Position numbers and translations under genes: made by a program. The notes beneath the pieces were generated by a model. The model saw nothing but the letters and a program-made list of their open reading frames with translations. It was not told the origin of the DNA and did no database searches. DNA of 44,166 bases from Bacteroidales bacterium (GTDB taxonomy: Bacteria > Bacteroidota > Bacteroidia > Bacteroidales > UBA932), in assembly GCA_017429205.1 (NCBI GenBank), contig JAFRPH010000046.1:1-44166 (forward strand), read 5' to 3'. Position 1 is the first letter of the stretch, and every line of letters starts with the position of its first letter. Shown one piece after another: positions 1 through 44,166 of this stretch.

Positions 1-72
1 AGACTCTCCGGAGGAGAGGTACGCTTGGATGATACTCAACTTCTCATCCTTGCTGTAAGTCTTTCTGTTCAT
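1..72 (-). CDS. Transposase N-terminus (IS3-type OrfA-like), cut by window edge
   Basis: The minus strand opens with ATG at 72-70 and stays open for 24 codons to the window edge. The peptide begins MNRKTYSKDEKLSIIQAYLS. This resembles the start of helix-turn-helix OrfA proteins of IS3-type transposases, which bind the element's ends: a basic stretch, then a K-x-x-I-I-x-x-Y-L first helix. An imperfect inverted repeat at 75-130 lies just upstream, as expected at an IS end. Only 24 residues are visible, so the IS family is an inference and intactness cannot be judged. Confidence 0.6.
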   Translation of the reverse strand, partial: MNRKTYSKDEKLSIIQAYLSSGES

Positions 73-74
73 TT

Positions 75-130
75 TGTCCTAAATAAAGTTTACAGTTTTA
101 CATCATTCAGTGTAAACCTATTTCAGGACA
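75..130. mobile_element. Probable IS terminal inverted repeat region
   Basis: TGTCCTAAATAAAGTTTACA (75-94) and the reverse complement of 111-130 (TGTCCTGAAATAGGTTTACA) match at 16 of 20 positions, forming an imperfect palindrome with a 16-nt centre. It sits directly upstream of the transposase start at 72. The outer arm (111-130) is probably the IS end, so chromosomal DNA should resume near 131. The inner arm could be a second transposase-binding site or an operator. The other IS end and any target duplication lie outside the window. Confidence 0.55.
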
Positions 131-134
131 AGTC

Positions 135-235
135 AATGCTTCGGAGGCGAAGCCGACGGAGGGGGTCCGGGGGTCTTCCCCCAGTAGTATTAGACGAAGC
201 AGAATGCTTCGGCGGGGGTCCGGGGGTCTTCCCCC
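135..235. repeat. Duplicated GC-rich hairpin repeat
   Basis: An identical 22-nt block occurs at 161-182 and 214-235 (53 nt apart). It starts GGGGGTCCGGGGG and ends TCTTCCCCC. Each copy follows the motif AATGCTTCGG (135-144 and 203-212). The G-runs and C-runs can pair within a copy. The block lies between the IS end and the rpsT-operon terminator. Both short reading frames across it are repeat translation, not genes. Confidence 0.7.
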
Positions 236-240
236 GGTAA

Positions 241-270
241 ATAAAAACAGACCAGGAATTTCCTGGTCTG
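241..270 (-). terminator. Rho-independent terminator of the tRNA-Glu/rpsT/tRNA-Pro unit
   Basis: CAGACCAGGAA (248-258) is complementary to TTCCTGGTCTG (260-270). On the minus strand the hairpin is followed by five T (247-243). It starts 4 nt after the 3' end of tRNA-Pro, so it ends the minus-strand transcript. Confidence 0.88.
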
Positions 271-273
271 TCG

Positions 274-347
274 TCGGGATGATCCGACTCGAACGGACGA
301 CCCCTACGTCCCGAACGTAGTGCGCTAGCCAACTGCGCTACATCCCG
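274..347 (-). tRNA. tRNA-Pro (CGG)
   Basis: The minus strand folds into a 74-nt cloverleaf. The acceptor stem is CGGGATG/CATCCCG with discriminator A. The anticodon stem CTACG/CGTAG encloses loop TTCGGGA, giving anticodon CGG, which reads CCG proline codons. The T arm is GTCCG-TTCGAGT-CGGAT. CCA is not encoded. It lies 39 nt downstream of rpsT and just before a terminator, so it probably matures from a transcript shared with rpsT. Confidence 0.95.
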
Positions 348-386
348 ATTGCCCTTCAAAGCCGGGCCGGCTCAGTGTCTCGAAGC

Positions 387-641
387 TTACGCAAGCTTGT
401 TGATGTAGACCTGCAGGCCGCTCTTGAGGTTGGAGGCCTTGTTCTTGTGGATGACACCGATCTTCGCGAGTTTGTCGATCATAGCGTACACCTTCGGAGC
501 ACTCTCCTCGGCAGCTTTCTTGTCAGTGGTGTTGCGGAGGTCGCGGATCGCGTTCCTCGCAGTCTTTGCATAATACTTGTTATGCAAGCGGTGCCTCTCG
601 TTCTGGCGGGAAGCCCTTTGAGCGGATTTCGTGTTTGCCAT
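387..641 (-). CDS. rpsT: 30S ribosomal protein S20
   Basis: This 84-residue basic protein starts [20 protein letters not shown], the classic S20 N-terminus, and is full length for the family. S20 is a primary binding protein of 16S rRNA in the 30S subunit. The ATG is preceded by an A-rich leader with no Shine-Dalgarno sequence, as is usual for strongly expressed Bacteroidota genes. It lies between tRNA-Glu, 24 nt upstream, and tRNA-Pro, 39 nt downstream, all on the minus strand and ahead of one terminator. A single tRNA-Glu/rpsT/tRNA-Pro transcript is therefore likely. Confidence 0.97.
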
Positions 642-665
642 TATACTATTTTTTTTATTTTTTGG

Positions 666-737
666 TAGTGGGTAGGAGAATCGAACTCCTATTGCGGGAA
701 TGAAAATCCCGAGTACTAACCGTTATACGAACCCACC
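666..737 (-). tRNA. tRNA-Glu (TTC)
   Basis: The minus strand forms a 72-nt cloverleaf. The acceptor is GGTGGGT/ACCCACT (one G-U pair) with discriminator A. The anticodon stem CGGGA/TCCCG encloses loop TTTTCAT, giving anticodon TTC for glutamate. The T arm is AGGAG-TTCGATT-CTCCT. CCA is not encoded. A -7 box lies upstream at 797-804, and rpsT follows 24 nt downstream. Confidence 0.95.
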
Positions 738-796
738 AGTTGGATATAATCCGTATTTTTCCCTTTCGAGGGCACAGGGCTTCTCAAAAGGGAATG

Positions 797-804
797 CAAA
801 GGTA
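797..804 (-). promoter_or_regulatory. -7 promoter box upstream of tRNA-Glu
   Basis: The minus strand reads TACCTTTG, matching TAnnTTTG. It lies about 60 nt upstream of tRNA-Glu in the gap after the DUF4837 gene. The same octamer precedes tRNA-His at 31056-31063. Confidence 0.6.
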
Positions 805-828
805 AGAAGATTTTCTTACTCTGCCAAA

Positions 829-1830
829 TTATTTTTCATTATTTTTCCACTCGAAGGAATAGAGGATGGACTCGACCTGCCGGAGATAGGAACGCTTGTC
901 GTATCTCGCGGCGTAGACGAAGGCTTCCAGCACGATGAGATCCTTCCCGTCCTGGCTGTAGAAAGTGTGGGACACGAAGGGACCGCCCATGAAGTCGCCC
1001 TCGACCTCCCAGTAGCCCCGGGTCTCGACAAAGTCGATGCCGTGATACTTGAGGGAGCGCGTTTCCACGGGGAAACCGGTGGAGGTGGTCATATAGGAAC
1101 CGTCGAACATCCCGGGGACGTTCGCCCGCATCACCTCGTTCCGCTTGGCGATGATGTTGTCCTTGTCGAACGGACCCTCCAGCGGGACCGGGTAGCGGTA
1201 CACGAGAACGATCTGGTTCGTATACTGCTTGTCGTCGGCGATCCACACGAAATCGTCCGTGACCTTGCGGAGCTTGTAGCCCGAAGGGAAATGCATGATG
1301 CCGCCGGTGAGCTTCTCCACGGGATCGCGCAGGGTGAGCTCCTCATAGAGGATGGAATTCGCGATGATGCGGTCGCGCTCCGCCGCCTCGAAGAACTCGG
1401 GCAGCTGTTCCTTCGCCTCGGAGATGATGGCGAGGGCGTCCTCCTGGCCGTAGGCATTGACCTGGGCCACGCTCTGCGGACGGGCCCACTGGTCGCGTTT
1501 GTACATCATCCCGGTCGTCTGGTTCTGGGGGTTGATGTTCAGGATGAGGATGTTCCGGTGCATCTTGAACATATTGTTGAAGCTGCCCGGAGGGACGTTC
1601 GCCAGGTTGAACAGGGGCTCGCGCTGGGCCAGGTAGGGGGTGTCGTCGGCCAGGATCCCGCGAAGGGCGTTGCCGATCTCCCCTTCCCAGTTGTCCTTGT
1701 CGATGACGACCACGATCTCGCCGGCCTTGCCGCTCACGTTCGGGAGCAGCGGCCCGCGGTTGCGGCCCTTGCATCCCGCGAGGGCCAGCACCATCGCCGC
1801 GAGGGCGGCTATCTTGACGATTCTTTTCAT
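829..1830 (-). CDS. DUF4837 family lipoprotein
   Basis: This is a 333-residue lipoprotein with an N-terminal signal segment ending in lipobox LALAGC (lipidated Cys about residue 20), so it is envelope-anchored. The sequence around GEIVVVIDKDNWEGEIGNAL and the later mention of paired aromatic/charged stretches fit DUF4837, a Bacteroidota family of unknown function. No catalytic motif is visible. It starts 18 nt after the rseP stop and closes the unit M23-dxr-rseP-DUF4837, so it is probably co-expressed with envelope and isoprenoid genes. The family call rests on recognition of the sequence and its neighbourhood; the function is unknown. Confidence 0.82.
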   Translation of the reverse strand: MKRIVKIAALAAMVLALAGCKGRNRGPLLPNVSGKAGEIVVVIDKDNWEGEIGNALRGILADDTPYLAQREPLFNLANVPPGSFNNMFKMHRNILILNINPQNQTTGMMYKRDQWARPQSVAQVNAYGQEDALAIISEAKEQLPEFFEAAERDRIIANSILYEELTLRDPVEKLTGGIMHFPSGYKLRKVTDDFVWIADDKQYTNQIVLVYRYPVPLEGPFDKDNIIAKRNEVMRANVPGMFDGSYMTTSTGFPVETRSLKYHGIDFVETRGYWEVEGDFMGGPFVSHTFYSQDGKDLIVLEAFVYAARYDKRSYLRQVESILYSFEWKNNEK

Positions 1831-1848
1831 ATGAGAGGTGTTTTGTGT

Positions 1849-3183
1849 TTATCTGATCAATCTTCCGATGTCGTTGCCGAAGGCCAGCAGCATCAGCAGC
1901 AGGAGCAGGACCATTCCCACCATCTGCGCGGCCAGGATGAACTTGTCGCTGGGCTTGCGGCCCGTAATCATCTCATACAGGCAGATCACGATGTGCCCGC
2001 CGTCCAGGGCCGGAATCGGCAGGAGGTTCATCACGCCCAGCATGATGGACAGCAGGGCCAGCAGCGACAGGAACCGGTACCAGTCCCACTCGGCCGGGAA
2101 CACCTGGCCGATGGCGATGAAACTGCCCACGGACTTGTAGGCCTCCGTCCGCGGCGTGGCGACGAGGCGCAGGTCCTGCAAATACCCGCCCACCGTGGAG
2201 AACGTCATGCGGAAGCCGGCCGGAATGGCCTGGAAGAAACTGTACTCCCGGCGCTCATAGCCCGGAAACACGGTATAGACGCCCACAAGGCCGGTGGTGT
2301 CCACCTGGAGGCGCATCTGCAGAGTGTCCGCCCCGCGGGTAACCTCCACGGGCACTTCCCCGCCCGCGTGTTCCGCAAACAGGGGGCGCGCCTCCTGGAG
2401 ATAAGCGATCGGCCGCCCGTCCACGGAGACGATCCGGTCGCCGTGCACGAGGAGGCCGGCGTTCGGCGTCCCGGCCGGGATGGTGTCCACGACGAACGGC
2501 ACGGCGAGGTCGAACATCCCCGGGGAGTTCAGCACGTCCCCGATCCGGGACTGGTCGATGTAGATGTCCAGGGTGTCCGTCCCGCGGAGGACCGTCGCCT
2601 TGCGGACGTCCCGGCGGGCCAGGTCCACCTGCAGGTTCATGAAATCGTCGGGGACGTAGTCGTCGAACCGGAGGATCCGGTCGCCGGTGCGGAAGCCCAT
2701 CTCGTAGGCCAATTCATTGACATAGATGGCGTTGCCCTCGTTGCGGAGGTAGGCGTCGCCCCAGATGTCCAGGATGAGGATGTAGGCGAGGATGGCGAAG
2801 AGGAAATTGTTCAGCACGCCGCCGGACATCACCAGCAGGCGCTGCCAGGCGGGATGGGTGCGGAACTCCCAGGGCTGGGGGTCCTGCTTCATCGCCTCCG
2901 TGTCCAGGGACTCGTCGATCATCCCGGCGATCTTGCAGTAGCCGCCGAGGGGCAACCAGCCGATGCCGTATTCGGTCTCCCACGACGCGGCCTTCGGACA
3001 CAGCTTCGTGAACCAGGCCGACTTCGTGGAGAAGAGTTTCGCCCCGCCGATGTCGAAGAACAGGAAGAACTTGTCCACCCGGATGCGGAACAGCTTGGCC
3101 CACAGGAAATGCCCGAGCTCATGCAGGAGGATGAGCACGGACAGGGCCAGGATGACCTGGAGGGTCTTGACGAGAACTACCAT
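1849..3183 (-). CDS. rseP: RIP zinc metalloprotease RseP (site-2 protease)
   Basis: This 444-residue membrane protease carries the zinc site HELGH (H21, E22, H25) in the first transmembrane segment and a C-terminal ALDGGH motif supplying the third ligand. Between them are PDZ-like segments (around YEMGFRTGDRILRFDD and NAGLLVHGDRIVSVDG). Site-2 proteases cut membrane-spanning anti-sigma factors or signal-peptide remnants; the substrate here is unknown. An upstream in-frame ATG at 3267 would add 28 non-homologous residues lying inside dxr. The start at 3183 is preferred because it puts HELGH in the first helix and gives a 7-nt coupled overlap with the dxr stop. Confidence 0.95.
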   Translation of the reverse strand: MVVLVKTLQVILALSVLILLHELGHFLWAKLFRIRVDKFFLFFDIGGAKLFSTKSAWFTKLCPKAASWETEYGIGWLPLGGYCKIAGMIDESLDTEAMKQDPQPWEFRTHPAWQRLLVMSGGVLNNFLFAILAYILILDIWGDAYLRNEGNAIYVNELAYEMGFRTGDRILRFDDYVPDDFMNLQVDLARRDVRKATVLRGTDTLDIYIDQSRIGDVLNSPGMFDLAVPFVVDTIPAGTPNAGLLVHGDRIVSVDGRPIAYLQEARPLFAEHAGGEVPVEVTRGADTLQMRLQVDTTGLVGVYTVFPGYERREYSFFQAIPAGFRMTFSTVGGYLQDLRLVATPRTEAYKSVGSFIAIGQVFPAEWDWYRFLSLLALLSIMLGVMNLLPIPALDGGHIVICLYEMITGRKPSDKFILAAQMVGMVLLLLLMLLAFGNDIGRLIR

Positions 3184-4331
3184 ATCAGACTGCGGGCGTG
3201 GGCGAAGGCTTCCTCGTTCGTGGCGAAGATATCGTCCAGCGTCGGGTCTGCTACAAATTCCGTGCAAGCGAGGGTTTCGGCGGCGACGGAAGCGATGTCA
3301 TAGAAGCCGATCCGGTCCTGCAGGTAGCCCGCGACGGCGGCCTCGTTCGCCGCGTTGAGGGCGCAGGGAATGTTGCCGCCCCGGCCGATGGCGTCGAAGG
3401 CCAGCTTCAGGCAGGGGAACTTTTCGAGGTCGGGCTCGAAGAAGGTCAGGACGCCCAGGGAGCCGAAATCCAGCTTCTTGTTGTTCAGGGACAGTCTTTC
3501 CGGATACGACAGGGCCAGCTGGATGGGCTCCCGCATGTCCGGGCAGCCCAGCTGCGCCAGGACGGCGCCGTCCGCGAACTCCACCATCGAGTGGATGACC
3601 GACTCGGGGTGCACGACCACGTGGATCCGCTCCGGCTCCACGTCGAAGAGCCACTTCGCCTCGATGACCTCGAAGCCCTTGTTCATCATCGTCGCGGAGT
3701 CGATGGTGATCTTCGCGCCCATGTTCCAGTTGGGATGCCGCAGGGCGAGGTCCTTGCCGGCCTTCTCGATTTCCGTGCGCTCCCAGGTGCGGAACGGGCC
3801 GCCGGAAGCCGTCAGATGGATGCGTTCGACCGGATTCCCCTGCGCGGCCTGCAGGCACTGGAAGATGGCGGAATGCTCGGAATCCACCGGCAGGATCTTC
3901 ACTTCGTGCCGGCGGGCCTCCGCCATCACGAGCGAACCGGCGGCGACGAGCGTCTCCTTGTTCGCGAGGGCGATGTCCTTCCCGGCCCGGATGGCGGCCA
4001 GCGTGGGCCGGAGCCCGCTGAATCCCACCATCGAGGCGACGACGATGTCCACATTTCTCCCGGTCACCAGGTCGCAGGCGGCGTCGATGCCGGCGTGCAC
4101 CTCCGTGGCGTCCCCGATCAGGGCGTCGCGCACCGTATCGAATTTCGTCACGTCGCAGATGACCGCGTGCGGGACGGAGAATTCGTTCGCCTGCTCCGCG
4201 AGGAGGGTGGCGTTGCCGCCCGCCGTGATGACTTCCACTTGGAACCGGTCCGGATGCTGCCGGACCACGTCCAACGTCTGGCGGCCGATGGATCCCGTCG
4301 ACCCGAGAATGGCTATCTTCTTTTTTCGCAT
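3177..4331 (-). CDS. dxr: 1-deoxy-D-xylulose 5-phosphate reductoisomerase
   Basis: This 384-residue cytosolic enzyme converts DXP to 2-C-methyl-D-erythritol 4-phosphate with NADPH and a divalent metal, the first committed step of the MEP isoprenoid pathway. The N-terminus has the NADPH-binding GSTGSIGRQTLDVV. Downstream come the metal and substrate motif PVDSEHSAIFQ, then SGGPFR and NPNW-like segments (HPNWNMGAKITIDSATMMNK). The length is normal. It overlaps rseP by 7 nt and follows the M23-like gene by 11 nt. Its product pathway supplies UppS (19892-20590), which makes the undecaprenyl carrier. Confidence 0.97.
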   Translation of the reverse strand: MRKKKIAILGSTGSIGRQTLDVVRQHPDRFQVEVITAGGNATLLAEQANEFSVPHAVICDVTKFDTVRDALIGDATEVHAGIDAACDLVTGRNVDIVVASMVGFSGLRPTLAAIRAGKDIALANKETLVAAGSLVMAEARRHEVKILPVDSEHSAIFQCLQAAQGNPVERIHLTASGGPFRTWERTEIEKAGKDLALRHPNWNMGAKITIDSATMMNKGFEVIEAKWLFDVEPERIHVVVHPESVIHSMVEFADGAVLAQLGCPDMREPIQLALSYPERLSLNNKKLDFGSLGVLTFFEPDLEKFPCLKLAFDAIGRGGNIPCALNAANEAAVAGYLQDRIGFYDIASVAAETLACTEFVADPTLDDIFATNEEAFAHARSLIW

Positions 4332-4342
4332 AAGGCCAAAAA

Positions 4343-5185
4343 TCAGAAACTGATGTAGGCGGCCGGATCCACGGCCTCCCCGGCATACCAGAGTTCGAAA
4401 CGCAGGTGGTCCCCCTTGGTCAGGGAGCCGGAGCTGCCCACCAGGGCGACCGGCGTGCCCGCCTTCACGGTCTCGCCCGCCTTCTTGAGCAGCTTCTCAT
4501 TCCGCTTGTACACCGAGAGGATGTCGCCCCGGTGCTGGATCGCGAGGGTCCAGCCGTCGGCCTCCTCCCAGCCCGCGAAGACGACGGTGCCGTCCAGGAC
4601 GGCCATCACCGCCGTGCCGGTCGGGGCCGTGACGTCCACCCAGGGGTGGAGCGTCCGGTCGAAGCCCTGGGACACGACGCCCTTGAGCGGGGTGTAGAAA
4701 GAGAGGGCCTCGATGGGCAGGTCGCGCCGGGTCCCGGACACTTCGAACTGCTCCGCCTCGGTCACCCGGGCGCGCAGAAGGGAGTCTCGGCGGGCCAGGA
4801 ACACGGAATCCGCGTCCCGTCCGGCCTGCTGCCGCCGCAGGATCAGGCTGTCCAGCAGCAGGGGTTCCTCCCCCGCCACCACTTTCTTGAGATTTTCCGT
4901 GTAGAGTTCCCACTGGAGGATCTGCGACTCCAGCGAGTCGATACGGATGGCGTTCTGCACGGCCTGCCGGCGCGCTTGCGCGTCGGGATAGCCGGGGATG
5001 AAGGTTCTCAGCGGCGTAAAGGCGATCAGGAGGAAGAAAAACACCAGCAGGAGGACGACGAGGGAGACGACGGCGGCGATGAACGCCGGCCGCGTGAAGA
5101 CGATGGACCAAAGGCGCTCGTGGGACATCGCGTCAATCAGCGAAGCCCTGTATTTCCGGGTCGTCCGGTTCTTGTCATTAGCCAT
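4343..5185 (-). CDS. Membrane-anchored M23/LytM-like protein with a degenerate active site
   Basis: This 280-residue protein has a short cytoplasmic N-terminus, one transmembrane segment (about 33-55), a periplasmic linker likely to form a coiled coil (70-145), and a C-terminal LytM fold (160-280). Active M23 enzymes use HxxxD, a Tyr-x-His loop and HxH to bind zinc and cut peptidoglycan peptides. Here HPWVD (H180, D184) and H260 remain. The zinc ligand of HxH is Arg (HLR, R262), and the loop His is replaced (YKR, R228). Catalysis is therefore unlikely; an EnvC/NlpD-like role as a hydrolase regulator or scaffold is inferred. It heads the dxr-rseP-DUF4837 unit and diverges from ruvX with a 23-nt gap. 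Confidence 0.85.
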   Translation of the reverse strand: MANDKNRTTRKYRASLIDAMSHERLWSIVFTRPAFIAAVVSLVVLLLVFFFLLIAFTPLRTFIPGYPDAQARRQAVQNAIRIDSLESQILQWELYTENLKKVVAGEEPLLLDSLILRRQQAGRDADSVFLARRDSLLRARVTEAEQFEVSGTRRDLPIEALSFYTPLKGVVSQGFDRTLHPWVDVTAPTGTAVMAVLDGTVVFAGWEEADGWTLAIQHRGDILSVYKRNEKLLKKAGETVKAGTPVALVGSSGSLTKGDHLRFELWYAGEAVDPAAYISF

Positions 5186-5194
5186 AAAAATTGT

Positions 5195-5202
5195 TATCTT
5201 TG
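5195..5202 (+). promoter_or_regulatory. -7 promoter box of ruvX
   Basis: TATCTTTG matches TAnnTTTG, with TTG at 5172-5174 (20-nt gap) as a -33 element. Only 6 nt separate the box from the ruvX ATG at 5209, so transcription should start at or next to the start codon. Confidence 0.75.
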
Positions 5203-5208
5203 TAACCT

Positions 5209-5694
5209 ATGGACAGACTTGTTGGAATCGATTACGGACGCAGACGCACCGGCCTTGCCGTGAGCGACCCGCTCCGTATCTTCGCCGCTGCCCTGGATAC
5301 GGTCGATTCTGCAAAGTTAATAGATTATCTCAAAAATTACACCGAAAAGGAGACAATCGAACGCTTTGTGGTGGGTTGGCCGGTGAATATGGACGGCACT
5401 CCCTCCGAGGCCCAGGCCGACGTGGACGCCTTCCTGAAGGTCCTTGCGAAGGCCTTCCCGGGCATTCCCGTCTCCCTGGAGGACGAACGGTTCACCTCCG
5501 TGCTCGCGCACCAGGTGATGATCGACGGCGGCATGAAGGCGAAGGACCGGCGCGACAAGAAATCCGTGGACCGGATCAGCGCGGCCATCATCCTGCAAAG
5601 CTACATGGACCGGACTTCGGGTGCGGTTTTTGCAGTGAATCCAGATTCCGTTCCGGAGAGTCTGTCCCGGAACAAGACAAAACGAAGGAAATGA
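5209..5694 (+). CDS. ruvX: YqgF/RuvX-type RNase H-fold nuclease
   Basis: This 161-residue protein begins MDRLVGIDYGRRRTGLAVSD, the first acidic motif (GIDYG) of the YqgF family. Later come a conserved VVGWPVNMDG strand, the LEDERFTS motif and a final acidic region near KKSVDRISAAIILQ. The family acts as a putative Holliday-junction resolvase or in 5' processing of pre-16S rRNA; the in vivo role varies. It is the first gene of a plus-strand unit: the stop overlaps the def start as ATGA. The -7 box ends 6 nt before the ATG, implying a leaderless message. Confidence 0.93.
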   Translation: MDRLVGIDYGRRRTGLAVSDPLRIFAAALDTVDSAKLIDYLKNYTEKETIERFVVGWPVNMDGTPSEAQADVDAFLKVLAKAFPGIPVSLEDERFTSVLAHQVMIDGGMKAKDRRDKKSVDRISAAIILQSYMDRTSGAVFAVNPDSVPESLSRNKTKRRK

Positions 5695-6245
5695 TTCAAC
5701 CTATCTATTTGTACGGATCGGAGGTGCTCCGCCGGAAAGCCGCTGAAGCCGACCTCGAGAAGAAAGACGAGCTGAACGCCCTCGTCCAGGACCTGAAGGA
5801 CACCCTGACCCGGGCGGACGGCTGCGGCCTGGCCGCCCCGCAGATCGGGGTGAGCCTCCGCGTGGTCATCGTGGACGGAGACGTCGTGGCCGACACCTAC
5901 GACTACCTGAAGGGCTTCAAGCGCGTGATCATCAACCCGGAGATCCTGGAGGAAAGCGACGAGAAGGTCACCTACTCCGAGGGCTGCCTGAGCATCCCGA
6001 ACATCTACTGCGACGTGCTCCGGCCCGCCAAGATGACCCTCCGCTACTACAACGAGAACTTCGAGCAGGTCACCGAGACCCTGGACAAGTTCGCCTGCCG
6101 GATGGTCCAGCACGAGCTGTCGCACCTGGACGGCAACCTGTTCACGGACAACGTTCCCCCGATCCGCCGGAAGATGATCGCCTCCAAGCTGCAGAACATC
6201 GCCAAGGGAAAGGTGCACCCGCACTACAACAGCAAGTTGAAGTAA
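5691..6245 (+). CDS. def: Peptide deformylase
   Basis: The 184-residue product removes the N-formyl group from nascent proteins, using a metal (usually Fe2+). All three family motifs are present in order: GCGLAAPQIGV (motif 1), EGCLSIP (motif 2, Cys ligand) and QHELSH (motif 3, two His ligands and catalytic Glu). The open frame extends far upstream, but the start at 5691 is supported by homology from MIQPIYLYGSEVLRRKA and by the 4-nt ATGA overlap with the ruvX stop. The phosphohexomutase follows 19 nt downstream. Confidence 0.96.
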   Translation: MIQPIYLYGSEVLRRKAAEADLEKKDELNALVQDLKDTLTRADGCGLAAPQIGVSLRVVIVDGDVVADTYDYLKGFKRVIINPEILEESDEKVTYSEGCLSIPNIYCDVLRPAKMTLRYYNENFEQVTETLDKFACRMVQHELSHLDGNLFTDNVPPIRRKMIASKLQNIAKGKVHPHYNSKLK

Positions 6246-6264
6246 CATTTAAAACTACAATACC

Positions 6265-7629
6265 ATGGGAGCTTTTCACGCATATGACATCCGCGGCATC
6301 TACGGCAAGGACTGGGACCGTGAGACCGCCTACAAGATCGGTTATTTCATTCCTCGGCTGCTCCAGGCCGACAAGGTCCTGGTGGGCCGCGACTGCCGCG
6401 TCTCCTCGCCGGAGGTCCACGACGCCGTCGTCCAGGGCATCAACGACGCCGGCGCCGACGTCTACGACATCGGCCTGAGCTCCACGCCGATGGTCTACTT
6501 CGGCACGGCGAACTACGGCTTCAAGGCCTCCGTCCAGATCACCGCCTCCCACAACGCCGCCCCGTACAACGGGATGAAGGTGTCCACGACGGATGCCCAG
6601 GCCATCGGCTACGACGCCGGCCTGAAGGACATCAAGGCCTGGATCGACGAAGGCGTCCCCACCCCGGTGGCGGAAGTCCGCGGCAAGGTGTACCAGAAGG
6701 AAATCCTCGCCGACTATCTGGCCTTCATGCGCAAGTTCAAGAAGGACCTCTCCGGCATCACCATCGCGATGGACCTCTCCAACGGCATGTCCAACCTCTT
6801 CGCGAAGGAGATCTTCGGCACGGGCGAGAACGTCCACTACCTGTTCGACACGATGGACGGCCGCTTCCCCAACCACGAGCCCAACCCGCTCATCGAGGCG
6901 AACGTGGTCCCGCTCGAGAACCTCGTCCGGGAAGTGAAGGCCGACGCCGGCGTCATCTACGACGGTGACGCGGACCGCGTGGTCTTCGTGGACGAGAAGG
7001 GCGGCTTCATCTCCCCCGACCTCCTCATCGCCCTGATGGGCCGCTACTACGTGAACGAGCGCGGCCTCAAGGGCACCGTCCTCCAGGACATCCGTTCCTC
7101 CAAGGCGGTGGGCGAATACCTCGAGCCGATGGGCTGCAAGATGTACACCTGGAAGGTGGGCCGCGCCTTCGCCGCCGCGAAGCTTCGCGAGATCGACGGC
7201 GTCTGGGGCGGCGAGCTGGCCGGACACTTCTACTTCCGCGACTTCTTCTACAGCGACAGCGGCCTCCTGGCCTCCCTGATCGTCCTCAACATCGTCGCGG
7301 ACCTCAAGAAGGAAGGCAAGACCCTCAGCCAGGCCATCGCGGAGATCGTCCGCTACAAGAACTCCGGCGAGATCAACTACCGCATCGAGGACAAGAAGGG
7401 CGCGATGGACGCCGTCAAGGACCACTTCATGGCCCAGGAGAAGGCGACCGCCTTCATGGACTTCGACGGCTACCGCATCGAATTCCCCGACTGGTGGCTG
7501 AACATCCGTCCCTCCAACACCGAACCCTACCTGCGCTTCCTGTGTGAAGCGACTTCCGACGAACTGCTGAAGCAAAAGATCGCCGAGGTCGACGATCTGC
7601 TGAAGACTCGCTTTGGCGCAATCCGCTAA
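6265..7629 (+). CDS. Phosphomannomutase/phosphoglucomutase
   Basis: This 454-residue enzyme of the alpha-D-phosphohexomutase superfamily interconverts hexose 1- and 6-phosphates to feed nucleotide-sugar and surface glycan synthesis. The four signature loops are in order: phosphoserine loop TASHNAAPYNG (S95), metal loop DGDADR (233-238), sugar-binding GGELAGH, and phosphate-binding RPSNTEPYLR near the C-terminus. Substrate preference (mannose or glucose) cannot be told from sequence. It lies 19 nt after def and 4 nt before the M23-LysM gene, so the four genes from ruvX probably form one transcript. Confidence 0.94.
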   Translation: MGAFHAYDIRGIYGKDWDRETAYKIGYFIPRLLQADKVLVGRDCRVSSPEVHDAVVQGINDAGADVYDIGLSSTPMVYFGTANYGFKASVQITASHNAAPYNGMKVSTTDAQAIGYDAGLKDIKAWIDEGVPTPVAEVRGKVYQKEILADYLAFMRKFKKDLSGITIAMDLSNGMSNLFAKEIFGTGENVHYLFDTMDGRFPNHEPNPLIEANVVPLENLVREVKADAGVIYDGDADRVVFVDEKGGFISPDLLIALMGRYYVNERGLKGTVLQDIRSSKAVGEYLEPMGCKMYTWKVGRAFAAAKLREIDGVWGGELAGHFYFRDFFYSDSGLLASLIVLNIVADLKKEGKTLSQAIAEIVRYKNSGEINYRIEDKKGAMDAVKDHFMAQEKATAFMDFDGYRIEFPDWWLNIRPSNTEPYLRFLCEATSDELLKQKIAEVDDLLKTRFGAIR

Positions 7630-7633
7630 TCCA

Positions 7634-8674
7634 ATGAATTTCAAGACGTTACTAACAACCTGCCTATTCCTTTCCGCTTGCTTTTCCCTGCGTGCGCAGA
7701 ATGACCACGAAGCCGATTCTCTCCGCCACCAGTTCGGGCGGATGAGCGTCAACTCCGCGCGCAGCACCGCCACGCCCTATGCCGACACGTTGGACACCGG
7801 AAACCCCACCGTGAAGGTGGTCCTGTACAACAACGGCACCTACCGCTATGTCAAGGACCCCAAGGCCATCCAGGACGACAAAGTCTTCACGGAGCACTGG
7901 GACACCCGGAGCGTGAACCCCTACCACGACGAGAAGCCCCTCCCCGACCGCTTCTCCCTGTGGATCGTGGACACGCTGGACTCCTACTGCTGCCCGAACA
8001 AGACCCGCGTTTTCTCCAAGTTCGGCTACCGGCACGGCCGCCGGCACCAAGGCGTCGACCTGCCCTACCCCACCGGCACGCCGGTGTATGCGGCCTTTGA
8101 CGGCAAGGTGCGCGTGTCCGACTACGTGGGCGGCTACGGCAACCTGATCATCATCCGGCACGCGAACGGCCTGGAGACCTTCTACGGCCACCTGTCCCGC
8201 CGCGACAAGGAGCCCGGCGACTGGGTGAATGCGGGCGACGTCATCGGCCTGGGCGGCTCCACCGGCCGCTCCAGCGGCCCGCACCTGCACTTCGAGACCC
8301 GCTACCAGGGCTACGCCTTCGACCCCACCTGGCTCATCGACTTCGAGTCCGGCACCCTGCGGCACCGGCTGCTGACCTTCCGCAGCTGGTACTTCAACCC
8401 GAACAGCCGGTATGTCCAGTCCGTCGACGACGAAGACGAGATCTACCGCACCGACGAAGAGGAGCGCCTCCTCGCCGAGGAGAAGGCCAAGAAGGAGGCC
8501 GAGGCCCGCGCCGCCGCCGAGCGCGCCGCGGTCAAGTACTACACGGTCCGCTCCGGCGACACGCTGGGCAAGATTGCCCGGAAGAACGGAACCTCCGTCA
8601 AGGCCCTCTGCCGCCTGAACGGCATCAAGGAGACCACCACCCTCCAGATCGGACGGAGGCTGCGGGTCCGCTAG
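7634..8674 (+). CDS. Secreted M23 (LytM) endopeptidase with C-terminal LysM domain
   Basis: The 346-residue protein has a signal peptide (1-21, ending SLRAQ). A complete M23 domain follows: HQGVD (H138, D142), YGH (H186) and GPHLHFE (H217, H219). A charged alpha-helical linker (265-300) leads to one LysM domain (302-345, starting YYTVRSGDTLGKIA). M23 enzymes cut peptidoglycan cross-link peptides and LysM binds the glycan, so this is an envelope hydrolase. Unlike the protein at 4343-5185, all catalytic residues are present. A TTG start at 7613 inside the mutase gene would spoil the signal peptide; ATG 7634 is preferred. A dyad terminator lies at 8754-8782. Confidence 0.93.
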   Translation: MNFKTLLTTCLFLSACFSLRAQNDHEADSLRHQFGRMSVNSARSTATPYADTLDTGNPTVKVVLYNNGTYRYVKDPKAIQDDKVFTEHWDTRSVNPYHDEKPLPDRFSLWIVDTLDSYCCPNKTRVFSKFGYRHGRRHQGVDLPYPTGTPVYAAFDGKVRVSDYVGGYGNLIIIRHANGLETFYGHLSRRDKEPGDWVNAGDVIGLGGSTGRSSGPHLHFETRYQGYAFDPTWLIDFESGTLRHRLLTFRSWYFNPNSRYVQSVDDEDEIYRTDEEERLLAEEKAKKEAEARAAAERAAVKYYTVRSGDTLGKIARKNGTSVKALCRLNGIKETTTLQIGRRLRVR

Positions 8675-8753
8675 GATCCTCGGAGCCAAGCCGGCTTCTG
8701 CCGGCCGGCCGAAAGGCCGTTCCCCTTCCAGGGGTGCAGGGGTGTAGAAAACA

Positions 8754-8782
8754 GAATACCCGGGCTAGCGGCCCGGGTATTC
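8754..8782. terminator. Bidirectional hairpin terminator between convergent genes
   Basis: GAATACCCGGGC (8754-8765) pairs perfectly with GCCCGGGTATTC (8771-8782), a 12-bp stem with a 5-nt loop. It lies between the convergent M23-LysM gene and the outer-membrane protein gene. The plus-strand side is followed by CAATTT and the minus-strand side by TGTTTTCT, weak U-tracts for both directions. The stretch 8675-8753 upstream holds GC-rich inverted segments but no gene. Confidence 0.75.
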
Positions 8783-8814
8783 AATTTCTAGCAGCAGATT
8801 GCTGCTAGAAATTG
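8782..8814. repeat. Perfect 15-bp palindrome including a stop codon
   Basis: CAATTTCTAGCAGCA (8782-8796) and TGCTGCTAGAAATTG (8800-8814) are perfect inverted repeats with a 3-nt centre. The right arm contains the last codons and the TAG stop of the minus-strand outer-membrane protein gene, and the left arm abuts the terminator at 8754-8782. On the minus-strand mRNA this forms a hairpin across the end of the reading frame. Confidence 0.85.
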
Positions 8815-10187
8815 AACTTGACCATCTGTTCGATCCGGTGGTTCAAGACCCAGTGGCCGGTGTCGTACAGGCCGCCGCGGTTGCGGTCGCCCTCGCCGAA
8901 CCAGGCCCCGGTGCAGTTGTACTCCAGGGAGAAGGTGAGCTTGCCCAGGTTGTAGGCCAGGGTGGGCGTGGCGCGGAAGGCGCGCTGGATCTTGTTGTCC
9001 GCGGACGTGTTCAGCCACAGGGTGTTCAGCCGGTCGTTGGCCCGGTAGGCGAAGACCGACTTGGTGGTGCCCAGCTGCTGCATATAGCCGAGCATGCACA
9101 GGAACTGGAACTTGCGGCCCGCCTGGAACGAGATGAACGAGGCCCAGTCCTGCATCGGCGTGTACTCCAGGGCGTGCTTGCTCCAGTTGTAGGTGCCGGC
9201 ATAGCCCGAAAGCAGGTTCATATGCTCGCCGGACTGCGCCAGGATGCTCTTGGCCTTGAGCTGGAAACTCCCCTTGGTAAACTGCAGGAAGACGAACGGG
9301 GAAATCGCGTACAGGCGCGCCTTCAGCATCGACGTATGGTCGTAATCGAAAGACAGTTCCTTCGTCGCCTCGTCCACAATCGTGATGGCCGGAGCCTGCC
9401 AGCGCGGCATGCTGGAGAAGAAGTTGGCGCCCGCCTTGCCCAGGAAACCGCCGCTCTTGAACGCGACGCCCACATACACCTCCGGAATCATTCCGTATTT
9501 GTTGAACTCGGCGCTCTTGGCGGTGCCGTAGGTGGTCTGGGGCTTGTACTGCTCCGTATAGGAATCCCAGGCCGGATCCGTGGAAAGGGTCGGCCCCACC
9601 GGGAGAAACTGCATCGGATACAGGATGCCGCCGGTCCAGGTGAATTTGCCCACGTTCCAATGGAACATCACCTGCGGGCTGCGGTTGACCGGATTGAACG
9701 GGGCGCCCGTCTCCAGGTTGGTGATGTGGGGGAAGTCCGCCGCCATCGGATGCCAGGTCTGGCCGATGTTGACGAGCAGGTCGCCCAGCACCAGGTTGTC
9801 CCAGAGCAGGCCCACATAGGCCTGGCGGAGACGGAACGCGGCCATGGAACCGCTCATGCAGTAGAAGTCCGCCTCGATGTTGCCCGTAGCCTTGAGGTCG
9901 CCGATGCGATAGTCGCCGATCTCGAGTCCCAGTCGGGAGGTCAGGGCCAGCATCCGGAAGGAGGGGTTGGCGTTCTGGTCCACCCCGTCCACCATCTGGC
10001 GGTCCTTGGGCATATAGAAGTACAGGTCCTGGATGCCGGCGCTCACTTCGTGGGTGTCGAACACCAGGTAGTTGCGGATGAAGCCGTACAGCTTCACCTT
10101 GGCCGGGGTCTCTTCCTGGGCGGAGCATACGACGCCCGGCCCCAGGGCTGAAAGGGCCGTCAGCAGCGTTAGAAGGATCTTTTTCAT
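8805..10187 (-). CDS. Outer-membrane beta-barrel protein (porin-like)
   Basis: This 460-residue protein has a signal peptide (MKKILLTLLTALSALGPGVVC, cleavage near CSAQ) and many short alternating hydrophobic/aromatic strands. It ends in aromatic F (VKFNF), typical of an outer-membrane barrel. An early segment, around GIQDLYFYMPKDRQMVDG, resembles Bacteroidota DcaP-like barrels, but no substrate can be assigned. It is the last gene of the M49-like/DASS/porin operon, 37 nt after the porin gene. It probably provides outer-membrane passage for the carrier's substrate, which is an inference from context. A palindrome covers its stop codon. Confidence 0.75.
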   Translation of the reverse strand: MKKILLTLLTALSALGPGVVCSAQEETPAKVKLYGFIRNYLVFDTHEVSAGIQDLYFYMPKDRQMVDGVDQNANPSFRMLALTSRLGLEIGDYRIGDLKATGNIEADFYCMSGSMAAFRLRQAYVGLLWDNLVLGDLLVNIGQTWHPMAADFPHITNLETGAPFNPVNRSPQVMFHWNVGKFTWTGGILYPMQFLPVGPTLSTDPAWDSYTEQYKPQTTYGTAKSAEFNKYGMIPEVYVGVAFKSGGFLGKAGANFFSSMPRWQAPAITIVDEATKELSFDYDHTSMLKARLYAISPFVFLQFTKGSFQLKAKSILAQSGEHMNLLSGYAGTYNWSKHALEYTPMQDWASFISFQAGRKFQFLCMLGYMQQLGTTKSVFAYRANDRLNTLWLNTSADNKIQRAFRATPTLAYNLGKLTFSLEYNCTGAWFGEGDRNRGGLYDTGHWVLNHRIEQMVKFNF

Positions 10188-10224
10188 CAGATGGTTCCGG
10201 GCGAAGCGTGCTTCTGAAGGGTTG

Positions 10225-11271
10225 TTAGAAACGGATGTAGGACAAGAACCAAAGCTCGTTGTACTGCGGCTTCGGCAGGAGCTTGTTGTTATGATGGCGG
10301 TACTCCAGCTGGAAGTTCAGGTTCTTGTGGAGCCGGAAGTTCAAGCAGGCGGAATACATGTCGTGGCTGGAGTCGGACTTGCCGTTGGCGCGGAACTCGT
10401 CCCACTTGGCATACACCTTGAACCAGTCCACCACGGGGACGCCCACCGTGACGTACAGGGCGTCGGCGGCGCCGCTCTGCTCCTTTTCACCGGCGAGGGC
10501 CGTCGCATACTCGGCGCGGACCGTCCAGTTGTTGACGTCATACTTGAGACCGGCGCTGATGCGCTCGCGCTTGAGGGTCTCGCCCTTGCCGTTCACCCAG
10601 TCGCCCTTCCAGCCGAAAGCGCCGAGATACAGGCCCTTGACGGGCTGGATCTGGACGGTGCCGATGATGTCCTTGGCCTTGTTGGCGTCGGCCAGATTGA
10701 TGCCCTGGCCGTTGTACACGCCCAGCTGGTAATGGAGGAGCCGATACTGGTCATCGGCCATCGGGATCAGGTCGCCCTGGATCTGGATGCCCTGGTCGCG
10801 GCCGCCCATGTTGGCTTCGCCGAGACGGTCGCCCATGCCGGACATCTTCTGGACCAGGAAGGAGTAGTCGCCCACGCCCACGTCCCAAGGGTTCATCGGG
10901 TTCTCGAAGGTAAAGGCGCGCTTGAACTGGCCAATCTTCACGGAGAACTCCTTGTACTTCGCCCACTCGACATAGAAATCCTTCGTGTGCGGGTTGGATC
11001 CATTGACCTGGAGCTGGATGCGGTACTTGAAATCATTGAAGATGCTGCCGTCCACATACAGACGGATCAGGCGGCAGTTGAAGCCGGGGCCGCCGTGGGC
11101 GCCTTCCTGGTCGCTGTACTTGTAGCCGCCGATGATGTAGGCGCCAAACTTGGGCTTGCTCACGAAATCGGACACCTTGTAGCCGTATTCGGGTTTCTGG
11201 TTCTCCTGCGCGAAAGCGGAGAAACCGATCGCGGACACGAGGGCCGCCAGTAAAACGATAGTCTTTTTCAT
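10225..11271 (-). CDS. Phosphate-selective porin O/P-like outer-membrane protein
   Basis: This 348-residue protein has a signal peptide (about 1-21, ending FSAFAQ) and the PorO/P pattern. An N-terminal strand GAYIIGGYKYSDQ is followed by RLIRLYVDGSIFNDFKYRIQ, FYVEWAKYKEFSVKIGQFKR and an aromatic C-terminus (LSYIRF). The family forms anion-selective outer-membrane channels in Bacteroidota; true phosphate selectivity is often only an annotation. It lies 16 nt downstream of the DASS carrier and 37 nt upstream of a second barrel, suggesting both supply anions to that carrier. Confidence 0.85.
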   Translation of the reverse strand: MKKTIVLLAALVSAIGFSAFAQENQKPEYGYKVSDFVSKPKFGAYIIGGYKYSDQEGAHGGPGFNCRLIRLYVDGSIFNDFKYRIQLQVNGSNPHTKDFYVEWAKYKEFSVKIGQFKRAFTFENPMNPWDVGVGDYSFLVQKMSGMGDRLGEANMGGRDQGIQIQGDLIPMADDQYRLLHYQLGVYNGQGINLADANKAKDIIGTVQIQPVKGLYLGAFGWKGDWVNGKGETLKRERISAGLKYDVNNWTVRAEYATALAGEKEQSGAADALYVTVGVPVVDWFKVYAKWDEFRANGKSDSSHDMYSACLNFRLHKNLNFQLEYRHHNNKLLPKPQYNELWFLSYIRF

Positions 11272-11287
11272 ATTAGAGTTGGGTTGA

Positions 11288-12733
11288 TTAAGCGAACGGG
11301 AAAAGCTTGGTCAGCCAGAAATAGCCGAAGATGAAACCGACGACGCCGATGATCAGGCCGACGCGGGTCATATCCTTGGTCTCCACCATGCCGGTCGCGG
11401 AAGCGATGGCGTTCGGAGGGGTGGAAATCGGGAACAGCATCGCGATGGAGGCGCACACGGCGATGAAGGTGACCATCGCGGAAGTGCCGCCCATGGCGAG
11501 GAACTGCGCGTTGTTGGCGGCCTCGGGATCGGCCATGCCGTTGGCGACGACGATCAGGATCGGGATGAGCAGGGCCGCCGTTGCGGAGTTGGAGATGAAG
11601 TTGGAGAGCAGGTAGCACACCAGGCCGGCGACGATGAGCACCACCCAGACCTTCATGCTGCCGAACGGAATCGCCTGGATCAGGACCTTGGCAAGACCGG
11701 TGTCCTGCAGGCAGTATCCCAGGCAGAAGCCGCCCGCGACGAGCCAGAGCACGTTCCAGTTGATCTCCTTGATCTCTTCCTTGCCGAACAGGCCCGTGGC
11801 GGTGAACACGCCCAGCGGGATGAGGGCCACGATGTTGGAGTTGATATGGGTGAGCTGCTCGGTGGCCCACAGGAGGATCGTGCCGATGAAGGTGATCCAG
11901 ACCACATACAGTTTCCAGTCCTTCTTCTTGTTGCTCTCGGGGATCTCGAGCACGAGCTTCTTCGTCTTGAACGGGAAGAAGACCCGCAGGATGACCCAGG
12001 CCAGGAGAATCATGATGATCACATAGGGGATCATGTGCACGCACCACTCACCGAAGGAGATGTCGATGCCAGCCTGCTCCAGGGCGCCTTTCGCGGTGGC
12101 GTTCGGCGGGGTGCCGATCGGGGTGCCGATGCCGCCGAGGTTCGCGGCGACCGGGATGGAGAGCGCGAGGCCCACCTTGCCCTTGTCATCGGCCGGGAGC
12201 TTGGAGAGCACCGGGGTGAGGAGGGCGAGCATCATCGCGGCCGTGGCCGTGTTGGACATAAACATCGAGAAGACGGCGATCATCAGCAGGAAGCCCAGGA
12301 GGACGATCTCCGGCTTGGTGCCGAAGAGTTTCAGCAGGGCGCGGGCCAAGGTGACGTCCAGGCCGTAGCGCTCCGCCATGATGGCGAGGACGAAACCGCC
12401 GAGGAACAGCATCACCACCGGGTCGGCCATCGAGGACATGATGCGGGCGTACGGGACGAGCGTACCGTACTGCGGGTCGCAGAAGAGGCCGATACCCTTG
12501 TTGGAAACGGTCAGCAGGGAGATGACGATCACCAGGAGCGAGGTGCTCCAGTTCGGGATGATCTCGAAGATCCACATCAGCGCGGCGAACACGAAGAGGG
12601 CGATCACCCGCTGCTGGACGACAGTCAGGGCCTCGATGCCGTAGAACGACACCGGGACGGCCCAGAGGAAGATGGTGATGAGCAGCACAAGCGGCAGAAA
12701 CACACCATATTTGAGGTTGAATTTCTTGGCCAT
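11288..12733 (-). CDS. DASS/SLC13 family sodium:anion symporter
   Basis: This 481-residue polytopic inner-membrane carrier has the two signature hairpin motifs of the divalent anion:Na+ symporter family: SNTATAAMM (SNT at 160-162) and SNSATAALL (SNS at 381-383). Paired TPPNA motifs lie at about 208-212 and 438-442. The family imports di- or tricarboxylates, or sulfate, with sodium. The exact substrate is not deducible; C4-dicarboxylate is the most common. It sits 12 nt after the M49-like lipoprotein and 16 nt before the PorO/P-like gene, all on the minus strand, making a compact uptake operon. Confidence 0.92.
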   Translation of the reverse strand: MAKKFNLKYGVFLPLVLLITIFLWAVPVSFYGIEALTVVQQRVIALFVFAALMWIFEIIPNWSTSLLVIVISLLTVSNKGIGLFCDPQYGTLVPYARIMSSMADPVVMLFLGGFVLAIMAERYGLDVTLARALLKLFGTKPEIVLLGFLLMIAVFSMFMSNTATAAMMLALLTPVLSKLPADDKGKVGLALSIPVAANLGGIGTPIGTPPNATAKGALEQAGIDISFGEWCVHMIPYVIIMILLAWVILRVFFPFKTKKLVLEIPESNKKKDWKLYVVWITFIGTILLWATEQLTHINSNIVALIPLGVFTATGLFGKEEIKEINWNVLWLVAGGFCLGYCLQDTGLAKVLIQAIPFGSMKVWVVLIVAGLVCYLLSNFISNSATAALLIPILIVVANGMADPEAANNAQFLAMGGTSAMVTFIAVCASIAMLFPISTPPNAIASATGMVETKDMTRVGLIIGVVGFIFGYFWLTKLFPFA

Positions 12734-12745
12734 TATCTGGATTTT

Positions 12746-14347
12746 TTATTTTTCATAGATGAAACGGATGTCCACCGGGATCTTCTCGAGCTCCAGGGAG
12801 ACGATGTCGGCCTCGATCCCGGGCGTGACGACGCCATATTTCGCGGCATAGGAACGGGCGGCGTCGAGGTCGCCGAGCGCCTGGATCCGGAGGATCTCGG
12901 CGCCGAGGGTCTCGAGGGCCTGCCAGGTCTTGCCGTAGTCGATGCCGTAGCGGCCGGAAGCCTTGCGGGTGATGGCGCCGCTCTCGACCAGGTAGTTGTA
13001 CACGGCGATGTTCGCGATGCCGGTCGGGTCCGCCGCGCCGAAACGGGTGGAGCGGATCGTGTTGGCGACGAAGGTGGCCAGCACGTCCTCCTTCTGGATG
13101 AGGGCGGAGATGCGGTGGGCCTCCACCTCCTTGGCGCAGAGGTAGGCGCCCAGGACATTGGACTTCGCCTTCTCGACGGTCAGGGCCTCGTTGCCGAGGG
13201 CGTCGGCGACGGTGCCCTTGCCGTTCACGGTCTCCTTGACGCCCAGGCCCTTCGCGATCTCGCGGAAAGCGATGATCCAGTAGAAGGCGCTGGCGTCCAG
13301 ATGGGCCTGGTGGTCGCTCTCCAGGAGCGTCATGCCCACTGGGAAGACGGTGCGGTTGAACTTCTCGCGGATGACGTTGTCGAAGAGGATGGTGCGGGTG
13401 CCCAGCTCCTCCTGGACCTTCGCGTCATACGGGAAATTGATGGCGATCACCTTGAAGCCGGCGTTGGTGTAGCCGCTGCAGTAGAGCACGTTGCAGGAGA
13501 AGATGTCGGACTCGCTGCCGGGGACGAAGGCCCGGTGGGCCGGGTCGCCGGGGAGCATTTCCTGGAATTCCGGGAGGCGGGCCGACAGGGCGTTCAGCTC
13601 CTCGGTGCGCTCCAGGTTCTTCAGGAGCACGTAGGCGCCGTAGGAGGCCTTGGTGCCATAAAGGGCGTCGTCCACGGCCTCGTTCGGGCCGAGGACCAGG
13701 TCCATCTTGCTGTCGGTCATCTCCAGCCAGGCCTTGTCGCTCGCATAGTAGTCGTCCGTCCGGAGGCCTTCGATCTTCTTGAGGAGGTATTCCCGGACGC
13801 TGGGCTTGATGGTGATGTCGGCGGCCGCCTTCAGGTAGTCGGCGATCTTGTCGATGGATTCGGCGTAGGCATCGTGGTACCAGACGGTCTTCAGGGAGCC
13901 GTCCTCGGCACGCTGGACGAGGGTGTACGGGCTGTGCTTGGCGGAATCGGCCAGCGCATCGAACTCGGCGGCGGTCATATCGGCCGGATAGAAGCAGGAG
14001 CCGGCAGGCTTGGCGGCATAACCCTCCACGAAAGCCTTTCCGTCGATGCGGTCCCAAGGGCCGTAGTTGATCTCGGCATAAAGCTTGGTGGCGGGATCGG
14101 CGAGGGTGGAGAGGAACGCGTCCTTCTCGCCGAAATTCTGTTTCCAATAGATCTTGTCCACCTCGTCCGCGGCGAAGCGGTACAGGTTCAGCACCTCCTT
14201 GCCATTGTCGGTGATGCCCGAGAGGTCCGGAGCGGGAATCTTCACCACGGCGTAGTTCTCCACCAGGCGGTCCGCCTTCGTCCTGTGGGTTTCACAGGAG
14301 ACGGCCACGAGGGAAAGAAGCGCCACGGCGGCTGCAAGTTTTCTCAT
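12746..14347 (-). CDS. M49 (dipeptidyl peptidase III)-like lipoprotein lacking zinc ligands
   Basis: This 533-residue lipoprotein has lipobox LVAVSC and a C-terminal half resembling M49/DPP III-like zinc hydrolases. Active relatives have an HExxH-type helix followed by GLG and a downstream EE..(A)(D/E) motif that supplies the third ligand. Here the helix reads FREIAKGLGV (R362, E363, K366 in place of His-Glu-His). The second motif reads VEKAKSNVLG (K393 at the ligand position, N397 in place of the acid). The fold seems retained without catalysis. It leads the DASS/porin operon, so a binding or accessory role in uptake is inferred. An earlier ATG at 14374 lies 4 nt from the -7 box; 14347 is chosen because it begins a proper lipoprotein signal. 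Confidence 0.8.
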   Translation of the reverse strand: MRKLAAAVALLSLVAVSCETHRTKADRLVENYAVVKIPAPDLSGITDNGKEVLNLYRFAADEVDKIYWKQNFGEKDAFLSTLADPATKLYAEINYGPWDRIDGKAFVEGYAAKPAGSCFYPADMTAAEFDALADSAKHSPYTLVQRAEDGSLKTVWYHDAYAESIDKIADYLKAAADITIKPSVREYLLKKIEGLRTDDYYASDKAWLEMTDSKMDLVLGPNEAVDDALYGTKASYGAYVLLKNLERTEELNALSARLPEFQEMLPGDPAHRAFVPGSESDIFSCNVLYCSGYTNAGFKVIAINFPYDAKVQEELGTRTILFDNVIREKFNRTVFPVGMTLLESDHQAHLDASAFYWIIAFREIAKGLGVKETVNGKGTVADALGNEALTVEKAKSNVLGAYLCAKEVEAHRISALIQKEDVLATFVANTIRSTRFGAADPTGIANIAVYNYLVESGAITRKASGRYGIDYGKTWQALETLGAEILRIQALGDLDAARSYAAKYGVVTPGIEADIVSLELEKIPVDIRFIYEK

Positions 14348-14378
14348 ATCGTCGGTTCTTGATTCCTTAAACAATTTA

Positions 14379-14386
14379 CAAATGTA
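14379..14386 (-). promoter_or_regulatory. -7 promoter box of the M49-like/DASS/porin operon
   Basis: The minus strand reads TACATTTG, matching TAnnTTTG, 31 nt upstream of the chosen start at 14347. It lies downstream of the gdhA terminator, so the uptake operon has its own promoter. Confidence 0.65.
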
Positions 14387-14420
14387 ACAATTCTCCCCGA
14401 ATATACCTTATCAATAAGGC

Positions 14421-14454
14421 AAAAAGAAACCCGGCGCATCGGATGCACCGGGTT
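14421..14454 (-). terminator. Rho-independent terminator downstream of gdhA
   Basis: AACCCGG (14428-14434) pairs with CCGGGTT (14448-14454), extended by GCAT/ATGC inside. On the minus strand the hairpin is followed by TTTCTTTTT. It lies about 75 nt after the gdhA stop and before the next promoter at 14379. Confidence 0.8.
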
Positions 14455-14533
14455 GTACGCTTCGGAGCGAAGCGACTTGGGGGTGTTTGAGGGGTCCTCC
14501 CCTCAATCCATTGGAGATCTAGCTTGCTAGATC
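14455..14533. repeat. Intergenic repeat-like segment with a stop-codon palindrome
   Basis: The segment contains CTTCGGAGCGAAGCG, then a G-rich/C-rich hairpin (GAGGGGTCCTCCCCTC near 14489-14504). It ends with GATCTAGC/GCTAGATC (14516-14523 and 14526-14533), an inverted repeat whose right arm contains the gdhA stop codon TAG. In design it resembles the duplicated repeat at 135-235 (CTTCGG, then paired G/C runs). The gdhA end palindrome parallels the one at 8782-8814. Confidence 0.6.
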
Positions 14534-15870
14534 GTGCCCTGCTCCAGCATAGCCTGCGCGACCTTCATGAAGCCGGCGATGTTCGCGCCCTTCACGTAGT
14601 CGACGGAGCCGTCCGGCTGGGTGCCGAACTTGACGCACTGCTCGTGGATGGACTTCATGATGAAGTGGAGCTTCGCGTCCACTTCCTCGCCGCTCCAGCT
14701 GATGTGCTCCGCGTTCTGGGTCATTTCGAGACCGGAGGTGGCGACGCCGCCGGCGTTCACAGCCTTGCCCGGGGCGAAGAGGATGCCGTTGTGCTGGAAG
14801 AAGTGGATGGCGCCCGGCTGGCAGCCCATGTTGGAGACTTCGCAGCAGCACCAGCAACCGTTGGCGACCAGTTCCTTCGCGTCGTCTTCGGAGAGTTCGT
14901 TCTGGAAAGCGCAAGGGAGGGCGATGTCCACAGGGATGGACCAGGCCTTCTTGCCGGCGGTGAAGAACGCCTTGTCGGGGAACTCGGTGGCCATGTCCTC
15001 GACCATGTTGCGGTTGGAGGCGCGCATCACGAGCATATAGTCGATCATTTCCTTGGTGATGCCGTCCGGGATGTGGCAGACACCGTCCGGGCCGGAGATC
15101 GCGACGACCTTGGCGCCGAGTTCCTTGGCCTTGGTGGCGGCGCCCCAGGCGACGTTGCCGAAGCCGGAGAGGGCGATGGTCTTGCCCTTGATGTCCTTGC
15201 CCGCCTTCTCGAGGAGGTGCTGGGTGAAATAGAGGGCGCCGAAGCCGGTGGCCTCCGGACGGAGGATGGAGCCGCCCCAGGTGCCGCCCTTGCCGGTGAG
15301 CACGCCGGTGTTGTACTGGCGGGCCAGCTTCTTGTACATGCCGTACATGTAGCCGATCTCACGGCCGCCCACGCCCACGTCGCCGGCGGGAACGTCCTGG
15401 TCCGGGCCGATGCAGTTCCAGAGCTCCAGCATGAAGGCCTGGCAGAAGCGCATGATCTCGTCGTTGGACTTGCCCACGGGGTCGAAGTCGGAGCCGCCCT
15501 TGGCGCCGCCCATCGGGAGGGTGGTGAGGGCGTTCTTGAAGGTCTGCTCGAAGCCGAGGAACTTGAGCATGGACGGGGTCACCGCACGGTGGAAGCGGAG
15601 GCCGCCCTTATAGGGACCGATGGCGCTGTTGAACTGGACGCGGTAGCCGAGGTTCGTCTGGACCTCGCCCTTGTCGTCCACCCAGGTGACCCGGAACGTG
15701 AAGATGCGGTCCGGCTCGACCATCCTTTCGACGATCTTCGCCTGCTCGAACTCGGGGTGCTGGTTGTACACCTCTTCGATGGATTCGAGGACTTCCTGCA
15801 CGGCCTGGAGATACTCTTTCTCAAGCGGGTACTTGGCCTGGAGCTTCGCCATGATGTCTTGTGTTCTCAT
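14527..15870 (-). CDS. gdhA: NADP-type glutamate dehydrogenase
   Basis: This 447-residue hexameric-type enzyme catalyses reductive amination of 2-oxoglutarate to glutamate, the main ammonia assimilation step in many gut Bacteroidales. Motifs include KGGLRFH, LPMGGAKGGSDFDP (substrate-binding and catalytic Lys region), PAGDVGVGGREIGYM and the dinucleotide-binding GFGNVAWGAATKAKELG. The length fits the approximately 450-residue NADP class. Cofactor choice is inferred from class, not tested. It has its own -7 box at 15931-15938 with a 60-nt leader and its own terminator at 14421-14454, so it is monocistronic. Confidence 0.96.
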   Translation of the reverse strand: MRTQDIMAKLQAKYPLEKEYLQAVQEVLESIEEVYNQHPEFEQAKIVERMVEPDRIFTFRVTWVDDKGEVQTNLGYRVQFNSAIGPYKGGLRFHRAVTPSMLKFLGFEQTFKNALTTLPMGGAKGGSDFDPVGKSNDEIMRFCQAFMLELWNCIGPDQDVPAGDVGVGGREIGYMYGMYKKLARQYNTGVLTGKGGTWGGSILRPEATGFGALYFTQHLLEKAGKDIKGKTIALSGFGNVAWGAATKAKELGAKVVAISGPDGVCHIPDGITKEMIDYMLVMRASNRNMVEDMATEFPDKAFFTAGKKAWSIPVDIALPCAFQNELSEDDAKELVANGCWCCCEVSNMGCQPGAIHFFQHNGILFAPGKAVNAGGVATSGLEMTQNAEHISWSGEEVDAKLHFIMKSIHEQCVKFGTQPDGSVDYVKGANIAGFMKVAQAMLEQGTI

Positions 15871-15930
15871 GATAGATGCTTAGTTTAGTGTTTGATTATG
15901 AAGTTATGGTTATGTGTCCAAAATAGCATA

Positions 15931-15938
15931 CAAATGTA
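15931..15938 (-). promoter_or_regulatory. -7 promoter box of gdhA
   Basis: The minus strand reads TACATTTG, matching TAnnTTTG, 60 nt upstream of the gdhA ATG. It is divergent from the promoter at 15983-15990, only about 45 nt away. Confidence 0.65.
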
Positions 15939-15982
15939 AAGAATAAAAAGATATTTCCCAATAGATTTTAAGCGAATGTTTG

Positions 15983-15990
15983 TATCTTTG
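15983..15990 (+). promoter_or_regulatory. -7 promoter box of the gene at 16010
   Basis: TATCTTTG matches TAnnTTTG and lies 19 nt before the ATG at 16010. The box supports that start over an upstream in-frame ATG at 15980, which would precede it. Confidence 0.72.
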
Positions 15991-16009
15991 CAACCTGAAA
16001 CGAACGAAT

Positions 16010-16543
16010 ATGAAAAAGGATTTCAAAGACAGGCTGGGCTCCTGCGTGAAGGACCTCACCGGCGCCGAAATCAAAGGCATCACCATCGACGAGGAAGGCG
16101 GCCAGGTGGCCGTCGTGCTCGTCCCCGGACGCGGGCACGGGCGGGTCTCCCTCTCCCAGCTCCCCGACGTGCTGAAAGTGGCCGACGTGGACATCGTCGG
16201 CGGCGACATCACCCTCCTGGGCGCCTACGCGGGCGTCCGCGACTTCGTGGAATCTTGGAACCTGGAGGCCGACGATCCCCGCATCGGCCGCTTCATCGAG
16301 ATTCTCCGCCGCGAGACCCGCGGCGAAGTGGCGAACGTGGAGTTCCGCTCCGGCGAACTCCTCTACGAACTGACCGTCCGCACCCTGGACTTCACCGCCC
16401 CGGAATACGTCTACATCGAAGGCGTGGACTTCCGGAGCCGGGTTCTCTACTGCTACACCTTCGTCGAGGACATGAACGACATCCTGGAGACCGACTCCTT
16501 CTCCATCCTGGGGTATCCGTTCACCGGGTCCATCAAGAGTTAG
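16010..16543 (+). CDS. Conserved-looking protein of unknown function
   Basis: This 177-residue protein is not recognised. It has no signal peptide or membrane segment and is acidic, so it is probably cytosolic. It begins MKKDFKDRLGSCVKDL and appears as alternating strands and helices. The central stretch runs GQVAVVLVPGRGHGRVSLSQ, then DVDIVGGDITLLGAYAGV. Codon use matches neighbouring genes, it has its own promoter, and it ends before a strong terminator. It is therefore a real gene, standing alone between gdhA and ompH. The upstream in-frame ATG at 15980 is rejected because it precedes the -7 box. No function is proposed. Confidence 0.75.
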   Translation: MKKDFKDRLGSCVKDLTGAEIKGITIDEEGGQVAVVLVPGRGHGRVSLSQLPDVLKVADVDIVGGDITLLGAYAGVRDFVESWNLEADDPRIGRFIEILRRETRGEVANVEFRSGELLYELTVRTLDFTAPEYVYIEGVDFRSRVLYCYTFVEDMNDILETDSFSILGYPFTGSIKS

Positions 16544-16569
16544 ATCCTTCGACTTCGCTCAGGATGACA
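16542..16569 (-). repeat. Dispersed palindromic repeat, TGTCATCCTGAG type
   Basis: Read on the minus strand, the element begins TGTCATCCTGAGCGAAGTCG and ends AAGGATCT. It contains the inverted pair ATCCT/AGGAT around a GAGCGAAGTC core. It overlaps the stop codon of the unknown gene at 16010-16543 and abuts the terminator at 16569. It shares the outer frame TGTCAT...ATCT with copies at 28636-28663 and 40494-40521. Confidence 0.7.
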
Positions 16570-16605
16570 AAAAGAACTCCGACCGTTCCGGCCGGAGTTC
16601 TTTTT
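16569..16605. terminator. Bidirectional rho-independent terminator
   Basis: AAAAAGAACTCCG (16569-16581) pairs with CGGAGTTCTTTTT (16593-16605), with further inner pairing. The A-run and T-run flank a strong stem, so it works in both directions between the convergent genes ending at 16543 (plus) and 16621 (minus). Confidence 0.93.
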
Positions 16606-16620
16606 GCATTATCAGTTCGA

Positions 16621-17184
16621 TTACTGGGCGTTCTGGGCCTGGGCCTGCGCCTGGAGCTCCTGCTGGAGCTGCTCGAGGGTGCGGCCTTCCTTGATGCCGA
16701 GGGACTTGCGGGCGGCGGGGGTGAGGTCCACGACGGCGGCCTCATCGAAATAGAGGGCGGAGCCGGAGTCGAAGACGGCCACGATGCCCTGGGCCTTGGC
16801 GAGGTCCTGGACGGCCTTCTGGGCCTTCTCCATGATCGGGTTCATCAGTTCGGCCTGCTTCTGCTGCAGTTCCTGGGAAATGGTCTGCTGGAATTCCTGG
16901 ATGCGAGCCTCGATGTCCACCAGTTCCTTCTGCTTGGCGTCCTTGATCGCAGCGGTCCAGGTCGCGGACTTCTGCTGGAACTGAGTGGCCTTGGACTGAT
17001 ATTCCTCGACCATCGAGGAGAACGTCTCCTGGGCCTCGTTCTGCATCGCGGTGATCTGTTCGCGGGCGGCGTCGGCCTCAGGGGCGAGCTGGTAGAGTTC
17101 GGTGAAGTTGACACGGCCGAGCTTCTGGGCGGAAGCGGCGAGGGTCAGGAGTGCCATGGCGGCAATAGCAAGAATCTTTTTCAT
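16621..17184 (-). CDS. OmpH/Skp-family periplasmic chaperone
   Basis: This 187-residue secreted protein has a signal peptide (1-19, ending TLAASAQ) and the Skp pattern. A short beta segment, KLGRVNFTELYQL, is followed by long amphipathic helices (30-130) rich in Gln, Glu and Lys, then a closing strand, GIVAVFDSGSALYF. Skp/OmpH proteins hold unfolded outer-membrane proteins in the periplasm for the BAM complex. It lies 61 nt downstream of bamA on the same strand, a typical pairing. A Gln/Ala-rich tail follows residue 165. A second OmpH-like protein is encoded at 22267-22875. Confidence 0.9.
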   Translation of the reverse strand: MKKILAIAAMALLTLAASAQKLGRVNFTELYQLAPEADAAREQITAMQNEAQETFSSMVEEYQSKATQFQQKSATWTAAIKDAKQKELVDIEARIQEFQQTISQELQQKQAELMNPIMEKAQKAVQDLAKAQGIVAVFDSGSALYFDEAAVVDLTPAARKSLGIKEGRTLEQLQQELQAQAQAQNAQ

Positions 17185-17245
17185 ATTACGTTGTAGTTTT
17201 TAGATTTCGTGTCGGTAGGGGGTAAGGCAAAAGTTGTACCAAACG

Positions 17246-19870
17246 TTAGAACTGCTGTCCGATGACGAAGTGGAACTGGCTTCCGCCGTTCTTGGCGTCG
17301 TCGAAGCCGTAGCCCCAGTCGACGCCCAGCAGGCCGATCATCGGGAGGAACACGCGGACGCCCACGCCGGCGCTCCGCTTGATCTGGAACGGGTTGAACT
17401 CGCGGATGTCCGCCCAGCAGTTACCGCCCTCGAGGAAGCCGAGGACATAGATGGTGGACTGCGGCTCCAGGATCACCGGGTAGCGGAGTTCGACCGTGAA
17501 CTTGTCGTAGATGTTACCCGCGTACGTGCCCTGGGAGCTGTACGGAGTGACGCGCATCGGCGTGAGGGAATAGTCCTCGTAACCGCGCAGGGAGATGATT
17601 TCCGAGCCGTAGGTCATATAGCCCGACATACCGTCTCCGCCCACCTGGAAGCCTTCGAACGGGGAATAGCCCCAGTTTCGGTTGTAGTAGCCCAGGAAGC
17701 CGAACTGCGCGCGGCTCATCAGGACGAGGTCGCCCACCAGCTTGGTGTAGACGGCGCCGCTGAACTTCCACTTGTGGTACTCGATCCACTTGTAGCGGTT
17801 CGCCGAGCTCCATTCGTTCTGGATGTTGCCCAGGCCGTCCATATAGGTGGCGTCGTAGTTGACGTCCTTGTAGCTGTTCACCTTGACCTTCTCCCCGTTC
17901 TTGAAGGTGTACTTGCGGAGCAGGGAATACGGCGGGGTGAGCTGCACGGAGGCGGAGAACTCGGAACCCTGGCGCGGGTAGATCTGCTGGTCGGAGGAGT
18001 TGCGGGTCAGCGAGAGGGTGTAGCTCAGGTTGTGGGAGATGCCGTCCGTGAAGGCGAAGTAGCTCTGGTACCAGTTCGTGAGCTTGTACGTCTGCCAGCT
18101 GAGGTTGTTGTACAGGACGAAGTAGTTGTCCGGCCACTTCAGGCGGTTGCCGAGTCCGGCGTTGAAGCCGAAGACTTCGAACATGCGGTCCGTGGAGAGG
18201 AGGCCGATGTACAGATAGGAGTCCGTCATCCGGGAATAGTATCCGGAGAGGCTGAGGGACGTCGGTTTCTTGCCGAAGAGCCAAGGCTCCATGAAGCTGG
18301 CGCTGAGGGTCGTGTAGTAGCGGCCGTTCGTCTGGAAGCGGAAGGAGAGCGTCTGCGCGTCGCCCAGCGGGACCGGGCGCCAGGCGCCCTTCTCGAACAT
18401 CCGGCGGGTGGAGAAGTTGTTGAAGCTCACGCCCGCGGTGGCGACGAAGGTGCGGCCGCCCCAGCCGCCGGAGAGCTCCAGGGTGGAGGACGGCTTCTCG
18501 GTGACGTTGTACACCAGGTCCACCGTGTTGTTCAGCTGGTTGGGGATGACGGAGTAGCCGCCCGGCTTCATGATGGCCTCCGCGTCAAACTGGCCGAGGG
18601 AGGCGATTTCACGGATGGAACGTTCGAAGTCCGTCTGGCTGAACAGGTAGCCCGGACGGGTCATGATCTGGCGGCGGACGACCTTCTCGTTCGTCAGGTC
18701 GTTGCCGTTGATGACGATGTTGTTCAGGGTGGCGGGCTTGCCTTCGGAAATGCGCATTTCCACGTCGACGGAGTCGTTCTGGATGTTCACCTCCACCGGA
18801 TTGACCTGGAAGAACAGGTAGCCGTTGTCCTTGTAGAGCTTGGAGACGTCGTAGTCCGTCTGCTTGCCGCCGCCGTGGAGGCGCTTGTCCATCGTGACCA
18901 TGTCATAGATGTCGCCCTTCTTGATCTGGAGGATCTCGTCGAGGACCTCGGAAGGATAGACCGAGTTGCCGGTCCAGGTCACGTTGCGGAAGTAGTATTT
19001 CGGGCCCTGGTCGAAGATCATGTCGATGGACAGGTGCTTCGGGTCCACGTAGTAGATGGAGTCGCGGACCAGGCGGGCGTCCCGGTAGCCGGCCTCGTTG
19101 AAGGCCTCCAGGACGGTCTTGCGGTCCGTCTGGTACTCCTTCTCCTTGAATTTCTTGGACTTGAAGAAGTTGTACCACTTGTTGGAATGGGTGTCCTTCA
19201 TCGACTTCGAGAGCTTGTACTCCGAGACGTCCTCGTTGTTGCCTTTGAAGTTGATGTCCTTGATGCGGACCTTCTCGCCCTTCTTCACGTCGAAGTTCAC
19301 CCGGATGGCGCTGCGGATGACGGTGTCTTTCTGCACCTGCGTGTCCACCTCGACCAGGAGGTAGCCTTTTTCCTTGTAGTAGCGCTTGATGATGTCCTCG
19401 GAGGTGCGCTGCACATAGTCGGAGAACTCGCGGCCCGGACGGAGGTTCAGGCGGTCCTGCAGGTCCTTCCGCTCACCGGACTTGACGCCGGAATAGGTCC
19501 AGCGGGAGACCCTGGGGCGCTCCTTGACGATGATCTTGAACCAGGCGGTGTCCCGCGCCACGTTCAGCGAGTCCACGACCATCGACACGTCCTCGAAGAA
19601 GCGCTGTGCGACCAGGCGCTTGACGATGCCGGTCACGTCCTCGCCCGGGACGGTGAGTTTCATCCCGGTGCGGAGGCCGGTCAGCTGCAGCACCTGGTTC
19701 TCGCCGAAGTACTGGTTGCCTTCCACGCCGACGCCGCCGACCACGTAAGTCTTTGGATTGCCGTAATCTATCTCGATCGATTCCCGCCCCGTCTGGGCCC
19801 GGAGGGACATCCCCGCGAGGCCGAGCAGCAGGAGGCAGGCTATCTTGCGTATCATCATCGTTTCTCTCAT
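17246..19870 (-). CDS. bamA: Outer-membrane protein assembly factor BamA
   Basis: This 874-residue Omp85 protein has a signal peptide, then about five POTRA domains (roughly 25-430). The last reads around FERSIREIASLGQFDAEAI. A C-terminal beta-barrel ends FHFVIGQQF with a terminal Phe. BamA inserts beta-barrel proteins into the outer membrane. Two starts are possible: ATG 19870, only 7 nt after a -7 box (19878-19885), or the ATG pair at 19858/19855, where the signal peptide MMIRKIACLLLLGLAG begins more naturally. It lies 21 nt after uppS and is followed by ompH. Confidence 0.95.
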   Translation of the reverse strand: MRETMMIRKIACLLLLGLAGMSLRAQTGRESIEIDYGNPKTYVVGGVGVEGNQYFGENQVLQLTGLRTGMKLTVPGEDVTGIVKRLVAQRFFEDVSMVVDSLNVARDTAWFKIIVKERPRVSRWTYSGVKSGERKDLQDRLNLRPGREFSDYVQRTSEDIIKRYYKEKGYLLVEVDTQVQKDTVIRSAIRVNFDVKKGEKVRIKDINFKGNNEDVSEYKLSKSMKDTHSNKWYNFFKSKKFKEKEYQTDRKTVLEAFNEAGYRDARLVRDSIYYVDPKHLSIDMIFDQGPKYYFRNVTWTGNSVYPSEVLDEILQIKKGDIYDMVTMDKRLHGGGKQTDYDVSKLYKDNGYLFFQVNPVEVNIQNDSVDVEMRISEGKPATLNNIVINGNDLTNEKVVRRQIMTRPGYLFSQTDFERSIREIASLGQFDAEAIMKPGGYSVIPNQLNNTVDLVYNVTEKPSSTLELSGGWGGRTFVATAGVSFNNFSTRRMFEKGAWRPVPLGDAQTLSFRFQTNGRYYTTLSASFMEPWLFGKKPTSLSLSGYYSRMTDSYLYIGLLSTDRMFEVFGFNAGLGNRLKWPDNYFVLYNNLSWQTYKLTNWYQSYFAFTDGISHNLSYTLSLTRNSSDQQIYPRQGSEFSASVQLTPPYSLLRKYTFKNGEKVKVNSYKDVNYDATYMDGLGNIQNEWSSANRYKWIEYHKWKFSGAVYTKLVGDLVLMSRAQFGFLGYYNRNWGYSPFEGFQVGGDGMSGYMTYGSEIISLRGYEDYSLTPMRVTPYSSQGTYAGNIYDKFTVELRYPVILEPQSTIYVLGFLEGGNCWADIREFNPFQIKRSAGVGVRVFLPMIGLLGVDWGYGFDDAKNGGSQFHFVIGQQF

Positions 19871-19877
19871 TATCCTG

Positions 19878-19885
19878 CAAAGATA
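19878..19885 (-). promoter_or_regulatory. -7 promoter box of bamA
   Basis: The minus strand reads TATCTTTG, matching TAnnTTTG, in the 21-nt gap between uppS and bamA. It lies 7 nt before the first bamA ATG (19870) and 19 nt before the next ATG (19858). It would let bamA-ompH be transcribed apart from nadK-uppS. Confidence 0.65.
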
Positions 19886-19891
19886 ATTCTT

Positions 19892-20590
19892 TTATTTCAC
19901 TTTTCCATATCTGCGGTCCCGGCCGGCATAGGTTTCGAGGGCGGCGCGGAACTCCGGCTTGCGGAAATCCGGCCAGAGGACCTCGGAAAAGACGAACTCC
20001 GTATAGGCGCACTGCCAGAGGAGGTAATTGGAGATGCGCTGCTCCCCGGACGTGCGGATCAGAAGGTCCGGATCGGGGATGCCGGCGGTCACCAGGTAAC
20101 CGGCGAAATCGTCCGCCGTCATCGCCTGGACGCCTTCGGGGCCCTTCTCGGCCGCCGCCTTCTTCATCGCCTGGAGGATGTCCCACTGTCCGCTGTAGCT
20201 GAGGAAGACGATCAGGGTCATCCGCGCGCAGCCGGCGGTCTTCTCCATCAGGGCGTCGATGGCGGCGTTCAGGCTGGCGGACAGCCGGGCGCGGTTCCCG
20301 AGCACGACGAAGCGCACCCCGTTGTCAAGGAGCGTCTTCACCTCGTTGTGGATGGCTTCCATCATCAATTCCATCAGGCGGTTGACTTCCGCCTCGGGAC
20401 GGTTCCAGTTCTCTTCGGAGAAGGCGTACAGGGAGAGATACTTCACCCCCGCCTCCACGGCGGCCTCGGTGCAGGCGCGGACGCTTTCCACCCCCGCCAC
20501 ATGGCCATAGACACGCTCCTTCCCGCGGGCTTTCGCCCAGCGGCCGTTTCCGTCCATGATGATGGAGACGTGCTGCGGTACGTTGTTCAT
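19892..20590 (-). CDS. uppS: Isoprenyl transferase (undecaprenyl diphosphate synthase)
   Basis: The 232-residue cis-prenyltransferase extends farnesyl diphosphate to the C55 lipid carrier for peptidoglycan and surface glycans. Signature motifs are present: SIIMDGNGRWAKARG (catalytic Asp, about residue 13), LSLYAFSEENWNRP, and the C-terminal RTSGEQRISNYLLWQ with EFVFSEVLWPDF. The length is near the usual 240-250. It lies 6 nt after nadK and 21 nt before bamA. It uses the output of the MEP pathway to which dxr (3177-4331) belongs. Confidence 0.96.
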   Translation of the reverse strand: MNNVPQHVSIIMDGNGRWAKARGKERVYGHVAGVESVRACTEAAVEAGVKYLSLYAFSEENWNRPEAEVNRLMELMMEAIHNEVKTLLDNGVRFVVLGNRARLSASLNAAIDALMEKTAGCARMTLIVFLSYSGQWDILQAMKKAAAEKGPEGVQAMTADDFAGYLVTAGIPDPDLLIRTSGEQRISNYLLWQCAYTEFVFSEVLWPDFRKPEFRAALETYAGRDRRYGKVK

Positions 20591-20596
20591 ACGATT

Positions 20597-21421
20597 CTAT
20601 CCGTTGTTTCTCATATCCTCGCCCCAGAAAAGCCTGGAAGTAAGCGCCCGGACGAAACCGGACTCGGCGAGCCGGATACGCTTCAGCGAAAATTGTGCCA
20701 TCTCCACGTGGATGGTCCAATCCTGCACGATTTCCACGGTCTGGTTGTCGGTGGTCATCACGGCGACGCCCTCGCGGCTCTCGAAGGCGATGTCCACCTT
20801 GGAGGTTTCCGGGACGACCAGCGGCCGCACGTTGAGGTTGTGCGGGGCGATCGGGGTGATGACGAGCACTTTCGTGTCGGGCAGGCAGATCGGGCCGCCC
20901 GCGCTGAGGGAGTAGGCGGTGGACCCGGAGCTGGTGGAGACGATGAGGCCGTCGGCCCAGTAGGTGGGGAGGGTCTCCCCGTTCACCGACACGCGGATTC
21001 CGAGCACGGAGGCCCCTTTGCGGTGGATGGCCACTTCATTCAGCGAATAAGGCAGCATCCCGATGTTGCGGCGGGCGTCCGGCCCCTTGAGCGTGGCGTT
21101 GAGGACCGTGCGGTACTCGATGCTGAAATCGCCTTCCATCAAGGCCTTGAGGACGGCCTCCGGGCTGTTTTCGCACAGGAACCCGATGCGGCCGAAGTTC
21201 ACGCCCAGGATGGGAAGGCCGATGTCCGACACCAGATGCGCGGCGGACAGGAACGTGCCGTCGCCTCCCATCGACAGGACCAGGTCCGTCCCCGGGAGGA
21301 CGTCGTTCCGGTCCCGGATCTCATACACCTGGTAGGAAGCGGCGGCGAGGTCGGCGAGAAGCGCGGTCACGGACGGGTCTTCCCGCAATCCGTCGTTCAG
21401 GATGAAATAACCTATTTTCAT
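20597..21421 (-). CDS. nadK: NAD kinase
   Basis: This 274-residue cytosolic enzyme phosphorylates NAD to NADP. It has the family signature LSMGGDGTFLSA, the NEVAIHRKG motif and the glycine-rich conserved region DGLIVSTSSGSTAYSLSAGG. The length is standard. It opens the minus-strand unit nadK-uppS-bamA-ompH and is divergent from pdxJ (gap 81 nt). The gap holds a clear pdxJ promoter on the plus strand; no convincing minus-strand -7 box was found for nadK. Confidence 0.96.
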   Translation of the reverse strand: MKIGYFILNDGLREDPSVTALLADLAAASYQVYEIRDRNDVLPGTDLVLSMGGDGTFLSAAHLVSDIGLPILGVNFGRIGFLCENSPEAVLKALMEGDFSIEYRTVLNATLKGPDARRNIGMLPYSLNEVAIHRKGASVLGIRVSVNGETLPTYWADGLIVSTSSGSTAYSLSAGGPICLPDTKVLVITPIAPHNLNVRPLVVPETSKVDIAFESREGVAVMTTDNQTVEIVQDWTIHVEMAQFSLKRIRLAESGFVRALTSRLFWGEDMRNNG

Positions 21422-21474
21422 TCGTCAGAATCAAATCAGCCGCCAAAAATAACACTTTAAATTATAAAAATCAC

Positions 21475-21482
21475 TATTTTTG
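21475..21482 (+). promoter_or_regulatory. -7 promoter box of pdxJ
   Basis: TATTTTTG matches TAnnTTTG, lies in an AT-rich stretch and precedes the pdxJ ATG (21503) by 20 nt. Confidence 0.65.
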
Positions 21483-21502
21483 TCGCGAAAAAACGACGAA
21501 AC

Positions 21503-22222
21503 ATGACCCGATTGAGCGTAAATATCAACAAGGTAGCCACGCTGCGCAACGCCCGCGGCGGCAACATGCCCGACGTGACCAAGGCCGCCCTCGACTGCGA
21601 GCGCTTCGGCGCCGAAGGCATCACCGTCCACCCCCGTCCGGACGAGCGCCACATCCGCTACAGCGACGTGCGGATCATCCGCCCCCTCGTCGCCACCGAA
21701 TTCAACATCGAAGGCAACCCGATCCCTTCCTTCGTGGACCTCGTGAACGAGGTGGTCCCCGACCAGGTGACCCTGGTCCCGGACGCCCACGACGCCATCA
21801 CCTCCAACGCCGGCTGGGACACGCTGAAACACAAGGACTTCCTGACGGACATCTGCCGGGAGTTCAAGTCCCGCGGCATCCGCGTCTCCATCTTCGTCGA
21901 CCCGGATCCCCGGATGGCCGAAGGGGCCGCCGTGTGCGGGGCCGACCGCGTGGAACTGTACACGGCCGACTACGCCGCGGAATACCCGCTGGGCCCGGAG
22001 GCCGCCATCGCCCGGTACCTGGAGACGGCGAAGGCCGCCCGCGCCTGCGGGCTGGGCCTGAACGCCGGCCACGACCTGTCCCTGGAAAACCTCGCGTACT
22101 TCGTGAAGACGATTCCCTGGACGGACGAGGTCTCCATCGGCCACGCCATCATCTGCGACGCCCTCTACATGGGCCTCGAGCGCACGATTGCGGCCTATCT
22201 TGCGGAAATCCGCAAAAAATAG
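21503..22222 (+). CDS. pdxJ: Pyridoxine 5'-phosphate synthase
   Basis: The 239-residue TIM-barrel enzyme condenses 1-deoxyxylulose 5-phosphate with 3-amino-2-oxopropyl phosphate to give pyridoxine 5'-phosphate, the last ring-forming step of DXP-dependent vitamin B6 synthesis. Conserved segments include LSVNINKVATLRNARGG, ITVHPRPDERHI, TLVPD and GLGLNAGHDLSLENL, and the C-terminal VSIGHAI phosphate loop. The length is standard. It has its own promoter and is divergent from nadK. Confidence 0.97.
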   Translation: MTRLSVNINKVATLRNARGGNMPDVTKAALDCERFGAEGITVHPRPDERHIRYSDVRIIRPLVATEFNIEGNPIPSFVDLVNEVVPDQVTLVPDAHDAITSNAGWDTLKHKDFLTDICREFKSRGIRVSIFVDPDPRMAEGAAVCGADRVELYTADYAAEYPLGPEAAIARYLETAKAARACGLGLNAGHDLSLENLAYFVKTIPWTDEVSIGHAIICDALYMGLERTIAAYLAEIRKK

Positions 22223-22223
22223 T

Positions 22224-22231
22224 TATCTTTG
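22224..22231 (+). promoter_or_regulatory. -7 promoter box of the OmpH-like lipoprotein gene
   Basis: TATCTTTG matches TAnnTTTG and lies immediately after the pdxJ stop (22222). The ATG at 22267 follows after 35 nt. It starts the long plus-strand series of envelope and housekeeping genes. Confidence 0.75.
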
Positions 22232-22266
22232 CAATCTTGTACCGAAAATATATAATTAATTCATAC

Positions 22267-22875
22267 ATGAAAAGAATCGTATCCCTCCTCAGCGCCGCCT
22301 TCGTGGCCGGCCTCGTCCTGAGCAGCTGCAACAATGCAGCCCCCGTCGCCGCCTCCGCCACCCAGGCCGACACCACCGCCGCCGCCGGCAGCATCGTCTT
22401 CTTCAACATCGACAAGGTCGTCGAGAGCTATGACATGGCGAACGACCTCCGTTCCGTCGTGGAGACCAAGGTCAATGGCATCCAGTCCGAGATCGACCGC
22501 CGCGGCAACAAGCTCCAGAAAGACGCCAACGACTTCCAGAACAAGATGGACAAGGGCCTGCTGACCACCTCCGTGGCCAACGCCCAGTACCAGAAGCTCC
22601 AGCAGCAGCAGAACGAGTACCAGCAGTACGTGGTCCGCAAGCAGCAGGAGATGCAGGAGGAGCAGCAGGTGATGCTGAACCAGATCATGAACGCCATCGC
22701 GGAGTTCGTGCAGGCTTACAACGTGGAGAAGCAGTACGCCCTCATCCTCACCACCTCCGGCGACATCCTCCCGGCTCCCGTGGTGACCGGCAGCGCCGCC
22801 CTCGACATCACCGACGAGATCCTCGCCGGCCTGAACGCCGAATACGTCAAGACCAAGGCGGCCGAGACGAAGTAA
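22267..22875 (+). CDS. OmpH/Skp-like lipoprotein
   Basis: The 202-residue protein starts MKRIVSLLSAAFVAGLVLSSC, with lipobox LSSC predicting a lipid anchor. An Ala/Thr-rich linker (23-45) is followed by an OmpH-type strand, SIVFFNIDKVVESYDM, then long Gln-rich coiled helices (60-165) and a closing strand, YALILTTSGDILP. It resembles the Skp/OmpH fold but is lipidated, whereas the protein at 16621-17184 is soluble. An outer-membrane-tethered chaperone is inferred, not shown. The frame is open far upstream into pdxJ; ATG 22267 is set by the signal peptide and the promoter at 22224. Confidence 0.85.
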   Translation: MKRIVSLLSAAFVAGLVLSSCNNAAPVAASATQADTTAAAGSIVFFNIDKVVESYDMANDLRSVVETKVNGIQSEIDRRGNKLQKDANDFQNKMDKGLLTTSVANAQYQKLQQQQNEYQQYVVRKQQEMQEEQQVMLNQIMNAIAEFVQAYNVEKQYALILTTSGDILPAPVVTGSAALDITDEILAGLNAEYVKTKAAETK

Positions 22876-22887
22876 GCCCCGGCCCCG

Positions 22888-24009
22888 ATGAAGGTCGCCA
22901 TACTGTCCAGTTTCTATCCCCTACGGGGAGGCATTTCCCAGTTCAACGCGAGCCTGCTCGCGGGACTGGGAAAGTTGCACGATGTCAGGGCCTGGTCCTT
23001 CAAAAGGCAGTATCCTGAGATCCTCTTCCCGGGGAAGACGCAGTATGTGACCCCCGACGACGAAGCCGTGCCGGTGGAGGCGGACGCCCTGCTGGACACG
23101 GTGAACCCGTTTTCCTGGGGAAAGACCGCCCGCGCCATCCGCGCCTGGGGACCCGACCTCCTCGTGATGAAATACTGGATGTCGTGGTTCGCCCCGTCGC
23201 TGGGCTGGGTCGCCCGGCACGCCGGCGCCCGCTGCAAGGTGGTGCCCGTGCTGGACAATGTCATCCCCCACGAGCCGCACTGGTTCGACAAGCCCCTGAC
23301 CAAATGGTTCCTGAACGCCTGTGACGGCTTCGTGACGATGTCGCAAAGCGTCACCGACGACCTCCTGACCCTGAAACCCGACGCCAAGTACGTCCTCCTC
23401 CCCCACCCGCTCTACTCCCATTTCGGGGAAAAGCTCCCGCGGGAAGAGGCGGCGAAAGCGCTCGGCGTCGACCCGGGGCGGAAGACGCTCCTGTTCTTCG
23501 GCCTGATCCGGGACTACAAGGGGCTGGACATCCTGCTGGAGGCCTTCCGGGACCTGCCGGACGACTACCAGCTCGTCATCGCCGGCGAGCCCTACGGCTC
23601 GTTCGACAAGTACCAGGCCCTCATCGACAGCCTCCCGGGGAAAGACCGGGTCCGCGTGTTCCCGGACTACATCCGGGACTCGGAGGTCAAGACGTTCTTC
23701 TCCGCGGCCGATGTGACCGTCCTCCCCTACCGGAGCGCCACCCAAAGCGGCATTTCCTCCATCTCCTACCACTTCGAGGTGCCGATGATCGTCACCGACG
23801 TGGGCGGTCTGAAGGGCACCATCGGCGACCGTGGCACGGGAATTGTCGCCCCTGCGGCCGAGCCCGGAGCCATCCGCGACGAGATCCTCCGCTATTTTTC
23901 CGACCCTGCCGTCCGGACGGACTGCGTCCGGGCGATCCGCCTCGAGAAGGAGCGTCTCGACTGGGACCGCTTCTGCGCGGACCTCGCCGGCTTCGCGGCC
24001 CAACTTTAA
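22888..24009 (+). CDS. Glycosyltransferase, GT-B fold (GT4-like)
   Basis: The 373-residue protein has the two Rossmann-like halves of a GT-B enzyme. The N-terminal half begins VAILSSFYPLRGGISQFN (acceptor side). The C-terminal half contains LLFFGLIRDYKGLDILLEAF, LVIAGEP and an E-rich closing region near TDVGGLKGTIGDRGTGIV, typical of GT4 nucleotide-sugar binding. Donor and acceptor are unknown; a cell-surface glycan or glycolipid is likely. It lies 12 nt after the OmpH-like lipoprotein gene and 13 nt before the LysM gene, so it is probably co-transcribed with them. Confidence 0.88.
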   Translation: MKVAILSSFYPLRGGISQFNASLLAGLGKLHDVRAWSFKRQYPEILFPGKTQYVTPDDEAVPVEADALLDTVNPFSWGKTARAIRAWGPDLLVMKYWMSWFAPSLGWVARHAGARCKVVPVLDNVIPHEPHWFDKPLTKWFLNACDGFVTMSQSVTDDLLTLKPDAKYVLLPHPLYSHFGEKLPREEAAKALGVDPGRKTLLFFGLIRDYKGLDILLEAFRDLPDDYQLVIAGEPYGSFDKYQALIDSLPGKDRVRVFPDYIRDSEVKTFFSAADVTVLPYRSATQSGISSISYHFEVPMIVTDVGGLKGTIGDRGTGIVAPAAEPGAIRDEILRYFSDPAVRTDCVRAIRLEKERLDWDRFCADLAGFAAQL

Positions 24010-24022
24010 AAGCAAAAGCGCC

Positions 24023-25930
24023 ATGAAAAACAGAGCCATCGCCCTCGCCGGGCTCCTCTTCTGCCTCGCCCTCTCCCCTGTGCTCTCCGCGCAGGAGTAT
24101 GTGGCCACGCCGGTCAAGGTGTCCACGGAGAGAGTGCGCCTGAACGGCAAGATATACCTGTCCCATCCGGTCCTGGAGCGCCAGACCCTGTTCGGCATCG
24201 CCAAGGCCTACGGCGTCACCGTTGAAGACCTGTACGCGGCCAACGCGGGCCTGGAGGAAAAGGGCCTGCAGACAGGCACCACCCTGCTCATCCCCATCGT
24301 GGAAGGCGCGCAGCAGGCCCAGGCCCAGGCCGAACCGGCCCGGCCCGCGGTCCAGCAAGCCGCCCCGCAGGGCCAGTCTTTCATCGAGCACACCGTGATG
24401 TGGTATGAGGACCTCGAGGACATCGCCGCCCAATACGGCGTGACCCCGGAGGCCATCATGCAGGCCAACGGCTTGCGCAGCAAGAAAGTGACCAAGCGCC
24501 AGGTGCTCAAGATTCCCGCGAATTCCGGAACGGTTCTCGCTTCCGCGACCCCGGTGAAGGCCGAGCCGAAGCAGGAAGCGGCCCCGAAGGCCGAGGACAA
24601 GCCCGTCCCCCCGCCCGTCCTTCCCACCCTCGAGGATCCGGTCATCAAGGATCCCGAGATGGTGTCCGCGGGCAAGTACAGGCCCCTCAAGGTGGACAAG
24701 GTCAAGGTGAAGAAGGCCGACATCCTCCCGCCTGACATCCCCACCATCGGCGACCCCGAGATCGTCGACCCCGAAATCGCCGCCGGCAACTACGATCCCC
24801 TCCGGGTGGATCCCGTCACCGTGGACCCGGCCCAAGCCCGCGCCACGGCGGACGAGGACGACGACTTCGACGTCAGCGTGATGGACCCGTCCGCCGGGAA
24901 AGGGAACGTGGAACTGGGCATTCTGCTGCCCTTCAACGCCGCCGGCCGGGCGAGCGAAACCAACATGGACTTCTACTCCGGCGTCCTGATGGCCCTGCAC
25001 GACCTCGAGTCCGCAGGCATCAAGACCGTCCTGAACGTCTATGACCTCCAGGACGGCGTCCCTTCCGCCGCCGAACTGGGACGGAACGACTTCATCCTGG
25101 GGCCGATCACCTCCACCGACCTCACCACGGTGCTGGAGCGCGCCGACGGAAAGACCCAGGTCATCTCCCCGCTGGACCAGCGGGCCGCCACCCTGGCGGA
25201 TTCCCGTGCCGGCTTCATCCAGGCCCCGTCCTCGCCGGAAAGCCAGTACGCCGACCTCGCGGCCTGGGCGGCCGACGACCTCCAGCGGGGCGACCGGATC
25301 ATCCTCGTGACCGAGAAGGTGAGCGGCAGCACGGCGCCGGCCGTGGGCGTGCGCAACGCGCTCGTGGAGGCCGGCACGCCGTTCGAAGGCGTCAGCTGGA
25401 CCGTCGCCGAAGGCCGGTCCCTGCCCGCCGCCCTCACGTCGCGCCTGACCAAGACGGGCGTGAACCGCATCATCGTGGCGTCCGAGAAGGAAGCTTTCGT
25501 GGGCGACATGGTCCGCAACCTCGTGCTCCTGCTGGGCCGGGGCTACCGCTTCGCGATGTACGCCCCCTCCAAGGTCCGCACCTTCGAGACCATCGACGGA
25601 AGCACCTATCACCAGAACGACCTGCACATCAGTTCGCCGTATTTCGCCGACTACGACACGCCCCGGGTGAAGTCCTTCGTGCGCTCCTACCGCGCCCTCT
25701 ACCGGACCGAGCCCAGCCAGTTCGCCTTCCAGGGATACGACCTCGCCCGCTATTTCACGAGCCTGGTCTCCAAGTACGGCAACCGGTGGACCCGCGCCCT
25801 TACGCGCGTCCCCGACTCCGGCCTCCACACCGACTTCCGCTTCGAGAAGACGCCCGCGGGGTCCTACAAGAACACCGGCATCCGCCGCATCGTCTACAGC
25901 ACCGACTATTCCACCTCTCTCGTACAATAA
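24023..25930 (+). CDS. LysM protein fused to a type 1 periplasmic-binding-like domain
   Basis: The 635-residue secreted protein has a signal peptide (1-24, ending LSAQ) and two LysM-like domains (about 43-92 and 121-165). A Pro/Lys-rich linker follows with two diverged copies of a 30-residue unit: copy 1 at about 200-229 (PTLEDPVIKDPEM...KYRPLKVD) and copy 2 at about 239-268 (PTIGDPEIVDPEI...NYDPLRVD). The C-terminal domain (296-635) looks like a type 1 periplasmic binding protein (VELGILLPFN, ALHDLESAG, DFILGPITS). LysM binds peptidoglycan. The second domain may bind a ligand or, as in LpoA, a partner enzyme; this is inferred. ATG 24023 is fixed by the signal peptide. trxB follows 4 nt downstream. 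Confidence 0.87.
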   Translation: MKNRAIALAGLLFCLALSPVLSAQEYVATPVKVSTERVRLNGKIYLSHPVLERQTLFGIAKAYGVTVEDLYAANAGLEEKGLQTGTTLLIPIVEGAQQAQAQAEPARPAVQQAAPQGQSFIEHTVMWYEDLEDIAAQYGVTPEAIMQANGLRSKKVTKRQVLKIPANSGTVLASATPVKAEPKQEAAPKAEDKPVPPPVLPTLEDPVIKDPEMVSAGKYRPLKVDKVKVKKADILPPDIPTIGDPEIVDPEIAAGNYDPLRVDPVTVDPAQARATADEDDDFDVSVMDPSAGKGNVELGILLPFNAAGRASETNMDFYSGVLMALHDLESAGIKTVLNVYDLQDGVPSAAELGRNDFILGPITSTDLTTVLERADGKTQVISPLDQRAATLADSRAGFIQAPSSPESQYADLAAWAADDLQRGDRIILVTEKVSGSTAPAVGVRNALVEAGTPFEGVSWTVAEGRSLPAALTSRLTKTGVNRIIVASEKEAFVGDMVRNLVLLLGRGYRFAMYAPSKVRTFETIDGSTYHQNDLHISSPYFADYDTPRVKSFVRSYRALYRTEPSQFAFQGYDLARYFTSLVSKYGNRWTRALTRVPDSGLHTDFRFEKTPAGSYKNTGIRRIVYSTDYSTSLVQ

Positions 25931-25934
25931 AGAT

Positions 25935-26858
25935 ATGGAAAACATCCGATGCCTCATCCTGGGCGGAGGCCCCGCCGGATTCACCGCCGCCATCTACGCC
26001 TCCCGCGCGAACCTGTCCCCCGTCCTGTACGAGGGCATCCAGCCGGGCGGCCAGCTCACGACCACGACCATCGTGGAGAATTTCCCGGGCTTCCCGGGCG
26101 GGGTGGACGCGAACAACCTGATGGACCAGATGCGGGAACAGGCCAAGAGCTTCGGGGCCGACGTCCGCAGCGGCGTGGCCACCTCCGTGGACCTCTCCGG
26201 CCGCCCGTTCAAGGTCGTCATCGACGGAGAGAAGGAAATCGCCGCCGACGCGCTGATCATCGCGACGGGAGCGACGGCCCGCTACCTGGGCCTGCCTTCG
26301 GAGGAGAAATACAAGGGAGCGGGCGTGTCGGCCTGCGCCACCTGCGACGGCTTCTTCTACCGGAAGCGCACGGTCGCCGTGGTGGGCGGCGGCGACACGG
26401 CCTGCGAAGAGGCCATCTACCTCGCCTCCCTCGCCAAGAAAGTGTATATGATCGTCCGCCGCGACGTTCTCCGCGCCTCCAAGGCGATGCAGGAGAAGGT
26501 CTTCGCGACGGAGAACATCGAAATGCTTTGGAACTGCAACACGCAGGAAGTCCTCGGGGACGGTTTCGGCGTCACGGGCGCCCGCCTCGTCCGCAAGGAT
26601 GGCACTGTCTTTGATATCGACATCGACGGTTTCTTCCTCGCCATCGGCCACCATCCCAACTCGGAGCTGTTCGCCCCCTGGGTGGAAACCGACGCGGCCG
26701 GCTACATCGTCACCGAAGGAAAATCCTCCCGCACCTGCGTGGAGGGCGTCTTTGCGGCCGGCGATGTCCAGGATCCCACCTACCGCCAGGCCATCACGGC
26801 CGCGGCGTCGGGATGCGCCGCCGCGCGGGATGCGGAGAAGTTCCTGCTTGAGATCTGA
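25935..26858 (+). CDS. trxB: Thioredoxin-disulfide reductase
   Basis: This 307-residue flavoenzyme passes electrons from NADPH to thioredoxin through FAD and a redox-active cysteine pair. Motifs are the FAD-binding GGGPAGFTAA (10-19), the redox site CATC (134-137), the NADPH-binding GGGDTACEEA (151-160) and the closing FAD motif GVFAAGDVQD. The length is standard. It starts 4 nt after the LysM fusion gene and lies 11 nt before bamD. Confidence 0.96.
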   Translation: MENIRCLILGGGPAGFTAAIYASRANLSPVLYEGIQPGGQLTTTTIVENFPGFPGGVDANNLMDQMREQAKSFGADVRSGVATSVDLSGRPFKVVIDGEKEIAADALIIATGATARYLGLPSEEKYKGAGVSACATCDGFFYRKRTVAVVGGGDTACEEAIYLASLAKKVYMIVRRDVLRASKAMQEKVFATENIEMLWNCNTQEVLGDGFGVTGARLVRKDGTVFDIDIDGFFLAIGHHPNSELFAPWVETDAAGYIVTEGKSSRTCVEGVFAAGDVQDPTYRQAITAAASGCAAARDAEKFLLEI

Positions 26859-26869
26859 TAAATGGAGTT

Positions 26870-27763
26870 ATGATGATGAAATCCAGAACGATTGTCCTCA
26901 CCGTCGCGGTCCTGGCCCTCCTGGCCGCCTGCAAGTCCCAGTTCGAGACCCTGCTCTCGTCCAATGACGTGGACGCCAAGTACAAGGCGGCGATGGATCT
27001 GTTCAACGACGGCAAATACCTCAAGGCCGGCCAGCTCTTCGAGTCGATGGCCATCCTCACCGACGGCACCGAGCGGGACGACACGGTCCGCTACTACTGG
27101 GCCCTGTCCAACTACCGCTACAAGGACTACTACACGGCGGAATCCAACTTCGCCAAGTTCATCGAGAAGTACCCGCAGAGTCCCTTCTCCAGCGACGCCC
27201 GCTTCCTCCGGATCGACTGCCTGTACCGGGCCACCCTCCGCTGGGAGCTGGACCAGACCCCGACCCGGAACTGCCTCGCGACGATCATCACCTACGAGCT
27301 GGAGTATCCCGATGCGAAGGAGCACCTGGAGGCCTGCTCGGCGATGAAGAAGGACCTGTACGACCGGCTGGACCGCAAGGAATTCGAGAACGCCCGCCTC
27401 TACTACAAGATGGAGGACTATCTCGCCGCCCGCGTCGCCCTCCGCAACGTGCTGAAGGACAATGCCGACAACGCCTATCGCGAGGACATCCTGTACTACA
27501 CCGCGATGGCTTCCTACCATTACGCCCGGATGAGCGTCCCCGCCAAGCAGAAGGAGCGCTACCTCGTCTTCGTGGACGACTACCTCAACTTCGTCGGCGA
27601 GAATCCCGACTCCAAGTACCGCCGCGAGCTGGACGCGATGTACCGCCGCTCCCAGCGCGCCCTGGGCCGCTACGACGGGGTGGACGAGGAGCTGGACCTG
27701 AAGGCCAAGGACTTCGAGCGCGAGCGCAAGGCGATGGAGAAAAACAGTTCCGAAAATAATTGA
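26870..27763 (+). CDS. bamD: Outer-membrane assembly lipoprotein BamD
   Basis: The 297-residue lipoprotein has lipobox LLAAC near residue 21. TPR-like helical repeats follow, for example KYKAAMDLFNDGKYLKAGQL, YYWALSNYRYKDYYTAESNF and YYKMEDYLAARVALRNVL. BamD is the essential lipoprotein partner of BamA in the BAM complex. The length and its position just before rpoZ fit the Bacteroidota ortholog. Three candidate starts (MMM, 26870/26873/26876) give almost the same signal peptide. Confidence 0.92.
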   Translation: MMMKSRTIVLTVAVLALLAACKSQFETLLSSNDVDAKYKAAMDLFNDGKYLKAGQLFESMAILTDGTERDDTVRYYWALSNYRYKDYYTAESNFAKFIEKYPQSPFSSDARFLRIDCLYRATLRWELDQTPTRNCLATIITYELEYPDAKEHLEACSAMKKDLYDRLDRKEFENARLYYKMEDYLAARVALRNVLKDNADNAYREDILYYTAMASYHYARMSVPAKQKERYLVFVDDYLNFVGENPDSKYRRELDAMYRRSQRALGRYDGVDEELDLKAKDFERERKAMEKNSSENN

Positions 27764-27821
27764 AACCCTGCCGCCGAAAGTGCAGTATTAATAATTGGAA
27801 ACTAAAAAAACAGAAGAAGAA

Positions 27822-28172
27822 ATGGACACTGGCAGCAAGAAGAAAGTACCGGGCAACACCATTACGCGCGACATCCGCACCCTGGCCGCCCCGACCGGCA
27901 ATATCTATGAATCCGTCGTGATCCTCTACAAGCGGGCGAACCAGATCGCCGCCGCCGAGAAGAAGGAACTCACCAAGAAACTGGAGGATTTCCGCAACGA
28001 CCGCGACACGATGGAGGAAGTGTTCGAGAACAAGGAGCAGATTGAAATCTCCAAGTACTACGAGCGTCAGCCCAAGCCGGATCTCGTGGCCATCGCCGAG
28101 TTCGAGAACGGTGAACTCTACTACCGTCGGGCACAGAGCGCGAACCCCATCGACATCAACGGCGAGGAGTAA
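27822..28172 (+). CDS. rpoZ: RNA polymerase omega subunit (Rpb6-like, Bacteroidota type)
   Basis: The 116-residue protein contains the Rpb6/omega-like core around NIYESVVILYKRANQIAAAE, with a following charged helix and an acidic tail. Omega helps assemble and stabilise RNA polymerase. Bacteroidota omega is diverged and often annotated only as Rpb6. An upstream TTG at 27795 would add nine residues; ATG 27822 is preferred. bamD lies 58 nt upstream, and the stop overlaps the recN ATG by one base, so rpoZ and recN are translationally coupled. Confidence 0.88.
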   Translation: MDTGSKKKVPGNTITRDIRTLAAPTGNIYESVVILYKRANQIAAAEKKELTKKLEDFRNDRDTMEEVFENKEQIEISKYYERQPKPDLVAIAEFENGELYYRRAQSANPIDINGEE

Positions 28173-29842
28173 TGCTCCGCTCGCTCCACGTCCGGAACTA
28201 CGTACTGATCGACTCTCTGGAAATTGATTTTCCGGAGGGTCTCGTCATTATAACCGGACAGACCGGAGCGGGCAAGTCCATCCTCCTCGGCGCCCTGGGC
28301 CTCGCCCTGGGCGGCAAGGCCGACGCCTCCCTGGTGGGGGCGCACGGGGACACCTGCGTCGTGGAGGCGGAGTTCTCCGCCGACGGCAATGCACCCCTGC
28401 GAACCCTGATGGCCGAGAACGACCTGGAGGTGGGCGACACCCTCCTCATCCGCCGGACCCTGAACCGGACCGGGCGGTCGCGGAGCTTCGTCAACGACGA
28501 ACCCGTGTCCCTGCCCGTCCTGCAGGCCCTTTCGGAGCACCTCATCGACATCCATTCCCAGCACCAGACCCTCCGGCTGGGCGATCCCGCCTTCCGGATG
28601 TCCCTGCTGGACCACTACGCCGGCAACCTTTCCCCCGTCATTCCCGGCTCGACCGGGAATCTCGACGCCTGCCGGAAGGCCTGGAACGACCTCCAGGGCC
28701 TCCGGAAGGAGCTGGCCGAGGTGACGGACCGGCTGCAACGGATGGCCGCGGAAAAGGACTATAACGAGGCCCTGTTCGCCCGTCTGGACGAAGCGAAGCT
28801 CCGGGACGGCGAACTGGAGGAGCTGGAAGCCGAGCAAAAGCAGCTCGCCCACGCGGAAGAGCTGAAAGAATACCTGAATGGCTGCGAGGACATCCTCGCC
28901 CCGGCCGACGACCGCGCCCCGCTGACGGCGCAGTTGAAGGAGGCCGAAAAGCAGGCCGCCCGCGCCGCCCGCTTCATCCCCGCCCTGGAACCGCTCGTGC
29001 AGCGGCTGGAATCCGCCCGGCTGGAGCTGGAGGACATCGCGGACGAGCTGGAAAGCGCAAACGCGCGCATCGACGTCTCCCCCGACCGCCTGGAACAGGT
29101 GGAGGACCGGATGTCCCTCCTGTACGACCTGATGAAAAAGCACGGCGTGCAGACGGTCGGCGAACTGATCGCCGAAAGGGACCGCCTCTCCGAGGCCCTG
29201 TTCGACTCCACGGCCCTGGAAGAGCGGCGCGTGGCGCTGGAGAAATCCCTGGGCAAGGCGGAGAAGGCCTATGCGGCGGCGGCCGACGCCCTGCACGACG
29301 CCCGTGAAAAGGCTTCGGAAGGCTTCGCCTCCGCCATCCTGGCGTCGCTGGCCTTCTTGGAACTGGACCACGCCGTCTTCCAGGTCGAACTGGCCGACGC
29401 CCCGGAAGGCCCCGCCGGCCGGGACGCCGTCCGCTTCCTGTTCTCGTCGACGGGAAAGGCCCCGCAGGACCTGTCCAAGGTGGCTTCCGGCGGCGAACTC
29501 TCCCGCATCATGCTCAGCCTCAAGGCGATGATGGCCCGTTACACGGCGATGCCCGCCCTCATCTTCGACGAGATCGACGCCGGCGTGTCCGGCAGCGCCG
29601 CGGACCGGATGGGCCAGCTGATCTGCCGGATGGGCGAGGATATGCAAGTGTTCGCCATCACCCACCTCCCGCAGGTCGCCGCCAAGGGAAAAGCCCATTA
29701 CCTGGTCACCAAGGAGCACGACGTCACGGACATCCGCCTCCTCTCCGAGGAGGATCGGGTGCAGGAAATCGCCCGCCTCCTGAGCGGGTCCGTCATCACC
29801 GACGCCGCCGTCGCGAACGCCCGGGCGCTCCTGTCATTTTGA
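28172..29842 (+). CDS. recN: DNA repair protein RecN
   Basis: The 556-residue SMC-like ATPase aids recombinational repair of double-strand breaks. The Walker A motif is GQTGAGKS (about 30-37), followed by a long coiled coil (about 175-380). The ABC signature is KVASGGELSRI and Walker B is LIFDEIDAGVSG. The length is close to the usual 550. Residues about 155-164 (PVIPGSTGNL) are encoded by a dispersed palindromic repeat, absent in typical RecN, inserted in frame before the coiled coil. The frame stays open and the motifs are intact, so the protein is probably functional. Confidence 0.95.
   Translation: MLRSLHVRNYVLIDSLEIDFPEGLVIITGQTGAGKSILLGALGLALGGKADASLVGAHGDTCVVEAEFSADGNAPLRTLMAENDLEVGDTLLIRRTLNRTGRSRSFVNDEPVSLPVLQALSEHLIDIHSQHQTLRLGDPAFRMSLLDHYAGNLSPVIPGSTGNLDACRKAWNDLQGLRKELAEVTDRLQRMAAEKDYNEALFARLDEAKLRDGELEELEAEQKQLAHAEELKEYLNGCEDILAPADDRAPLTAQLKEAEKQAARAARFIPALEPLVQRLESARLELEDIADELESANARIDVSPDRLEQVEDRMSLLYDLMKKHGVQTVGELIAERDRLSEALFDSTALEERRVALEKSLGKAEKAYAAAADALHDAREKASEGFASAILASLAFLELDHAVFQVELADAPEGPAGRDAVRFLFSSTGKAPQDLSKVASGGELSRIMLSLKAMMARYTAMPALIFDEIDAGVSGSAADRMGQLICRMGEDMQVFAITHLPQVAAKGKAHYLVTKEHDVTDIRLLSEEDRVQEIARLLSGSVITDAAVANARALLSF
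28636..28663 (+). repeat. Dispersed palindromic repeat, CGTCATTCCCGG type, inside recN
   Basis: The element runs CGTCATTCCCGG, then CTCGA, then CCGGGAATCTC. The core ATTCCCGG/CCGGGAAT is a perfect 8-bp inverted repeat with a 5-nt loop. It is read in frame within recN as PVIPGSTGNL. It shares the outer frame GTCAT...ATCT with the elements at 16542-16569 and 40494-40521. Confidence 0.8.
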
Positions 29843-29868
29843 ATCCTTCCAAATTCATCCTATCTTTG
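29839..29868 (+). promoter_or_regulatory. Promoter of the Fur-family gene (-33 TTG, -7 TATCTTTG)
   Basis: TTG (29839-29841) and TATCTTTG (29861-29868) are separated by 19 nt, the canonical Bacteroidota spacing. The -33 overlaps the end of recN. The ATG at 29875 follows the box by only 6 nt, so the transcript should be leaderless. Confidence 0.8.
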
Positions 29869-29874
29869 CAATCC

Positions 29875-30333
29875 ATGGCCACCCAGACAAATACCGCGAT
29901 GCCTTCCCTGGACGAATTCCGTTCCCGGCTCAAGCGCCACGGCCTCAAGGCGACCCGCCAGCGACTGGAGGTGCACGAGGCGATGATGGCCCTCGGCCAC
30001 GCCTCGGCGGACATGGTCAAGGAGGAAATCGCCCGACGGGGCATCGTGAAGGTCACGGTCGCCTCGGTCTACAACATCCTGTCGCAGCTGGCGGACCTCA
30101 AGATCTACAGCCGCCGCCTCAGCAGCAACAACAAGATGTATTTCGACATCAACAATTTCCGCCATATCCACCTGTACGACAAGGAGAACCACAAGTACCG
30201 CGACATCTTCGACGACGAACTGGCCGAACTCGTGCAGGCGCACCTGAAGCGGCGCAAGTTCAGGGGATTCACCGTCGAGGACATCGACATCCAACTGATC
30301 GCCCGCCCGACCCGCAAGTCCAAAACCGTATGA
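29875..30333 (+). CDS. Fur/PerR-family transcriptional regulator
   Basis: The 152-residue protein has an N-terminal winged helix: LKRHGLKATRQRLEVHEAMM, then ADMVKEEIARRGIVKVTVAS with VYNILSQLADL as recognition region. The C-terminal dimerisation domain is short and poor in Cys, so the structural Cys4 zinc site of many Fur proteins is not visible. His residues (FRHIHLYDKENH) could bind a regulatory metal. Iron, peroxide or another metal as signal is unresolved. ATG 29875 is chosen over 29839 because the promoter overlaps the latter. The stop overlaps the NigD-like start as ATGA, suggesting co-translation. Confidence 0.87.
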   Translation: MATQTNTAMPSLDEFRSRLKRHGLKATRQRLEVHEAMMALGHASADMVKEEIARRGIVKVTVASVYNILSQLADLKIYSRRLSSNNKMYFDINNFRHIHLYDKENHKYRDIFDDELAELVQAHLKRRKFRGFTVEDIDIQLIARPTRKSKTV

Positions 30334-31016
30334 AAAAACTGATTCTCGCCCTGCTCGGCGCCCTGGTCCTCCTCGGCGGATGCAACAAGCAGGATTCCTA
30401 CCTCTATTCCGGCATCGAGGCCGGCACCATCGGCGGCGGCGTGTTCACGTCCGACAACGGCACGAAAATGACCGTCGTCGGCAACGAGGGAAAATACGAC
30501 GTCACCTCCACCCGCCGGGTGCTGATCCGCTACCAGACGCATCCGATCACGGACCCGAGCCAGATCGACATCGACCTCCATGGCCTGATGGACGCCGGCA
30601 TCCTCCAGCCCACCCACGTCCGCTCCCTGCCGGCCGACCCCGCCGGAACCCCGCTCGAAGTCAGTGACGCCTGGTTCAGCGACGCCTACCTGAACATCCT
30701 GGCCACCTTCGACGGAAAAGAGGCCGACAAGCACACCTTCGACGCCGCCTACACGGTCGACGAGAAGAATCTGACCTTCCGCCTCGACCACGACGGCTCC
30801 CAGGACACGGTCTCCGGGAACACCCCCCTGAGCATCTTCCTGTGCATCCCGATCCACGATCCCGCCGCGGCATTCGACCAGTACGCCGAGTCCCAATCCC
30901 AGAAACCGACCCACCCGATTCCCGTCCTTCTGCAGTGGACCGCGCACACCCTGGAAGGCGGTCCCCTGACCCTGCAGGAACGGAAAGGATCCTACATGCC
31001 GCCGGTCGTCAACTGA
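30330..31016 (+). CDS. NigD-like lipoprotein
   Basis: The 228-residue lipoprotein (MKKLILALLGALVLLGGC, lipobox LLGGC) has an N-terminal OB-like barrel segment (GTIGGGVFTSDNGTKMTVVG, then DVTSTRRVLIRYQT). Its C-terminal beta domain is typical of the NigD-like family of Bacteroidota, whose function is unknown. The start overlaps the stop of the Fur-family regulator by 4 nt, so expression is coupled to the regulator. A metal-linked envelope role is only a hypothesis from this pairing. tRNA-His follows. Confidence 0.8.
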   Translation: MKKLILALLGALVLLGGCNKQDSYLYSGIEAGTIGGGVFTSDNGTKMTVVGNEGKYDVTSTRRVLIRYQTHPITDPSQIDIDLHGLMDAGILQPTHVRSLPADPAGTPLEVSDAWFSDAYLNILATFDGKEADKHTFDAAYTVDEKNLTFRLDHDGSQDTVSGNTPLSIFLCIPIHDPAAAFDQYAESQSQKPTHPIPVLLQWTAHTLEGGPLTLQERKGSYMPPVVN

Positions 31017-31033
31017 TTTTTTTGCGCAAACCC

Positions 31034-31063
31034 TTGCAGGGAACGATTTTTTTCGTACCTTTG
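31034..31063 (+). promoter_or_regulatory. Promoter of tRNA-His
   Basis: TTG (31034-31036) and TACCTTTG (31056-31063) with a 19-nt spacer match the Bacteroidota promoter. The tRNA-His 5' end lies 13 nt downstream of the box. Confidence 0.78.
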
Positions 31064-31076
31064 CAATCCATTACAT

Positions 31077-31150
31077 GGTGGATGTAGTTCAGCTGGTAGA
31101 GCATCGGATTGTGGTTCCGAGTGTCGTGGGTTCGAGCCCCATCATCCACC
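31077..31150 (+). tRNA. tRNA-His (GTG)
   Basis: The cloverleaf has acceptor GTGGATG/CATCCAC and an extra encoded 5' G at 31077 (G-1) facing C at 31150, the tRNA-His identity element. The anticodon stem TCGGA/TCCGA encloses TTGTGGT, giving GTG. The T arm is GTGGG-TTCGAGC-CCCAT with one G-U pair. CCA is not fully encoded. A strong terminator follows at 31155. Confidence 0.95.
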
Positions 31151-31154
31151 CAGA

Positions 31155-31187
31155 AACGCTCCCGGAGTTTTCCGGGGGCGTTTTTTT
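31155..31187 (+). terminator. Rho-independent terminator of tRNA-His
   Basis: AACGCTCCCGGA (31155-31166) pairs with TCCGGGGGCGTT (31171-31182, one G-U pair), followed by a T-run to 31187. It begins four bases after the mature tRNA-His. Confidence 0.92.
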
Positions 31188-31199
31188 CGTTATATTCGC

Positions 31200-31207
31200 T
31201 ATATTTG
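31200..31207 (+). promoter_or_regulatory. -7 promoter box of the flavodoxin-like gene
   Basis: TATATTTG matches TAnnTTTG and lies 18 nt before the ATG at 31226. It follows the tRNA-His terminator directly. Confidence 0.7.
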
Positions 31208-31225
31208 CAGAAAAGATTGATTCTT

Positions 31226-31804
31226 ATGAAGAAACTGGTCGTGATCGACGCCTGCATCCGGGGGGAGGAATCCCGGACAAGAAGGATTGCGGAGCCCATT
31301 CTCGAGGAGCTCGCCAAGCGGTATGAGATAACGAGGTTCGACCTCACGAAGATGCCGATGGAGCCGCTGACGCCCGAGACCTATGCGCAGCGGGCGGCGG
31401 GGATCGTCCCCGCCTGGGCCCAGGAGGCCGCCCGTGCCATCGCCGAGGCGGACCGGATCGTGGTCGCGGCGCCATTCTGGGACATGAGCTTCCCGGCCGT
31501 GGTGAAGGTGTTCTTCGAGCACGTTTCCCTGTTCGATGTCACGTTTACGGACAACGGGCGCACCTGCGTGGGCAAGTGCAAGTGCGAGAAGGTGATGTAC
31601 ATCACCACCCGCGGGATGAACATTCCCACCGGCGACGCGCGGGAGCAGGGCTCGAGCTACCTGCACGCCCTGTCGGAGCTTTGGGACCTGGGCACGGTCC
31701 TGACCGTGGCCGCGTGGAACATGGACTACAGCACGCCGGAGGAGATCGAGGCGAAAATCGAAAGCACGACGCGGTTCGGTCTGCGGTTGGCGGCATCCTT
31801 CTGA
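31226..31804 (+). CDS. Flavodoxin-fold NAD(P)H oxidoreductase, AzoR-like
   Basis: The 193-residue cytosolic protein has a flavodoxin-like fold. The first strand and FMN-binding loop read KLVVIDACIRGEESRTRRIA. The central RIVVAAPFWDMSFPAVVKVF matches the P-x-W motif of FMN-dependent NADH-azoreductase/NQO2-type enzymes. Such proteins reduce quinones, azo dyes or nitro compounds. Two clustered Cys (GKCKC, about residues 119-121) are unusual for the family and could bind metal or form a disulfide. The open frame extends further upstream, but ATG 31226 fits the promoter and homology. The stop overlaps the next gene (ATGATGA). Confidence 0.83.
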   Translation: MKKLVVIDACIRGEESRTRRIAEPILEELAKRYEITRFDLTKMPMEPLTPETYAQRAAGIVPAWAQEAARAIAEADRIVVAAPFWDMSFPAVVKVFFEHVSLFDVTFTDNGRTCVGKCKCEKVMYITTRGMNIPTGDAREQGSSYLHALSELWDLGTVLTVAAWNMDYSTPEEIEAKIESTTRFGLRLAASF

Positions 31805-32733
31805 TGATGAGCCTGTTCACGCTGCTCCTCGCCATGGCCCTTCCTTTCACTACGCCAGCCTATCAAGTGAAGGTGGAGAAGGATGTTCCTTATGCCACCG
31901 CCCCGGGCTATTACACCCACGCCCCCATCGGGGACAAGAGAGCCACCCTCAAGCTGATGTTCCACAGCGGCATTCCGAAGCCCGTCACCCTGGAGATGGA
32001 CATCTATGCGCCGGCCGGGGACGATCCTTCGGCCAAACGGCCGCTGCTGCTGATGATGCACGGCGGATCCTTTTTCATCGGCAACAAAAGCGAGCCCGGC
32101 CAGAAAGGCTGGGGGCAGTATTTCGCCTCGCTGGGCTATGTGGCGGTTTCCATCGACTACCGGCTGGGGTTCCATGCGATCAAAAAGGAAATCCGGCAAG
32201 CGGAATACCGGGCGCTGGAAGACGCCGACGCCGCCCTGGCCTACCTGCTGGGACGGGAAGACCTCCGCATCGACCCGGACCGCGTATTCCTGTGCGGGAC
32301 GAGCGCCGGGGCCATGACGGCCCTGAACCTGGCCTTCCGGCTGTATGGGGACAAGCCCATGCAGGAAGTCAAGCGGCGGCTGCCCGCGGATTTCCGCATC
32401 CGGGCCGTCGCCAACCTCTGGGGCTCCGTCCACGACCTGTCGGTCCTGGAGAACGCACGGGTGCCCATCCTTTCCTTCCAGTCCGTCGCCGACCCGGTGA
32501 TGCCGTACGACTACGGCTATCCCCTCGGATGGGCCGGGAGACTTTTCTCGGACCCGATGTACGGGACGCACGCCGTCCACGAAAAGGCCCTGGAACTGGG
32601 TCTGCGAGCGGAGCATCACCCCGTCCCGGAACCCCGGCATCGGATGCATCTGGACGACGCGCTGAAGTATACGCCGCGTTTTTACGAAATCCGTGATGCA
32701 ATGGCGGAATTTTTCGCAAAGGAAATGGAATAA
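31804..32733 (+). CDS. Secreted alpha/beta hydrolase (carboxylesterase-like)
   Basis: The 309-residue protein has a short N-terminal signal segment (about 1-19) and an alpha/beta hydrolase domain. The oxyanion motif is HGGSF (86-90), the nucleophile elbow is GTSAG with S167, a candidate acid is D230 (SVADPVMPYD), and the catalytic His is near 279-282 (PRHRMHLDD). This pattern is that of lipase/acetyl-esterase-type enzymes, which may deacetylate dietary glycans or hydrolyse short esters; the substrate is unknown. It starts inside the stop of the AzoR-like gene (1-nt overlap), so the pair is one transcript. Confidence 0.85.
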   Translation: MMSLFTLLLAMALPFTTPAYQVKVEKDVPYATAPGYYTHAPIGDKRATLKLMFHSGIPKPVTLEMDIYAPAGDDPSAKRPLLLMMHGGSFFIGNKSEPGQKGWGQYFASLGYVAVSIDYRLGFHAIKKEIRQAEYRALEDADAALAYLLGREDLRIDPDRVFLCGTSAGAMTALNLAFRLYGDKPMQEVKRRLPADFRIRAVANLWGSVHDLSVLENARVPILSFQSVADPVMPYDYGYPLGWAGRLFSDPMYGTHAVHEKALELGLRAEHHPVPEPRHRMHLDDALKYTPRFYEIRDAMAEFFAKEME

Positions 32734-32738
32734 TTTCG

Positions 32739-32746
32739 TATATTTG
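32739..32746 (+). promoter_or_regulatory. -7 promoter box of the carboxyltransferase gene
   Basis: TATATTTG matches TAnnTTTG, six nt after the esterase stop and 35 nt before the ATG at 32782. Confidence 0.7.
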
Positions 32747-32781
32747 TTGTTTGAATAGACAAAACATCTGATATTTCTGAT

Positions 32782-34566
32782 ATGGCAAAACGTGAAATCA
32801 AGTTCTCCCTGGTGTACAGGGACATGTGGCAGAGTTCCGGCCGGTATCAACCGCGCGTGGACCAGTTGGTGCGAGTGGCCCCGGCCATCGTGGACATGGG
32901 CTGCTTCGACCGCGTGGAAACCAACGGCGGCGCCTTCGAGCAGGTGAACCTGCTCTACGGCGAGAACCCGAACGTCTCCGTGCGCAAATGGACGGCTCCC
33001 CTCCGCAAGGCGGGCATCCAGACCCATATGCTGGAGCGCGGCCTCAACGCCATCCGCATGTACCCCGTTCCGGCGGACGTCCGTGAACTGATGTTCAAGG
33101 TGAAGAAGGCGCAGGGCACCGACATCGCCCGTTCCTTCTGCGGCCTGAACGACCACCGCAACCTCAAGCTCTCCGTCGAATATGCCAAGAAAGCCGGCAT
33201 GATTTCGCAGGCTGCCCTGTCCATCACCCACTCCCCCGTCCACACGGTGGAATACTACCTGGGTGTGGTGGAGAAGCTGGTCGAGTACGGTACTGACGAA
33301 ATCTGCCTCAAGGACATGGCCGGTGTCGGCCGTCCGACGGAGATCGGCCAGATCGTGGCCGGCATCAAGAAGAAGCACCCGCATATCAAGGTCCAGTACC
33401 ACGGCCACACCGGCCCCGGCTTCTCCCCGGCTTCCATGCTGGAGGCGGCCCGCGCCGGCGCTGACTACCTGGACTGCGCCGTCGAACCCCTCTCCTGGGG
33501 CAAGGTCCATCCGGATGTGATTTCCATGCAGCAGATGATGAAGGCCGACGGCTTCCTGGTGAAGGACGTCAACATGGACGCCTACATGGAGGTGCGCCGC
33601 CTCACGCAGGAGTTCATCGACGACTTCCTGGGCTACTGGATCCTTCCGGCCAATTCCCAGATGTCCTCCCTGCTGGTGGGCTGCGGCCTGCCCGGCGGCA
33701 TGATGGGCTCGATGATGGCCGACCTGCGCAACTTCCAGGGCGCCATCAACGCCGCCCAGCGCTCCCACGGCCGTCCGGAGATGACCCTGGACACCCTGAT
33801 GGTGAAACTCTTCGAAGAGGTCGAATACGTATGGCCGCGCCTCGGCTATCCGCCGCTCGTGACCCCGTTCAGCCAGTACGTGAAGAACATCGCGCTGATG
33901 AACCTGTTCAATATGCTCAACGACAAGCCGCGCTGGTCTTCCATCGACAAGGACGCCTGGGGCATGATCCTGGGCAAGATGGGCAAGCTGCCCGGCGAGC
34001 TGGATCCGGAGATCGTGGCCCTCGCGAAGGAAAAGGGCATGGAATTCTACACCGGCAACCCGCAGGACATGTATCCCAACGAGCTGCCCAAGTTCCGTCA
34101 GATGATGAAGGACGAAGGCTGGGACTGCGGCGAGGACGACGAGGAACTCCTGAACATGGCCATGTTCGAGCGCCAGTACCGCGACTACCGCAGCGGCATC
34201 GCCAAGGAGCGCTTCAACAAGGACCTGGCCGACCTGAAGGCCAAGGCCAACGCGCCCATCGTGGTCACCCGTCCCGTCGTGGAGATGCCCAAGTTCTCCG
34301 TCGACGAGTACGTCGCCAAGTATCCGAAGGCCACCCCGGTGCAGGTTCCCGTCAAGGGCCAGCTCCTGTGGCAGGTCGATGTGGACGACGCCTCCGCCGC
34401 CCCGGCCGTCGGTACGGCTGTCAAGGCGGGCCAGGTGATCGGCCACGTGCAGGCCTGGTACGGCATGGAGGAGGTCGTCTCCGCCGTGGACGGCCGCATC
34501 GTCGCCGTCGTGGGCAAGCAGGGCGACAATGTCGCCAAAAATGAGATTATTGCATTCGTGCAGTAA
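32782..34566 (+). CDS. Pyruvate carboxylase B/oxaloacetate decarboxylase alpha-type carboxyltransferase, biotinyl domain degenerate
   Basis: The 594-residue protein has an N-terminal carboxyltransferase TIM barrel: FSLVYRDMWQSSGRY (metal Asp), then ICLKDMAGVGRP (carbamylated-Lys region) and VQYHGHTGPGFS (metal His pair). A PycB/OadA-type helical region follows. Residues 515-594 form a lipoyl/biotinyl-like beta-barrel (GQLLWQVDVDDASAAPAVGT, then VDGRIVAVVGKQGDNV). In working biotin carriers an AMKM lysine is biotinylated; here the turn reads HVQAWYGMEEVV, with Gly-Met and no Lys. Biotin would have to come from a separate carrier, or the enzyme has another function. No partner subunit lies nearby. 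It is monocistronic, with its own promoter and terminator. Confidence 0.88.
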   Translation: MAKREIKFSLVYRDMWQSSGRYQPRVDQLVRVAPAIVDMGCFDRVETNGGAFEQVNLLYGENPNVSVRKWTAPLRKAGIQTHMLERGLNAIRMYPVPADVRELMFKVKKAQGTDIARSFCGLNDHRNLKLSVEYAKKAGMISQAALSITHSPVHTVEYYLGVVEKLVEYGTDEICLKDMAGVGRPTEIGQIVAGIKKKHPHIKVQYHGHTGPGFSPASMLEAARAGADYLDCAVEPLSWGKVHPDVISMQQMMKADGFLVKDVNMDAYMEVRRLTQEFIDDFLGYWILPANSQMSSLLVGCGLPGGMMGSMMADLRNFQGAINAAQRSHGRPEMTLDTLMVKLFEEVEYVWPRLGYPPLVTPFSQYVKNIALMNLFNMLNDKPRWSSIDKDAWGMILGKMGKLPGELDPEIVALAKEKGMEFYTGNPQDMYPNELPKFRQMMKDEGWDCGEDDEELLNMAMFERQYRDYRSGIAKERFNKDLADLKAKANAPIVVTRPVVEMPKFSVDEYVAKYPKATPVQVPVKGQLLWQVDVDDASAAPAVGTAVKAGQVIGHVQAWYGMEEVVSAVDGRIVAVVGKQGDNVAKNEIIAFVQ

Positions 34567-34668
34567 ACTGCACGGTCCACGTTACCCCATCCCTAAATCC
34601 CTTCCCTCGGGGAAGGGACTTACTTCGCCCTCCGGGCTTGGGAGTAAGAAACACATAAAATACATAGT

Positions 34669-34706
34669 GAAACAACACCTGTTTGCGAAAACGGGTGTTG
34701 TTTTTC
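34669..34706 (+). terminator. Terminator of the carboxyltransferase gene
   Basis: AACAACACC (34671-34679) pairs with GGTGTTGTT (34694-34702), with an inner GTTT/AAAC stem around a GCGA tetraloop, followed by T residues. The radC -33 TTG (34698-34700) lies within the right arm. The stretch 34567-34668 upstream holds GC-rich repeat-like sequence (CCTTCCCTCGGGGAAGGG hairpin) and no gene. Confidence 0.9.
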
Positions 34707-34726
34707 GTTTAGGCGTCTTATCTTTG
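34698..34726 (+). promoter_or_regulatory. radC promoter nested in the upstream terminator
   Basis: TTG (34698-34700) and TATCTTTG (34719-34726) are 18 nt apart. The -33 element sits in the terminator stem of the previous gene. The radC ATG (34732) is 5 nt after the box. Confidence 0.72.
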
Positions 34727-34731
34727 GGGCC

Positions 34732-35418
34732 ATGAGACTGAAGGATTGGAATACGGAAGAGCGGCCCCGGGAGAAGCTTCTCCTCAAGGGGCCCGGAGCG
34801 CTGGGAAATGCGGAGTTGTTGGCGATTTTCATCGGGTCGGGCGTGCCGGGCGCGAACGCAGTGAGCGTCGCGCAGGAGCTGCTGTCGTCCGCCGGCGGCC
34901 GGCTCTCGGAGCTGTGCCGCCGGCCGGCGAAGCAGCTGATGCGGCAGCGGGGCGTGGGGCAGGCGCGGGCCGTCGCCATCGCCGCCGCCCTGGAACTGGG
35001 GCGGCGGTACCTGGCGGAGGCCGCTTCGCGGCGCCCCACGGTGAACGGCCCGGAAGACGTGGTGGACATGATGCTGCCGCTGCTGAAGGGACTGGACCAC
35101 GAAGAATGCTGGGCCCTGTACCTCAACCGGGCCAACGTGGTCACGGGGCGGGAAAGACTCACCTCCGGGACGGCCGACTGCACGCTCATCGACAGCAAGC
35201 AGGTGCTGCGCCGGGTGCTGGACGAACAGGCGAAAGCCGTCATCCTCGTGCACAACCACCCTTCGGGCTCTCCCCTCCCCGGAGAATCCGATCTCAAGGC
35301 CACAAGGCAGTTGCAACTGGCCCTCAAGGCCTTCGACGTCGCCCTGTACGACCACGTCATCATCGCGGACGGGGCATACTACTCATTCCAGGATGAAAGG
35401 GTTTGCAAATCGGAATAA
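34732..35418 (+). CDS. radC: RadC family protein (JAMM/MPN+ fold)
   Basis: The 228-residue protein has an N-terminal helix-hairpin-helix region (MRQRGVGQARAVAIAAALEL) and a C-terminal JAMM metalloprotease-like domain with metal motif HNHPSGSPLPGESD. The length and motifs are typical of RadC. Its biochemical role is unsettled despite the name: it was linked to DNA repair, later questioned, and is often found on mobile elements. Here it is chromosomal, in ordinary codon usage, between the carboxyltransferase and upp genes. The ATG follows the -7 box by 5 nt, suggesting a leaderless transcript. Confidence 0.93.
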   Translation: MRLKDWNTEERPREKLLLKGPGALGNAELLAIFIGSGVPGANAVSVAQELLSSAGGRLSELCRRPAKQLMRQRGVGQARAVAIAAALELGRRYLAEAASRRPTVNGPEDVVDMMLPLLKGLDHEECWALYLNRANVVTGRERLTSGTADCTLIDSKQVLRRVLDEQAKAVILVHNHPSGSPLPGESDLKATRQLQLALKAFDVALYDHVIIADGAYYSFQDERVCKSE

Positions 35419-35423
35419 ATTTC

Positions 35424-35431
35424 TATATTTG
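35424..35431 (+). promoter_or_regulatory. -7 promoter box of upp
   Basis: TATATTTG matches TAnnTTTG, 6 nt after the radC stop and 41 nt before the upp ATG (35473). Confidence 0.68.
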
Positions 35432-35472
35432 TAGTTCGGATATATGTCCGAACCACAAATCATCGAAACTAC

Positions 35473-36126
35473 ATGAAAGTCGTCAATCTCGGCGAGAACC
35501 CCTCCGTTCTCAACAATTTCATCGCAGAGATGCGGGATGCCACCATCCAGAAAGACCGTCTCCGTTTCCGGACCAACCTCGAACGCGTCGGCGAAATCTT
35601 TGCCTATGAACTCTCCAAAGAGCTCACCTACACCGAGAAAGACGTGGTCACGCCCCTCGGCATCGCCCGCGTCGCGACCTGCGACACCGCGCTCGTGATC
35701 TCCACCATCCTCCGCGCCGGCCTGCCGCTCCAGAAGGGCGTCTTCAACTTCTTCGACCACGCCGAAACCGCCTTCCTCGCGGCCTTCCGCAAGTACGGCG
35801 CCGGCGACTACTTCGAGATCCGCGCCGATTATTGCACCACGCCGTCCCTGGAAGGCAAAACCCTCGTCCTGGCCGACACGATGCTCGCCACCGGCTCCTC
35901 CATCGAGGTCGCCATCGACAAGCTCATCCAGGAGGGCGGCAACCCCATCGCCATCCACCTGGTCTGCCCCATCGCCAGCGCCTACGCCGTGGACCACCTC
36001 GCCAAGCGCTTCGGCGACGAAGTCACCCTCTGGGTCGCCGCCATCGACGAGGAGCTCACCAGCCACAGCTACATCGTCCCCGGCCTCGGCGACGCCGGCG
36101 ACCTCGCCTTCGGCGACAAACTCTGA
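35473..36126 (+). CDS. upp: Uracil phosphoribosyltransferase
   Basis: The 217-residue salvage enzyme makes UMP from uracil and PRPP. It has the PRPP motif LVLADTMLATGSS, the flexible loop after VISTILRAGLPL and the uracil-binding C-terminus YIVPGLGDAGDLAFG. The length is standard. It has its own promoter. The first palindromic unit of the left array (36154-36186) stands 27 nt after its stop and can serve as its terminator. Confidence 0.96.
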   Translation: MKVVNLGENPSVLNNFIAEMRDATIQKDRLRFRTNLERVGEIFAYELSKELTYTEKDVVTPLGIARVATCDTALVISTILRAGLPLQKGVFNFFDHAETAFLAAFRKYGAGDYFEIRADYCTTPSLEGKTLVLADTMLATGSSIEVAIDKLIQEGGNPIAIHLVCPIASAYAVDHLAKRFGDEVTLWVAAIDEELTSHSYIVPGLGDAGDLAFGDKL

Positions 36127-36143
36127 GGCTCCCCTCCTCAACC

Positions 36144-36285
36144 CGTCCATAATAGTGTAAAACGCCCCCGTTTTACACTTTTTTTTGCTCCCCAAGCAGA
36201 ATAAGTGTGAAAAGGGCCATTCCGCACTTATCTCCTATCCCACTTCCATAATAAATGCATAATCGCCCTTCCCACACTATTTCGA
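36144..36285 (+). repeat. Left palindromic array flanking the RAYT (three units, 50-nt period)
   Basis: Three units start with AGTGT at 36154, AGTGT at 36204 and AATGC at 36254, exactly 50 nt apart. Each has a matching CACT box 21-22 nt later (36176, 36225, 36275), so each unit is an imperfect inverted repeat: AGTGY, about 16 nt, then CACTT. Units are preceded by CCATAAT or GCAGAAT. The outermost (36154-36179) is perfect: AGTGTAAAACG/CGTTTTACACT. The inner sequence varies between units, so this is not a CRISPR array. A matching array lies at 37458-37600. Confidence 0.85.
36154..36186 (+). terminator. Hairpin terminator formed by the first array unit (serves upp)
   Basis: AGTGTAAAACG (36154-36164) pairs perfectly with CGTTTTACACT (36169-36179) around CCCC and is followed by eight T (36179-36186). 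It stands 27 nt after the upp stop, so the repeat unit doubles as its terminator. Confidence 0.85.
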
Positions 36286-36436
36286 ACGTTCCGTATGGCA
36301 GCCATCCTGCGGGTGATTAACCGGAAGGAACAGAATCCCTGGCTAGTAGTTCCTCAAACCTTTGATGAGGATCATAAGAAAAGCGCAAAGAATCGTAAGA
36401 ATCATAAAAAGTTGACTGAAACAACGCCGGCCTCCA
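36286..36436. other. Intergenic DNA between left array and RAYT promoter
   Basis: No gene, tRNA or clear hairpin is seen in these 151 nt. A short A-rich, lower-GC stretch (GAATCGTAAGAATCATAAAA, 36390-36409) contains two direct copies of AATC(G/A)TAA. The continuation to 36491 carries the RAYT promoter. Confidence 0.5.
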
Positions 36437-36466
36437 TTGTATTCCGCAAAGGCTTTCCTATGTTTG
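36437..36466 (+). promoter_or_regulatory. Promoter of the RAYT gene
   Basis: TTG (36437-36439) and TATGTTTG (36459-36466) are 19 nt apart, matching the -33/-7 pattern of Bacteroidota. The ATG at 36492 follows after 25 nt. Confidence 0.72.
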
Positions 36467-36491
36467 CATCAAAACAGAACGGCTTGCAGCG

Positions 36492-37451
36492 ATGGAACAG
36501 TATGTCAAATGGCCGCCTCCGACCGAGCGGCAGATCGAATGGATGCAGGAACAGTTGTTCCGCGAATCCGGACCCTTTTATCATCTCAGTACGAAACCGC
36601 TCGAGAGCGGGCTAATTTTTGAATGCGACGATGAGCGGAAGATTGCCATTAACCTGATAGCCGTCACTGCGAAAGAATTTCAAATTGACATTCTCGCTTT
36701 CGCCTTGATGAGCAATCATTTTCACTTCATCATTCAGGGTGAGTTGGTCGACGGCCTGGCCTTCTTCCATCGCCTGAAGAAAAGGCTGTCGAACTACCTC
36801 GCGCGAAGGGGAAGGCCAGGCATACTGAATTCCGTCAATGTGGACCCGGACACGCCGGCCATCAGCAGCCTGACCCAATTACGGAATGAAATCGCTTATG
36901 TCATTCGTAACCCCTATGTCGCCCGAGTCGATGTGAACCCTTTCGCTTATCCCTGGTGCAGCGGATATCTCTACTTCAATCCGCTATTGAACAGCCTATC
37001 TTCCAAGAGCGTAAACGAATTGAGTTACAAAGAGAAAAGAAAGATGACCCGGATGACGAACCCCATTCTGGATTCGCAGTTGCGGGTCCGGGACGGGATG
37101 ATTGCCGCGGAGAGTTTCGTGAACTACAAACTGGTGGAACGGTTGTTTCCCCATGCGCGAAAGTTTACCTGGTGGGTGCTCAAGAATGTGGAGGCGCAGG
37201 TCGAAACATCTGTGCGGCTGGGCGAAAAACCCAACTTGAACGATGACGAACTGTTCATCACGGCCCAGCAACTGAGCCGGACGGAATATGGTCGCGACAG
37301 TGTGAAAGAGTTGCCTCTCCAGCAGCGGAAAGAGCTGGGAGTTCTGCTCAAGAACAAATGGGGTGCTTCCAATGGTCAGGTGGCCCGGATTGCCCAACTG
37401 GACCAGCGGACTGTGGACGAGATGTTTCCACTGACAGCCAAAAAGAGATAA
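36492..37451 (+). CDS. REP-associated tyrosine transposase (RAYT, Y1/HUH) with C-terminal HTH-like tail
   Basis: The 319-residue protein has an IS200/Y1-type transposase domain. The HUH motif reads FALMSNHFHFII (H76, H78), and the candidate catalytic Tyr is Y137 or its neighbours in NEIAYVIRNPYVARV, matching the Y-I-x-x-N-P pattern of RAYTs. Residues about 170-280 are of unknown type. The end (LLKNKWGASNGQVARIAQLD, 284-303) looks like a helix-turn-helix. HUH transposases nick and join single-stranded DNA at hairpins. Imperfect palindromic units with a 50-nt period flank it (36144-36285 and 37458-37600), the RAYT/REP arrangement. GC content is lower than in neighbouring genes, suggesting transfer. 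The gene is intact. Confidence 0.88.
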   Translation: MEQYVKWPPPTERQIEWMQEQLFRESGPFYHLSTKPLESGLIFECDDERKIAINLIAVTAKEFQIDILAFALMSNHFHFIIQGELVDGLAFFHRLKKRLSNYLARRGRPGILNSVNVDPDTPAISSLTQLRNEIAYVIRNPYVARVDVNPFAYPWCSGYLYFNPLLNSLSSKSVNELSYKEKRKMTRMTNPILDSQLRVRDGMIAAESFVNYKLVERLFPHARKFTWWVLKNVEAQVETSVRLGEKPNLNDDELFITAQQLSRTEYGRDSVKELPLQQRKELGVLLKNKWGASNGQVARIAQLDQRTVDEMFPLTAKKR

Positions 37452-37457
37452 TGATTC

Positions 37458-37600
37458 TCTCAGGAAAAGTGCAGAAACTGCCGTACTACACTTCTTCCGT
37501 GCATTCTGGGCAAAAGAAGTGCAGAAACGCCAGTAGTACACTTATTCCCTGCGGCGCAGACAGAATCAGTGCGAAGTGAGGCTTTTTACACTTTTTTCGT
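37458..37600 (+). repeat. Right palindromic array flanking the RAYT (three units, 50-nt period)
   Basis: Three units start AGTGC at 37468, 37518 and 37568, exactly 50 nt apart, each with CACTT 21 nt later (37489, 37539, 37589). The first two share GTGCAGAAAC and TACACTT; the third, GTGCGAAGTG...TTTTTACACTT, is followed by a T-run (37593-37597). Units run in the same direction as the left array. The array begins 7 nt after the RAYT stop and ends about 45 nt before miaB. Confidence 0.85.
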
Positions 37601-37632
37601 TCCGGCGGGGCGGAGCCGTCGGCGAAAATGAT

Positions 37633-37640
37633 TATCTTTG
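37633..37640 (+). promoter_or_regulatory. -7 promoter box of miaB
   Basis: TATCTTTG matches TAnnTTTG and ends 6 nt before the miaB ATG (37647), implying a leaderless transcript. No clear TTG -33 element is seen at the expected distance. Confidence 0.7.
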
Positions 37641-37646
37641 TGAACT

Positions 37647-38972
37647 ATGAAGAAAGCCTACATAGAGACATACGGGTGCCAGATGAACGTGAACGACACG
37701 GAGGTCATCTTCTCCATCCTGGCGGGAGAGGGATATGAGCGGACGGAGTCGATGGAAGAGGCGGACCTGATCATGGCGAACACGTGTTCCGTGCGCGACA
37801 ATGCGGAGCAGCGGATCTGGGGCCGGATCGAACAGTTCAACCTGCAGCGCAAGCGGCGCCCGGGCGTCGTGGTGGGCATCGTGGGCTGCATGGCGGAGCG
37901 CCTGAAGGACAAGCTGCTGGATACGCGGAAGGTGGACCTGGTCGTGGGCCCGGACGCCTACCGGTCGCTGCCGCGGCTGCTGAAGGCCCTCACGCCGGAC
38001 CAGCCCCAGATCGACGTCCTCCTTTCCCGCGACGAAACCTACGCGGACATCACCCCCGTCAGGACGGACAAGAACGGCGTAAGCGCCTTCATCTCCATCA
38101 TGCGGGGATGCAACAACGTGTGCTCATACTGCGTGGTGCCGTACACCCGCGGGGCGGAGCGCTCGCGAGACGCGCACTCCATCGTGCGCGAAGCGTGCGA
38201 CGTGTTCCAGAAGGGCTACAAGGAAGTGACCCTGCTGGGCCAGAACGTGGACAGCTACCTCTGGAAGACGGCCGATGAGACCGTGAACTTCGCGGAACTG
38301 CTCCGGCGCGTCGCCTCGGTGAGCCCCGAGCTGCGAGTCCGTTTCGCCACCTCCCATCCGAAAGACATCAGCGACGAAGTCATCGAAACGATGGCCGCCT
38401 ACGACAATATCTGCAAGCACATCCATCTTCCCGTGCAGTCCGGCAGCTCCCGGATGCTGGAGAAGATGCGCCGGAAATACGACCGGGAATGGTACCTGGA
38501 GCGGGTCGCCAAGATCCGCAGCGTAATGCCCGACTGCGGCCTCACGACCGATGTCATCGCCGGTTTCTGCTCCGAGACGGAGGAGGACCACGCCGCGACG
38601 ATGAGCCTGATGGAGGAGGTCGGCTTCGACTGGGCCTTCATGTTCGCCTATTCGGAGCGCCCCGGCACGCTCGCCGCCCGGAACTATCCCGACGACGTCC
38701 CTGCAGACGTGAAGACCCGCCGCCTGAACGAAATCATCGACCTGCAGAACCGCAAGTCCCTCGAGAGCTACCGGAGGGACATCGGCAAGCGCTTCACCGT
38801 CCTGGTCGAGGGCCCGTCCAAGCGGAATCCCGACGACCTCTGCGGCCGCGCCTCCAACAGCAAGATGTGCGTCTTCCCCGGCGGCGGCCACCGCACCGGC
38901 GAGTATGTCGATGTCCAGGTGGTCGACTGCACAAGCGCCACCCTCATCTGCCAATTGATCGAAACCACATAG
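37647..38972 (+). CDS. miaB: tRNA-2-methylthio-N6-dimethylallyladenosine synthase
   Basis: The 441-residue radical-SAM methylthiotransferase adds the 2-methylthio group to i6A37 of tRNAs. The N-terminal domain has the cluster cysteines in [24 protein letters not shown] and VGCMAER. The radical-SAM motif CNNVCSYC has C155, C159 and C162 as cluster ligands. A C-terminal TRAM domain follows ([13 protein letters not shown] onward). The length is standard. It directly follows the RAYT and its right array, and the glpK start is 2 nt after its stop. Confidence 0.96.
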
Positions 38973-38974
38973 TT

Positions 38975-40447
38975 ATGAAACAGTACATTCTGGCCCTGGA
39001 CCAGGGAACCAGCTCTTCCCGGGCCATCGTCTTCGACCACGAAGGCAACATTTGCTCCACCGCCCAGATGGAGTTCACCCAGTATTTCCCGAAACCCGGC
39101 TGGGTCGAGCACAACCCGATGGAAATCTGGTCTTCCGAGGCCGCCGTCATCGCCGAGGCCATCACCAAGATCGGCATCAACGGCAAGGATATCGCCGGCA
39201 TCGGCATCACCAACCAGCGCGAGACCACCATCGTATGGGACGCGGAAACCGGCGAACCGGTGTACAACGCCATCGTCTGGCAGGACCGCCGCACCTCCGA
39301 GTTCTGCGACACCCTCCGCGACAAGGCCGATTTCATCCGCGAGAAGACGGGCCTCATCATCGACGCCTACTTCTCCGGCACCAAGATCCGCTGGATCCTG
39401 GACAACGTTCCCGGCGCCCGGGAGAAGGCGGAGGCCGGCAAGCTCCGCTTCGGCACCGTGGACAGCTGGCTCGTGTGGCAGCTCACCCGCGGCGAGGTCC
39501 ACGTGACCGACGTCTCCAACGCCTCCCGGACGATGCTGTTCAACATCAACACCCTGGAATGGGACAAGGAACTCCTGGAACTGCTGGACGTTCCCGCGTC
39601 GATGATGCCGGAAGTCCGCTCCAGCTCCGAGGTGTACGGAGTCACCAAGACCACCCTCTTCGCCCATGAAGTGCCCATCGGCGGCATCGCCGGCGACCAG
39701 CAGGCCGCCCTCTTCGGCCAGATGTGCACCGAGCCCGGCTCCGTGAAGAATACCTACGGCACCGGCTGCTTCCTCCTGATGAACACGGGCGAAAAGCCCA
39801 TCCTCTCCCGCAACAACCTCCTCACCACCGTCGCCTGGAAGATCGGGGACAAGGTCAACTACGCCCTGGAAGGCTCCATCTTCGTGGGCGGCTCCGTCGT
39901 CCAATGGCTCCGCGACGGCCTGGGCATCATCCGGAGCTCCTCCGAGATCGAGGCCCTGGCGTCGACGGTCGAGGACAACGGCGGCGTGTACTTCGTCCCG
40001 GCCCTCACCGGCATGGGCGCCCCCTACTGGGACCAGTATGCCCACGGCACCATCTGCGGCATCACCCGCGGCACCACGGCGGCCCACATCGCCCGCGCGG
40101 CGCTCGAAGGCATCGCCTTCCAGACGATGGACATCGTCGGGGCGATGGAGAAGGACGCCGGCGTGAAGCTCTCCGAGCTGAAGGTGGACGGCGGCGCCTC
40201 CCGCAACAACCTGATGATGCAGTTCCAGGCCGATGTCCTGGACACCTCGGTCATCCGTCCGAAGGTCACCGAGACCACGGCGATGGGCGCCTGCTACCTC
40301 GCGGGCCTCGCCGTCGGCTTCTGGGCCTCCCTGGACGAGATCAAGGCCCAGTGGCAGGCGGAGCACGTCTTCACGCCCTCCGGCGCCGACACCGCCGCCC
40401 TCAAGGCCGGCTGGGCCGACGCCATCAGCCGCACCCTCAGCAAATAG
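38975..40447 (+). CDS. glpK: Glycerol kinase
   Basis: The 490-residue FGGY-family kinase phosphorylates glycerol to sn-glycerol 3-phosphate. It begins [20 protein letters not shown] (ATP/Mg2+ loop) and contains [25 protein letters not shown] and the C-terminal [18 protein letters not shown] signature. The length is standard. The reading frame is open far upstream inside miaB; ATG 38975, two nt after the miaB stop, matches the family N-terminus. glpF follows 87 nt downstream, past three tandem repeat fragments. Confidence 0.96.
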
Positions 40448-40449
40448 CT

Positions 40450-40521
40450 TGTCCTTTCGAGTTCCCTTTTTGTCATTTCGAACGAAGTCAGTTTGTCATT
40501 TCGAGCGAAGTCGAGAAATCT
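40450..40521 (+). repeat. Tandem dispersed palindromic repeats, TGTCATTTCGAG type
   Basis: Three fragments lie head to tail between glpK and glpF: a degenerate copy (TGTCCTTTCGAG, 40450-40461), a truncated copy (TGTCATTTCGAACGAAGTCA, 40471-40490) and a complete copy (40494-40521, starting TGTCATTTCGAGCGAAGTCG and ending AGAAATCT). The inverted arms ATTTC/GAAAT flank a GAGCGAAGTCGA core. An in-frame ATG upstream of glpF (40493) would translate this repeat and is not a real start. Confidence 0.85.
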
Positions 40522-40534
40522 AAACTCATACACT

Positions 40535-41278
40535 ATGCATCTCAACCCCTACATTTTCGAGTTCATCGGCACCCTCGTCCTGGTGCTCTTCGGTGACGGC
40601 GTGTGCGCCGCCTGCTCCCTCAACAAGTCCAAGGCGAAAGGCGCCGGATGGGTCGTGATCGCCCTCGCATGGGGCCTCGCCGTGATGATGGGCGTCCTGA
40701 TTGCGGGCCCCGTCTCCGGCGCGCACCTCAATCCGGCCGTCACCCTGGGCCTCGCCATCGCCGGCAAGTTCGCCTGGGACCATGTCCTCGGCTACATCGT
40801 CGCCCAGATGCTGGGCGGCTTCGTGGGCGCCCTGCTCGTCTACGTGTTCTACAAGGACCACTACAAGGCCACGTCCGACGAACCCGACACGATGCTCGGC
40901 ACTTTCTGCACGATGCCGGCCATCTGGAATCCCTGGCGGAACTTCCTTTCCGAATTCATCGCCACCACCCTCCTGGTGTTCATCATCCTGGCCCTCGGCT
41001 ACGAAGGCAACGCCTTCCAGGTGGGCGGGGCCGCCTCTTCCACCGGCGCCATCGGCGCCTGGCCGGTCACCTGCCTGATCATGGCCCTGGGCATGTCCCT
41101 GGGCGGAACCACCGGCTACGCGATGAACCCGGCCCGCGACCTCAGCCCGCGCTGCGCCCACGCCATCCTGCCCATCCCGGGCAAGCGCGACAGCGGCTGG
41201 AACTACAGCTGGGTCCCCGTTCTCGGCCCCATGCTGGGCGGTTGCCTGGCCGCCGGCCTGTTCCTGCTGGTTTTCTGA
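40535..41278 (+). CDS. glpF: Glycerol uptake facilitator (aquaglyceroporin)
   Basis: The 247-residue MIP-family channel passes glycerol through the inner membrane. It has six transmembrane segments and two NPA boxes, HLNPAVT (NPA 66-68) and AMNPARD (NPA 198-200). The Asp following NPAR in the second box is typical of GlpF rather than water-only channels. It pairs with the upstream glpK. The start at 40535 is chosen because the upstream ATG at 40493 lies in a repeat and its extra residues (MSFRAKSRNLNS) are repeat translation. No separate promoter was found in the 87-nt gap. Confidence 0.95.
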   Translation: MHLNPYIFEFIGTLVLVLFGDGVCAACSLNKSKAKGAGWVVIALAWGLAVMMGVLIAGPVSGAHLNPAVTLGLAIAGKFAWDHVLGYIVAQMLGGFVGALLVYVFYKDHYKATSDEPDTMLGTFCTMPAIWNPWRNFLSEFIATTLLVFIILALGYEGNAFQVGGAASSTGAIGAWPVTCLIMALGMSLGGTTGYAMNPARDLSPRCAHAILPIPGKRDSGWNYSWVPVLGPMLGGCLAAGLFLLVF

Positions 41279-41296
41279 GCGAAAGACGAATCGAAA

Positions 41297-41326
41297 AAAG
41301 GGCGGAACCGGTTGGTTTCGCCCTTT
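41297..41326. terminator. Bidirectional terminator between glpF and rpoN
   Basis: AAAGGGCGGAACC (41297-41309) pairs with GGTTTCGCCCTTT (41314-41326), with one G-U pair and a GGTT loop. A-rich sequence precedes and T-rich sequence follows, so it can end both convergent transcripts. Confidence 0.9.
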
Positions 41327-41333
41327 CGCCTTT

Positions 41334-42800
41334 TTAAAGCTCCCGCCGCAGGCGGGCCTTGGGAATGTCCAGCTGGGCGCGGTACTTGGCAATGGTGCGG
41401 CGGGCGACCTTGTAGCCTTTGGCGGTGAGGGCGTCCACGAGGTCGTCGTCCGTGAGAGGGTTGTGCTTGTCTTCGTTGTCCACCAGGTCGCGGAGGACCT
41501 TCTTGATCTCGCGGGTGGAGACTTCCTCGCCCTCGCTGTTTTCCAGACCCTCGGAGAAGAAGTACTTGAGCGGGAACACGCCGAAGTGTGTCTCAATCCA
41601 CTTGCTGTTCACCACGCGGGAGATGGTAGAGATGTCGAAGCCAGTGCGTTCGGCGATATCCTTCAGGACCATCGGCTTCAGGGAGGATTCGTCCCCGTCG
41701 ATGAAATAGTCGTGCTGGTATTCAATGATAGCCCGCATCGTGCTTTCCAGGGTGTTCTGGCGCTGGCGCAGGGCCTCGATAAACCATTTCGCGGCGGCGA
41801 TCTTCTGGCCCACGAACGTAGCGGCGTCCTTCTGGGAACGGTCTGTGGAATACTTGCCGTTCTCCATGATTTCAGCGTAGCGGCGGTTGATGCGGAGTTC
41901 CGGGATGGAGAAACGCGGCATGGACAGGATCAGTTCGCCATTCTCGTAGTCCAGCCGGAAGTCGGGGATAATCTGCTGGGCCTGGTCGGAGTAGCTGTCG
42001 TCGATCTGGCCGCCGGGGGAAGGATTGAGCTTCTTGATCTCGTCCAGGACCGCCTTGAGCTGGTCCGCGTCCAGGTGGAAGCGGTTCATCAGCTTCTGGA
42101 ACTGGCGGCTCTTGAACTCGTTGAACCCGTCGCGAAGGACGCGCACGGCATTGGCCACGGCCGGTGTCTGCTTCTTGTCCTCCAACTGGATGAGCAGGCA
42201 TTCGCGAAGGTCGCGGGCGCCCACACCGGAGGGTTCGAACTGCTGGATGACCTTCAGCATGGCCTCCACCTCTTCCGCATTGGTGGTGATGCCTGCGCGG
42301 AAGGCCAGGTCGTCCACCAGGGATTCGATGTCGCGGCGGAGATAGCCGTCATCGTCCAGACTGCCGATGATAAACGTGGCCACAGCCCGCTGATGCTCAG
42401 TCAGGTTCCGATAGCCCAGTTGCTCCTGCAGGCTCTGGGTGAAGCTTTGCTTGACGGAGAAGGTATTATACTCGGGGCGCTCATCCTTGCCCCAGTTGTT
42501 CACCGAACGGTTGTAGTACGGGGTGGGATCATCGTCATCCGAGTAGGAGTTGTAGTTCTCCTCCAGGGAGCCGCCGCTGTTCTCGCGGTCCTCCACCTCA
42601 GAAATCGACATGTCGCGGGGCTCGTCCGACTCGCCGCCGGAAGCGGGCGTATCGTCGATGACCGGATTGTCGTTCAATACCTCGCGGACATGCTGTTCCA
42701 GCGCCTGCACCGGCATCTCGATCAGTTTGATGGTCTGGATCTGGAGCGGCGAGAGTTTCTGCTGAAGCTTCTGTTCAATTCCCTGTTTGACCGTGGGCAT
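41334..42800 (-). CDS. rpoN: RNA polymerase sigma-54 factor
   Basis: The 488-residue protein has the sigma-54 layout. Region I is Gln/Leu-rich (LSPLQIQTIKLIEMPVQALE) for activator and core contact. An acidic stretch (SYSDDDDPTPYYNRS) is followed by the core-binding domain, and the RpoN box ARRTIAKYRAQL (466-477) contacts the -24 element. Such factors need AAA+ activators, none of which is in this window. It lies 3 nt downstream of the SPOR protein gene, so it is probably transcribed from the LEA-like promoter at 43773. Confidence 0.95.
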   Translation of the reverse strand: MPTVKQGIEQKLQQKLSPLQIQTIKLIEMPVQALEQHVREVLNDNPVIDDTPASGGESDEPRDMSISEVEDRENSGGSLEENYNSYSDDDDPTPYYNRSVNNWGKDERPEYNTFSVKQSFTQSLQEQLGYRNLTEHQRAVATFIIGSLDDDGYLRRDIESLVDDLAFRAGITTNAEEVEAMLKVIQQFEPSGVGARDLRECLLIQLEDKKQTPAVANAVRVLRDGFNEFKSRQFQKLMNRFHLDADQLKAVLDEIKKLNPSPGGQIDDSYSDQAQQIIPDFRLDYENGELILSMPRFSIPELRINRRYAEIMENGKYSTDRSQKDAATFVGQKIAAAKWFIEALRQRQNTLESTMRAIIEYQHDYFIDGDESSLKPMVLKDIAERTGFDISTISRVVNSKWIETHFGVFPLKYFFSEGLENSEGEEVSTREIKKVLRDLVDNEDKHNPLTDDDLVDALTAKGYKVARRTIAKYRAQLDIPKARLRREL

Positions 42801-42803
42801 AAC

Positions 42804-43274
42804 CTATCGCGGGTAGTTGATGGTTTCCTTGAGGATGATGGCGGTGGGGTAGGACGCCTTGAGCGAATGGTAGACCTTCAGCGCCTCGTCCTTCGTCCGG
42901 AAGTCGCCGACGCACACCTTGAAGTTGGGACTTTCGAAGGTCCGGTAGACGCCGATACCCGGATAGGATCCGGAGATGGAGCGGGCGATGGCCTCGGAGC
43001 GGCTCCGGGCGTTCTGGCCGTTCTCGAAATAGACCCGGATGCGGTAACCGGTAAGCTTCTTGGACGCGTTGCGGGAAACGTAGTTGTCGAAGGCGGTGCG
43101 CATCGCCCGGCTCTGGTTCACGGTGACGCCGGAGCCGAGCACCGACAGGACGTTCCGGCCCACAAGGGCGGAGTCCACCTGCGCGGAGCCGTTGTCGACG
43201 CGGTATTCCTGCGCCCGCAGCGCCAGGCACGGCAATATGGCGAGAAGGAGTATGACCAGGATTCTTTTCATCAT
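42804..43274 (-). CDS. Secreted SPOR-domain protein
   Basis: The 156-residue protein has a signal peptide (about 1-22, MMKRILVILLLAILPCLALRAQ region). A central segment of unknown type contains GRNVLSVLGSGVTVNQSRAM. The C-terminal SPOR-like domain (about 80-155) contains GYRIRVYFENGQNARSRSEA, FKVCVGDFRTKDEALKVYHS and AIILKETIN. SPOR domains bind denuded glycan at division sites. The upstream GTG at 43283 is not used because ATG 43274 begins a clean signal peptide and lies one nt after the LEA-like stop. It is followed by rpoN, an unusual but recurring pairing in Bacteroidota. Confidence 0.85.
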   Translation of the reverse strand: MMKRILVILLLAILPCLALRAQEYRVDNGSAQVDSALVGRNVLSVLGSGVTVNQSRAMRTAFDNYVSRNASKKLTGYRIRVYFENGQNARSRSEAIARSISGSYPGIGVYRTFESPNFKVCVGDFRTKDEALKVYHSLKASYPTAIILKETINYPR

Positions 43275-43275
43275 G

Positions 43276-43758
43276 CTAATCACTGAACTGGGACAGGTCG
43301 ATGCCGTTGAAGGTCAGGACCGTTCCTTTCCCGCCCCTCAGGCTCACCCGTAGTTTCACATCGGCCGTCAAGCCTTCCATGGACCGCCGCGCAGCGATGG
43401 CGAGGAGGTCCAGCAACGAGACATTGTCCGATAGGACGGCCGTGCAGGGCAGTTCATACACCTGCACGCTCCGCGCCTGCACCGGCAGCTCGCCAGCCGT
43501 AAAGCGGGCGATCTCCCGGTCATAGTGCTTGACGACGCCGGATACGTCCTGCACCGTGAAGGAAATGGACGGATTGTCCAGGCCGAGGAGCAGGACCGCG
43601 TCCATCGACCGGGTGGAGGTGGGGACGAGGTACTTGACGCCGACCGAAGTGACGCTGAGGTCCTTGATCTTGGCGACATCGCAGCTCCAAAGGCCAAGCA
43701 GGACAGCCAGGAGCAGCGCCCCGATCCCTATTTTCCGCAACAATTTCATTCCTTGCAT
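43276..43758 (-). CDS. LEA-like lipoprotein
   Basis: The 160-residue protein begins MQGMKLLRKIGIGALLLAVLLGLWSC, with a lipobox near LGLWSC. The following beta-sandwich-like domain (IKDLSVTSVGVKYLVPTS through LLLGLDNPSISFTVQ) fits the LEA14-type fold, with the typical DNPS motif. Function in bacteria is unknown. The start is set by the -7 box at 43773-43780: the longer in-frame start at 43797 would lie upstream of it. ATG 43749 is an alternative. It opens the unit LEA-like/SPOR/rpoN, and its stop sits one nt before the SPOR start. Confidence 0.75.
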   Translation of the reverse strand: MQGMKLLRKIGIGALLLAVLLGLWSCDVAKIKDLSVTSVGVKYLVPTSTRSMDAVLLLGLDNPSISFTVQDVSGVVKHYDREIARFTAGELPVQARSVQVYELPCTAVLSDNVSLLDLLAIAARRSMEGLTADVKLRVSLRGGKGTVLTFNGIDLSQFSD

Positions 43759-43772
43759 GGTACAATAACATA

Positions 43773-43780
43773 CAAAGATA
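43773..43780 (-). promoter_or_regulatory. -7 promoter box of the LEA-like/SPOR/rpoN unit
   Basis: The minus strand reads TATCTTTG, matching TAnnTTTG, 14 nt before ATG 43758 and just after the AraC-type gene's stop (43790). It shows that the longer LEA-like frame from 43797 is not the real start. Confidence 0.7.
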
Positions 43781-43789
43781 GCAAATTTC

Positions 43790-44166
43790 TCAGACAATCA
43801 CCTTGTTCTTCTTGTACATCGCCCGGAATTCCCGCGGCGTCACCCCGCGCTTGGCCTTGAAGATGCGGTTGAAGTTCGAGAGATTGTTGAAGCCGCATTC
43901 GTAGCAGATTTCGGAAATGTTCCGCGTCGTGTCGACGAGTAGTCGGGCCGCGTTGCCCAATTTTATGTCAATCAGATAGTCCGACAGCGTACGCCCGGTG
44001 TGGAGCTTGAAAAACCGGCTGAAGGCCGACGGGCTCATCCCTACCATGTCAGCCAGGTCCGACAGATGGACGGTTTCCGTATAGTGCTCGTCGATATACT
44101 GCTTCACCTTCAGGATGCGGCGGCTCTCCGAACTCTTCGCCGCATGCGCAAAAGAGGTGCTGGCCA
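43790..44166 (-). CDS. AraC-family regulator, C-terminal part (5' end outside window)
   Basis: The minus-strand frame is open to the window edge. The visible 125 residues contain the two helix-turn-helix motifs of AraC/XylS proteins: HLSDLADMVGMSPSAFSRFF (first HTH) and NISEICYECGFNNLSNFNRI (second HTH) with the closing F-K-x-x-x-G-x-T-P-x-x-F/Y-R pattern (RVTPREFRA-like). It is a DNA-binding domain; the effector domain and signal lie outside. A GTG at 44107 is not a start, since homology continues upstream (SSESRRILKVKQYIDEHYTE). Confidence 0.9.
   Translation of the reverse strand, partial: ASTSFAHAAKSSESRRILKVKQYIDEHYTETVHLSDLADMVGMSPSAFSRFFKLHTGRTLSDYLIDIKLGNAARLLVDTTRNISEICYECGFNNLSNFNRIFKAKRGVTPREFRAMYKKNKVIV

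Follow-up and report, generated by a model that had tools for sequence, protein, structure and literature searches.

A gene that is, by its predicted fold and its sequence, of the RAYT type (a TnpA-REP-like single-strand DNA transposase), in a bacterium whose relatives are uncultured gut Bacteroidales, lies between two arrays of palindromic hairpin units set at an exact 50-nt period, and many related genes have hairpins of their own at periods of 50 to 53 nt. We are highly confident that this is a RAYT with a private, register-locked family of hairpins. The explanation as a whole, in which an undescribed Bacteroidales variety of RAYT would act on its own REP-like hairpins by the mechanism proposed below, is probable. 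Comparison with relatives brings together a predicted fold, putative catalytic residues and private two-sided arrays in many relatives, along with stems that differ between RAYTs but remain palindromic, a lineage register of 50-53 nt (50 in the window), and arrays in the same register without a RAYT gene, mostly of two to three units where clustered.

The window, a stretch of 44,166 nt that comprises contig JAFRPH010000046.1, contains an open reading frame of 319 amino acids at 36492..37451 on the + strand, which is open throughout, as the original prediction of an intact Y1/HUH transposase held. The 5′ array consists of unit U1 (36154..36179; AGTGTAAAACG...CGTTTTACACT, followed by a T run), U2 (36204..36228) and U3 (36254..36278), which has the degenerate arms AATGC/CACACT, and the 3′ array of units D1 (37468..37492), D2 (37518..37542) and D3 (37568..37592), all on the + strand. 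The units begin with AGTGT, AGTGT and AATGC upstream and with AGTGC three times downstream, and the step within each array is exactly 50 nt. Three palindromes at period 50 score 16.0 upstream (shuffled mean 11.2, maximum 15) and 15.0 downstream (mean 10.6, maximum 14), with none of 300 dinucleotide shuffles per side matching the array score; among periods from 34 to 71, that score was reached only by 49-50 upstream and only by 50 downstream. The six units and their exact 50-nt period on both sides, which had been read from the window alone, are therefore confirmed. Repeat finding recovered the 3′ family with spacings of 50 and 50 and identities of 83% and 61%. Pairs of window units are far diverged, with 17-28 of 50 positions identical and one pair at 34; the strict unit pattern matches the first unit only. 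A search with the general covariance model detects U1 and U2, D2 at a weak E of 1.3, and a terminator-like hairpin at 41294-41330 as well. A CRISPR array was rejected, since the neighbours are upp, miaB and glpK instead of cas genes and the repeats are diverged.

To the left of the arrays lies upp, encoding uracil phosphoribosyltransferase (35473..36126, + strand), which is syntenic in several relatives, and to the right a radical SAM gene (37647..38972, + strand) that we take, from its domain make-up, to be miaB-like. The interval between the 5′ array and the gene holds a leader, AAGAAAAGCGCAAAGAATCGTAAGAATCATAAAAA...ACTGAAACAACG (36376..36426, + strand), that appears conserved by eye in orthologue flanks. 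By eye, this leader and those of the orthologues L031-L040 have AAGAATCATAA-like repeats about 10 nt apart before the gene start. The Bacteroidota promoter -7 consensus is TAnnTTTG, and a candidate -7 box, TATGTTTG, is found at 36459..36466 (+ strand). A 106-aa open reading frame at 36295-36615, which overlaps the leader and the start of the RAYT gene and is without a Pfam match, is probably not a gene.

In the window RAYT, the HUH motif NHFH occupies residues 75-78, and the motif YVIRNP holds the putative nucleophile Tyr136. Across an alignment of 53 members, H76, H78 and Y136 never vary, as expected of an HUH enzyme with a single tyrosine. The predicted Y1 fold is closest to the RAYT structure 4er8, and past about residue 248, where the stretch aligned with 4er8 ends, the protein continues into a predicted helical C-terminal extension with weak helix-turn-helix-like matches only. 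The window protein falls under the curated cut-offs of REP_Tyr_transpos (28.9 versus 80 bits) and Y1_Tnp (21.2 versus 23), families matched by 32/53 (E <= 0.01) and 31/53 (E <= 0.1) of the relatives, respectively. Relatives are about 280-330 aa long, with tyrosine-motif variants such as YVLRNP, YVLNNP and YVNRNG. By prediction and homology, fold and residues suggest a RAYT-type nuclease that acts on single strands. The helical C-terminus and its weak helix-turn-helix-like matches would also suit a protein that binds the palindromes as double-strand operators about five helical turns apart, for autoregulation and not for transposition. The sites are palindromic, their period is near five turns, and arrays lie upstream of the gene; nevertheless, we regard operator arrays as quite improbable and favour a RAYT that acts on its own hairpins.

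RAYT relatives (E <= 1e-5) occur in 32 of the 37 genomes of the nearest genus group, where a genome can have as many as 10 matches when fragments are counted. The 24 single genomes that represent other families of the order have none. A contig scan returned 41 loci, mostly titled as Bacteroidales or Bacteroidia metagenome-assembled genomes, with many titles naming ruminant gut sites; one is titled Fibrobacter and three Flavobacteria. A protein search returned 644 proteins, and three of the 120 matches listed bear the name 'REP element-mobilizing transposase RayT'. Eight of the ten orthologue loci L031-L040 have the gene neighbourhood of the window; L039 lies elsewhere, the other seven probe genes all being absent from the 3 kb around it, and L038 is on a 3.2-kb contig. 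This synteny of loci rejects an IS200 element with recent copies. Three gene orders are found: upp, RAYT, miaB, glpK (order I) in the window, L031, L032 and L036; an inversion of miaB-glpK-glpF (order II) in L033 and L040; and an inversion of RAYT-miaB-glpK-glpF (order III) in L034, L035 and L037. An array is present at the glpF-upp junction in both order III genomes examined and at the glpF-rpoN junction of one order I genome (G062), and absent from the window's own glpF-rpoN junction and from the miaB-rpoN junction of both order II genomes. Inversion through recombination between arrays is plausible, though not proved.

We measured the register as the best self-match lag within the flanks of each gene. 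In a first set, with 400-nt flanks and a threshold of 31/50 identities, 33/68 upstream and 41/69 downstream flanks reached the threshold, and of these 74 flanks 57 had a lag of 50-52 and 11 the double lag of 100-104. Control pieces from the same loci reached 31 in 23/368 cases, with a lag of 51 in one and 53 in two. In this first count, upstream and downstream were swapped for minus-strand loci among L001-L030, and the pairs L001/L032 and L005/L053 are the same contigs. Fifty-eight further paralogue loci gave lags of 51-53 in 17/57 and 18/58 flanks. In the pooled set of 124 loci, scored on 450-nt flanks at 33/50 (the control had 400-nt pieces and 31/50), 100/245 flanks passed, and 85 of these 100 had a fundamental period of 50 (12 flanks), 51 (46), 52 (25) or 53 (2); no period was detected in 145/245 flanks or 44/122 RAYTs. 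Where both flanks could be measured, the period was identical in 28/33 loci and within one nucleotide in 31/33. Some duplicates were dropped from the pooled, both-flank and orientation counts, and close pairs such as L028/L110 and L061/L062 were kept. When mapped onto a FastTree phylogeny of 122 RAYTs, of which 69 carry a 50-53 label, the period changes 14 times, compared with a mean of 28.7 and a minimum of 23 in 300 shuffles. For L036 we altered the label manually from 52 to 50, as its units run in 50-nt steps with a few 1-nt irregularities; otherwise the count is 15. The register follows the RAYT lineage: it is 50 in the window clade, 51 in the sisters L038 and L039, and 51, 52 or 53 in other clades.

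A plot of unit spacing per locus in relatives had been suggested as a check; the lags measured here give periods mostly of 50-53, together with many flanks that have no period and some clades at 74, 77 or 83-85. Longer flank periods of 74, 77, 85 and 83 were seen at L022, L024, L125 and L129, respectively. None of the six flanks of the three Flavobacteria relatives, L069-L071, has a lag of 50-53; two of these loci share repeats between their flanks without a 50-nt period, with direct/inverted scores of 23/19 and 28/34.

The hairpin stems differ between RAYTs. They read AGTGY/RCACT in the window, TGTGYA in L032, AATTGTGYA in L033 and L040, GGGGCA in L038, and TCCTCA in L046, and surround a recurrent core like AAAAnnGCCnnTTT. 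In a set of 35 units, drawn from 30 loci, pairing holds in 77.6% of cells compared with 54.8% after shuffling, 132 cells changed on both sides compared with 53.5, and the covariation score is 0.653, compared with 0.229 in shuffles and no more than 0.183 after sliding. Two of the five measures are at shuffle level (both-side-change pairs, 11 versus 11.6; further pair types, 35 versus 33.6), and the rows were chosen as hairpins, so that pairing is partly built in. The hairpins are also private to their gene, as a RAYT's own upstream and downstream flanks share a score of at least 20 in 48/85 loci, while flanks of different RAYTs in one genome do so in 0/228 comparisons (maximum 15). Private cognate palindromes beside the gene are among the marks of RAYT / TnpA-REP systems in the wide sense. 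That all six window units point the same way is difficult to demonstrate within the window, where each unit is highly symmetric, but it agrees with the relatives: direct scores exceed inverted ones in 61/67 loci with a score of at least 20 and in 44/47 loci of period 50-53, the three in which inverted scores are higher being L008, L102 and L142. A GT(A/G)G foot was found in 0/31 cases on the gene strand and 1/31 on the other strand, where about three are expected by chance, and a classical REP with a GTAG foot was rejected. A strong shared spacer motif was likewise rejected, as no flanking column exceeds 0.54 bits over 41 units.

Units also occur away from RAYT genes. A pattern of the L033/L036/L040 type has 28, 44, 5, 8 and 9 matches in five draft genomes, RAYT loci included, which is a lower bound for so strict a pattern; the backward control pattern has 0 or 1 per genome. 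Among the matches listed, which leave out those of G069 and part of G062, the ones away from RAYT contig positions fall into 12 clusters plus 12 singles; of the 17 RAYT-less intervals below 200 nt, 16 are exactly 50 and one is 184. One cluster in G068 (C23:25907) was tallied with the RAYT contig, though it is located at the upp-glpF junction. With a looser pattern, five of nine RAYT-less singles have a neighbour 50-51 nt away, and L227, L228, L230 and L238 are without a partner; centre distances of 48 to 52 under this pattern reflect its variable ends. G022 has two RAYT-less doublets 52 nt apart, which matches the spacing of its RAYT arrays. The original prediction had named units unconnected to RAYT genes as evidence against it; such units exist, some of them single, but the clustered ones keep the spacing.

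These RAYT-less arrays could be scars, left when recombination between the direct flanking arrays deleted the gene, as in solo LTRs, with whole cassettes spreading and the doublet itself not mobile. The direct match of the two-sided arrays would permit such a deletion. However, G067 has eight clusters off the RAYT contig and a ninth, L229, compared with one RAYT gene seen beside such units; three of its clusters (L222, L224 and L226) share one A-B doublet, although one lies on a short, possibly chimeric contig; and the 330-nt flanks of one site, compared in seven relatives, hold an array or RAYT only in G067. We therefore consider scars unlikely, and prefer units that spread apart from the gene. 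L224 has a left flank like that of L226 and a right flank like that of L222, by recombination at arrays or as a chimeric contig. Mobility is what we infer; neither excision nor an empty target site nor a circle was observed.

A role in RNA, as terminators, mRNA-stabilising hairpins or a small RNA array, is very improbable. U1 comes after upp and is followed by a T run, and a lone unit-like hairpin with changed arms lies 3′ of the same gene in two species (L072 in G001 and L227 in G067), where it is perhaps a terminator or an old unit; however, the shared register, the privacy to one RAYT and the same-register RAYT-less arrays would all be left unexplained. Plain tandem duplication of a palindromic segment of about 50 nt by slippage or recombination, followed by decay through substitutions only and with the RAYT irrelevant to the register, is another reading. 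L004, L048 and L097 have near-identical tandem arrays, and an orthologous RAYT-less array changes by whole steps, from four units in G062 to two in G067 (by eye, in close genomes). This reading is already strained, and we judge it improbable: unrelated units of different RAYTs share a 50-53 period that tracks the RAYT tree; the period stays at 50 in RAYT-less arrays that lie at different sites and consist of unlike units; at another G067/G062 orthologous site the units differ while both keep 50, in a stretch 91% identical overall, arrays included; and the window units are mostly so diverged, yet there is no indel in four intervals. Paralogues, orthologues and copies without a RAYT gene all keep the register as their sequences diverge, so that a single recent tandem duplication, which the original prediction had named as evidence against it, fails to account for the arrays. 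The proposal of a fixed, RAYT-linked architecture holds in part: the spacing survives this divergence, but its value varies from 50 to 53 with the RAYT lineage.

We return to a RAYT that acts on its own hairpins, and regard mobilisation of units by the RAYT as reasonably likely. The RAYT would bind these hairpins when they are folded in single-stranded DNA, probably that of the lagging strand, and Tyr136 would cut and join DNA beside them, as suggested by privacy, covariation and the portion of published RAYT biochemistry considered here (PMC8266576). The conserved register and the RAYT-less doublets suggest that the working substrate may be a head-to-tail hairpin pair with a spacing of about 51 nt, in which the hairpins would correspond to the ends of a very small IS200/IS605 element; that the hairpin-pair distance causes the register has, in our estimate, a little under an even chance. 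With a register-spaced pair as the substrate, units would spread and arrays would gain or lose length in whole register steps, and out-of-register pairs, not being used, would decay. More tentatively, the 50-53-nt doublet may be a minimal two-ended mobile element, with each of up to about ten RAYTs per genome driving its own doublets through a private stem code. The RAYT would then read distance as well as sequence, and stems could drift with the enzyme while the register hardly could. Arrays also lie at several local inversion breakpoints among the loci compared. The system bears on how RAYTs move REPs and on what the replicating unit is. One genus supplies many natural RAYT/hairpin pairs whose stem codes differ and whose registers are offset by 1-3 nt, a ready set for single-strand cleavage assays in which enzyme, stem and spacing are exchanged. 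Should the register be the hairpin-pair distance, the transposase would hold the geometry of its substrate more tightly than its sequence, which would explain the joint drift of hairpin and enzyme.

The window system works like RAYT/REP, yet it is not filed as a classical one. Classical RAYT genes are described as flanked by two inverted REPs with a GT(A/G)G head at the hairpin foot, usually with more than 100 REP copies per genome (Nunvar 2010, PMC2817692). In the features described for gammaproteobacterial REPtrons (PMC2817692, PMC8266576), the system here agrees in its predicted HUH/Y1 fold (4er8), in having palindromes next to the gene and a private type of repeat for each transposase, in apparent co-evolution and in copies elsewhere in the genome. 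It differs in that its hairpins are direct and head-to-tail where REPtrons have two inverted REPs, that the GT(A/G)G foot is missing, that the register is fixed at 50-53, that the protein has an extra C-terminal part, and that copies counted with the strict pattern number in the tens at most per genome. According to the sections considered of the work on SBW25, REPINs are fixed-distance REP pairs that are the likely replicating unit, with peaks at 71 and 110 bp; a distinct REP cluster lies beside each RAYT, and ordered tandem REP arrays occur at other distances (Bertels and Rainey 2011, PMC3116915). The RAYT-less doublets resemble REPINs in their fixed distance, but REPIN pairs are inverted (93% of SBW25 doublets) and fold as one hairpin, whereas here the units are direct and each folds alone (PMC3116915). 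BIMEs of E. coli and its relatives are similarly regular hairpin arrays, some flanking a RAYT gene, but are described as alternating in orientation (PMC2817692), while the arrays here keep one orientation.

We know of a partial precedent in Bacteroidota for what had been thought a novel pairing, as TnpA-Y1 subclass 2.6 is reported there with 'atypical secondary structures' beside the gene and copies elsewhere (Quentin 2018, PMC6006769). Its motifs differ from those of the window RAYT: compared by motif table, subclass 2.6 has NH[LIV]H, YIH[QN]NP and a value of 179 that we take as length, whereas the window has NHFH, YVIRNP and 319 aa (PMC6006769). The motif table passage contains no YVxRNP subclass, and 2.6 is the nearest by phylum (PMC6006769); the Flavobacteria loci L070 and L071 carry YIHQNP. 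Subclass 2.1 (TIRYT), as summarized in the same source, shares a long C-terminal extension and allows NHFH; its extension is a helix-turn-helix domain, and the window protein has a predicted helical C-terminus with weak matches of that kind. The subclass 2.1 gene is flanked by terminal inverted repeats and is said to be without REP-like sequences, where arrays are present here (PMC6006769). Like IS200/IS605 elements, the window has a single Y1 gene between same-orientation hairpins; unlike them, it has mostly syntenic orthologues and strongly diverged paralogues in place of near-identical copies, and several hairpins per side. The BrickBuilt MITE of Porphyromonas gingivalis is also a dispersed Bacteroidales element with internal tandem repeats (a minisatellite), but its description gives ISPg1/ISPg9-like terminal inverted repeats and, in the parts considered, no RAYT link and no mention of a hairpin or palindrome (PMC4596501). 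It is the only other Bacteroidales repeat element met in the portions of the literature compared, and it differs in kind. Separately, loci of G062, G067 and G072 (for example L079, L196, L222 and L226) contain several copies of a GC-rich repeat that is about 160-185 nt long and has inverted ends, GGGTCCGGGGCGGGCC...CCGGACCC; in some cases it directly follows RAYT-less hairpin arrays.
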